Below are positions 1 to 45,320 of a DNA stretch of 45,320 nt, one piece after another. Position 1 is the first letter of the stretch; every line of letters begins with the position of its first letter. Source of the DNA: Thermoplasmata archaeon (GTDB taxonomy: Archaea > Thermoplasmatota > Thermoplasmata > Lutacidiplasmatales > UBA184); assembly GCA_030037955.1 (NCBI GenBank), contig JASHPT010000105.1, positions 1 to 45,320 on the forward strand, read 5' to 3'. A program made the position numbers and the translations under genes. Under the pieces are notes generated by a model. It saw only the letters and a program-made list of their open reading frames with translations. It had not been told where the DNA came from and made no database searches.

Positions 1-1
1 G

Positions 2-613
2 GTCGCGCACTCTCATGGCCACGGAGACCACGTCGCCGGCGACGGTCAGTTCTCGGGTCGACCGAATACCTCGGTCGTCGGCCGGGACCTGCCCTCGGTC
101 CTTCACTTCTTCGAGCTGTCGGGCGACGGCTCTCGGCCGGTGGAATTCGACCTCGGCGGACGAATCCTGGATGTCTTCGCCATACCGGGGCACCAGGCTG
201 CGTCGATCGCCGTCTACGACCGGTGGACCCGACTGCTGTTCACTGGGGACACCGTCTATCCGGGACGCCTCTACGTCCGTGACATGCCGGCGTTCCGGGC
301 CAGTCTGGGCCGGCTCGTCGACTTCGCAAAGGCCCATCCCGTGTCGGCGGTCCTGGGCGGCCACATCGAGATGTCGGAACGCCCCGGCGTGGACTACCCC
401 CTCGGTGCCCGCTACCAGCCTCACGAGTTGCCGTTGCCGATGGACCCGGGTCGACTCGAGGCCGTGCGACACGGCGCGGACGCCGCGCAGCAGCCTGGCG
501 TACTCACCTTCCCTGACTTCGCGATCTACCATCTGCCATGCTCAGGAGCAATGTTCCGGAGCTACCTGCGCGGCGTCGGATCGAATCTGCGGTACCGAAT
601 GGGTTGGAGTTGA
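2..613 (+). CDS. MBL-fold metallo-hydrolase, 5' end truncated by window edge
   Basis: Frame 2 reads VAHSHGHGDHVAGDGQF, the HxHxDH metal motif, continuing into ORF 140..613 (FTGDTVYPGRL, GGHIEMS); open at window start. Confidence 0.85.
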   Translation, partial: VAHSHGHGDHVAGDGQFSGRPNTSVVGRDLPSVLHFFELSGDGSRPVEFDLGGRILDVFAIPGHQAASIAVYDRWTRLLFTGDTVYPGRLYVRDMPAFRASLGRLVDFAKAHPVSAVLGGHIEMSERPGVDYPLGARYQPHELPLPMDPGRLEAVRHGADAAQQPGVLTFPDFAIYHLPCSGAMFRSYLRGVGSNLRYRMGWS

Positions 614-643
614 ACCCGGGTCCGCGACGGGCCCGGACAGATG

Positions 644-919
644 CTACCGCACTCCCTGCCGCGGACGCAGCCGAACGGCGAGCACCAGACGGGTCCCGAG
701 GACGACCACGATACCCCCGATTGCTAGAAGCACGAGCTCTGCAGTCGACACGTGGAGCCGGGGCGAAACGCTGGCGATGGCAATCACCCAGGCGAGCACG
801 GCGAAATCGAGCGCGGCCAGCAGCAGCAACAGCCGATTCAGCTGACGGCGCGCGGTACGTCGGGCGCTCGCGGGGTCCGCCTTCTCAGGAGCCGCCGACG
901 CTCCCGCCCCCGACGCCAA
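644..919 (-). CDS. small membrane protein, hypothetical
   Basis: 91 aa ORF with two hydrophobic segments. Confidence 0.5.
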   Translation of the reverse strand: MASGAGASAAPEKADPASARRTARRQLNRLLLLLAALDFAVLAWVIAIASVSPRLHVSTAELVLLAIGGIVVVLGTRLVLAVRLRPRQGVR

Positions 920-931
920 GAGGACCCCCGC

Positions 932-1906
932 TCAGCGCCGAGGGCGGCCGGACGGAGGACCGGCCCGCTCATCGATCCGCTCGCCGTACCAGCTTGGGTA
1001 GATCATAGAACCCAGTGCGTAGGTCCGGCGGACCCGACGTACGCCAGGGATTACTGCGAGCTTCCGAACCGTCCGCTCGAGTGCTGTCGGGAGATCGGCC
1101 GGAATCAGTCCCACGACCTCGGTGGGGGCGGCGGCCGGGTCAGTCCCGGCTCCGTCGTTCGCGACGGGCATCCACGACGGGGCGTCCTTCGCGACCTGCC
1201 CGAGGACCGCCTCCCGCGTTTCCTCCCGGTCGGTCGAGATCCGCACCAGCGCGAGGGGAAACTCCTCGACACCGGCCCCGGGCGTCCACCAGCAGGCCCG
1301 AGAGTCGCGGAGCTCCCGAAGCCGCCGCGCCGTCGTCTTGAGGCTAATCCCCACCGCCGACGCGATCTGGGCCATGGACCCGTCGGGACGATTCCAGACG
1401 GCGCGGAGCACTCTCCAGTCCAGGGACGACAGGTCCCGATCGCAGGGAGGGATCCAGTACGGCTCCGGGGCTCGGACGAGTCCGGTCGGCGACAGGCGTC
1501 GCAGCAGCGCCGTCCGTCGGGAGGTCGCTGCGTCGGAATCGGAGATGAAATGCACTCTGATCTTGCGCTCCTCCTCGTCGAGCACATCCCTGGCGAACAC
1601 GGCACCGTCCACGAGGGCAATGTCGCGGAGAATCCGTTCGACGTCCCCCGCGTCCTTGACCGGCAGCTCGGCGACCACGACACGGACTCCGAAGAGCGAA
1701 GGGTTCGGCGTCACCGCCGTTGCACCGACGTATCCGCGCTCCGTGAGACCACGGAGCCGAGCTCGGACCCCGTTCTCGCTGATCCCAACCCTCTCGGCGA
1801 TCTCGCGGATGGGAATCGTCGGGTCCAGCACGCGGCGCCCGGCCCAGAATCGGGCCTCTCCGCCCGGAGAGAGGTATCGGTAGATGGCGAAGTCGACTGG
1901 GTCCAC
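932..1906 (-). CDS. AsnC/Lrp-like regulator with two HTH segments
   Basis: IPIREIAERVGISENGVRARLRGLTERGYV and SMAQIASAVGISLKTTARRLRELRD; GTG start at 1906 is a guess, ORF open to 2212. Confidence 0.7.
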   Translation of the reverse strand: MDPVDFAIYRYLSPGGEARFWAGRRVLDPTIPIREIAERVGISENGVRARLRGLTERGYVGATAVTPNPSLFGVRVVVAELPVKDAGDVERILRDIALVDGAVFARDVLDEEERKIRVHFISDSDAATSRRTALLRRLSPTGLVRAPEPYWIPPCDRDLSSLDWRVLRAVWNRPDGSMAQIASAVGISLKTTARRLRELRDSRACWWTPGAGVEEFPLALVRISTDREETREAVLGQVAKDAPSWMPVANDGAGTDPAAAPTEVVGLIPADLPTALERTVRKLAVIPGVRRVRRTYALGSMIYPSWYGERIDERAGPPSGRPRR

Positions 1907-2039
1907 GATCCCGCCTGCCGCGCAGACGGGCACGACCCATTTCTCGGTTTGCAGGGAGGCCCGCTCGTCCGAGGAAACGGGGGCGAGCGGATGCGCAGGG
2001 TCCGACGCGCTCGGAGGGACCCAGCCTGTTCGATTCCGG

Positions 2040-2342
2040 CTACGCGCGTCGGGCAGGAACCGCCACGAGGCTGGTCGCACCGATCCCGGCGGCCCGGTCG
2101 TTCGCAACCGCTGGCGAGCACGCCATGGGCGGCGGCGCACCCGCGCCACGACCTCCCGAGCGGAGTCGGCCCAAGAGTCCCATCCGCTTCGTCGCCGCGG
2201 TCTCTCGCGCAAATCCCGCGGCCGCCCACGGAAGGTCCACCCGCGCGTATTCGAGCCGGGTGTAGTCGGCGACCTCGCGGCGACGGGCGATGCTCGCGTT
2301 CACGGCGCTCAGCAGGAGGCTCTCGGGACCGTATTCCGTCAT
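2040..2342 (-). CDS. hypothetical protein, ~100 aa
   Basis: Internal ATG of ORF 2040..2672 (MTEYGPESLLLSAVNASIARR...), lies upstream of the HTH gene. Confidence 0.4.
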   Translation of the reverse strand: MTEYGPESLLLSAVNASIARRREVADYTRLEYARVDLPWAAAGFARETAATKRMGLLGRLRSGGRGAGAPPPMACSPAVANDRAAGIGATSLVAVPARRA

Positions 2343-2562
2343 CTTCGTTTCCTCGGGGGGTTCTCCCCGAGCATTCCATGGCGGCTCGGGGAGTAATATC
2401 CGGCCGAAGGAGTGCGGCGGAAACGCGTTACTTGAAGCCGCACAGGGACGATTTCCACCCGACGTCGGTGGAAACTGGAATTCCGCCCGGGGACGCGCAA
2501 CGCCGTCGCTGACACGTCGCCCCCCGGCGAGGAGCTTAAGCCTCAGGACCAATGCCGCGCCC

Positions 2563-3435
2563 ATGGCGCCGACGGGCTTCGTGAAGGTTTCCGGCGGCCG
2601 GCGCTTCGAGTACGTTTCTCGGGGCCGAGGGCCGGCCACGCTCCTCGTCCATCCCGGCGGACCCGGGTCCACCTATCATTACCTGCGAGCCATCCTCAAG
2701 CTCGCCGACTCCCACCTCCGGGTGATCCTGTTCAATCCCCGGGGGGTCGGGCACTCCTGGACGCCCGCCCGACCGAGCGCCTACACGATCGAGAACCAGG
2801 CCGACGACGTCGAGGCGATCCGACGCGCCTTCGACATCAAGGAGCTCCACCTCCTCGGCTACTCTGCGGGCGGATTCACCGCGCTCGAATATGCCCACCG
2901 CTTCCCGGACCGCCTGACATCGCTGCTGATGTGCGCCACCGGCGGCGGCGCCAGCGACCTCAAGGCGGCACTCCGGTACGTCCTGGAGCACACGAACCCG
3001 GCGCTCCGCCTCCGCCTGCGCGAACTCACCGCATCGGGGGACTTCCGGAGCAAGGAGTATCGGGAGCTTGCGTCCCGGATCATGGCGCCCTTTTCCGAGC
3101 GCTTCTCCGCGTCGCCGCCCCCGGACCTCCGAGCCACGAAGCTGAACGAGGAGGTCTATCGGACGATGCTGACCCGGACCGGCGACGAGTTCGCGGTGGA
3201 CGGTACGATGGCCCACTGGGACGGTCACAAGTACTATTCCCAGATCTTTCTCCCGATGCTCGTCCTCGTCGGTCGGTACGACTTCTTCCTGGACGCCTCG
3301 ATCGACATGGCGAACCGGATCCGGACGGCCCATCTCCGGATCCTGCCGCGCAGCAGCCATTACCCGGTGCTGGAGCAGCCCCGGGAGTTCCTGGGACAGC
3401 TCTCGGAGTTCCTCGAAGACGTTACGGGCGACTGA
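2563..3435 (+). CDS. alpha/beta hydrolase, proline iminopeptidase-like
   Basis: [12 protein letters not shown] oxyanion motif, GYSAGG nucleophile elbow, late [10 protein letters not shown] His; ATG 2563. Confidence 0.85.
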
Positions 3436-3442
3436 GCCCGCC

Positions 3443-4501
3443 TCAGCGGCCCTGGTCGACGCCGAACCAGCGGCGGAAGCGCTTCGTGTTGTCGATCGTT
3501 CCGAGCACGAGGACGGCGTCTCCCGGTTGGAGGCGATGGTCCGCCGGCGGATTGACCGTGGTCTCGAACTCCCCCGACGGCCCGGGTCGAGCGACGCCGA
3601 CCAGGAGGCATCCGGTCGCCTTCCGGACGAGCAGTTCGGCCTCCCCGACCGTCTGGCGGGACACCGGCGTGGCCGCACCGAGCAGATACTCCTGCATGTC
3701 GGCCTTGACGTCGGCCGCCGTGATCTCCTCCATCGCGATCGCCACGTCCGGCTCGAAGGCCGCTTCGGCACACAGCCGACCGCCCATGTCCGCGGGACTG
3801 GCGACGTAGGTGACCCCGGCGCTCCGCAGCGTCTCGCGCAACTCGGGGCGGGCGACCGAGACCACGATACGCGCCCGCGGGGCCAGGGCGTGCACGTTCA
3901 ACGCGGCGATCATGTTCGCCGCGTCATCGGCGGTGCAGATGACGATCGAGTGCGCCTCCGCGATGTTGACCCGCTGCAGGATGTCCTTGTCGCCGGGCGA
4001 CCCGTAGGTGGCGAACACGCGGTCCTCGGGACCGAGCGTCCGAACGTTGGCCACCTGGTCCGGTGTGTCGGTCACCACCGCCACCGTCTGCTCCTGGACC
4101 AGGAGTTCGCGAACCGCCGCTCGGCCTACCTCCGAATACCCCAACACCACGATGTGATTCTTCATGTCCGTCCCCAGCGTTCCCAGCGCTCGTCGAGCCG
4201 ACTCCTCGTTCACCGTCGTCGTGATCACGCTGATCAGGTAGCCGAGGAGGAAGATCTGCACGAACAGCGTGCCGATCGTCAGGATCTTCGCCGGAACCGT
4301 CTCCGGAACGATGTCCCCGTATCCGAGCGTCGAGATCGTCACGATCGACCAGTAGAACGCATTGAAGGGCGTGACACCGGGCTTGCCGTCGAGAAAGTAG
4401 AACAGGACCGCGGCCAGGAACCAGACCCCGAAGAACAGGAGCAGGAATTTCCAGATCCGGGCGAAGATGTCGCGAAAATAGCGAGCGCGGCGACCAGGCA
4501 C
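3443..4501 (-). CDS. potassium channel with RCK/TrkA-N domain (MthK-like)
   Basis: TISTLGYGD selectivity filter followed by Rossmann [18 protein letters not shown] and a TrkA-C-like tail. Confidence 0.9.
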
Positions 4502-4525
4502 GGCGCGGTCGAGTCGGGGAATGCC

Positions 4526-5047
4526 CTAAGGCTTTGGGGGACGCGACGACCCGAGGTGCTGCTGGGCCACGTGGGCCAGGAGCGCCTCGACGACCGCGGC
4601 CGACGTGCCGGTCGCGTCGATCGGCGTCCCCCACGGGAATTCGGTGACCTTGGCGTACACGTCCCGCGCCGCGTCGGGACCGTGGGGCTCGGGTCGGCCC
4701 CGGTCGCGCTCGATGCAGACCTCGAGCGGCGCGTGCAGGGTGAAGACCGCGTGCGGGAACGGGAGCCGGTGGGTCAGGTCCTCGACCTGCCGTCGCCAGT
4801 AGAAATTCCCGTCCAGGACGACCGGTACGCCTCGGTCGAGGGCAGCCCGGGCCCGGTCCGCGGCGATTTCGTTCGCGCGCAGGAAGCTCCCTTCCGAGAT
4901 GTACCCGCCCTCCCACTCCTCCGGACCGGCTTCCTGGAGCAGGGCATCGATCGACAGATACTCCGCCCCGAGCGTGGCCGCCACTCGGCGAGCGACGGTG
5001 GTTTTGCCCACTCCAAGCGGGCCTCGGATGAGCAGGTAGAAGCTCAC
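4526..5047 (-). CDS. P-loop NTPase / small-molecule kinase-like
   Basis: [18 protein letters not shown] Walker A; GTG start 5047 trims a poor N-terminus. Confidence 0.75.
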
Positions 5048-5113
5048 GGCCACCGCTTCGGTAAAGCGTATATAGCGAGCCTTAACTGGCCGCAGCCCTT
5101 GGCTTTTGTGACG

Positions 5114-5359
5114 ATGGCACCGTCCGGCTCCCACTCGGTTGGCCGCGGACGGGAAGCGGGAGCGCAGGTCCCGTCGGCAGAGTTCACCCGCTTCGAACGT
5201 GCCCGGATCCTGGGGGCGCGCGCCCTGCAGATCTCGCTCGGAGCGCCCCTGCTCGTCGAGACGCCGGCCGGTCTCATCGACCCGGTCGAGATCTCGGAGC
5301 TCGAGTTCCAGGCGGGAGTGATCCCGATCACGGTCCGCCGGACGCCGAGCGACGACTAG
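5114..5359 (+). CDS. rpoK: DNA-directed RNA polymerase subunit K (Rpb6/omega)
   Basis: [27 protein letters not shown]...[21 protein letters not shown], Rpb6-family core. Confidence 0.92.
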
Positions 5360-5379
5360 ACGGTCGGCGGCCCGCCGGC

Positions 5380-6171
5380 CTAGAGTCCGGCATGGTCGAG
5401 GACGTGAGAACAGTCGCAGCCGCGCGGGGCGTCGAGCTGGGGAAGGAGCCGACCGAGCAGTCCCTGCATCCGCGTGACGTTCTCCTGCATGACCCGGACG
5501 ATCTCGTTCGCCTCGACCGGTCGCTCGGCCCAGACGTCATAGTCGGTGACCATGGCGAGCAGCCCGTAGCACATCGCGCGCTCCCGGGCGAGCGTCACCT
5601 CGGGCACGAGCGTCATGCCGATGATGTCCGAGAAGCCCCGGAAGAACTTCGACTCCGCCCGCGTCGAGAACCGGGGGCCCTCGACGCACACATAGGTCTT
5701 CTTTTCGTGGAACGGCGTGCCGGCCTCGGTCCCGACCGACGCCGCCAGGCTCAGGAGCTGTGGGCAGAACGGGTCGGCCATCGAGATGTGGTAGGTCTTC
5801 CCTCCATCGTAGAACGTCGTCGGCCGCTGTTTCGTGAAGTCGACGAACTGCGTGGGCAGCACGAAATCGCCCGGATGCAGCTCGTCCTGGAGCGATCCCA
5901 CGGAGCTGACCGATAGGATCGTGTCGACGCCGAGCTGGGCGAGCGCGTCGATGTTGGCTCGGTAATTGACCCGGTGCGCCGGATACGTGTGCCCCGGCCC
6001 GTGTCGAGAGAGGAAGAAGACGCGGAGCGCGCCGATCCGGCCTTCCAAGATCGGCGCCGACGGCGCTCCCCAGGGCGTAGAGACTTTGTGCGTCGCGGTG
6101 GGGCGGAAGAGTCCCGGGTCCGTGACCCCCGAGCCGCCGATGAGTCCGACGGTCCGGTGGGCTCCCGTCAC
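5380..6171 (-). CDS. mtnP: S-methyl-5'-thioadenosine phosphorylase family
   Basis: GLIGGSGVTDPG, SRHGPGHTYPAHRVNYRANI, VEGPRFSTRAES. Confidence 0.9.
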   Translation of the reverse strand: MTGAHRTVGLIGGSGVTDPGLFRPTATHKVSTPWGAPSAPILEGRIGALRVFFLSRHGPGHTYPAHRVNYRANIDALAQLGVDTILSVSSVGSLQDELHPGDFVLPTQFVDFTKQRPTTFYDGGKTYHISMADPFCPQLLSLAASVGTEAGTPFHEKKTYVCVEGPRFSTRAESKFFRGFSDIIGMTLVPEVTLARERAMCYGLLAMVTDYDVWAERPVEANEIVRVMQENVTRMQGLLGRLLPQLDAPRGCDCSHVLDHAGL

Positions 6172-6830
6172 TCGTCCTCCGGGGGATGCGCGGGAAGGCG
6201 GGCGCGTCCGAGGAGCCGGGCCAAGGTGATGTCACCGCGCGTGCGCTCGACGAGTCCCTTCGCCGTGTCCTGCTTGGGCTTGAGCGCCACGATCGCCCGG
6301 GGCGCCTCGAAGCGGGCCAGCGCGTGGGTGAGTTCCTCCATGAGCGCCAGCAACCGTTCCGCCTCGGGCAGGTCGTCCGAGGAGAGTTCCTGGAGCACCC
6401 GACGACGCAGCTCCCCTATGAGGTCGCCGAGCCCGAGCAGATACGGCTCCGGCTCCACGCCCAGGTCGGTCGGACCGGGCAACGGGATGTCCTGATAGGT
6501 CGCGTCGAGCAGGATCGCCTCCACGCCCTCCTGGAGGGCCACGAGCGCGGAGCCGGAATCCAGTCCGGCGTCCTGCCGCAACGCCACCGAAAGCTCCCGC
6601 GTTCCGGTCCGCACATCCGTGACCGCCGCCTCGAGGCGACGGCCCTGGTGCAGTTGATGCATCACGAACTGCGACCGGCGCCTCAGCTGACGGGCCCGGT
6701 CCTGCACCTCGTCCCGTCGACTCTCCCGGTTCCGCAGATGGGTCTCGATGGCGACGAGCGTTTCCTCGGGCAGGGCGGGGGCCGGCGCGGCCTTCCGCCG
6801 CTCACTGGAAGAGCGTGAACCGGGCGTCAT
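6168..6830 (-). CDS. translin-family protein
   Basis: Helical; RDEVQDRARQLRRRSQFVMHQLHQG and EAILLDATYQDIPLPGPTDLGVEPEPYLLGLGDLIGELRRRVL resemble archaeal translin. Confidence 0.75.
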   Translation of the reverse strand: MTPGSRSSSERRKAAPAPALPEETLVAIETHLRNRESRRDEVQDRARQLRRRSQFVMHQLHQGRRLEAAVTDVRTGTRELSVALRQDAGLDSGSALVALQEGVEAILLDATYQDIPLPGPTDLGVEPEPYLLGLGDLIGELRRRVLQELSSDDLPEAERLLALMEELTHALARFEAPRAIVALKPKQDTAKGLVERTRGDITLARLLGRARLPAHPPEDE

Positions 6831-7086
6831 CGTTCCCCCCGTTGAGCAAGCCGAGTCGCACCCCGGCGTCCAGCCAGCCGTGGGCGTAGCTCACCGCCGC
6901 GAGCGCACGTTCGAGGTCCCCCTGTTGCTGGAAGTGCCGGGCGTCGGCGAGGTAGGCCCGGGCCATCCGAAGGAAGTCTTCGGCCGCCGTCTCCAGGAAG
7001 GAGCGAGCCGGCGGTCCGGCGGTGACCCGGTCGAGCGCCTCCGTCGTCAGGCGCAGGTACTTGTCGAGCAGCTCCGTCGACGTCAC
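6802..7086 (-). CDS. DUF357-like small helical protein
   Basis: [12 protein letters not shown]...[43 protein letters not shown] 7086 overlaps stop of transaldolase. Confidence 0.7.
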
Positions 7087-7754
7087 CGGTCCGACGAGGA
7101 GACGCGAACGGACTTGGGCACCTTTTCCCAGTCCTTGAGGAACCGGGCCAGGCCGATATCGGTGAGCGGGTGGCTCACGAGCTTCTCCATCACCGCATAG
7201 GGCAGGGTCGCGATGTCCGCGCCGGCCTTGGCCGCGTCCAGCACGTGGACGGGATGCCGGATGCTGGCGGCCAGCACCTGCGTGGGATACCGGTAGTTCC
7301 GGTAGATCTGGACGATGTCCCGGATGAGCGCCATCCCGTCCTCGCCGTGGTCGTCCAGCCGCCCGATGAACGGGCTCACGTAGGCGGCTCCGACCTTCGC
7401 CGCCAGAAGCGCCTGGTTCGCCGAGAAGACGAGGGTCATGTTGACCCGGATCCCCTCGCCCGAGAGGACCTTGGTGGCGGCGAGCCCGGCGGACGTCATG
7501 GGGCACTTCACGTAGATCGACGGGTGCAGGGCCGCGAGGTAGCGGCCCTCCTTGAGCATACCCTCCTTGTCGACGGCCACGACCTCGGCCGAGACCGAGG
7601 GAACCCCGAGCGCGCAGATCTCCTTGAGCACGTCCTCGAAGACCCGGCCCTCCTTCGCCACCAGCGACGGATTGGTCGTGACCCCGTCGAGGATCCCGAC
7701 CTCCCACAGGGTCCGGATCTCGTTCAGGTTCGCGGTGTCGAGGAAGAGCTTCAT
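7083..7754 (-). CDS. transaldolase / fructose-6-phosphate aldolase
   Basis: [16 protein letters not shown]...[29 protein letters not shown]. Confidence 0.92.
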
Positions 7755-7790
7755 CGGACCTCCGGGCGCTCCGGTCCCACGGAGCAGGGA

Positions 7791-8741
7791 CTACGAAACC
7801 TTTCCGCGTACCTTCAGGAGCGCCCAGGCCTCGTCGAGGGCGTGCTTCTCCGAGAGTCCGTAGTTGTCGAGCAGCTTCCACGGGTCTCCGCTCTCCCCGA
7901 AGAGGTCCGGCACCCCGACCTGCCGCAGCGGGACCGGATACCCCGTACCGACCGCGGACGCCACGAGCGTGCCGAGGCCCGTCAGCACGTTGTGCTCCTC
8001 CATCGTGAGGATCGCGCCGGTCTCGCGGGCGGCGCGGAGCAGGGCCTTCTCGTCCGCCGGCTTGATGCTGGCGAAGTCGAGGACGCGGGCCTCGATGCCG
8101 GACTGATGCAGGGTCTCGGCCACCCCGAGGGCGCGGGCGAGCATGGCCCCGATCGCGACGATGGTGAGGTCCGAGCCCTCCCGCAGCTGGGTCGCCTGGC
8201 CGAGCGCGAACTGCCCGTCCGTGAGGACGGGGAGGTTCTCCCGGGTGAGGCGAACGTAGGCCGGACCGTCGAACGACGCGATCGCCAGCACGGCGGCACG
8301 CGTCGTCGGTGCGTCCGCCGGGACCACGACGGTCATCCCGGGGAGGCTGCGCATCAGCGCGATGTCCTCGAGCATCTGGTGCGTCCCGCCGTCGCCGCCG
8401 ACCAGGAGACCTCCGTGCGTGGCGACGATCTTGACGTTCGCCCGGTTGTAGCAGACGGACTGCCGGACGGCGTTGTAGGCCTGCCCGGCGGCGAACACGG
8501 CAAACGTCGACGCAAAGACGGTACGGCCGCCGAGTGCGAGGCCCGAGGCGATCGTCATCATCGTCGGCTCCATCACGCCGACGTTGAAGAACCGGTCCGG
8601 GTACTTCTTTCCGAAGAGCGCGGTGCGCGTCGAGCCCGAGAGGTCCGCGTCGAGCACCACGATCGACGGGTCCCGGTCCCCGAGCTCCACGAGCGTCTGC
8701 CCGTAGGCGTCCCGAAGGCTCTCCGACTTCCACTCCGGCAT
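7791..8741 (-). CDS. transketolase, C-terminal subunit
   Basis: LVELGDRDPSIVVLDADLSGSTRT...FFNVGVMEPTMMTIASGLALGG. Confidence 0.92.
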   Translation of the reverse strand: MPEWKSESLRDAYGQTLVELGDRDPSIVVLDADLSGSTRTALFGKKYPDRFFNVGVMEPTMMTIASGLALGGRTVFASTFAVFAAGQAYNAVRQSVCYNRANVKIVATHGGLLVGGDGGTHQMLEDIALMRSLPGMTVVVPADAPTTRAAVLAIASFDGPAYVRLTRENLPVLTDGQFALGQATQLREGSDLTIVAIGAMLARALGVAETLHQSGIEARVLDFASIKPADEKALLRAARETGAILTMEEHNVLTGLGTLVASAVGTGYPVPLRQVGVPDLFGESGDPWKLLDNYGLSEKHALDEAWALLKVRGKVS

Positions 8742-8750
8742 GCCCGCCCC

Positions 8751-9593
8751 TCAGAGGGTCCCGCCGAGCTCGGCGAGGGCTCGCTCGGCCTCCTCCCGAT
8801 TGGGAGGCTTTCCATGCCACGCGTGCTTGTTTTCCATGAAGGAGACACCCTTCCCCTTGACCGTGCGCGCGACGATCGCCGTCGGGTGTCCGTGGGTCGA
8901 CCGGGCGCGGTGCAGCGCCTCCAGGATCTCCGGGAAGCTGTGTCCGTCGATCTCCGAGGTCTCGTACCGGAACGCCCGGAACTTCTCGGCGATCGGCTCG
9001 ATCCCCATGAGGTCCTCGGTCTTGCCGTCCGTTTCGAGGCCGTTCCGGTCGAGGATCACGACCAGGTTGTCGAGGGCGTAGTGCCCCCCGGCCATCAGCG
9101 CCTCCCACGTCAGGCCGGCCTGGCACTCCCCGTCTCCCAGGATCGCGTAGACGCGGCTCGGCCGACGCGCGAGGCGCGCGTCCAGGGCCATTCCTACGGC
9201 CATGCCGATGCCCTGGCCCAGGCAACCGGTCGAGGCTTCGACCGCCGGCAGCTTTCGGTGGTCGACATGCCCCTGCAGCGGGCTTCCCAACTCGCGCAGC
9301 GTCCGGAGGATCTTGGGATCAAAGAATCCCCGGTGGGCGAGGGCGGAGTAGAGCGCCGGGGCGGCATGGCCCTTCGAGAGAACGAGCCGGTCCCGGTCGG
9401 GCCACTCGGGATGCTCCGGGTCGATCCGGAGCTCGTGGAAGACCAGCGCCGTGACCAGGTCCGTGACGGACAGACTTCCACCGGGATGGCCGCTGCCGGC
9501 GTGGTAGGTCATCCGGATGATGTCCTGCCGGATCTGCCGCGCGGTGGCGGAGAGCTCGTCCGGCGTCGCGGATGACTCCTGGGGACCGCTCAC
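8751..9593 (-). CDS. transketolase, N-terminal (TPP-binding) subunit
   Basis: AGSGHPGGSLSVTDLVTALVF, LGDGECQAGLTWEALMAGGHY, VVILDRNGLETDG. Confidence 0.93.
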   Translation of the reverse strand: MSGPQESSATPDELSATARQIRQDIIRMTYHAGSGHPGGSLSVTDLVTALVFHELRIDPEHPEWPDRDRLVLSKGHAAPALYSALAHRGFFDPKILRTLRELGSPLQGHVDHRKLPAVEASTGCLGQGIGMAVGMALDARLARRPSRVYAILGDGECQAGLTWEALMAGGHYALDNLVVILDRNGLETDGKTEDLMGIEPIAEKFRAFRYETSEIDGHSFPEILEALHRARSTHGHPTAIVARTVKGKGVSFMENKHAWHGKPPNREEAERALAELGGTL

Positions 9594-9620
9594 GGGGCGC
9601 GTTCCATCGAGCGGCGCATA

Positions 9621-10535
9621 TTAAGGTGGCGTGACGCGGGGTCGCCGGGACGAGGGTTTCTTGCCGGCCGGAGCGGCAGAGCCGGTCTCCCGGACCAGGG
9701 CACGCAGCGTGAGCAGGTCCTGGCGGTACGTCTCGTACCCCTCGTCGCCGATCGGCGTCTCGAGATATCCGGGCGTCTCGGTCCACCGGGCGTCGTTCAG
9801 GAACCGACGGAAGCCTTCGACCCCCAGCGCCCCCTTGCCGATGTTCTCGTGCCGGTCGAGCTTGCACCCGAGCGGCCCCTTCGAATCGTTGAGGTGGAAC
9901 GCCCGTACGTCCGAGAGCCCGATCGTACCCTGCAGTCGTGCAACGACTTCGGCATACTGGTCATCGGTCCGGAAGTCCACGCCCGAGGCGAACAGGTGAC
10001 AGGTATCGATGGCAACGCCCACGCGCGAGCGGTCGGAGACGTGGTCGAGCACCCAGGCCAGCTCCTCGAACGTCGCGCCCAGCGTCGAGCCCTGCCCGGC
10101 GGCATTCTCGAGAAGAGCCCGACACTGGATACCGGGGGTCTCCCCGACGGCCCAGTCGATGCTCTCCACGATCTTTCGGAGCCCGGAGTCCACGCCCTCT
10201 CCGATGTGAGCGCCCGGGTGGAAGATCAGGTACGGAACCCCGAGCTGCTCCGCGCGTCGGAGCTCGTCGACGAAGGTCTTCCGCGACCGGGTGAGGAGTG
10301 CCTTCTTCGGGGACGCCAGATTCGGCAGGTAGCTCTGGTGGACCGCGCAGGCGTGGAGTCCGTCCCGACCGACCGCGTCCCGGAACGCCTGGGCGTTGAC
10401 GGGGTCGATCGGCGCCGAGCCCCACATCTGCGGACTCTTGGAGAAGATCTGGATGGTCTCGCAGCCGATCGAGCGACCGGTGGCAACGGCCTCGGGCAGC
10501 CCCTCGGCGATGCCGATATGGGCGCCGAGCCACAT
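9621..10535 (-). CDS. nfo: deoxyribonuclease IV (endonuclease IV family)
   Basis: LGAHIGIAEGL, HPGAHIGEG, CHLFASGVDFRT, HLNDSKGPLGCKLDRHENIGKG. Confidence 0.93.
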   Translation of the reverse strand: MWLGAHIGIAEGLPEAVATGRSIGCETIQIFSKSPQMWGSAPIDPVNAQAFRDAVGRDGLHACAVHQSYLPNLASPKKALLTRSRKTFVDELRRAEQLGVPYLIFHPGAHIGEGVDSGLRKIVESIDWAVGETPGIQCRALLENAAGQGSTLGATFEELAWVLDHVSDRSRVGVAIDTCHLFASGVDFRTDDQYAEVVARLQGTIGLSDVRAFHLNDSKGPLGCKLDRHENIGKGALGVEGFRRFLNDARWTETPGYLETPIGDEGYETYRQDLLTLRALVRETGSAAPAGKKPSSRRPRVTPP

Positions 10536-10597
10536 GGTCGGGGCCGACCTGCGGCCATGGTTTAATCACTTACGGCCGGCCCTCTCGAGGCGGGAGA

Positions 10598-10720
10598 GGC
10601 CGACAACTTTCCGCGTTTCCCGTAGACTCGCGTACTTCAGTACCGCGCGGATCGCCAGTGGGCTTAACTTCCGGGTTCGGAATGAGACCGGGTGTTGCCC
10701 CACCGCTTTGGCCGTCGGCC
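10598..10720 (-). rRNA. rrf: 5S ribosomal RNA
   Basis: Minus strand GGGGCAACACCCGGTCTCATTCCGAACCCGGAAGTTAAGCCC...GGTACTGAAGTACGCGAGTCTACGGGAAACGCGG; ends pair as helix I (GGCCGACGGC / GTTGTCGGCC); 123 nt; TATA-like TTAAATAT ~25 nt upstream. Confidence 0.93.
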
Positions 10721-10765
10721 AAGCGGTGGAGCAGGCGGACGATATTTAACGTTCTCCGGGCGGAA

Positions 10766-11161
10766 TCAGCTCGGGACCGGACCGAAGAACTCGAGCCAGT
10801 TCCCGTCGGGGTCCCGCGTGTACACGAGGTTCTCCCGCGCCTCCCGGATCCGGGCCACCACCGGGAGTCCTCGACGCCGCAGACTCTTCTCCCACGCCTC
10901 GACGTTGGAGACCCGGAACCCGAAGTGATCGAACTCGGTGCCCTTCCGGACCGGTTCATAGTACGGGTTGCCCGGCGGGTAGTAGTTGAGCTCGATGAAC
11001 TGGGAGGCCCCCGGAAACCGGAGCTGGACCCAGAGGCCGCCGTGCCCCATCTTCCCTTGCCGCCGGAGCCGGAAGCCCAGGCTCCGGTAGAACTTGAGCG
11101 AGGCCGCGAGGTTCCGAACCCGGATCCCGCTGTATACGAACTCGACCTTGACTCGCGGCAT
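10766..11161 (-). CDS. VOC/glyoxalase-family protein
   Basis: FVYSGIRVRNLAASLKFYRSLGFRLRRQG, FDHFGFRVSNVEAWEKSL, YTRDPDGNWLEF. Confidence 0.9.
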   Translation of the reverse strand: MPRVKVEFVYSGIRVRNLAASLKFYRSLGFRLRRQGKMGHGGLWVQLRFPGASQFIELNYYPPGNPYYEPVRKGTEFDHFGFRVSNVEAWEKSLRRRGLPVVARIREARENLVYTRDPDGNWLEFFGPVPS

Positions 11162-11180
11162 CGGCTCGATGAGAGGGCGG

Positions 11181-11372
11181 CTACCGCTTGCGGTCCTTGA
11201 GGACCCGGTCCGTGGTCTTCTCGACCCAATCGAAGCCCTCGCGCCCCAGACGCTCCGCCAGCCGGAGACTCAGCCGGGCCGCGGCCAGGGCATCCCGGGC
11301 GACGTCGTGGGCCAGCTCATGCACTTCGTGGCCGATGTCGGGCGTATCGGACGGAGGCCGGGTATCGTTCAT
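11181..11372 (-). CDS. small amphipathic hypothetical protein
   Basis: 63 aa, MNDTRPPSDTPDIGHEVHELAHDVARDALAAARLSL... Confidence 0.45.
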   Translation of the reverse strand: MNDTRPPSDTPDIGHEVHELAHDVARDALAAARLSLRLAERLGREGFDWVEKTTDRVLKDRKR

Positions 11373-11404
11373 CGGCGCGCCTGAGCGCAGGGACCACAAA
11401 TGGC

Positions 11405-11917
11405 TTACCCGTAGACCGGGGCCATCGCCCGCTGCGGGAACTGGAAACTGATTCGCTCCCAAGGGCGCCGGATGTCCCCGAGCGTGGTGACGATGCCGGC
11501 GAGCAGGCCGATGGCCGGAGGAATCAGGAACAGCTCGAGGAGATGCCCGTAGGTGATCGTGAGCGAGAAGCCCCGGATCGTGGTCGCATAGACCGGGTTC
11601 TGGAGCAGGTAGACGACGTAGATCAGGTCAAAGCCGGCGGACATGACGCGCACCGGACCCCACGCCCGGGTCGGCTTGGTCGCGACGGACAATCCCGCCA
11701 GAAACGCGACGATGAAGCCGGCGATGACCAGGAACGCCGGCTCGATCGGGGCCGAGAGTCCGTATCGGGCGGCGTACTGCTCGAGATAGTACGGAAGGAG
11801 GCCGACCAGGCCGAAGTAGAGCAGCGTCAGGCTGACGGCGCCGGCGATCCGAGCGCCCGAGACGCCCGGGGGCTCGTACGGAGGATAGCCGGCGGGGGGG
11901 CTGGGGCTCCCGCTCAT
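11405..11917 (-). CDS. multi-TM membrane protein
   Basis: 170 aa with four hydrophobic segments; ATG overlaps stop of upstream gene. Confidence 0.65.
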   Translation of the reverse strand: MSGSPSPPAGYPPYEPPGVSGARIAGAVSLTLLYFGLVGLLPYYLEQYAARYGLSAPIEPAFLVIAGFIVAFLAGLSVATKPTRAWGPVRVMSAGFDLIYVVYLLQNPVYATTIRGFSLTITYGHLLELFLIPPAIGLLAGIVTTLGDIRRPWERISFQFPQRAMAPVYG

Positions 11918-12741
11918 GGGAGCGTCTCCGTGGGGAGGGAGATGTCGAACCCGGACCCCACAAAGGTGGAGGCGATCGTGGCGCCGCTCAGCTGGCAGGT
12001 TTCGGGCGCGTAGAACGTCTGCGTGAGCGTCACCGGGCCTTCCGTAGTGTGCACGGGAAACGACTGGCGCGTGCAGGCCGTTCCGTTCGACTGGGTGACG
12101 ACGACGTTCAGCATGCCGACCACGGAGAGGCCCGGGGTGTGGTTCTCGAAGTGGACCGTCACCGGCACGGCGATCGTCCCGTTGGATTCCGGGGTGGGCG
12201 TGCCCACATCGTAGGTCAGGTTCGCGAACGGGGCGCCCCAGTGGTAGTGGAATCCCACCTCCAGGTTGACCGGGATCACGGCCGCGTAGGAGGCGTTCAG
12301 GAACAGGGTGCCGTTGATGTTGGCGTCATTCAGCAACAGGAACGGCCCCGCGGGGTTGGCCAGGTCGAACTCGGTCAGGAGGGAGATCGTGGAACTGCCG
12401 TGGCCGGGGATGCTGACCGGCGCGGCGGTTTCGGTCACCGCGATCGGAGCCGACTGGATGGTGTCGTTGCTGAAGATCGCGACCAGGGTCAGGCCCCGTA
12501 CGTTGTAGTAGCCGTCGTTGCGTATCGGGAACGTGACGTTCACGACGACGGCGGTACCGACCAGCGACGCGGTATCGGAGTGCTGGAGGGAGCCGGATTG
12601 ACGCGCGATTCCCTCGCCCATCTCAACGGCGGAGTAGGCGACGGTGGCGAGGAACAGCACCAGGAAGACGAGGGCCAGGATGGCCAGCACCCGGAGCACC
12701 TGGGCCAGACGATAGAGGGCGGACGGCTTCGGCTGCAGCAT
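11914..12741 (-). CDS. single-TM anchored secreted protein with beta-rich ectodomain
   Basis: N-terminal TM (VLRVLAILALVFLVLFLATVAYS), then polar, Asn/Thr-rich ectodomain with N-x-S/T sequons. Confidence 0.65.
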   Translation of the reverse strand: MLQPKPSALYRLAQVLRVLAILALVFLVLFLATVAYSAVEMGEGIARQSGSLQHSDTASLVGTAVVVNVTFPIRNDGYYNVRGLTLVAIFSNDTIQSAPIAVTETAAPVSIPGHGSSTISLLTEFDLANPAGPFLLLNDANINGTLFLNASYAAVIPVNLEVGFHYHWGAPFANLTYDVGTPTPESNGTIAVPVTVHFENHTPGLSVVGMLNVVVTQSNGTACTRQSFPVHTTEGPVTLTQTFYAPETCQLSGATIASTFVGSGFDISLPTETLP

Positions 12742-13220
12742 CAGCGACGTGCCCGGAGCGCCCGCTGCTCCTCGGCGGACCAGATGTACCAGGTCCCGTG
12801 CGCCTGGGCAAACTGATGGCCCTCTCCATCGTCGAGTTTGCCCTCGACGAAGGCCAGGTGCCGACCCCGGCGCAGCACCTCTCCGCGCGCGACGAGTTCC
12901 TTGCCGAGCCGGGCGGACCGGAGGAACTCTACGTACAGGGAGGTGGTCGCGGTCGACTCCCCTTCGTTGAGCAAGCTGACGACGGCGCCGCCCATCGCCG
13001 TATCCAGGACGGTGGCGTAGACCCCGCCGTGGACGACCCCGTTGATGTTGAGGTGCCGGGGCTGGACGCGACCGCGGACGGTGCAGACCCCGACCCCGGA
13101 GCCCTCGGGGTCGATGACGAAGCCGATGGACCGGTGGAATCCGGACATCCGGGCGACGGTCGTCCACCGACGCGGCAGCCGGAGCGGGCGAGGCTCGGCC
13201 GCACGTGCGGAGCGCTTCAC
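12741..13220 (-). CDS. PaaI-like hotdog thioesterase
   Basis: GVVHGGVYATVLDTAMGGAVVSLLNEGESTATTSLYVEFLRSARLGKELVARGEV. Confidence 0.88.
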   Translation of the reverse strand: MKRSARAAEPRPLRLPRRWTTVARMSGFHRSIGFVIDPEGSGVGVCTVRGRVQPRHLNINGVVHGGVYATVLDTAMGGAVVSLLNEGESTATTSLYVEFLRSARLGKELVARGEVLRRGRHLAFVEGKLDDGEGHQFAQAHGTWYIWSAEEQRALRARR

Positions 13221-13312
13221 GATTCTACTGTTTGCGCGGGGGAGAGATAAAGAACCGCCGGAACCGGGGGAGCGCCCCTATGTAGTCCCGGCCATCGACC
13301 GGACAGGTTCCG

Positions 13313-14341
13313 ATGCCGTCTCGATCCGTGCCCGGCGCGGCCGGCTACGAGGCCGCGCCGAACATCGCCCTCGTGAAGTACTGGGGGATGCGGGACGAGC
13401 GGCTTGTGCTCCCCAACAACTCCTCGTTGTCGATGACGGTCGGGGGTCTCCGCACCCGGACCTGGGTGCGATTCGACCCCGGGCTCTCGGCGGACCGCCT
13501 GTGGCTGAACGGCGAGCCGGCCGGCGGGGGTCCGCTCCAGGGGGTCGCGGAGTTTCTGGACGTTGTCCGCGAGGAGGCCGGGACCCGGCAATTCGCGGAG
13601 GTTCGGTCCGACAACGACTTCCCGACCGCGAGCGGCCTCGCAAGTTCGGCGAGCGGCTTCGCGGCCCTCGCCGGTGCGGCCAGCCAGGCGGCGGGGCTGC
13701 GACTCACACCCCGCGGTCTCTCCCGCCTCGCGCGCCGTGGCTCGGGGAGTGCGAGCCGCTCGGTCTTCGGAGGCTTCGTCGAGTGGGAGGCCGGCCACCG
13801 GCCCGACGGGGAGGACTGCTATGCACGGCCCCTGCTGCCGCCGGACCATTGGCCGGAGCTCCGGGACCTGGTCACGATCATCGCGGACGCGCCGGAGAAG
13901 GCGGTCCGCTCGGCCCGGGCCATGCAGGATACCATCCGAACGTCCACGGCGTACGCCGAGCGGCTCCGGTCGGTTCCCGGTCGCCTTGCAAACCTTCGGA
14001 CCGCGTTGCGCATGCGGGATGCGTCCCGGTTCCTCGAGCTCCTGATCGCGGAGTGTGACGACTTCCGCCACGTGTGCGAAACGACGGTGCCGAGCCTCGA
14101 CTACCTGACCCCGGCCTCACGGGCCGTCCTGGCGGCGGTCCTCGACCTGAACCGGACGGCAGGGAGCCCGATCGCCGGATACACCCACGACGCCGGCGCC
14201 CACGTCCACGTCTTCACCTTCGAGCCGAACGTCGCCGAGGTCGAGGGCCGTCTTCGCAGCATTCCGGGCATCGCTTCGATCCGGACGCTCCGGCCCGGTC
14301 CGGCCGCCCACCCGATCCCGGCGACCGGTCCGGCGTCCTAG
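13313..14341 (+). CDS. GHMP mevalonate (phosphate) decarboxylase family
   Basis: PNIALVKYWG, FPTASGLASSASGFAAL, GSGSASRSVFGGFVEW, YTHDAGAHVHVFT. Confidence 0.88.
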   Translation: MPSRSVPGAAGYEAAPNIALVKYWGMRDERLVLPNNSSLSMTVGGLRTRTWVRFDPGLSADRLWLNGEPAGGGPLQGVAEFLDVVREEAGTRQFAEVRSDNDFPTASGLASSASGFAALAGAASQAAGLRLTPRGLSRLARRGSGSASRSVFGGFVEWEAGHRPDGEDCYARPLLPPDHWPELRDLVTIIADAPEKAVRSARAMQDTIRTSTAYAERLRSVPGRLANLRTALRMRDASRFLELLIAECDDFRHVCETTVPSLDYLTPASRAVLAAVLDLNRTAGSPIAGYTHDAGAHVHVFTFEPNVAEVEGRLRSIPGIASIRTLRPGPAAHPIPATGPAS

Positions 14342-15189
14342 GGGATGCGCCGGTCGAAGTCGGCGGGCGGGAGCTCGAGTCCCATCCGCTCGAGGATCGG
14401 GCTGGTCTCGGCGATGAACCGGGCCCGGGCCTCGTCGTTGGTCCAGCGCTTGAGCCCGTATTCGATGGCCCGGCGGCTCGTCTCGGAGTTCGAGTGCCCG
14501 AACATGTCGAGCGCCCGGGGATACCACTTCCGGACGGCGGCCTGGGCCTCGTCCTTGGTGCCGGCATACTTCGTACCCTCGCGGGCCATCCGTCGCAGGA
14601 CATTCGCTCCGAAGTTGAGGTGCAACTGCTCCTCCGAGAGCATGAGCGGCATGGCCCGGGCGAGCGGGCCGTAGGAGCACTCCTGGAAGGCCCGGAGCTG
14701 GTAGACCCCGACCCGGTCCACGAGGCAGGTGAAGGCGCCGACATCGGACCACGCGTCGAACTTCATGTTGAAAGCGTCGAGCTTGTGCTCGCCCTCCTTC
14801 TTGGCCAGGAGATCGTCGATCCAGTGCTGTCCTTCCTCGCCAAAGTCCTTCAGGATCCGGCAGGCCTGCAGACCGTGCCGGGCCTCGTCGGCGACGATCC
14901 GCGCCTCGATCCAGCGGTCCTCCAGCGTCGGGGCGTGGTCGAGCCACGGACGATGCTGCTGGATGGAAGCGAACTCTGTGTCCGCCTGCACGACCATCAG
15001 CTTGACGATGAGCTTCCGAAGCTCTTCGGGGAGCTCGTCCGGGGTCTCGTACTTCCGGACGCCAGCGGCCGACCCCCAGAGGATCTCCCGGACCGGCTCG
15101 ATCGTACCGCCCTCCCGGAGGTTCTTGCTGCCGGCGCCACGGGGCGCGGGCTCCGGTGCGGCTGTCGGGGGACTGGGAGACTCGGACAT
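14338..15189 (-). CDS. PaaA-like ferritin-fold di-iron oxygenase subunit
   Basis: Two ExxH motifs (DEARHGLQA; SEEQLHLNFGANVLRRM) and PaaA-like FQECSYGPLARAMP. Confidence 0.8.
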   Translation of the reverse strand: MSESPSPPTAAPEPAPRGAGSKNLREGGTIEPVREILWGSAAGVRKYETPDELPEELRKLIVKLMVVQADTEFASIQQHRPWLDHAPTLEDRWIEARIVADEARHGLQACRILKDFGEEGQHWIDDLLAKKEGEHKLDAFNMKFDAWSDVGAFTCLVDRVGVYQLRAFQECSYGPLARAMPLMLSEEQLHLNFGANVLRRMAREGTKYAGTKDEAQAAVRKWYPRALDMFGHSNSETSRRAIEYGLKRWTNDEARARFIAETSPILERMGLELPPADFDRRIP

Positions 15190-15212
15190 CAGGCCCTCAC
15201 GGAGTGTACGAA

Positions 15213-15995
15213 TCAGCGCCCCTTAAAGCTGGGCTTCCGCTTTTCGAGGAACGCTGAGATTCCCTCTTTGGCATCCTCGGTCACGAAGAGCTGATTCTGG
15301 AGCTCGCGCTCGAGCGCCAGCCCGGACAGGAGGGGCTCCTCGACCCCTTCCATCACCGACCGCTTGATGAGACTCACCGCCCGGGACGGGCCCTCGGCCA
15401 GAGTCTTGGCATACCTGTGAACGTCCTCCGCAAAGCTGGCCTTTGGAAAGACGTGGTTCACGAGGCCGATCTGCAATGCCTCGGACGGCGTGAGCAGCCG
15501 ACCGGTGATCATCATATCGAGGGCCCGGGACGCCCCGACCAGGCGCGGGAGCCGCTGGGTCCCGCCCGTTCCCGGGAGCACGCCTAGGGTCACCTCCGGG
15601 AGGCCGATCTTGCCGCCGTCCGCGGCCATCATCCGGAGGTCACAGGCGAGCGCGATCTCGAGGCCGCCGCCGACGCAGTGGCCGTTGATCGCCGCGATGA
15701 CCACCTTGGGAGTAGTGGCGAAGCGGTTCAGCGTCTCCTGGCAGTGGAGACAGAACATCGCCTTGTAGTCCGGGGTGCTCCGCTTGAGCATCTCGATATC
15801 GGCCCCGGCGCTGAAGAAGCCCTCCAGCTTGCTGCCGAGGACGAGCACCCGAGCCTCGGCGTTGAAGCGCATCTCCTCGAGCGCTTCGTCGATCTCGCGC
15901 ATCATGTCGAGGTCGTAGGTGTTCGCCTTCGGCTTCTGGATCTCGATGTACCCGACGCCCTCGCTCACGCGGGTGTGAATGTACTTGCCGTCCAT
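15213..15995 (-). CDS. enoyl-CoA hydratase/isomerase family protein
   Basis: [55 protein letters not shown]. Confidence 0.93.
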
Positions 15996-16080
15996 CGACT
16001 CGCCCCCCTGGTTGCTGCGCGCAGCCGGGGCCGGGATTTAGCGGATTCCCATCGACCGGAGGGCCGGGGTCACGGTGAAC

Positions 16081-16788
16081 CTACGGGGGAGGGCCGCCGC
16101 CCGGCAGGATCTCCTGGACGGTACCGTCCGGAAGCCCCACGTAGATCCGGTGGGCGAGGCCCACGAAAATCCCCGTTTCGATGACGCCGGGAAGGACCCG
16201 CAGCTCGTGGTCGAGACGGGCCGGGTCATCGACTCCATTCTCGGGGAACAGGTCGAGGATCTCGTTCCCGTTGTCGGTCAGGACCGGCGCGCCCGAGGCC
16301 CGGTCGGCCCGAAGCCGGGGCGACAGTGCCCGCTCGGTGAGTTGATGGAGGAGCTTGACCCGGGCGAACGGAACGACCTCGATCGGAATCGGGTGGCGCG
16401 TTCCGAGCTTCGGTACGAGCTTGGTGTGGTCGACCGCGATCACGAGCTCGGCACTCAGTCGGGCCAGGAACTTTTCCCGGAAGAGCGCTCCTCCGCCGCC
16501 TTTCGTGAGGGCAAGCGTCGGCGCAACCTCGTCGGCCCCATCGATCATGAGGTCGAACTTGTCGCCCGGCTCGAGCGCGCGAACCGGGAGTCCCAGCTCC
16601 ACGGCCAGCCGCTCGGTCGCATTCGAGCTTGCGACGATCGAGAGGTGGTCGCCGGACGGAAATTTTTCGGCCAGAGCGCGGATCGCGAACGAGGTGGTCG
16701 AGCCGGTCCCGAGCGCCAGCTTCTGACCGGGCCGCACGTGGCCGGCGGCCGCCCTCCCGGCGAGCGCCTTTTCCTCCTCGAGCTCCAC
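16081..16788 (-). CDS. rpiA: ribose-5-phosphate isomerase A
   Basis: LALGTGSTTSFAIRAL, DLMIDGADEVAPTLALTKGGGGALFREK; GTG start 16788. Confidence 0.93.
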   Translation of the reverse strand: MELEEEKALAGRAAAGHVRPGQKLALGTGSTTSFAIRALAEKFPSGDHLSIVASSNATERLAVELGLPVRALEPGDKFDLMIDGADEVAPTLALTKGGGGALFREKFLARLSAELVIAVDHTKLVPKLGTRHPIPIEVVPFARVKLLHQLTERALSPRLRADRASGAPVLTDNGNEILDLFPENGVDDPARLDHELRVLPGVIETGIFVGLAHRIYVGLPDGTVQEILPGGGPPP

Positions 16789-16880
16789 GAATCGGCCCTG
16801 TCGCCCTCGAGGGAAGTGCCGGAGAGATAAGTCCTCTGCGAGAGCAAAAGCCACATGACCGAACGGTCCCTGCGGTCGGC

Positions 16881-17588
16881 ATGACCGGGGCATCCGACCG
16901 GGGGACCGCGCCGGTCGTCCTCTCGATGGGAGGGTCGGTCCTCGTCACCGGGGACGGCGACGAGAGGTACCTCCCGGATCTCGTGGTCCTTTTGCGGCGG
17001 CTCATGGAGGAGTTTCCGCTGGTCGTGACGGCGGGGGGCGGGCGGGTTGCCCGGGACTACATCCGGCTGGGCCGGTCCCTGGGCCTGACCGAAACGGAGC
17101 TGGACGAGCTCGGGATCGACGTGAGCCGACTCAACGCCCGGCTCCTGGCCAGCCTGATCGGCCCTCCCTGTCCGGCGCATCCGGCCGGCTCGATCGCAGA
17201 GGCCGTGCGCGACGCCCATCGGTCTCCGATCATCGTCCTCGGCGGCACCGAACCGGGACACACCACCGACGGCGTCGCCGGGATGCTCGCGGAGCGACTC
17301 CGGGCCCAGAGGCTCGTGAATGCAACGCGTGTTCCCGGGGTCTTCGAACGGGACCCTCGGAAGGACCCGACCGCCCGCCGGATCGACCGGCTCGACTACG
17401 CCGGGTTCCGAAAAATGGTGGACGCGGCCGTCAGCGGAACGGCCGGGCAGCAGTTCGTCTTCGACCGGCTCGGCCTCGACGCGCTGGCTCGCGCCCAGAT
17501 CCCTCTCCGGATCGTCGAGGGCCGGGACCTGGCGAACCTTGAGCGGGCCCTGCGCGGAGAGAAATTCGTCGGCACGGAAATCCGGTAA
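16881..17588 (+). CDS. pyrH: archaeal-type uridylate kinase
   Basis: VVLSMGGSVL, VVTAGGGRVARDYIRLGRSLGLTETELDELGIDVSRLNARLL, GTEPGHTTDGVAGMLAE; ATG 16881. Confidence 0.88.
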   Translation: MTGASDRGTAPVVLSMGGSVLVTGDGDERYLPDLVVLLRRLMEEFPLVVTAGGGRVARDYIRLGRSLGLTETELDELGIDVSRLNARLLASLIGPPCPAHPAGSIAEAVRDAHRSPIIVLGGTEPGHTTDGVAGMLAERLRAQRLVNATRVPGVFERDPRKDPTARRIDRLDYAGFRKMVDAAVSGTAGQQFVFDRLGLDALARAQIPLRIVEGRDLANLERALRGEKFVGTEIR

Positions 17589-17634
17589 CCGCGGGGCGGC
17601 CAACGCTATACGGTCCTCCCCGTCCCGACCGCCG

Positions 17635-18264
17635 ATGAACCGTATCGTCCTGCTCGGCCCGCCGGGGGCGGGGAAGGGGACGCAGGCGAAGCGGCTCTCG
17701 CAGGAGCTAGGAATTGCCCATCTGTCCACGGGCGAGATGCTCCGGTCTGCCGCGGCCCAAGGCACCGAGCTCGGCCGACGCGCGGACGGATTCATGAGTC
17801 AGGGCCAGCTCGTGCCCGACGATCTCGTTCTCGGGATCCTCCGCGACCGGTTGCGGCTGCCCGACACGGGACGGGGGTTCGTCCTCGACGGGTATCCACG
17901 CAACGTCGCCCAGGCCGAGAGCCTGACCGAGATCACCCCGATCGATCACGTGCTCTACTTTGAGATCCCCGAGAGCGTGCTCGTCGAGCGGCTCTCGCAG
18001 CGGAGGAACTGCCCCACCTGCGGGACCGTCTACAACCTCGTCACTCAACCGCCGAGGGTGGCGGACCGATGCGACCGGGACGGAACTCCCCTGGTACAGC
18101 GTTCCGACGACTCCGAGGAGGCCGTACGGACCCGGCTCGGTGTGTACCGGGAGGTCACCCTGCCGCTCCTGGACCTGTATCGGCGTCAGGGCCGTCTGCG
18201 GACGGTCCCGGCGTCCGGTACGGTGGACGAGGTCGCGGCACGGGTGCGCGCCGCGTTGCAGTGA
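17635..18264 (+). CDS. adk: adenylate kinase
   Basis: LLGPPGAGKGTQAKRL, FVLDGYPRNVAQAE, lid CPTCGTVYNLVTQPP. Confidence 0.95.
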   Translation: MNRIVLLGPPGAGKGTQAKRLSQELGIAHLSTGEMLRSAAAQGTELGRRADGFMSQGQLVPDDLVLGILRDRLRLPDTGRGFVLDGYPRNVAQAESLTEITPIDHVLYFEIPESVLVERLSQRRNCPTCGTVYNLVTQPPRVADRCDRDGTPLVQRSDDSEEAVRTRLGVYREVTLPLLDLYRRQGRLRTVPASGTVDEVAARVRAALQ

Positions 18265-18307
18265 CCGCGCGCGAAGTTTATACCCCGAGCGGGGTCCTCC
18301 TACCGAG

Positions 18308-18413
18308 CCCGGCTTAGCTCAGTGGTAGAGCGGGGGACTGTAGTCGAGACCGCCGGTCACCGGCGGCCCCCATGGACATCCTCAGGTCGCCTGTTCGAGT
18401 CAGGCAGCCGGGA
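18308..18413 (+). tRNA. tRNA-Tyr(GTA) with intron
   Basis: CCCGGCT/AGCCGGG acceptor, GCCTG-TTCGAGT-CAGGC T arm, anticodon GTA 18340..18342, stem GGGGA/TCCTC, intron ~18344..18377 with CCGCCGG/CCGGCGG hairpin. Confidence 0.92.
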
Positions 18414-18480
18414 CTCGGCCTGCGTGAGACACCGCCACGGGGGCAAACGTCCTATGTCGGCACGAGTGCCGACGACCACC

Positions 18481-19167
18481 ATGTCGTCCGCATCTCAGCC
18501 GGCGCGGGATCGGTACGATTTCCATTCCCACACCTACCTGACCGACGGCGAGGAATCGGCCAGCAGCATGTGGTATGCGGCGGACCGGATCGGGCATCGG
18601 GCCCTCGCGATCACCGACCACGTCGCGCTGCAGGACCCGCGTCCGATCCTCGACACGCTCCGGGCCGAGGCGCGTGCCTGGGAGGGCACGGACCTGGTCA
18701 CCCTGGTGGGGGTGGAAGTGACCATGGTTCCTCCGCGGTACATTCCCGAAGCCGTTCGAGCGGCGCGTCGGGCCGGCGCGGAAATCGTGATCGTCCACGG
18801 CGAGACCATTGCCGAATCGGTGTTTTCTGGTACGAACCGGGCCGCGGCCGAGCTCAACGACGTGGACGTTCTGGCGCATCCGGGGTTCATCACGGTCGAA
18901 GAAGCCGAGCTCGCGAAGGCCCACGACGTGGTCCTCGAGGTCAGCGCCCGAACGCTGCATGGACGCACGAACGGCCACGTCGTGCGCACGGCGCTGGAGG
19001 TCGGGAACGACCTCGTCGTGGACTCCGACGCCCACAGGACAGAACAGCTTGTTTCCACCGAGATGGCCCGGGCGGTGGCCCGGGGGGCCGGATTGCCCGA
19101 GTCGCAACTCCTCCGCGTGCTCGAGGAGACCCCGCGCCGGCTGCTGCGGCGCTGTGGCAAGGGCTGA
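18481..19167 (+). CDS. PHP-domain phosphoesterase (histidinol phosphatase-like)
   Basis: DFHSHTYLTDGEES, AITDHVALQD, IVHGE, VDVLAHPGFI, VVDSDAHR. Confidence 0.88.
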   Translation: MSSASQPARDRYDFHSHTYLTDGEESASSMWYAADRIGHRALAITDHVALQDPRPILDTLRAEARAWEGTDLVTLVGVEVTMVPPRYIPEAVRAARRAGAEIVIVHGETIAESVFSGTNRAAAELNDVDVLAHPGFITVEEAELAKAHDVVLEVSARTLHGRTNGHVVRTALEVGNDLVVDSDAHRTEQLVSTEMARAVARGAGLPESQLLRVLEETPRRLLRRCGKG

Positions 19168-19188
19168 GGGGCCGCGGGCCCGACCGGG

Positions 19189-19656
19189 TTAGCCCGACGC
19201 CGCTCCGCGTCTCTTCAGGCGGTACACGAACATCCGGTCGGCGGGCGTTTCCGTGACCGCGCCGGTGCTACGATACAGCCGGACGGCCGCTCGATTGGAC
19301 GGGTCCGTCAGGACGAAGACCTCGTCGTAGCCGTGGGCCCGACAGTACCTCAAGAGTTCGAGGAGGAGGGCACGCCCGATCCCCCTCCGCCGGAACTGCG
19401 AGGCCACCCCGATCTCGTAGAGGAAGAACTGAGGCCGGCCCGTCCGGAGCTGCTGCAGGGCAGTTCCTCGGAGGAAGCCCGCCGCCGTCTCCTCTACGGT
19501 CGCCAGCAGGAACAGGTTCCGGGGATCCGCCAGGTACCGCCGCATCGGGAGCGACCGGGGCCGGTCGTCGAACAGGACGCGATGACGTCGGATCGTGGAC
19601 GCGGCGTCCCGGGCCCGGAGACGCCGAATCCGAGGCGGGGGAGGTCGGACAGGCAT
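19189..19656 (-). CDS. GNAT-family N-acetyltransferase
   Basis: LYEIGVASQFRRRGIGRALLLELLRYCRAHGYDEVFVLTDPSNRAAVRLYRSTGA. Confidence 0.92.
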   Translation of the reverse strand: MPVRPPPPRIRRLRARDAASTIRRHRVLFDDRPRSLPMRRYLADPRNLFLLATVEETAAGFLRGTALQQLRTGRPQFFLYEIGVASQFRRRGIGRALLLELLRYCRAHGYDEVFVLTDPSNRAAVRLYRSTGAVTETPADRMFVYRLKRRGAASG

Positions 19657-19661
19657 CCGCC

Positions 19662-20432
19662 CTACTCGGGCTCGCGCCGGGCCTCGAGAATGAGGTGTAG
19701 CGGGATCTGCTCGACCCAGTCGGCCCGTATCCGATCCGAGACGAAGCCAGCCTCCGGAGCCGGCTCTTCGACATCGAGCAGAACGAATCCGGCCTTCCGG
19801 AGCTCTTTGAGATACCAGCTCAATGGCCGGTGATATCCGACGGTCCGGACGGTCCGACCGTCCGAGAGACGCCAGAGGTAGCGGTCGGAGTGGGGGGTCC
19901 GGTACCCGGCAATCTTCCGGTAGACAGTGGACGTACCCGAGACCTCGTCGACCTCGTACTGGGACCGGGTATCGACGTCAAAGCACGGATGGCTCAGCGA
20001 CGCCACGAGACGCCCGCCGGGTCGGATCACGCGGCCGAGCTCGCGGAGTGCCCCCGCCCCATCCTCGATGTCGATGAGCGACATGTTCGCGACGCCGAGG
20101 TCGAAGCGACGCTCTCCCAAGGGTCGCAGGTCGGCGGCGTCGGCCCGAATGTACTCGACCCCGAGCGGCTCGGCGCGCTCGTGTGCCGACGCGCGTTCGA
20201 TGAGCTCGAGGGATTGGTCCACGCCCACGACAAGAGCCCCGGCGCGTGCCAGGCGCCGGCTGACGTACCCGTTGCCGCAGCCGAGGTCGAGAATTCGGAG
20301 GCCGGCCCGCACCGTTCCAATCCGGGCGAAGAGCCCCGGATCGATCAACGTACGGTGCCAGTTGTCGCCCGCGTCTCCCTGCTTCTCGTCGTACCAGTAC
20401 CCGAACCCCTCTACGTCGATACGTTCCGGCAT
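19662..20432 (-). CDS. class I SAM-dependent methyltransferase
   Basis: LRILDLGCGNGYVSRRLARAGALVVGVDQSLELI. Confidence 0.92.
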   Translation of the reverse strand: MPERIDVEGFGYWYDEKQGDAGDNWHRTLIDPGLFARIGTVRAGLRILDLGCGNGYVSRRLARAGALVVGVDQSLELIERASAHERAEPLGVEYIRADAADLRPLGERRFDLGVANMSLIDIEDGAGALRELGRVIRPGGRLVASLSHPCFDVDTRSQYEVDEVSGTSTVYRKIAGYRTPHSDRYLWRLSDGRTVRTVGYHRPLSWYLKELRKAGFVLLDVEEPAPEAGFVSDRIRADWVEQIPLHLILEARREPE

Positions 20433-20451
20433 CGGTCCCCACGCGCTGGGA

Positions 20452-20523
20452 TGCGGTTGCCGGGATTCGAACCCGGGTAGGTAGCTTGGGAAGCTACCGT
20501 CCTAACCACTAGACCACAACCGC
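20452..20523 (-). tRNA. tRNA-Gly(CCC), no intron
   Basis: GCGGTTG...CAACCGC acceptor, GTAGC-TTCCCAA-GCTAC anticodon arm, CCGGG-TTCGAAT-CCCGG T arm. Confidence 0.93.
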
Positions 20524-20586
20524 GTTGTCGGCGGCTGAGGGGAGGCCCACTATCACCTTTTCCGCGCGGGCCGAGACCCCTCGGAG

Positions 20587-21099
20587 CTACAGGAGCATCC
20601 CAACGGACTCGGATGGGATCGCGGGACTGACGCCGAGAAGGTCGGCATTCGTGATGTGATGCGAGACATCCGGAGAGAGGAACCCGCCCTCGGTGAGCAC
20701 TTTCCGCGCCTTCGGGTGGTTGTCGACCGAGAGGGCCACGAGCGCGCGGGACTGCTCCCGGGTCACGAGCAGCGTGATGCTGAGGATGTTGACGTCGTTC
20801 TTCGCCAGCAGGTCGAGGGCCTGGAGCAGGCTCCCGGGACGGTCTTCCAAGGCGACCGTGATGAGCTCCCGCGTCTCGACCGGGATCCGCGCCTGCCGCA
20901 TGATCTGCAGGACCCGTTCCGGGTCACTCACGACCAGCCGAATCCGACCCCGGGTGCGGGTCGAGTCAACGGACACGGCGGCGATGTTGATCCGCTCCCG
21001 GGCCAGCCGACGGAGAATCTCCGCCATCTGCCCCGGCCGATTCGGCAGCTGGAGCGACAACTCCTGCACCGGCATGCCGGACCGCCCTCGACGGGGCAA
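20587..21099 (-). CDS. tandem ACT-domain protein
   Basis: QLPNRPGQMAEILRRLARERINIAAVSV and ALEDRPGSLLQALDLLAKNDVNILSITLL. Confidence 0.88.
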   Translation of the reverse strand: MPRRGRSGMPVQELSLQLPNRPGQMAEILRRLARERINIAAVSVDSTRTRGRIRLVVSDPERVLQIMRQARIPVETRELITVALEDRPGSLLQALDLLAKNDVNILSITLLVTREQSRALVALSVDNHPKARKVLTEGGFLSPDVSHHITNADLLGVSPAIPSESVGMLL

Positions 21100-21229
21100 G
21101 GAGCCCGGAGCTATAGGCTAGCTCCGACACCGCCGTCGCAAGTCGATTCCGAGGACGCGCGTATTTATACAGGAAGGAGGGTAAATTCTGGTTGCCCAGG
21201 GCCGTCGGGCCGGGGCGAGTCCAGGGCCA

Positions 21230-22174
21230 ATGGGGGTTTCCGTTCGTTCTCGGGCGCAGCGCGCTCGCCTGCGACGGCTCCGGAGGAGCCGTCGGGGTCT
21301 GGTAGCGGTCGTAGGGACCCTGCTGTCCCTGCTCGTCTTTCTCTCCCTGTTCGGCACGTTCCTGACGTTCTACCTGCCGCTGTGGATGTCGGACAACGAA
21401 TCCAACTTCACGGCAGATATCGCGACCTCGATGGCCGAACTGCAGTCCAACATGCAGCTTCAGGCCGTGACGGGCGTCGCGTCGATCCTCTCGACGCCGT
21501 TCACGATGAGCTCGGAGTCCGTGCCGCTCCTGTCGGTGCCGACGACCGGTACCTTAGCCTTCCTCCCCAGGACCCCCGGGGCGTCGGTCAGCCTCTCGAT
21601 CCCCAATTTCCTCACGGCGAACACCCCGTACCATCAGACCTTCGGAGGCACGCTGGGCACCCTCACCCTGACCCTACCGAACCGGTACTACACTCCGACC
21701 ACCTTCGAGATGGAGGACGGAGCGGTCATCCAGTACGAGAGCGACACCAACCAGCTCATCGTCTATCCGCCCGCCTTCGCACTCCAGAAGATGGGAACCT
21801 CGCTCAGCCTGACGCTCGCGTTGACCCAGATGTACGGTAACGCGACGCGCCTGACCTCGCCCGGAACCATCCAGGCCTACTCGGAGCTCCTCGGCGACAC
21901 GCAGACCCTCAAGAACAACAACACGGTCTCCGTGGCGTCCTTCTTCCTCAACGTCACGACCCACTACCCGTGCGCCTGGACGAACTTCTTCCTCAACTCC
22001 CGGTCCCTGGCCAACGTGACGGCCAGCCAGATGTCCGTGACCTCGGTCGACAGCTCGGGCTGTGTCGCCACGGCGGGACAGGCCAAGACCGTGGACGTGG
22101 AGATTTCGAACCTCTCCACCGTGACCCTGCTGCTGGCGAACTTCCAAGTCTCGGCTGGCATTGGAGTGGTCTGA
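21230..22174 (+). CDS. pilin/flagellin-like membrane-anchored secreted protein
   Basis: Basic N-terminus RRSRRG followed by hydrophobic LVAVVGTLLSLLVFLSLFGTF, long polar N-x-S/T-rich ectodomain; first gene of secretion operon. Confidence 0.65.
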   Translation: MGVSVRSRAQRARLRRLRRSRRGLVAVVGTLLSLLVFLSLFGTFLTFYLPLWMSDNESNFTADIATSMAELQSNMQLQAVTGVASILSTPFTMSSESVPLLSVPTTGTLAFLPRTPGASVSLSIPNFLTANTPYHQTFGGTLGTLTLTLPNRYYTPTTFEMEDGAVIQYESDTNQLIVYPPAFALQKMGTSLSLTLALTQMYGNATRLTSPGTIQAYSELLGDTQTLKNNNTVSVASFFLNVTTHYPCAWTNFFLNSRSLANVTASQMSVTSVDSSGCVATAGQAKTVDVEISNLSTVTLLLANFQVSAGIGVV

Positions 22175-22176
22175 CC

Positions 22177-23826
22177 GTGGCGAGCCTGGCATCCTACCGC
22201 GTCAAGATCCCTCGGAACGCGAGCGGCGAGAAATCCGACACCGCCGCCCCGGCGACCGAGGAGGGCGGACTGCCCACCACGGACCTCCCCGGGACGTTCA
22301 TCACGGCGATGCCGGCCCTGCCTGCCGAAGGGGCGAAGGTCATCGAGGTCCGACCGATCAACCCACCCTACTCCTATTCGCGGGTGACGTACAACGACCA
22401 CACGAAGGAGTACATCTACGAGGCCATCGAGCCCCAGCTATCGACCCACGAGCGCGAACTCCTGAACCATCTCAAGGAGACGATGGGCAAGATCATCGGC
22501 GCCGAGGTGGCGGCGATGACCTCGGGCGACAAGAAGGCCTACCTCCGAGGCGTGGTCGAGGAGTTCCTCAAGACCCGGGGGATCCAGCTGAGTCCGCTCT
22601 CTACGGAGCGGATCATCTACTACATCCAGCGCGACTTCATCGGCTACGGCCCCGTGGATACGCTGATCCTCGACACGAACATCGAGGACATCTCCTGCGA
22701 CGGCGTCGAGGTTCCCCTGTTCGTCTTTCACGGTAAGTTCGAGTCGGTCAAGACCAACATCAGCTTCCCGGACGAAGAGCAACTCAACTCGTTCATCGTG
22801 CAGCTGGGACAGCGCTGCACGAAGTCGGTCTCGGTCTCCAGCCCGATCCTGGACGGGACCACGCCCGAGGGCCACCGGGTCCAGGCGAGCTACGCCCATG
22901 AGGTCACGACCCGGGGCGGCACGTTCACCATCCGTCGCTTCAAGGAGCGCCCGTGGACGCCGGTCGACCTCGTCAACGCCGGGAGCGCGAACGAGGAGAT
23001 GGTCGCCTACTTCTGGCTGGCCGCGGAGCAGGGCGAATCCATGATGATCTGCGGCGGCCCAGCGGCCGGAAAGACGAGCACGCTCAACGCCATCGCCCTG
23101 TTCATCCCCCCGACGGCCAAGATCGTCAGCATCGAGGACACGCGCGAGGTCAACCTCCCGCACGAGAACTGGATCCCCGGCGCGACCCGGAGCGGAACCG
23201 GCGACCGGGGCCCCGACGGTAAGGCGGCGGGAGAGGTCGATATGTTCGACCTCGTTCGAGCGGCGTTGCGTCAGCGGCCGAACTACATCATCGTGGGAGA
23301 GGTCCGAGGGAAGGAGACCTACACGATGTTCCAGGCCATGGCCACCGGCCACACGACCTACTCGACCATGCATGCCGACAGCGTGAAGTCGATGGTCAAC
23401 CGGCTCGAGAACCCGCCGATCAACACGCCGCGGATCCTGCTCTCGGCGCTGAACAACGTCGTCATCCAGATCCAGGCCCGGACGGAAAAGGGCGTGGTCC
23501 GCCGGCTGAAACAGGTCCTCGAGATCGTCGGGTTCGAGCCCGAGACCAACGAGCTCATCACGAACACCGTCTACGAGTGGGACCCCGCGACGGACAAGTT
23601 CGTGTTCAAGGGCCACTCGTTCCTCTTTGACAAGATCATGGAACTCAAGAACTACACGCACGAGGAGATGGAGGCGGAGTTCCAGCGCCGCGTCCTCGTG
23701 GTGCGCTACCTGGTCCATCAGAAGATGGACGATTATCGGGCGCTCTGGAAGATGGTCACCGACTACTACAAGGACCCGAAGGGCGTCATGGAGAAGGTCC
23801 AGCCCTCCGGAGGGGCGACCAACTGA
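22177..23826 (+). CDS. type II/IV secretion (TadA/CpaF-like) ATPase 1
   Basis: CGGPAAGKTSTLNA Walker A, IVSIEDTREVNLPHENW, YIIVGEVRGKETYTMFQAMATGHTTYSTMHA; GTG 22177. Confidence 0.93.
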   Translation: MASLASYRVKIPRNASGEKSDTAAPATEEGGLPTTDLPGTFITAMPALPAEGAKVIEVRPINPPYSYSRVTYNDHTKEYIYEAIEPQLSTHERELLNHLKETMGKIIGAEVAAMTSGDKKAYLRGVVEEFLKTRGIQLSPLSTERIIYYIQRDFIGYGPVDTLILDTNIEDISCDGVEVPLFVFHGKFESVKTNISFPDEEQLNSFIVQLGQRCTKSVSVSSPILDGTTPEGHRVQASYAHEVTTRGGTFTIRRFKERPWTPVDLVNAGSANEEMVAYFWLAAEQGESMMICGGPAAGKTSTLNAIALFIPPTAKIVSIEDTREVNLPHENWIPGATRSGTGDRGPDGKAAGEVDMFDLVRAALRQRPNYIIVGEVRGKETYTMFQAMATGHTTYSTMHADSVKSMVNRLENPPINTPRILLSALNNVVIQIQARTEKGVVRRLKQVLEIVGFEPETNELITNTVYEWDPATDKFVFKGHSFLFDKIMELKNYTHEEMEAEFQRRVLVVRYLVHQKMDDYRALWKMVTDYYKDPKGVMEKVQPSGGATN

Positions 23827-24830
23827 TGCCCGCGACCGACGTCGCCTCCCCGGCCCGGGCCGCCCGCGCCCGCTCCGGGGATGCCCCGGACGTCACCGAG
23901 GTCCGCACCGTCCGCGTCAAGCGGGGCGAGCAACCGTCCCGGGCGCCGCTCACGCCGTTCCAGCAGTGGGCCTGGACCCGGTTCAAGGACCGGGTCAAGA
24001 TGGGTCCGGCGGAGGCGATCCTCGAGGAGAACCTGCTCAAGGCCCACATGCGGCTTCGGGCCGAGGAATATCTCGCGTGGGTCATGGCGGTGACCTTCGT
24101 CACCGCGGCGGCCCTCGCCGTCGCCGGAGTCGTTCTCGGGGTCCTCATCTACCTCTCCGGCACCGGGATCGGGACGCTGATCTTCGCGGTGCTCGCCGCC
24201 GTCGCGCTCCCGGTCGGGGGCACCGGGCTGACCAACGTCCTGCTCAAGGCCACGCCCTCCTCCAACGCGAAGCGACGGGGCGTTGACATCGACCGACGCA
24301 TCGGCGCCGCGATGAGCTTCGTGAGCGCCATGGCCTCGGCGGATGTCAACATCGACCAGATCTTCCGCGACCTGGCCCAGGAGAAGATCTACGGCGCCGT
24401 GGCCGAGGAAGCGGCCTGGATCACCCGGGACACCGAGCTGCTCGGGATCGATATCCTGAGCGCCATCCGCATCGGGGCGAACCGGACGCCGTCGAAGCGG
24501 TTCCAGGACTTCCTGCAGGGCGTCGTGACGACCGCGACCTCCGGCGGCCAGCTCAAGCCGTACTTCCTGATCAAGGCCGAGCAGTACCAGCGGGAGAACA
24601 AGCTGGACGTGATGCGCCGCACGGAGACGATGGGTCTCCTCGCCGAGACGTTCGTCACCGTCGTGGTCGCCTTCCCCCTGTTCCTGGTCATCGTCATCGC
24701 GATCTTCGCCATCATCGGCGGCGGCGGTGGGAGCCTCCTGCTGATCCTCTGGGGCATCATCGGCGCGATGATCCCGGCCTTCCAGTTCGTCTTCATCCTG
24801 TACATGCAGGGTCTCGCTTCGGAGGTCTAA
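23826..24830 (+). CDS. type II secretion F-domain (TadB/TadC-like) membrane protein
   Basis: RRIGAAMSFVSAMASADVNIDQIFRDLAQ plus two TM pairs; stop/start overlap with ATPase. Confidence 0.85.
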   Translation: MPATDVASPARAARARSGDAPDVTEVRTVRVKRGEQPSRAPLTPFQQWAWTRFKDRVKMGPAEAILEENLLKAHMRLRAEEYLAWVMAVTFVTAAALAVAGVVLGVLIYLSGTGIGTLIFAVLAAVALPVGGTGLTNVLLKATPSSNAKRRGVDIDRRIGAAMSFVSAMASADVNIDQIFRDLAQEKIYGAVAEEAAWITRDTELLGIDILSAIRIGANRTPSKRFQDFLQGVVTTATSGGQLKPYFLIKAEQYQRENKLDVMRRTETMGLLAETFVTVVVAFPLFLVIVIAIFAIIGGGGGSLLLILWGIIGAMIPAFQFVFILYMQGLASEV

Positions 24831-24831
24831 G

Positions 24832-25833
24832 ATGGCAACCGCAACGGCCACCACGACGGTCACCGCGCCTCGAACGCTCGGCGCCTCGGTCACGCTGGGG
24901 ACCGAGAAGGTCCGGCCCACGCTCCCCGCCGAGCGGCTGGCCCTCTACCTCTGCCTGCCGATCGGCTTCGTCCTCTACGCCGTGGCGCTGCTGAACTATC
25001 TCAGCATCCTCTCCATCGTGATCCGGCCCGGCGAGCCGGTCGGCGCCAATCCGGCCATCGACTTCGCCGTGATGGGCACGCTCGTCATCATCGGCCCCTA
25101 CGGCTTCCTCGCGAGCGCCCAGTACCGCCGCATCAACCGGATCGAGAGCCGGCTGCCCGACTTCCTCCGCGACGTCGCCGAGGCCGGCCGGTTCGGGATG
25201 ACCCTGCCGGACGCCATCATCGTGGCGAGCAAGGGCCGCTACGACCTGCTCACCGGGGAGATCAAGAAGATGGCGAGCCAGCTCGAGTGGGGCGTTCCGG
25301 TCTCCACCGCGCTCTCGCTGTTCAAGGAACGCGTCAACACGCCGCTCGTCGCCCGGACGGTCTCGATCATCATCAAGGCCAACGAGGCCGGCGGCAACGT
25401 CGCGGATGTGCTCTCGATGGTCGCGCGCGACACCCGGGACGTCCAGATCACGACGCAGGAGCGCCAGATCACGATGCTGACCTACCTCACGGTGATCTAC
25501 ATCTCGTTCTACGTGTTCCTCGTCACGATCTACATCATGGCGGCGGTGTTCCTGCCGCAGATGATCACCGCCGGGAGCAGCATCGCGAGCTCCGGCACCA
25601 GCGCCGGCGGCTCGGCCGCCATCTCCCTCAACTTCACCGCCATCCCGGAGCTGTTCCTCGCCTTCATGGTGGCGGTCATCGTCCACGCGATCGGGGACGG
25701 GATCATGTCGGGCGTCATCATCAACGGCCGGATCTCGGAGGGCCTCCAGCACGCCACCGTCATGCTCGCCTCCGGCTGGCTGTTCATGCGCTACTTCGTG
25801 CCGAACCTCAACGTGCCCGGAGTCACCTCGTAG
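24832..25833 (+). CDS. type II secretion F-domain (TadB/TadC-like) membrane protein, second
   Basis: RIESRLPDFLRDVAEAGRFGMTLPDAIIVASKGRY...IIIKANEAGGNVADVLSMVARDTRD. Confidence 0.88.
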   Translation: MATATATTTVTAPRTLGASVTLGTEKVRPTLPAERLALYLCLPIGFVLYAVALLNYLSILSIVIRPGEPVGANPAIDFAVMGTLVIIGPYGFLASAQYRRINRIESRLPDFLRDVAEAGRFGMTLPDAIIVASKGRYDLLTGEIKKMASQLEWGVPVSTALSLFKERVNTPLVARTVSIIIKANEAGGNVADVLSMVARDTRDVQITTQERQITMLTYLTVIYISFYVFLVTIYIMAAVFLPQMITAGSSIASSGTSAGGSAAISLNFTAIPELFLAFMVAVIVHAIGDGIMSGVIINGRISEGLQHATVMLASGWLFMRYFVPNLNVPGVTS

Positions 25834-25847
25834 GCGGGAGAAGTCCG

Positions 25848-27653
25848 ATGGCTGACGCGAACGTGGAGGAGACCGACTACAGTTCGACGCCCGCCCCGAC
25901 GCCGTCCCGGGGGAAGGCGAAGGGAAAGGCCCAGGGAGAGCCGCCGGCCAAGAGCGGCTTCTCGCCCTTCCTCCGCATCGGCGCCCGCATGCGTCGGGGC
26001 CGGGAAGAGCCCCGGTCGGTGAAGCTCGCCCGACTCGGCATCTCGGGCCAGGGCGCCGTGGGCGACGTGACGCCGATCCCGCCGCTGGATGACCCGAACC
26101 TCACGGAGCTCGACATGGCGCCGATCCGCGAGGGCTTCTCCTACGTGAGGGTCACGTTCAACAACCTGTTCAACGAGCACCTGTACGAGGTCATCGAGCC
26201 CCCGCTCGCCGCCCTCGAGCGGGACCTTCTCGACAAGCTTCGGGTCGGCCTGATCGACGAGTTCCAGCCGCTCCCCGAGGAGGAGAACGACGCCCGGCGC
26301 CGGGAGCTGCGCCGGATGGTCGACGAGCAGCTGCAGAAGTGGCAGCTGTCCCCGAGCCCGGCGACCAAGGGTCGGCTCGTCTACTACCTGGAACGGGACT
26401 TCCTGGGCTACGGGGTCGTCGATGTCCCGATGACCGACAGCCAGGTCGAGGATATCTCCTGCGACGGGGTCGGCATCCCCCTCTACATCTACCACCGGAC
26501 GTACGGCTCGATCCGCTCGAACCTCAAGTTCACGTCGGGCCAGGAGCTCGACGAGTACGTCATCTGGCTGGCCCAGCGCTCGGGGAAGTCGATCTCGGTC
26601 GCGAGCCCGGTGCTGGACGCGACCGTGCCGGACGGCTCCCGGCTCCAGGCGACGCTGGGGACGCACGTCACGAAGCGCGGCAGCACGTTCACCATCCGGC
26701 GGTTCCGGGACAACCCGTTCACGCCCGTCGACCTGATCAAATTCCGCACGATGAGCCCCGAGATGATGGCGTATCTCTGGATCGCCATCGAGAACGGGCA
26801 ATCGATGATGGTCTGCGGAGGCACGGCCTCCGGCAAGACGACGACGCTGAATGCGACGCTCCTGTTCATCCCGCCCCAGATGAAGATCGTCAGCATCGAG
26901 GACACGAGGGAGCTCAACCTCCCACACGAGAACTGGATCCCGGCGCTGACGCGCAGCGGGTTCGGCGCGAAGAACCAGCTGACCGGCAAGGCCCCGGGCG
27001 AGATCGACATGTTCGACCTGCTCGCGGCGGCGCTGCGGCAGCGGCCGCAGTACCTGATGGTCGGAGAGGTCCGAGGCGCCGAGGCGTTCATCGTCTTCCA
27101 GGCGATGGCGACCGGCAAGACCTGCTACACGACGTTCCACGCCGAGTCGGTGGCGGCGATGGTCCACCGGATGGAGAACCCGCCGATCTCGTTGCCGCGG
27201 TCGCTCGTGAGCGCGCTCAACCTGGTGCTGCTCCAGCGGCAGGTGAAGGTCGGCACGAAGATGACCCGTCGCGTCCAGTCGCTGACGGAGATCGTCGGTC
27301 TCGACCCCGAAACGAACGAGCTCATCACGAACTCGGTCTACTCGTGGAACCCCGCGGACGATACCTTCCTCTACAGCGGCCACTCGTACATCTACGAGCG
27401 CGTGGCGGTCTCCAAGAACTGGACGATGAAGGAGATGGAGCGGGAGGTCCGGCGTCGGGCCGACATGCTCGAGTATCTCAAGTGGAAGGACTCGCTCTCC
27501 ACCCGCGCGCAGCCGTTCACCCACCGGGACGTGGGCCGCGTCGTCGCGGCGTACTACAAGGACCCCGCGAGCGCCGCCGCCGAGGCTCGGGCGGACCTCG
27601 AACGAGCGAAGGCGACGGCCGCCAAGGCCCCGGCGGCAGCGGCGGCGGCATAA
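25848..27653 (+). CDS. type II/IV secretion (TadA/CpaF-like) ATPase 2, paralog of ATPase 1
   Basis: CGGTASGKTTTLNATLLFIPP, IVSIEDTRELNLPHENWIPALTRSGFG, YLMVGEVRGAEAFIVFQAMATGKTCYTTFHAES. Confidence 0.93.
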   Translation: MADANVEETDYSSTPAPTPSRGKAKGKAQGEPPAKSGFSPFLRIGARMRRGREEPRSVKLARLGISGQGAVGDVTPIPPLDDPNLTELDMAPIREGFSYVRVTFNNLFNEHLYEVIEPPLAALERDLLDKLRVGLIDEFQPLPEEENDARRRELRRMVDEQLQKWQLSPSPATKGRLVYYLERDFLGYGVVDVPMTDSQVEDISCDGVGIPLYIYHRTYGSIRSNLKFTSGQELDEYVIWLAQRSGKSISVASPVLDATVPDGSRLQATLGTHVTKRGSTFTIRRFRDNPFTPVDLIKFRTMSPEMMAYLWIAIENGQSMMVCGGTASGKTTTLNATLLFIPPQMKIVSIEDTRELNLPHENWIPALTRSGFGAKNQLTGKAPGEIDMFDLLAAALRQRPQYLMVGEVRGAEAFIVFQAMATGKTCYTTFHAESVAAMVHRMENPPISLPRSLVSALNLVLLQRQVKVGTKMTRRVQSLTEIVGLDPETNELITNSVYSWNPADDTFLYSGHSYIYERVAVSKNWTMKEMEREVRRRADMLEYLKWKDSLSTRAQPFTHRDVGRVVAAYYKDPASAAAEARADLERAKATAAKAPAAAAAA

Positions 27654-27713
27654 AGCCCCGGGTCGGCTGGCCCTCCGGCACCGGAGGCCCCGCGCACGTC
27701 CTCGTTCCGCAGC

Positions 27714-28625
27714 TTGCCCTTCGCGAACCTGACCGGCCCGGCGGGAACCTCCCTCGTGTTGTGGGAGGAGGACTGCCTCGCGGGTCTTCCGAGACGCGCG
27801 GCGCCGCAGAGCGTCGATGTGGTCGTCACCTCTCCGCCGTATAACCGCGGAGTCGCCTATCACCGGTACGAGGACCGACGGCCGAGGGAAGAGTACCTCG
27901 CCTGGATCGGTCAGGTGGCGGATGCGGTGCGGACGGTGCTCGCGCCCCACGGCTCGTTCTTCCTGAACGTCGGCGGTTCACCGACGGACCCGTGGCTACC
28001 GCTCGACGTCGCGCAGGAGGTCCGCTCGCGGTTCGTGCTGCAGAACGTCATCCACTGGGTGAAGTCGATCGCCATCGAACGTTCCCTGGCCGGCGCCACG
28101 CCACATCTCACGGGCGACATCGCGGTCGGCCACTACAAGCCCGTCCCGTCGCCGCGGTTCCTGCACGGCGCTCAGGAATACATCTTCCACTTCAGCCACC
28201 GGGGGGACGTCCCGCTCGACCGACTCGCCATCGGCGTCCCGTACCAGGACAAGAGCAACGTGGCCCGCTGGCGGGGAGGCCGCCGGGACCTCCGCTGTCG
28301 GGGGAACACCTGGTTCCTCCCGTATCCGACGATCCGACGCCGGGCGACCGACCGACCGCATCCCGCGACCTTCCCGCCGGAGCTTCCCGAGCGTTGCTAC
28401 CGGCTGCATGGCCTGGACCGGATCCGGCTGGCCGTCGATCCCTTCCTGGGCCTGGGGGCCTCGGCCATCGCGGCGGCGCGGCTCGGGATCCCGTTCGTCG
28501 GGTTCGACGTCGACGAGGAGTACCTGGCCGTCGCCCGACGACGCATCCAAGCCGAGCTCGCGCACCCGACCTCGGACGTCCACCAACTCCGACGCAAGAA
28601 TCATCCCCCGGTCCGACGCAAGTAG
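27714..28625 (+). CDS. site-specific DNA methyltransferase, beta-class N4-C/N6-A
   Basis: VDVVVTSPPYNRG motif IV precedes VDPFLGLGASAIAAARLGIPFVGFDVDEEYL motif I; TTG start. Confidence 0.88.
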   Translation: MPFANLTGPAGTSLVLWEEDCLAGLPRRAAPQSVDVVVTSPPYNRGVAYHRYEDRRPREEYLAWIGQVADAVRTVLAPHGSFFLNVGGSPTDPWLPLDVAQEVRSRFVLQNVIHWVKSIAIERSLAGATPHLTGDIAVGHYKPVPSPRFLHGAQEYIFHFSHRGDVPLDRLAIGVPYQDKSNVARWRGGRRDLRCRGNTWFLPYPTIRRRATDRPHPATFPPELPERCYRLHGLDRIRLAVDPFLGLGASAIAAARLGIPFVGFDVDEEYLAVARRRIQAELAHPTSDVHQLRRKNHPPVRRK

Positions 28626-28630
28626 ACGGC

Positions 28631-28996
28631 ATGGAGACGCCGCCGTCGGGATCTTCCGGCTGGACCGGGCCGGCGCCTGCCCCCGACACGCCTCTCGACC
28701 CGGCGGACCGGGAAGCGCTGGCCTATGTCGCGACCGTGGTGCTCCCGGCCCTCGGGGACCGCAGCTCTCGGACCGTCCGGGACGCGCTACGACGCGCCGT
28801 CCGGGACCGCCGGCTGGACGCCCTCGAGCGGCTCACGGGCCGCAGCCGGCACGAACTCCTGGTCCTGATCGAGCAGCTGTCGGCGACCCGGCGGCGGACG
28901 ACGCCCGCCGTGCTCGTGCGTCTCACCACGGTGATCTCCGCGACCCCGGCGGCGCAGGACCTGGTAGTCGTCGCCGCGGCCCGACCGGCCCGCTGA
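28631..28996 (+). CDS. hypothetical helical protein
   Basis: 121 aa ORF just downstream of the methyltransferase, ATG 28631. Confidence 0.5.
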   Translation: METPPSGSSGWTGPAPAPDTPLDPADREALAYVATVVLPALGDRSSRTVRDALRRAVRDRRLDALERLTGRSRHELLVLIEQLSATRRRTTPAVLVRLTTVISATPAAQDLVVVAAARPAR

Positions 28997-29001
28997 CGGA
29001 C

Positions 29002-30243
29002 TCAGCCGCGCTCGAGCGTGGCGGTGAGGCAATGCGCGCCGCCGAAGGCGCCCGTGAGATTCTCGAGCGGCACGCGGACCGACTGGAGGCCCGCCTCGCG
29101 GGCCTCGGGCGTCCGCGGGAAGAACCGGTCCTCGGCCCGGAGCTCCGTGAACTCCCGGGCGGCCCGGAGGTAGAGCCGGTGATACCTCCGCGGGTCCCGC
29201 TCCGCGACCTGACGCAGGTTCGTGAGCACCCGCTCGGCATTCCGGGAGACGTCCGGCACCACGATCACCCGGTCCCGGATCGTGAGGAAGTTCGTGGCGT
29301 AGCACAGCTGCTCCAGGGTCGTGATCGGGATCACCCGGAAGCCGTGGTCGGACTGGAGATACGAGAGCAGGGTCGTCTCCCGGAGCCGGTGATAGCTCTG
29401 GGAATCCCGGACGTAGACCTCCACCCGGGCGGTCGCGAGCATCTCCGGATAGCCGACCGCCACGCCTTCGGCCGGGAAGTTGAGGTAGGTGTCCAGGTGC
29501 ATGTTCACCATCGGGTCCGGCCGGTCGAGGAGCGGATGGCGGGGCTGGTGGACGACCGCGACCTCGGGAAACCCGAGGCCTCGCTCGAGGAGCTCCCGGA
29601 CGCCGGTCGCGTTGGACCGGTCCCCGGTTCCGACGAGGGCAAAGTCGTCCGCCGGAAGGAAGTCCCCGCCTTCGAAGGTGCCGCGCTCGACCTGGGCGAT
29701 GGGCGGCTCGCCGGAGGCCCTCCACACGAAGGACGTGATCTCCGTCTCGCGACGGCGCTGCGGCTTCGCGAGCCGACCGACGACGATGCCCCGGTCGGTG
29801 ACGGCCTGCTGGTCGCGCATGAAGAACAGGTTGGTGAGCGGCACCCGGAGGGTCGTGAAGGACGCGAGGGACCGGGACCCGCGTCCTCGCTCGAAGCGGA
29901 TCGCCGGAGCCAGCGTCAGCACCTGGATCAGCTGCTCGCCATCGAGTCGTGCCACCGTGTCCTGGAAGCGGGACCGGGCCGCCTGGGCGCCGGGCCCCGT
30001 GAAGGCCATCGTTTCGACGACACGGTCCCGAAGGTCGGCCGCCACGGACGGGCTACGACCGGCGGCCTGGAGCAACCGCTGGTCGAGGTCCTCGACGTGG
30101 ACACCGAAGCCCGACCGCAGCGTCTCGACCAGCTCCTCGTGCTCGTGGCGCGCCCGGGAGAGGCTGAACACACGCTCGTAGAGGCTCGAGTACGGCTCGA
30201 GCAGGCCGAAGAAGGCCTCCATCCGGGGAGGGCGGACGACCAC
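29002..30243 (-). CDS. arcA: arginine deiminase
   Basis: NLFFMRDQQAV, GTFEGGDFL, MHLDTYLN, terminal GGAHCLT catalytic Cys. Confidence 0.88.
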   Translation of the reverse strand: MVVRPPRMEAFFGLLEPYSSLYERVFSLSRARHEHEELVETLRSGFGVHVEDLDQRLLQAAGRSPSVAADLRDRVVETMAFTGPGAQAARSRFQDTVARLDGEQLIQVLTLAPAIRFERGRGSRSLASFTTLRVPLTNLFFMRDQQAVTDRGIVVGRLAKPQRRRETEITSFVWRASGEPPIAQVERGTFEGGDFLPADDFALVGTGDRSNATGVRELLERGLGFPEVAVVHQPRHPLLDRPDPMVNMHLDTYLNFPAEGVAVGYPEMLATARVEVYVRDSQSYHRLRETTLLSYLQSDHGFRVIPITTLEQLCYATNFLTIRDRVIVVPDVSRNAERVLTNLRQVAERDPRRYHRLYLRAAREFTELRAEDRFFPRTPEAREAGLQSVRVPLENLTGAFGGAHCLTATLERG

Positions 30244-30355
30244 GCGTCGCAGCGGATGCCACTCCGCGAGCGCCCGGGCTGGGATCGAAGCTCCCCTCCA
30301 GAAGGAGGGGGGACGCGTCCCGCAGGCGGATAAAGGGCTCGGAAGCGCCGGCGCG

Positions 30356-30787
30356 TTACTGCTGGGTCTCGCCCGACCCAGGGGCGGTCCATTCCTTCAT
30401 CGGCGTGCGCCGGACACCGGCCATGGATGCGAAGGCGTTCTTCGTGCCTTCCTTGGTGGCGTGGCCCGCGGCGGTCAGGGCCTCGGCGGTCGCGGCGCCC
30501 GCTCGGGCGGCGCCCGAGGCGATGGCCGTTCCGGCGCTCGTGAGGCCGCCGGCGACCTGGCCGGGCAGACGACGCATCTCAGCGCCGATGGAGTGTCCGA
30601 GGGCGGCGAAGTCGTCCTCGATGTCCTCCATCGCGTACTTCGCCTCTTTCGCGGTCATGGACCCGAGCCGCGCGATCTTCTCGTCGAGGTTGTCGAACTC
30701 GATCGCGAAGTCGCGGCCGAGTCCCCGGGTCGCACGTCGAAGTTCCGCCATGTGTTCGCGCAGTTGGGCTTGCTGGGGAGTCTCCAT
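30356..30787 (-). CDS. helical hypothetical protein downstream of VWA gene
   Basis: 144 aa, coiled N-terminal half, Ala/Gly-rich C-terminal half; ATG 30787. Confidence 0.55.
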   Translation of the reverse strand: METPQQAQLREHMAELRRATRGLGRDFAIEFDNLDEKIARLGSMTAKEAKYAMEDIEDDFAALGHSIGAEMRRLPGQVAGGLTSAGTAIASGAARAGAATAEALTAAGHATKEGTKNAFASMAGVRRTPMKEWTAPGSGETQQ

Positions 30788-30870
30788 GGGCCGCTCCGGT
30801 CGGCCGTTCGTACGGCACCCTCGGATAAATGTACAGGTTTCCAGTCGCAAGCCGCCGGCGCCTCGGCGGC

Positions 30871-32682
30871 TCAGCCGCCCATCCGCCGGTCCCGCTTGCG
30901 GCGACGCCCCTTCGGGCCCGCGGGACCGGTGGGGGCCACCGGGGTCCGCTCGTCCGGCGCCACCTGCCGGATCTGCTCCTTGCCGCTGGCCCAGCGGACC
31001 AGGAGCTCGATGCCGAGCCGCTGCGGCTCCGTCACCACGAGCTCGCCGCCCAGCCGGTGTGTGAGCAGGCGCGCGGCCTTCTCGTAGTCCGGGTGCTCGG
31101 ACTTGATGAGCACCATCGTGGCGCGGAACGGCTTGACGGAGCTCAGCTCCAGCGACCGGGCCAGGGCGTACTCCATCGCCCGGTCGAGGTTTCCGCTCTT
31201 CGTCGTCCCATCCGTGTCGGTATAGGCCTCCGGCAGCCCGTCGGTGACGAGGTAGAGCTCCTTGCGGTTCGCGCGGGACGCCCGAAGGAGCAGGAACGCC
31301 GTGCGGAGAGCCTCGCCGGTGTTCGTGAACGATCCGGGGGGCGTTTCCCAGAGGGACACGAGGTCGAGCAGTCGCACCTCGTTGTCGAAGGCGATGACGT
31401 CGATGGTGGCGTCCGGATACCGGCGACGAACCGCGACGTAGAGCGCGAGCAGGGCCTTTTTGGCGGCGGGGAGCTTCTCGCCCTCGCCCATGCTGCCGGA
31501 TTTGTCGAGCGCGAGGACCACATGGACGCGCTCGGCCAGGATCTCCCGGAACACGTAGCTGGTCGACTCGTCGATGTGACGGGACCCGGCCTGACGGGCC
31601 GCCAGGACGGAGGACGGAATATCGAGGTGGGCGACCTCGTCCGGGATCCGGAGCCGGGCCTTCTCGTAGACGCCGGTAGCCGCACCGCCCTTGAGACTCA
31701 TCCGGACATCGCCGGGCAGCGACCGGCTCTCGGCTTCGAGGACCAGTTTGGCGAACCGCTCGACCAGCGAGTAGGTGATGGCGAGCTGTCCTCCGCGCTC
31801 GGTTGCCAAGCCCCTCTCCGTGAGCTCCCGCCGCAGCCGCTGCTCCTCCGCCTGCCGGGCCCACTGGTCCGCCTCCCGCTGAGCCCGGCGTTCCGCCTCC
31901 CGGCGTTCCTCTTCCAGACGGCGTCGCTGGGCCTCGGCCTCCTTCCGCTTCGCCTCCGCCTCTCGGGCCAGGGCGCGCTCCCGCTCCGAAATGTCCCGGG
32001 TGACGCTGCTCTCGAGCTCCTCGTGCTGCCGGGGCGTCAGCCGGGCCAGCGCCTCGGAGAGCTCGGACGGGCTCAGCCCCCGCCCCACGGGCAGCAGGGT
32101 GGCGAGCGGCACCGTGCGTTCCTCCCGGGAAGGCTCGGTCGTGCCCTTTCCGCCTCCGAAGAGGCGGCGGAAGAAGGCGGCGATCCGCGCGAAGAACGCC
32201 CGGATCCGTTCCCACAGGGTCGGCGGGGCGGGAGGCTGCATCCACGAGGCGCTCGGAAGGAGCAGGGCATGCTGCACGTCGTCGAAGAGGGCAGCGTCGG
32301 GGAGCTCCCCGAGATGGAGCCTCCGGGCCTCGGCGAGACGCGCCTCGAGGGCGTCCATCTCGTGCTGGAGCTCGTCCGTCTTGGCCTGCCGGTCGAGCTC
32401 GACCTCGTGACTCCGGCGGTCGTACTCCTCCAGGATTCGCGAAACGCGGGAGGAGGCCTGCCGCTTCAGCAGCTCGCGCAGCCGGGCGATCCGACGGGCC
32501 AGCTCCGAATTCTCGCTCGCCAGCTGTTCGACGAGGGAGTGGACCCCGGCTTCTCCGTGCTCGGCGAGCGCCTGGATGACCGCTGCGGTATCGATCGCCG
32601 ACAGGAGGTCGTCGCTCTCGACGTCCTCGACGACCTGCGAGCAGTCCGGAAGTGGAACAGCTTCAGCCGGCGGCGACGTCAT
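30871..32682 (-). CDS. VWA-domain protein with N-terminal coiled coil
   Basis: VHVVLALDKSGSMGEGEK MIDAS, ELYLVTDGLPEAYTDTDG; long charged coiled coil. Confidence 0.88.
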   Translation of the reverse strand: MTSPPAEAVPLPDCSQVVEDVESDDLLSAIDTAAVIQALAEHGEAGVHSLVEQLASENSELARRIARLRELLKRQASSRVSRILEEYDRRSHEVELDRQAKTDELQHEMDALEARLAEARRLHLGELPDAALFDDVQHALLLPSASWMQPPAPPTLWERIRAFFARIAAFFRRLFGGGKGTTEPSREERTVPLATLLPVGRGLSPSELSEALARLTPRQHEELESSVTRDISERERALAREAEAKRKEAEAQRRRLEEERREAERRAQREADQWARQAEEQRLRRELTERGLATERGGQLAITYSLVERFAKLVLEAESRSLPGDVRMSLKGGAATGVYEKARLRIPDEVAHLDIPSSVLAARQAGSRHIDESTSYVFREILAERVHVVLALDKSGSMGEGEKLPAAKKALLALYVAVRRRYPDATIDVIAFDNEVRLLDLVSLWETPPGSFTNTGEALRTAFLLLRASRANRKELYLVTDGLPEAYTDTDGTTKSGNLDRAMEYALARSLELSSVKPFRATMVLIKSEHPDYEKAARLLTHRLGGELVVTEPQRLGIELLVRWASGKEQIRQVAPDERTPVAPTGPAGPKGRRRKRDRRMGG

Positions 32683-34210
32683 CCGTCGGCTCCTCGGCGC
32701 AGCTGAAGAGCGAATATTTCTCCACGAGGCCGAACTCGGCGACCGCCGCCGGCCACGGACCGACGGCGGCGGGGTGCTCCCGCTCCTGCACGTAGGTCAC
32801 GAACGTGTGGAAGCGTGGGAACATCTCGGCCTTCCCCTGGGCCTCGTTCTGGAGCGCCGCATCGGGGAGCAGACGGCGACCCTCGCCGATCAACGCCTGA
32901 GCCTCGTCGTTCTTGGACTTGAGCACGTCCCGGAAGTACCGGCACCAGTAGACCTTGGCGCTGTCCTTGAGCGACGTTTCGAGATGCTGGTCCAGAAAGT
33001 CCTGGACCCGCTTCGAGTTCTGCTGGAACGAGTCGCCGCTGCGGGCCCGGATCCGCCCCCGCATCGCGTGCAGGATACCGGCCTTGAGGTCATCGAGGGT
33101 GGGCACCGGGTGGGTACCCAGGGTCCCGTAGGCTTCGGCACGGGCAATGACGTCCAGCAGGGTCCGGTTCGACCCGACCTCGCCCATGTCCGGGTCCTCG
33201 TCGGACATCCGGAGCCGCCAGGCCTCGATCATCCGGACCCCGGCGTCCAAGAGCACCTCGGGAACATACCCCGAGGGGGTCTCGCGACGGGCCCGGTCGA
33301 CGATCGCCCGGTTCGCCGAATGCCGTTTGTTGAACCCCACGTGGAGGCTGGTCAGCCGGTCGGACAGGGGGTCGTTGATGTTGTCCAGGTCGGACAGGTT
33401 CGAGGTGCAGATGGCGACGAACAGCGCCGGGAAGCTCTCGCGAGACTTCGACGGCGTGACGGTGCCCTCCTGGAGGGACTGGAGCAGCACGTTCTGGGTG
33501 CCGAGCGGCAGCTTGCCGATCTCATCGACCAGCAGCAGGCCCCGGTTCGCCTGCAGAAGTTTGCCGGGCTCGAGGACGAGCGGACTCATCGGGTCGCCGA
33601 TCTCCTCGAGCTTCCGAAGGTTGACGTTGCCCGTCAGGTGGTCCGGGAAGACTTCGCTCGACCCCTGGAGTCGGGCGAACCCGTAGCCCTCGCGGCGACG
33701 GACGCGGAGGGCGGGCACCTTGCTCCCGTCGATCAGCGTCGGGTCGAAGGCCGCAACCTCGCCGCCCGGGGAGAATCGTCGGCGACAGATGGGGCAGGGC
33801 GGCAATCGTTCGGCCGCCTCCTTCGTCACGAGGCTCAGCGGGTCGTCCCCGACCGGGCAGCCCTCGACGACCCAGAGGTCCTTGGGGAACAGGCCCCAGA
33901 GCTCTTTCGCGAGCGACGTCTTTCCGGCGCCGGAAGGCCCGAAAAACAGCACATGGGCACCGGAGACCAGGGCCGCGACGAGGTCTTCGTAGGTTTCTCC
34001 GGGCAGGACCGTGTGCGGGAACAGGGCCGCCACAGCCTCGGACTGAGAAAAGCCGTGTTTGCGGGTTTCCCCCACGCGCCGAAGGATCTCCGCCCGGAAC
34101 AGCTCGATCGGGGTCTGGGCCGGATTTCCCTGAGCTTTCAGCTGGGCGGCCGTCGACCGAGCGCCGATAGCAGGAGCGGGCCGGGCGCCGGCAGCAGGCA
34201 CATCGGCCAC
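32663..34210 (-). CDS. AAA+ ATPase, MoxR-like with PrkA/YeaG-like features
   Basis: VLFFGPSGAGKTSLAKEL, LPPCPICRRRF, LTGNVNLRKLEEIGDPMSP, LLQANRGLLLVDEIGKLP, FPALFVAICTSN. Confidence 0.88.
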   Translation of the reverse strand: MADVPAAGARPAPAIGARSTAAQLKAQGNPAQTPIELFRAEILRRVGETRKHGFSQSEAVAALFPHTVLPGETYEDLVAALVSGAHVLFFGPSGAGKTSLAKELWGLFPKDLWVVEGCPVGDDPLSLVTKEAAERLPPCPICRRRFSPGGEVAAFDPTLIDGSKVPALRVRRREGYGFARLQGSSEVFPDHLTGNVNLRKLEEIGDPMSPLVLEPGKLLQANRGLLLVDEIGKLPLGTQNVLLQSLQEGTVTPSKSRESFPALFVAICTSNLSDLDNINDPLSDRLTSLHVGFNKRHSANRAIVDRARRETPSGYVPEVLLDAGVRMIEAWRLRMSDEDPDMGEVGSNRTLLDVIARAEAYGTLGTHPVPTLDDLKAGILHAMRGRIRARSGDSFQQNSKRVQDFLDQHLETSLKDSAKVYWCRYFRDVLKSKNDEAQALIGEGRRLLPDAALQNEAQGKAEMFPRFHTFVTYVQEREHPAAVGPWPAAVAEFGLVEKYSLFSCAEEPTDDVAAG

Positions 34211-34342
34211 GAGGCGGCCGAGCCCGGGCGGCTCTAATTAGCTTTGGGGCGGCGCGAGCGCGGGGGCCTCGCCGGTCGCCGGTGACTCGCCGGTGCGGCC
34301 GGCAAATTTAAGTAGGAATCCCCAGTGGGCGGCCCCACCCCG

Positions 34343-35071
34343 ATGGCCGAGAAGGAGACCGGCGGCAAGAAGCCCGCACTGGCCCGGACCGTCAAGGACA
34401 AGTGGCGGTCGAAGCGCTGGTACAAGCTCAAGGCACCGGGAATCTTCCAGCATGTCGACCTGGGCGAGACCGTCTCCACGGAGCCCGAGCAGCTCACGGG
34501 ACGGACGATCGACATCACCCTGTCCGAACTGGGAGGCGGGGGCGACATCTCCAAGGCCCACATCAAGCTCCGATTCCAGATCGAGCGAATCAGCGGTGAG
34601 GGTGTGGCCGAGACCCGGTTCGTTGGCCACGACCTGACCTCGGACTACGTCCGACGCCTCGCGCGACGCAAGCGCTCCAAGATCGACGCCTCTCTGCTGG
34701 TCACCACCAAGGACGGTGTTCAGATGCGGCTCAAGCCGGTGGCCGTCGGTGAGCATCGGCTGCAGTCCCGGCTCCGCAGCGAACTTCGGAACACCCTCCG
34801 TCAACTCCTGGTGGACGAGGCCGGGAAGCGGACCGCCGCGGACTTCGTCCGCGAGATGCTCCAGGGCGACCTGGGGAAGACGCTCTCCCAGGGCCTCCGA
34901 ACCCTCTATCCGCTCAAGAAGATCGAGATCCGCCGGTCCGAGATCCTCGGGCCGATCGCCGACGAGCCCGCTCCCGCCGGTACCGAGGAACCGCCGGCCG
35001 ACGCGGGGCCGTCCGGACCCTCCGCTCCCGAGGCACCCGCTTCCGAGGAGAGCGAGGTCTCCACGGCCTGA
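34343..35071 (+). CDS. rps3ae: 30S ribosomal protein S3Ae (eS1)
   Basis: DKWRSKRWYKLKAPGIFQHVDLGET, GRTIDITLSELGGGGDISKAHIKLRFQI, LYPLKKIEIRRSEIL; upstream AATTTAAGTA TATA-like. Confidence 0.93.
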   Translation: MAEKETGGKKPALARTVKDKWRSKRWYKLKAPGIFQHVDLGETVSTEPEQLTGRTIDITLSELGGGGDISKAHIKLRFQIERISGEGVAETRFVGHDLTSDYVRRLARRKRSKIDASLLVTTKDGVQMRLKPVAVGEHRLQSRLRSELRNTLRQLLVDEAGKRTAADFVREMLQGDLGKTLSQGLRTLYPLKKIEIRRSEILGPIADEPAPAGTEEPPADAGPSGPSAPEAPASEESEVSTA

Positions 35072-35116
35072 GCCCGTCCCGTGATCCCGGGGAGACCGAG
35101 GCCGCGCGGGGGCGCC

Positions 35117-35223
35117 GTCGGAGTGGCTCAGCCTGGTAGAGCACGGGACTCATAGAGCGGCTCGGGGTTCGCTCGACCGCTGGAGAGATCCTGGGGTCGG
35201 GGGTTCAAATCCCCCCTCCGACA
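35117..35223 (+). tRNA. tRNA-Met(CAT) with intron
   Basis: GTCGGAG/CTCCGAC acceptor, GGGGG-TTCAAAT-CCCCC T arm, anticodon CAT 35151..35153, stem CGGGA/TCCTG, intron ~35155..35187 with AGCGG/CCGCT pairing. Confidence 0.9.
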
Positions 35224-35225
35224 CT
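35211..35225 (+). repeat. CCCCCCTCCGACACT direct repeat, copy 1 (3' end of tRNA-Met)
   Basis: Exact 15-nt match to 37472..37486. Confidence 0.7.
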
Positions 35226-35357
35226 TTTCTGGGTAGCCGGGGTCCTCCACCTTGGCGTCCGGAGGCGAAGTGTGAACGGGTTGACCGCGTCCGGCTCCGT
35301 TCGGAATGATCCCCCCGCTGGTCGGGGCATTAATCTATCCGGGGATGATTTCAGCGC

Positions 35358-37277
35358 GTGAGCTCCCGACGTCGGCTCGCCGCCATCATGTTTACCGACG
35401 TGGTCGGGTTCACCGCGTCGGCGCAGGCCGACGAGGCAGGGACCCTCGCTCGGCTGCGGGAACTGAACGAGCTCGTTCGACCTCTTCTCGCCCCCTTCGG
35501 GGGCCGCGAAATCAAGTCCACGGGAGATGGGTCGCTCATCGCATTCGATAGCGCTCTCAAAGCGACGGAATGCGCCGTGGAGATTCAGCAGCGCCTGTCA
35601 GTTCGCGGCGTGGGGGGTTCACCATCGGCAATGCGATTGCGAGTTGGAATCCACGTCGGCGACGTAGAGGAAAGCGAAGGGGACGTCTTTGGGGATGCGG
35701 TCAACGTCGCCTCCCGCATCGTCGCGATTGCTGAGCCCGGAGGCATCTGCGTATCGGGCGCGGTCCACGACCATGTCCGAAACAAGATGTCCCAGCGTCT
35801 GGAAAGACTCCCGCCGACCGCACTCAAGGGAGTGCAGACTCCCATCGACATTTATCGGGTCGTCTTGCCGTGGGCGGGTCGAGATACCGCTCACGGGAAC
35901 GCCCCGTCCACCGGACTCGCCGTTCTCCCCTTCACGAACATCAGCCCGGATCCCAAGGACGAGTACATCGCTGACGGTCTGACCGAGGAGTTGATCACGG
36001 TGCTCTCTCAGCTGCGAGATCTTCGGGTGATCTCTCGCACATCGGTCATGTTGTACAAGGCCACTCCCAAGTCGGCCTCCCAGATCGGGGCGGAGCTGGG
36101 GGTCTCCTCGCTGCTGGAGGGAAGCGTTCGGAAGGCCGGGAATCGGCTACGGATCACAGCCCAGCTGATTGAGGTCCGGACCGACCGACATCTATGGGCC
36201 AAAACCTTCGACCGAGAGCTCGATGACGTGTTCGCAGTTCAAACCGAGATCGCGAAGCAAGTAGCGGATGCATTGAGGCTTGAGCTGCGGCCAGCGGAAG
36301 AGGCGCGTCTCGACTCGCGAGCGACCGTACGACCCGAGTCCTATCTCGCCTACCTTCGTGGGCTGACACTCATGCGAGAAACTTCTCAAGCCGCGCTCGA
36401 GGCGGCCCAGCGCGAGTTCGAGATTGCTATCTCGCTGGACCCTACCAACGCAGGCGCGTACGGCAGGCTGGCGAGTTGCACGCGGTACCTCGGGATTTGG
36501 TACACGGACCTATCCCGCACGGAATGGGTAGAGAAGGTACGAGCGTCTGCGGCTCGAGCTCTGGAACTGGATCCGAATCTTTCGGATGCCCATGTTGGGA
36601 TGACGGCGGTCCTCTTTCGGGAACAGGATTACGCCGGGATGGAAAGAGAATTCAAGGCCGCCCTCTCGCTCAGTCCGAGCCATGCCTTGGCCCACAACGG
36701 CTACGGCAACATCCTGGATTACGTAGGCCGGCCGGAGGAGGCGCTGGCCGAGTTCCGGCTTGCCGAGGCTGCCGACCCCCTGTGGCTCCAAAACCTCAGA
36801 GATATCGCGTGGCTGCTCACTACGCTCGGTCGTCTCGACGAGGCGTGGGTCTCACTTGAGAAGATCAAAGCGCTCGCGCCCGATTCCGACTATCATTTCC
36901 TGCTCGGGGACTACTACTTCGCCCGATCGGAGACTGCCAAGGGTCTCGAGGAATGGCGACGGGTCGAAGCGCTCGATCCCGATGTTCGGTGGAGACAAGT
37001 CCTACGGGCGTGGAGTCTCGCGCGCTCCGGGGAGTCGGACAAGTCGAGGGAAATCCTACGGCACGAGGAGACACTGCCTCTGGTCGGTTTCTTACCTACG
37101 AACGTAGCCCAAATCTATGCGGAGCTCGGCGATCTGGATGAGTGCTTTCGCTGGCTCGACAAGTCACTCGTGGCGCATGATCTCCCGCTGATGAACATTC
37201 GCCTACCTTCGCGGTACGAGAACGTTCGCCGAGATCCTCGATACCAAGACTTGTTGGCGAGAATGAACCTCGCGTAG
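35358..37277 (+). CDS. class III adenylate/guanylate cyclase, TolB-like middle domain, TPR C-terminus
   Basis: IMFTDVVGFTAS, EIKSTGDGSLIAF, GDVFGDAVNVASRI; LAVLPFTNISPDPKDEYIADGLTEELITVLSQL; TPR repeats; GTG start with TTAATC ~25 nt upstream. Confidence 0.92.
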   Translation: MSSRRRLAAIMFTDVVGFTASAQADEAGTLARLRELNELVRPLLAPFGGREIKSTGDGSLIAFDSALKATECAVEIQQRLSVRGVGGSPSAMRLRVGIHVGDVEESEGDVFGDAVNVASRIVAIAEPGGICVSGAVHDHVRNKMSQRLERLPPTALKGVQTPIDIYRVVLPWAGRDTAHGNAPSTGLAVLPFTNISPDPKDEYIADGLTEELITVLSQLRDLRVISRTSVMLYKATPKSASQIGAELGVSSLLEGSVRKAGNRLRITAQLIEVRTDRHLWAKTFDRELDDVFAVQTEIAKQVADALRLELRPAEEARLDSRATVRPESYLAYLRGLTLMRETSQAALEAAQREFEIAISLDPTNAGAYGRLASCTRYLGIWYTDLSRTEWVEKVRASAARALELDPNLSDAHVGMTAVLFREQDYAGMEREFKAALSLSPSHALAHNGYGNILDYVGRPEEALAEFRLAEAADPLWLQNLRDIAWLLTTLGRLDEAWVSLEKIKALAPDSDYHFLLGDYYFARSETAKGLEEWRRVEALDPDVRWRQVLRAWSLARSGESDKSREILRHEETLPLVGFLPTNVAQIYAELGDLDECFRWLDKSLVAHDLPLMNIRLPSRYENVRRDPRYQDLLARMNLA

Positions 37278-37471
37278 TCGTGGGGGATCGATCCGCCCCA
37301 AACCGCTCCGGGGTGACCAACGCGGGCCACTCTCCTCCCGGGGCGTCACTCGGGCGACAACGGAGACCTACGAGTCTACTCCCGCCATCACGATTTCCGG
37401 ATTGCCGGCACGCAGGGAGTCACGCTGGCGTGCCCACCGCCGCCGGAGAGGTTTGGAAGAAGTCCGGTCGG

Positions 37472-37486
37472 CCCCCCTCCGACACT
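37472..37486 (+). repeat. CCCCCCTCCGACACT direct repeat, copy 2
   Basis: Exact 15-nt match to tRNA-Met 3' end at 35211..35225. Confidence 0.7.
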
Positions 37487-37607
37487 CCCGGTCCTGCTCC
37501 CAGGGATGCTGGATCTCGTCCTCAACGGCGTCCTTCCCCCCCGCTGTCGTTGGAGCAGACACCGGCGGCGGAATGGAAAGGAAGGCTTATGTCTCTTAGA
37601 AGTTATA

Positions 37608-37629
37608 CATGTATCCAACAAGATACATG
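37608..37629. promoter_or_regulatory. inverted repeat CATGTATC-N6-GATACATG, candidate operator
   Basis: Perfect 8-bp arms, 6-nt spacer, at start of HTH-MNT gene. Confidence 0.55.
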
Positions 37630-38223
37630 CAGTTCCAGCGAGCCTTGAACCCGGTTCTCGCCAGTAAGACGAAGTTGGAGCTGCTCCGAACGATGTTCGG
37701 ATCTCCGGGTCAAAGATGGACGGGGCGAGAACTGGCACGTTCTGCGGGTGTGTCCACCGCCCAAGCCGCCCGCGACCTCGCCGAACTCGCAGACACGTCC
37801 GTTGTTCTTCGCGAAGTCGTCGGACGGTCGTACTCTTGGCGGCTGAACTCCTTTCATGTCCTGTTCGCAACGCTAACGGGCCTCTTCGTGCAAGAGGCGA
37901 GCCTGAGGTCGGAGCTTCTGCACGATCTGTCGGATGAACTCCGACATGCGAGGCCCGAACGGGCCCGGCTGTTTGGCTCTGTTTCTCGGGGGGAGGAACG
38001 CCCGGACAGCGATGTGGACTTGTTCGTCCAGGTCCGGACGCCCGCAGATAGGCTCGAAGTCGAAGAGGCTGTCCGGCGTATCCGAGCCCGAGTTTGGGAT
38101 CGATTCGGAAATCCTGTCTCCTCGTTGGTATACACTCGAGCGGAGCTAGCGCGACCCAGGAACCCCGCCCTCCTCGAATCGATCGAGCGAGAGGGAGTGG
38201 AAGTGGAGACCGGGGCTCGCTAG
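37609..38223 (+). CDS. winged-HTH plus MNT-type nucleotidyltransferase
   Basis: HTH (WTGRELARSAGVSTAQAARDLAEL), then RLFGSVSRGEERPDSDVDLFV (GSxxRGx5SDxDL); alternative start ATG 37627. Confidence 0.88.
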   Translation: MYPTRYMQFQRALNPVLASKTKLELLRTMFGSPGQRWTGRELARSAGVSTAQAARDLAELADTSVVLREVVGRSYSWRLNSFHVLFATLTGLFVQEASLRSELLHDLSDELRHARPERARLFGSVSRGEERPDSDVDLFVQVRTPADRLEVEEAVRRIRARVWDRFGNPVSSLVYTRAELARPRNPALLESIEREGVEVETGAR

Positions 38224-38226
38224 ACG

Positions 38227-38622
38227 ATGGCTCGAACAGAAGTTCTGCCGAAGGCAAGGTATTCCATTTACCTGGCACGAGCGCGTGAGTTCGCCCGCCA
38301 GATGGACCGGGCCGCCGCCGACCGAGCTTGGAACTCCGTCGGTCTTCTCGGAGTTCATTGCGTGATTTCCTCGTGTGACGCCCTGACCGTCCGCCGAGCC
38401 GGTCAGCGTTGGAGCGGACAAGATCATGCCGGGGTGGTCGGAATGGTCAGATCCCTCGATCTGCCGAAGTCGGACGTGGTGCTCCGACAGGTCGCACAGG
38501 TGCTCGAACGGCAGAACCGCGTGGAGTACGAGGCGCGGGAGTTCACCGAGAGAGAGGCCGTCGAGGTCCGTCTGCAGGCAGCTCGCATTCTCCGCTGGGT
38601 TTCGTCCGAGCTCCCCCCGTAG
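38227..38622 (+). CDS. HEPN-domain protein
   Basis: Helical, AREFARQMDRAAADRAWNSVGLLGVHCVISSCDALTV...RWSGQDHAGVV...LERQNRVEYEAREFTEREA; immediately follows MNT gene. Confidence 0.82.
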   Translation: MARTEVLPKARYSIYLARAREFARQMDRAAADRAWNSVGLLGVHCVISSCDALTVRRAGQRWSGQDHAGVVGMVRSLDLPKSDVVLRQVAQVLERQNRVEYEAREFTEREAVEVRLQAARILRWVSSELPP

Positions 38623-38688
38623 TTCGTTTCGATCCATGTGCGCTCCGACCGTCACCCTGTCGTTTGCGTATGGGCGGCTCCCACCCAG

Positions 38689-39165
38689 TCACGTAGGTCT
38701 AGGACGTACCGACCAAAAGAGCGAACCAAGCCAGAGGACGCCGAGAAGAGCAAGGAGGCCTCCGAGGATCAAGACACCCAGGCTGGGATTGGGTCCGGGG
38801 TGGTCACCCACGAAGGCCAGGGTCAGAAGACCGACGGCCCCTGCGAGGACAAGACACGCCGGAAGAGATCGCAGACCTCGGGGTACGGGACCTGCTTTGG
38901 CGCGCGACACCGCGCTAGCCGCTAGGAAAGCAATCCCGAGTACCACGAGTGCCTCGCCCAGGAGCATCGGACCCCGGAACCACAGTGGGACAGGGGGCGG
39001 ACCGCACGGACCGAACTGGGGGCATCCCGATCCAAAGGTAGCCGTAATCGTTGGCCAGACCACCAGGGCGTAGTACGTTGCAATGCCGGTCCCCGCACCG
39101 GCGATCGCAACACCGACAAGAAACAGGAGCCAGTACCGGCGCACAGCGGCCGTAGGCCTGTCCAC
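38689..39165 (-). CDS. four-TM membrane protein, hypothetical
   Basis: 158 aa with four hydrophobic segments. Confidence 0.6.
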   Translation of the reverse strand: MDRPTAAVRRYWLLFLVGVAIAGAGTGIATYYALVVWPTITATFGSGCPQFGPCGPPPVPLWFRGPMLLGEALVVLGIAFLAASAVSRAKAGPVPRGLRSLPACLVLAGAVGLLTLAFVGDHPGPNPSLGVLILGGLLALLGVLWLGSLFWSVRPRPT

Positions 39166-39293
39166 CTCAAGTCGATTATGGGCCGGTGGGAGTCCGGCTC
39201 ACTGGGAGGGCCACACAGATCGCCAGGGAGGACTTTCGCTGCAAGACTCAGTACACCTACAGCAGGGGCACCATCGCCCGGTACCATGGCCGG

Positions 39294-39584
39294 CTAACGG
39301 GACTTCGCTGTCTCGCTCGGAGAGTCGAAGTGGACCACTCCGGCGCCATAGTCGATCAACAGGAGCCGACATGCACTGCATCGCCACCCCCGGAGGTGAG
39401 GGGTGGGGAACGTGTCCACCATGGGAATGATGGGTTCTCCCTTCCAGAGCGCAGCGTCGAACCAGCCGATGCGGTCGACCCAGTTAGTGCGCGCGCCGCC
39501 CGCCATGTACCCCGGAACCATCACCTGGCTGCACCGGGGGCACGAGGGCGGAGGGCTCTCCGACGGCGGATCACCTCCAGGCAT
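39294..39584 (-). CDS. small zinc-ribbon protein (DUF6487-like)
   Basis: CPRCSQVMVPGYM...GWRCSACRLLLIDYG. Confidence 0.65.
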   Translation of the reverse strand: MPGGDPPSESPPPSCPRCSQVMVPGYMAGGARTNWVDRIGWFDAALWKGEPIIPMVDTFPTPHLRGWRCSACRLLLIDYGAGVVHFDSPSETAKSR

Positions 39585-39726
39585 GGGATATCACCGCTCG
39601 ATGGTGATTCCGAAAACTGGTCTCATGGCCCTTACGTCAACTGCGCTGCATGAGTTCCAGCGGGTTGCACTGGCGACCTGGAGTACGGTATAATTCCCCT
39701 CGCGCGTCCAGCCGATGGCGACGACC

Positions 39727-40020
39727 ATGGCAACCTACGCACTCTTCGACATCGATTGGCATGACCAGGCTAAGGCAGCCGAGTACCGTGAGAAGTTCGG
39801 ACCGGCGCTCGAAAAGCACGGGGGCAAGACACTGTGCGCCGGGCCGCCGCAAGTAATCGAAGGGAACTGGAATCCCGCCCGCGTGGTCATCCTCGAGTTT
39901 CCGAGTACGGCTGCCTTCCGCACCTGGTACGGCTCCCCAGAGTACGCGCCCGTGCTCCAGCTCCGCCAGGCCGGAGCGACGACCAAGGCCGTGGTCGTCG
40001 TGGAAGGCCCGAATCGCTGA
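39727..40020 (+). CDS. DUF1330 family protein
   Basis: YALFDIDWHDQAKAAEYREKFGPALEKHGGKTLCAG...ILEFPSTAAFRTWYGSPEYAPVLQLRQ. Confidence 0.85.
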   Translation: MATYALFDIDWHDQAKAAEYREKFGPALEKHGGKTLCAGPPQVIEGNWNPARVVILEFPSTAAFRTWYGSPEYAPVLQLRQAGATTKAVVVVEGPNR

Positions 40021-40040
40021 GGGGGGAACCCCGTCCTCGC

Positions 40041-40610
40041 CTACGCGTTCTTCGGCTCGTAGCGCAACCCGAGGACGCCGGAGGCGAACGGCTTCGCACT
40101 CACCAACTTCAACCGGAGGCGGTCCGCCTCAGTCGGGAAGAGAGCCCGGCCGGAACCGAGGAGGATAGGCTGCACTCGGAGCCGGAAGTCATCGACGAGA
40201 CCGGCGCGAATGACCGCCGACGCGATTGAACCGCTGCCTACGATCTGGATGTCCTTGCCCGTCCCCTCTCTCAGCCGGGCGACCTCCTTGACCGGGTCCG
40301 TCCGAACGAACGTCACCGGTTTCCATGTCCCCTCCGTGAGTGTCCGCGAGAAGACGACCTTCGGGAGGGCGTTGAGCGTCTCCGGGATGAACGGGTCCCA
40401 CCCCTGGGACGCGGGGTCCTTCATCTTCGGGAACACTTCCGAGAACTCGTCGTAGGTTTTTCGTCCGAACACGAGGGTACCGATGTTGCTGAGTGCATCG
40501 TGGGACCAGGCCATGTCCGCGTCGTCGAACTCGAACCAGTCGATCTGACTCTTCGCGTCGGTGTAGTATCCGTCCAGCGACACCAGGCTGTCCAGCACGA
40601 CCTTCCGCAT
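40041..40610 (-). CDS. dihydrofolate reductase / RibD C-terminal family protein
   Basis: MRKVVLDSLVSLDGYYTDAKSQIDWF, LVFGRKTYDEFS, IQIVGSGSIASAVIRAGLVDDFRLRVQPILLGSGRALF. Confidence 0.92.
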   Translation of the reverse strand: MRKVVLDSLVSLDGYYTDAKSQIDWFEFDDADMAWSHDALSNIGTLVFGRKTYDEFSEVFPKMKDPASQGWDPFIPETLNALPKVVFSRTLTEGTWKPVTFVRTDPVKEVARLREGTGKDIQIVGSGSIASAVIRAGLVDDFRLRVQPILLGSGRALFPTEADRLRLKLVSAKPFASGVLGLRYEPKNA

Positions 40611-40718
40611 GACCGCAAAATACGACCCCGGCTAAATAGGCCTCAGGAGAACGAGAGTATACCGGTGCCGGGGGCCCGGCGCAGAAAAAACACCGGGTAG
40701 GCGAGGGAAATCCGCCGT

Positions 40719-41228
40719 CTACGAGGACTCCGGTCGAAGAATGAGCACGGTGGAGCTTGCGGTCGCGTACAACTTTTCCTGAAGGTCCGTCAGTCGGGCC
40801 TCCAAGATGGCGACCCGGGACCCCGAGTGGACGACCCGACCCTGCGCTCTCAGTGTCCCGACCTTGCTAGTGACGGGTCTCGGGAAGTTGACCTTCAGTT
40901 CCAAGGTAGTGTAGCCGACGCCCGCCGGGAGGGTAGTGTGGAACGAGCAGCCCATCGCGGTGTCGAGGAGAACCGTCACGATCCCACCATGGACGTTGCC
41001 CAACGGACTGTACATGTACTCTGCGGGGTCGAACTCGAAGGCCACGGAACCGGGTTCCACCGAGGCGATTCGAACCCCGAGAAGTTCCATGAACGGTGGC
41101 GGCGGCAATTCGCCAGAGAGGAAAGCCCGCATGAAGTCCAGCCCGGGCAGCTTGCGCAACGGCTGAGCAAACTGAGCCGGATCCTGCCAACGGATCGTGC
41201 GGGTCCGAGATTCCCGGGAGTCTGCCAT
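40719..41228 (-). CDS. PaaI-like hotdog thioesterase
   Basis: GNVHGGIVTVLLDTAMGCSFHTTLPAGVGYTTLELKVNFPRPV. Confidence 0.9.
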   Translation of the reverse strand: MADSRESRTRTIRWQDPAQFAQPLRKLPGLDFMRAFLSGELPPPPFMELLGVRIASVEPGSVAFEFDPAEYMYSPLGNVHGGIVTVLLDTAMGCSFHTTLPAGVGYTTLELKVNFPRPVTSKVGTLRAQGRVVHSGSRVAILEARLTDLQEKLYATASSTVLILRPESS

Positions 41229-41318
41229 CCGGTTGCCTCAGCAGCTCAGCCGCGACGGTCGCTCTGGCAGTTATAGCCGTTCCCGACGGAAGGCGGCTCG
41301 AGCGGAAGCGTTCGGGGG

Positions 41319-42290
41319 TCAGGCCAGGCTGCCCGCGCGGGCATAACGACGCAGCGAATCCTCGAGCGTTGGAATCGGGCCGAATAGCTCGCCTTGCACC
41401 CGGGTATCGGCCACGTACTTTCCGGTGCCGAAAAACGCGATCATGGACTGCATGTCCCTCATCCGGTGGCTGAAGTGAGACGCGAGACCCATCATCGCGC
41501 CCATCCCGCCCATGCCCACGGTACGAATCGGGCGGTTCAGGATCCGGCCGAACACCTCGGCCATCTCGTTCATCGACACGGCGCGGTCCGTCCCGAGATC
41601 GATGCGCTTCCCGACGGCGCCGGGCGCGTCGACCGCCAGGGAGAGGGCGCGCGCCACGTCGTCGACGTGGATCCACGTCCACGGTACGTCGGTCGGTCCG
41701 AACGACCGCAGACGGCCCTTGCGTAACCCCTTCGACCAGAAGTCCCAGCCCGCCCCGGGAGGCACGATAAACGCTCCAGGACGCAACGCGACGAACGAGA
41801 CCCCTTGTGCCTCGAGCTGGTCTTCGACCAGCTTCTTCGCCCAGAAGTGGGGCACATCCGGAGCCTGATCGCACTTCAGGATGCTTGTGAGAACGAATCG
41901 CGGAACACCCGCCCTGGCAGCCGCATCGACCAGGTTCCGGTTCCCTGCGAGGTCCACGGTCGCGAGCGAGTCCCCTCTCCGACGACCGGTGTAGCCAGCG
42001 GCCGTCGTGACCACCGCGCTGAGTCCCCTCAGGGGCTGGTCGAGTGATGCCCGTTGGGTCAAATCCCCCCGGACGACGTCCACCCCCTTCCCAGCCAGAT
42101 GAGTGGCGTCGGTGCCCGGCCGCACGAGGGCCCGGACTCGCCTCCCCCGGGCGAGGAGATGGTCCACAACCCGTCCCCCCAGGTTCCCGGTGGCTCCGAC
42201 CACGAGGACGGGCAAGTCCGAGCCGCTCGCCTGGCCTTCCGAAGGCGCTCGGGTGGGGGCCGCTGCGCTTCGGGACTCGGGTGTACTCAT
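41319..42290 (-). CDS. NmrA/SDR-type NAD(P)-binding protein
   Basis: LPVLVVGATGNLGGRVVDHLLARGRRVRALVRP, VDVVRGDLTQ; ATG 42290 overlaps upstream stop. Confidence 0.92.
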   Translation of the reverse strand: MSTPESRSAAAPTRAPSEGQASGSDLPVLVVGATGNLGGRVVDHLLARGRRVRALVRPGTDATHLAGKGVDVVRGDLTQRASLDQPLRGLSAVVTTAAGYTGRRRGDSLATVDLAGNRNLVDAAARAGVPRFVLTSILKCDQAPDVPHFWAKKLVEDQLEAQGVSFVALRPGAFIVPPGAGWDFWSKGLRKGRLRSFGPTDVPWTWIHVDDVARALSLAVDAPGAVGKRIDLGTDRAVSMNEMAEVFGRILNRPIRTVGMGGMGAMMGLASHFSHRMRDMQSMIAFFGTGKYVADTRVQGELFGPIPTLEDSLRRYARAGSLA

Positions 42291-42988
42291 GAGTATCCCC
42301 GAAAGACCTCGAACGCAATCCGCTCTCGCGAGACGCCGAGTCTCAGGAGCGCTTGCCCGACCTCCATCACCATCGCGCCCCGGCCGCACAGATAGTACAC
42401 CGGATCCTGGAGCCGGGAGGCTGCATCCTGCAGGAGCGCCGCATCGATCCGGCCTCGGCGGCCGGTCCACCCGCTGTCACTGGGCTCCCGGGACAGCGTG
42501 TGAAGGACGGTGAAATTCCCGTTGACCTGTTCCAGCCTGTCGAGGTCCTTGCGGTAGGCGATCTCGTCCTGGCTCCGGTTGCCATAGATCAGGACCGCGT
42601 GACGAGGCGACTGGGTGTCGGTGAGATAGTCGGCCATGCCCTTGAGAGGGGTGATACCGATCCCTCCTGCGACGAACACGGCGTCTCGGGCCGTGTCGAG
42701 AACGAAGTGCCCGTACGCGCCGTCGATCTCGACCTCGTCGCCGGGCCGGAGGGCCGCGAAGGCCGTCTTCCAGGGCGAGGACGAGAGTCGTGCACCGAAC
42801 TCCAGGAACTCCTGGGTCGGGGACGAGGCCAGCGACATCGGGTATTCCACGCCGCCAGCGCTGGTCACCAGCTCGAGCCCACAAAACTGGACAGGGAGGT
42901 ACGCAAAGCCCGGCGCCTTCTCGACGCGGATCATGTGCGCGCTCGGGGTGAGCGGACGGGACTCGAGCACCTCGGCCCGGTAAATCAT
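42287..42988 (-). CDS. FAD/NAD(P)-binding oxidoreductase (ferredoxin-NADP reductase fold)
   Basis: VEYPMSLASSPTQEFLEF, VFVAGGIGITPLKGMADYL, YYLCGRGAMVMEVGQALLRLGV. Confidence 0.9.
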   Translation of the reverse strand: MIYRAEVLESRPLTPSAHMIRVEKAPGFAYLPVQFCGLELVTSAGGVEYPMSLASSPTQEFLEFGARLSSSPWKTAFAALRPGDEVEIDGAYGHFVLDTARDAVFVAGGIGITPLKGMADYLTDTQSPRHAVLIYGNRSQDEIAYRKDLDRLEQVNGNFTVLHTLSREPSDSGWTGRRGRIDAALLQDAASRLQDPVYYLCGRGAMVMEVGQALLRLGVSRERIAFEVFRGYS

Positions 42989-43093
42989 GAGCTATCCTGG
43001 ACCCCCGGTCTCCGAGGCGATACCGAAGGCAAGCGGCGATGCTCAGCTCGTGCCCGCACTGGCTCCCTTGCCGCGACCGAGGCAGTTGACTTC

Positions 43094-43113
43094 TAAGTAG
43101 TTTACTGCTAAGC
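43094..43113. promoter_or_regulatory. imperfect palindrome CTAAGTAGTTTACTGCTAAG, candidate MarR operator
   Basis: 14 of 20 positions symmetric; between divergent oxidoreductase and MarR genes. Confidence 0.4.
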
Positions 43114-43169
43114 GAATTGTCCCGGGGGCACCGTCACCCTATTAAGACCGGTTGTCCCCTCTCGCCTCC

Positions 43170-43616
43170 GTGAGCCCGCAGACGCGCCGGCCGGTGATGG
43201 AGGCCCTGGTTCACAATCTCCGCCGGGCCTCCTTCACTGTCCATGCACGCTTCCGCATGGCGTTGGCCCACCGCGGGCTTTCGATGGGCCAGTTCCTGGT
43301 GCTCCGGAGCCTGGTGAGCGAGGGCCGCGGTACCCCGAGGGATCTCGCGAAGTCCCTGGGAGTCACCACGGGGAACATCACCGGACTCGTGGACAAGCTC
43401 GAGGCCGAGGCCCTGATCGTTCGCGACCGAAGCCGCTCGGACCGGCGGGTGGTCCATCTCAAAGCCACGAAGAAGGGCCAGAGTCTCATGGGAGAGCTTC
43501 AACAGGCGGTCGTCGCGCAGACCGCGAAGGCCTTCGAGTCATGGAGCGAAGGCGATCTGCAGCGGCTGAACCTCCTTCTTCGCAGGGTCATCGAGGATGG
43601 CAGCTGCAACTGCTGA
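43170..43616 (+). CDS. MarR-family transcriptional regulator
   Basis: TPRDLAKSLGVTTGNITGLVDKLEAEALIVRDRSRSDRRVVHLKATKKG; GTG 43170 sits ~26 nt after TATTAAG. Confidence 0.9.
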   Translation: MSPQTRRPVMEALVHNLRRASFTVHARFRMALAHRGLSMGQFLVLRSLVSEGRGTPRDLAKSLGVTTGNITGLVDKLEAEALIVRDRSRSDRRVVHLKATKKGQSLMGELQQAVVAQTAKAFESWSEGDLQRLNLLLRRVIEDGSCNC

Positions 43617-43801
43617 GCGTCACGTCAGCTATCGGCAAGCGGTCGCCAGCACGACCGGAATTCGGGAACTCCAATCTACTGTGCCAGGGGGCATCCGCGG
43701 GCCGATGGACGTACCCGATTCCCGCCCGCGTTGCACTCGGCACGCGACCCGCGGTGTAATCATCGCACGGGGGCTGGCTCCGGAAGCCGGGGGATGTCGC
43801 A

Positions 43802-44332
43802 ATGGACTCTGAGGTGGAGAGCATTCGAAACTGGTTCGCATACATCGCCGAGGCGCGGAAGGGATACCTCGATACCCTCGGGAAGCTGGACTCCGCCGAG
43901 CTGACCCGGGATCGCGGGGCATCGTTCCCCAGTCTGTACGACATCTTCGCGCACTCGCAAGGGGCCTTGTACTTCTGGATGAGGGATGCCGCTAAGTTCC
44001 CATTCCCTGAACAGGCGGGCGACGCGAACGCCCCGCCCTCAATCGAAGTGCTGCGGACGGACGAAGACTACATCCAGACCCAGATCCGCCGAGTCATGGC
44101 GGAGCTGAGCGAGGCCGATCTCTCGCGAATGATCGCGCGAAAGAACGGAGTCGGATCCGATCACGACTGCCAGGTCCCGGTACGAGATGCCCTCTGGCAC
44201 CTAGTCGAGGAGGAGCTGCAGCATCGCGGCGAGATCAATGCGCTCCTCTGGCAGATCAACGTCGATGCGCCGATCTACAACTGGGTTAGTTGGGCGCATA
44301 CGGCAGGACGAATCAAGGACCCGCAGCCGTAA
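43802..44332 (+). CDS. DinB/YfiT-like four-helix protein
   Basis: SLYDIFAHSQGALYFWM, PVRDALWHLVEEELQHRGEINALLWQIN. Confidence 0.85.
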   Translation: MDSEVESIRNWFAYIAEARKGYLDTLGKLDSAELTRDRGASFPSLYDIFAHSQGALYFWMRDAAKFPFPEQAGDANAPPSIEVLRTDEDYIQTQIRRVMAELSEADLSRMIARKNGVGSDHDCQVPVRDALWHLVEEELQHRGEINALLWQINVDAPIYNWVSWAHTAGRIKDPQP

Positions 44333-44434
44333 CCGCACTAGGCCCCACGTACTCTCGGGCGTGAATTCCCATTGCGTGTTTGGAGCAGCGCGCTCTGCGA
44401 GAGGAACAGGGTGGCTTGTAGCCGTCGAGGTGCA

Positions 44435-44671
44435 CTAGACTCCCTCTTGAGTCAAGTACGCCGAGACTCCCCCGGGGATGAACTCGGCATCGGCCCCAGC
44501 GACTGTTCGAATGCGGTCGAACGCCTTGCCCGTCTTTCCGACTACCCTAATCTTGGACGGGTTGCTTTGCCTTAGTATCAACTTTAGCAAGTTCCGGGCC
44601 AGCACGTATACGTGGGGCACTTTTCTCTGAGTACAGAACTCCATAGCAAACGAAGACTGGCGGCAGGTCAA
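44435..44671 (-). CDS. short hypothetical protein or gene remnant
   Basis: 78 aa ORF, no recognisable domain. Confidence 0.3.
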   Translation of the reverse strand: MTCRQSSFAMEFCTQRKVPHVYVLARNLLKLILRQSNPSKIRVVGKTGKAFDRIRTVAGADAEFIPGGVSAYLTQEGV

Positions 44672-44774
44672 GGAGCTGTGGCGAGGCCATTCAGCCGAAC
44701 ATCGGTGTCCATTAACGGTTTGATCTACAGGCGGGCCGAGTGCTCGTTCTAAGGCTGGGTCCTGACTGTTGCGG

Positions 44775-45209
44775 TTAGGTCTCAGACCGGATTAATTCGA
44801 TACACTTGGTCTGTAACGGAGTCAGGGAGTACACGCTCCGAGGACCGAATCGGCGAGGTAGAACCTCCAAACGGTCAGTTCGGAGCTGAGTCCGGTCCCA
44901 CGGAACGAAGCGGGATCCCAACCCGTAGCCGAAAATCAGTCCCTCAGATGTGAGACCGAGCCTCGAAGCGGGAATCGGAACCGCCAGGGCCCACCAAAAG
45001 AGGGGACCGATGGCAAAGCCGATCGCCAGCAACTGGACGAGCAACTCCGACCGGGGCGTATCGACCGGAATCCCCGCCCACGAGAAGCCAATATTCAACG
45101 CGTACTGCGAAACAACTTCTGCCACCCAGAATACGATCAACAATCCGATGTACCAAGGCAACGCGGAACGGCCAGATACCCATTCGGCCGGTTCGTCCGG
45201 ATCCGGCAT
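44775..45209 (-). CDS. membrane protein with C-terminal PH-like segment
   Basis: Two TM segments then LTSEGLIFGYGLGSRFVPWDRTQLRTDRLEVLP. Confidence 0.6.
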   Translation of the reverse strand: MPDPDEPAEWVSGRSALPWYIGLLIVFWVAEVVSQYALNIGFSWAGIPVDTPRSELLVQLLAIGFAIGPLFWWALAVPIPASRLGLTSEGLIFGYGLGSRFVPWDRTQLRTDRLEVLPRRFGPRSVYSLTPLQTKCIELIRSET

Positions 45210-45320
45210 CGCACAGTGATTTATTCAACCCGCTTCAAAGTTTCGAAGAGGAGAGGGGTCCCGAAATTGCAGAGTCCCGAGAACTTCGAGCCCCTCAGAG
45301 CGTGCGGGTTGCAATTCCCA

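Follow-up and report, generated by a model that had tools for sequence, protein, structure and literature searches.

The stress protein PrkA/YeaG is widespread among bacteria, and it forms one of several systems in which an AAA+ protein is encoded beside a VWA protein, here YeaH (DUF444), with SpoVR in some cases. Whether PrkA acts as a kinase, as a protease or as neither is disputed, and the B. anthracis protein has negligible kinase activity (PMC13001217). Among the MoxR AAA+/VWA pairs, which include NorQ-NorD and RavA-ViaA, NorD-type partners are proposed to insert a finger, located after a TDG motif, into the pore of the AAA+ protein (PMC9976466). In RavA-ViaA it is the VWA protein ViaA that binds lipid, via an Arg-rich amphipathic helix (PMC9489729), which provides a precedent for lipid binding by an AAA+-VWA pair.

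We analyzed a related locus in a MAG of a soil archaeon of the Thermoplasmatota (order Lutacidiplasmatales; assembly GCA_030037955.1), within a window comprising positions 1 to 45,320 of contig JASHPT010000105.1. Three minus-strand genes are arranged in the order AAA+, VWA and HEL: an AAA+ ATPase with a PrkA-like/MoxR-like core (32663-34210; 515 aa with a GTG start, from the ORF list and Pfam), a VWA-domain protein (30871-32682; 603 aa, VWA_2 33.1 bits), and a helical protein that we refer to as HEL (30356-30787; 143 aa plus stop); all features described below are on this strand unless indicated otherwise. The AAA+ and VWA frames share positions 32663-32682, exactly the 20 nt reported in the initial annotation, and an overlap of either 17 or 20 nt recurs in 62 of 80 related loci. 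The helical protein that the same annotation described after the VWA gene is also there, and its reported length of 144 aa includes the stop codon. Intact-frame orthologues with widely varying identity are found for all three in dozens of MAGs, which identifies all three frames as real genes. The divergent neighbour is a gene for ribosomal protein S3Ae (34325-35071, plus strand; Ribosomal_S3Ae 184.9 bits), which is kept upstream in most loci of the archaeal family and is context outside the module. PADLOC gave generic AAA+ matches only, and a defence-system reading was set aside. A published account of the Lutacidiplasmatales (PMC9287336) mentions none of AAA, MoxR, PrkA or von Willebrand.

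All of the motifs previously noted in the AAA+ protein (GPSGAGKT, CPICRRR, LTGNVNLRKLEEIGDP, LLQANRGL, and LLLVDEIGK) were found, and an alignment of 26 family sequences shows no variation at their core residues. Nearly all positions of Walker A (GPSGAGKT, aa 91-98; 33917-33940) are invariant, as are C118, C139 and C142 of a Cys-bearing insert, GCPVGDDPLSLV...CPIC (33785-33859). This insert is common to Bacillota-type PrkA and is a possible metal site. A RLQGSSEVFPDHLTGNVNLRKLEEIGDP segment (33590-33673) resembles in alignment both the RIQFTxDLLPxDITG of MoxR and the LTGSxDxSxIxExG of PrkA. Walker B (LLVDEIGK; 33512-33535) retains its DE in every archaeal AAA+ aligned, whereas PrkA has MEFVEM at this position. 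The C-terminal part of the protein is a helical domain of ~170 aa. The AF2 model (pLDDT 75.9) is weak in the core, with values below 50 at residues 175-193, 198-213 and 271-292; a fold search with it returned BchI as the best PDB match (1g8p, E 1.9e-4), followed by ChlI, an archaeal Lon and 2r44, the MoxR-like structure of a putative ATPase, although these matches superpose poorly, with rmsd of 11-22 Å.

By profile, the AAA+ core is nearest to PrkA. The Pfam matches are AAA_PrkA (PF08298; 42.1 bits, cut-off 25), Mg_chelatase (41.8 bits), Sigma54_activat (39.6 bits) and, weaker than AAA_PrkA, the MoxR family AAA_3 (PF07726; 29.8 bits, cut-off 27), and local comparison of core profiles gave 144.9 for PrkA, 116.2 each for MoxR and for the actinobacterial AAA+, 107.0 for ChlI and 101.1 for LonB. 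PrkA is likewise the top tblastn match in plasmids, and the profile alignment with PrkA spans the GCPxxxDPLxL...CPxC insert present also in Bacillota-type PrkA. These similarities argue for a divergent PrkA-YeaH system in which the AAA+ protein would be PrkA proper and would serve, through a kinase-like function, in the response to starvation or stress, but we consider this improbable, as three features that define PrkA are missing: the PrkA C-terminal domain, the degenerate Walker B, and the association with DUF444 and SpoVR. Searches with Pfam at E values up to 1 detected no PrkA C-terminal (kinase-like) domain in the AAA+ protein, a domain that had earlier been raised as a point to check, and the score against the NCBIfam PrkA equivalog is 24.3 bits with a cut-off of 576. 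In the region of the RLQGSSEVFPDHLTG segment and of Walker B the resemblance is to MoxR instead of PrkA, and the protein has a MoxR-style RxQ...P...TG segment (RLQ...VFPDHLTG). In 118 Thermoplasmatota genomes there was no match to DUF444 over cut-off and none to SpoVR, with control genomes positive for both, and a PF08298 scan of the phylum gave no strong match to a canonical PrkA, the top score being 49.5 bits.

Phylogenetic analysis supports a separate identity for the archaeal AAA+ proteins. They form one supported group (96/97), and the MoxR set, in which few subfamilies are sampled, forms another (100/99); the archaeal protein falls outside that sampled clade, and we therefore do not assign it to MoxR even though its AAA_3 score is over the cut-off. 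PrkA is sister to the archaeal group in the best tree (support 78/73), but neither MoxR (p-AU 0.42) nor the actinobacterial set (p-AU 0.37, from four bacterial sequences only) is rejected as sister, whereas a tree in which the archaeal clade joins the ChlI set is rejected (p-AU 5e-6), although the ChlI sequences do not themselves form a single clade. Sampling outside the phylum is thin, consisting of ten sequences taken from E. coli and from plasmid records (six of PrkA, four of the actinobacterial type) together with one pattern scan of genome contigs. The sequence comparisons thus support the archaeal AAA+ as a clade of its own, the sister of which would be PrkA, MoxR or the actinobacterial AAA+, and the placement between the MoxR and PrkA types suggested in the initial annotation is supported for this protein.

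The partner, recognized as a VWA protein in the initial annotation, bears a MIDAS. In its AF2 model (mean pLDDT 77.8) an N-terminal coiled coil (aa 32-120; 32323-32589) is followed by a cationic amphipathic helix, LWERIRAFFARIAAFFRRLFGG (aa 156-177; 32152-32217; helical at 156-175 in the model), which is a candidate membrane anchor, and then by a second coiled coil (aa 217-289; 31816-32034). The Pfam VWA domain (aa 385-566; 30985-31530) has its MIDAS motif, DKSGS, at 31492-31506, and the protein ends in a tail, RRRKRDRRMGG (30874-30906), that is the sole match to this motif in the genome. The MIDAS DxSGS is intact in 75 of 75 full-length VWA orthologues, and TNT and TDGLPE are present in 74 of them; close to the N-terminus, all sequences of the family alignment have an LP.C motif, which appears as LPDC in two orthologues from outside. 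Solved NorQD complexes are among the top matches in a fold search with the VWA model, matching through NorD, and a modelled hairpin after TDG (aa 484-498; 31189-31233; strands 486-488 and 494-496) may correspond to the pore finger of NorD.

The cationic amphipathic helix is a new observation and occurs in nearly all of the archaeal VWA partners. Among 40 archaeal orthologues nearly all have such a segment, located mostly at residues 138-175, and in 32 of the 40 it is reached by no more than 5 of 100 shuffles in a heuristic helix scan. The same heuristic scan found no amphipathic helix in actinobacterial-type or YeaH VWA proteins.

On sequence comparison the VWA partner is not YeaH, and its closest relative is the VWA protein of an actinobacterial/Chloroflexota pair annotated as a "sigma 54-interacting regulator" and a VWA protein. 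The profile alignment (hhalign) with the actinobacterial/Chloroflexota VWA protein covers 284 columns (99.3%) and extends beyond the VWA domain, as compared to 107 columns (81%) with YeaH (DUF444) and a value of 14% with ViaA, represented by one sequence. This difference weighs further against a PrkA-YeaH system and, taken together with the absence of DUF444 and SpoVR matches in the 118 genomes, leaves an earlier analogy to the yeaG-yeaH-spoVR operon unsupported. The bacterial pair, which we take to be of the Rv0958/Rv0959 type, raises an alternative in which the archaeal locus is a branch of it with a role in common, such as chelatase-like metal insertion. Its AAA+ protein and the archaeal one align almost end to end (434 columns, 99.0%), a Tsukamurella pair has the same gene order with an 8-nt overlap, and the joint clade is compatible with the trees as noted above. 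We nonetheless regard this alternative as unlikely: the AAA+ core scores lower than with PrkA (116.2 versus 144.9), the amphipathic helix was not found in the bacterial VWA proteins, and our literature search found no paper on the function of the bacterial pair.

The distribution of the genes indicates that the conserved unit is the AAA+-VWA pair, kept together across the phylum. Among 244 Thermoplasmatota genomes AAA+ is present in 32 and VWA in 31, with both in 30, only one in three, and neither in 211. The three discordant genomes are G107, G099 and G090; the VWA gene of G107 is truncated at a contig edge, and the match in G099 starts from base 7 of its contig. Outside of the family VWA adjoins AAA+ in 19 of the 20 loci examined, the remaining VWA (G069) being on another contig, and no conserved neighbour of the pair points to a client there. 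Within the family there are strong AAA+ matches in 37 of 37 genomes, with VWA in 36 and HEL in 35; in two of these (G008 and G018) VWA is located elsewhere in the genome and is not adjacent to AAA+.

The range of HEL is more restricted, and its inclusion in the initial annotation as a third member of the module stands only in part: it is present in 35 of the 37 family genomes, but is unlinked from the pair in four genera (g2, g3, g4 and g7) and was not detected in the 24 non-family relatives, among which the AAA+-VWA pair persists on its own. A neighbourhood view had suggested that HEL is missing from some genera, but a whole-genome search found it elsewhere, and the neighbours of unlinked HEL genes include no recurring partner that accounts for it. 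No Pfam, NCBIfam or PADLOC family matches HEL over cut-off, and it has only composition-like matches to apolipoproteins and alpha-synuclein. Both ends are conserved, with REH...GLGxD at the N-terminus and AAGVxRxPMxEW at the C-terminus, and a short paralogue retains both motifs.

The tail of the VWA protein provides a second new observation, namely a conserved RRMGG on those VWA proteins that have a linked HEL. HEL is downstream in 58 of 58 cases where a full-length VWA protein carries RRMGG, and the 13 without the tail have no downstream HEL; in the one exception (L061) the end of the VWA gene is anomalous and probably frameshifted. The tail codons vary synonymously, which indicates selection on the protein. 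As the association corresponds to only two independent changes on the tree, we regard it as a lead and not as proof. Two of the 58 tails (L031 and L038) continue past the two glycines and the genome contains a single copy of the motif, and these findings weaken an interpretation of the tail as a ubiquitin-like conjugation signal. It is a substantial possibility, a little short of even, that HEL is an unrelated passenger, an LEA- or apolipoprotein-like stress protein that merely lies downstream in some genera. Its unlinked genes, its absence among the relatives searched outside the family, its composition-type matches, and a median gap of 71 nt to VWA, with no overlap, all fit such a passenger; against it are the retention of HEL in nearly all genomes of a family that invariably carries AAA+, and the linkage of HEL to an intact VWA protein always with the RRMGG tail, albeit through two changes only.

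We favour, with somewhat better than even confidence, the interpretation that the AAA+-VWA pair is a MoxR/VWA-type remodelling machine docked at the membrane, with HEL as an accessory client or adaptor in the family. The AAA+ protein, with its ATPase motifs intact, would form an ATP-hydrolysing ring onto which the VWA protein docks, placing the hairpin after TDG in the pore, and the MIDAS would then hold a client by an acidic patch. The amphipathic helix between the two coiled coils would hold the VWA protein at the membrane. HEL, found in the one archaeal family only, would be an accessory; it probably engages the VWA protein as a client or adaptor, and the RRMGG tail is a possible point of contact. 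Since this archaeal relative of PrkA retains Walker B, shows no kinase-like domain and has a VWA partner of the MoxR style, the AAA+ core may originally have served in ATP-driven remodelling together with a VWA partner. From the presence of an amphipathic helix across the archaeal VWA proteins, such pairs are predicted to act at the membrane, which has been shown for RavA-ViaA. More speculatively, and with a low probability in our estimation, PrkA-YeaH, MoxR-VWA and the actinobacterial pair could descend from one ancestral AAA+-VWA machine, the Thermoplasmatota pair being a surviving membrane-anchored intermediate to which one archaeal family added a helical adaptor recognized by the new RRMGG tail.

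Comparison with the known systems shows a different combination of similarities in each case. Mg-chelatase ChlI/BchI has the PDB fold that the AAA+ protein matches best (1g8p) and a similarly placed Cys insert, but a clade with the ChlI set is rejected. PrkA/YeaG-YeaH(-SpoVR) has the nearest AAA+ core by profile, shares the Cys insert in its Bacillota type, and has a VWA-type neighbour, whereas the archaeal AAA+ is without the PrkA C-terminal domain and has an intact Walker B, its partner is not DUF444, and SpoVR is absent from the phylum sample. The actinobacterial/Chloroflexota pair is alike in gene order, overlap, protein sizes, VWA homology past the VWA domain and near full-length alignment of the AAA+ protein, but its AAA+ core is less similar than that of PrkA, its VWA protein lacks the amphipathic helix, and there is no HEL. 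The archaeal AAA+ differs from those of NorQ-NorD and RavA-ViaA in lying outside the sampled MoxR clade and in having the extra Cys insert and the ~170-aa helical C-terminal domain, and its VWA partner has an unlike N-terminal half with the candidate lipid helix placed otherwise than in ViaA; nevertheless, these MoxR systems share with it a VWA partner, the MIDAS, the predicted hairpin after TDG, the RxQ...P...TG segment and a likely association with the membrane.

Two related loci (L091:2556-7901 and L093:2535-7784) carry the gene for the PrkA-like/MoxR-like AAA+ ATPase without an adjacent gene for the VWA-domain protein. Downstream of the ATPase gene in both are, in order, genes for an M16 peptidase, a phosphodiesterase, another M16 peptidase and a DUF4147 protein, and the VWA gene is found elsewhere in genomes of this kind.

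Immediately downstream of the gene for the helical protein HEL, the window contains an arginine deiminase-family gene (29002-30243, minus strand; Pfam ADI, 124.6 bits); genes of this family are frequent neighbours of HEL across the archaeal family, though not in every locus. In some loci without a linked HEL, the VWA gene is followed by one encoding a protein of about 495 aa (L073:4495-5985 and L088:9401-10879), and a Pfam search with the L073 copy gave no match. We also observe a short HEL paralogue (L210:4947-5234) in which the central part is missing and the conserved motifs at both the N- and the C-terminus are retained.

Elsewhere in the window are an N6/N4 DNA methyltransferase gene (27714-28625, plus strand; 117.8 bits) and a long TPR region fused to a class III nucleotide cyclase domain (35358-37277, plus strand; Guanylate_cyc, 54.5 bits), apparently uncommon for an archaeon. 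At 37609-38622 (plus strand), a nucleotidyltransferase-domain protein is followed by a 131-aa protein without a match in a Pfam search, and our impression, offered only as such, is that this gene arrangement recalls an MNT/HEPN-type toxin-antitoxin pair.
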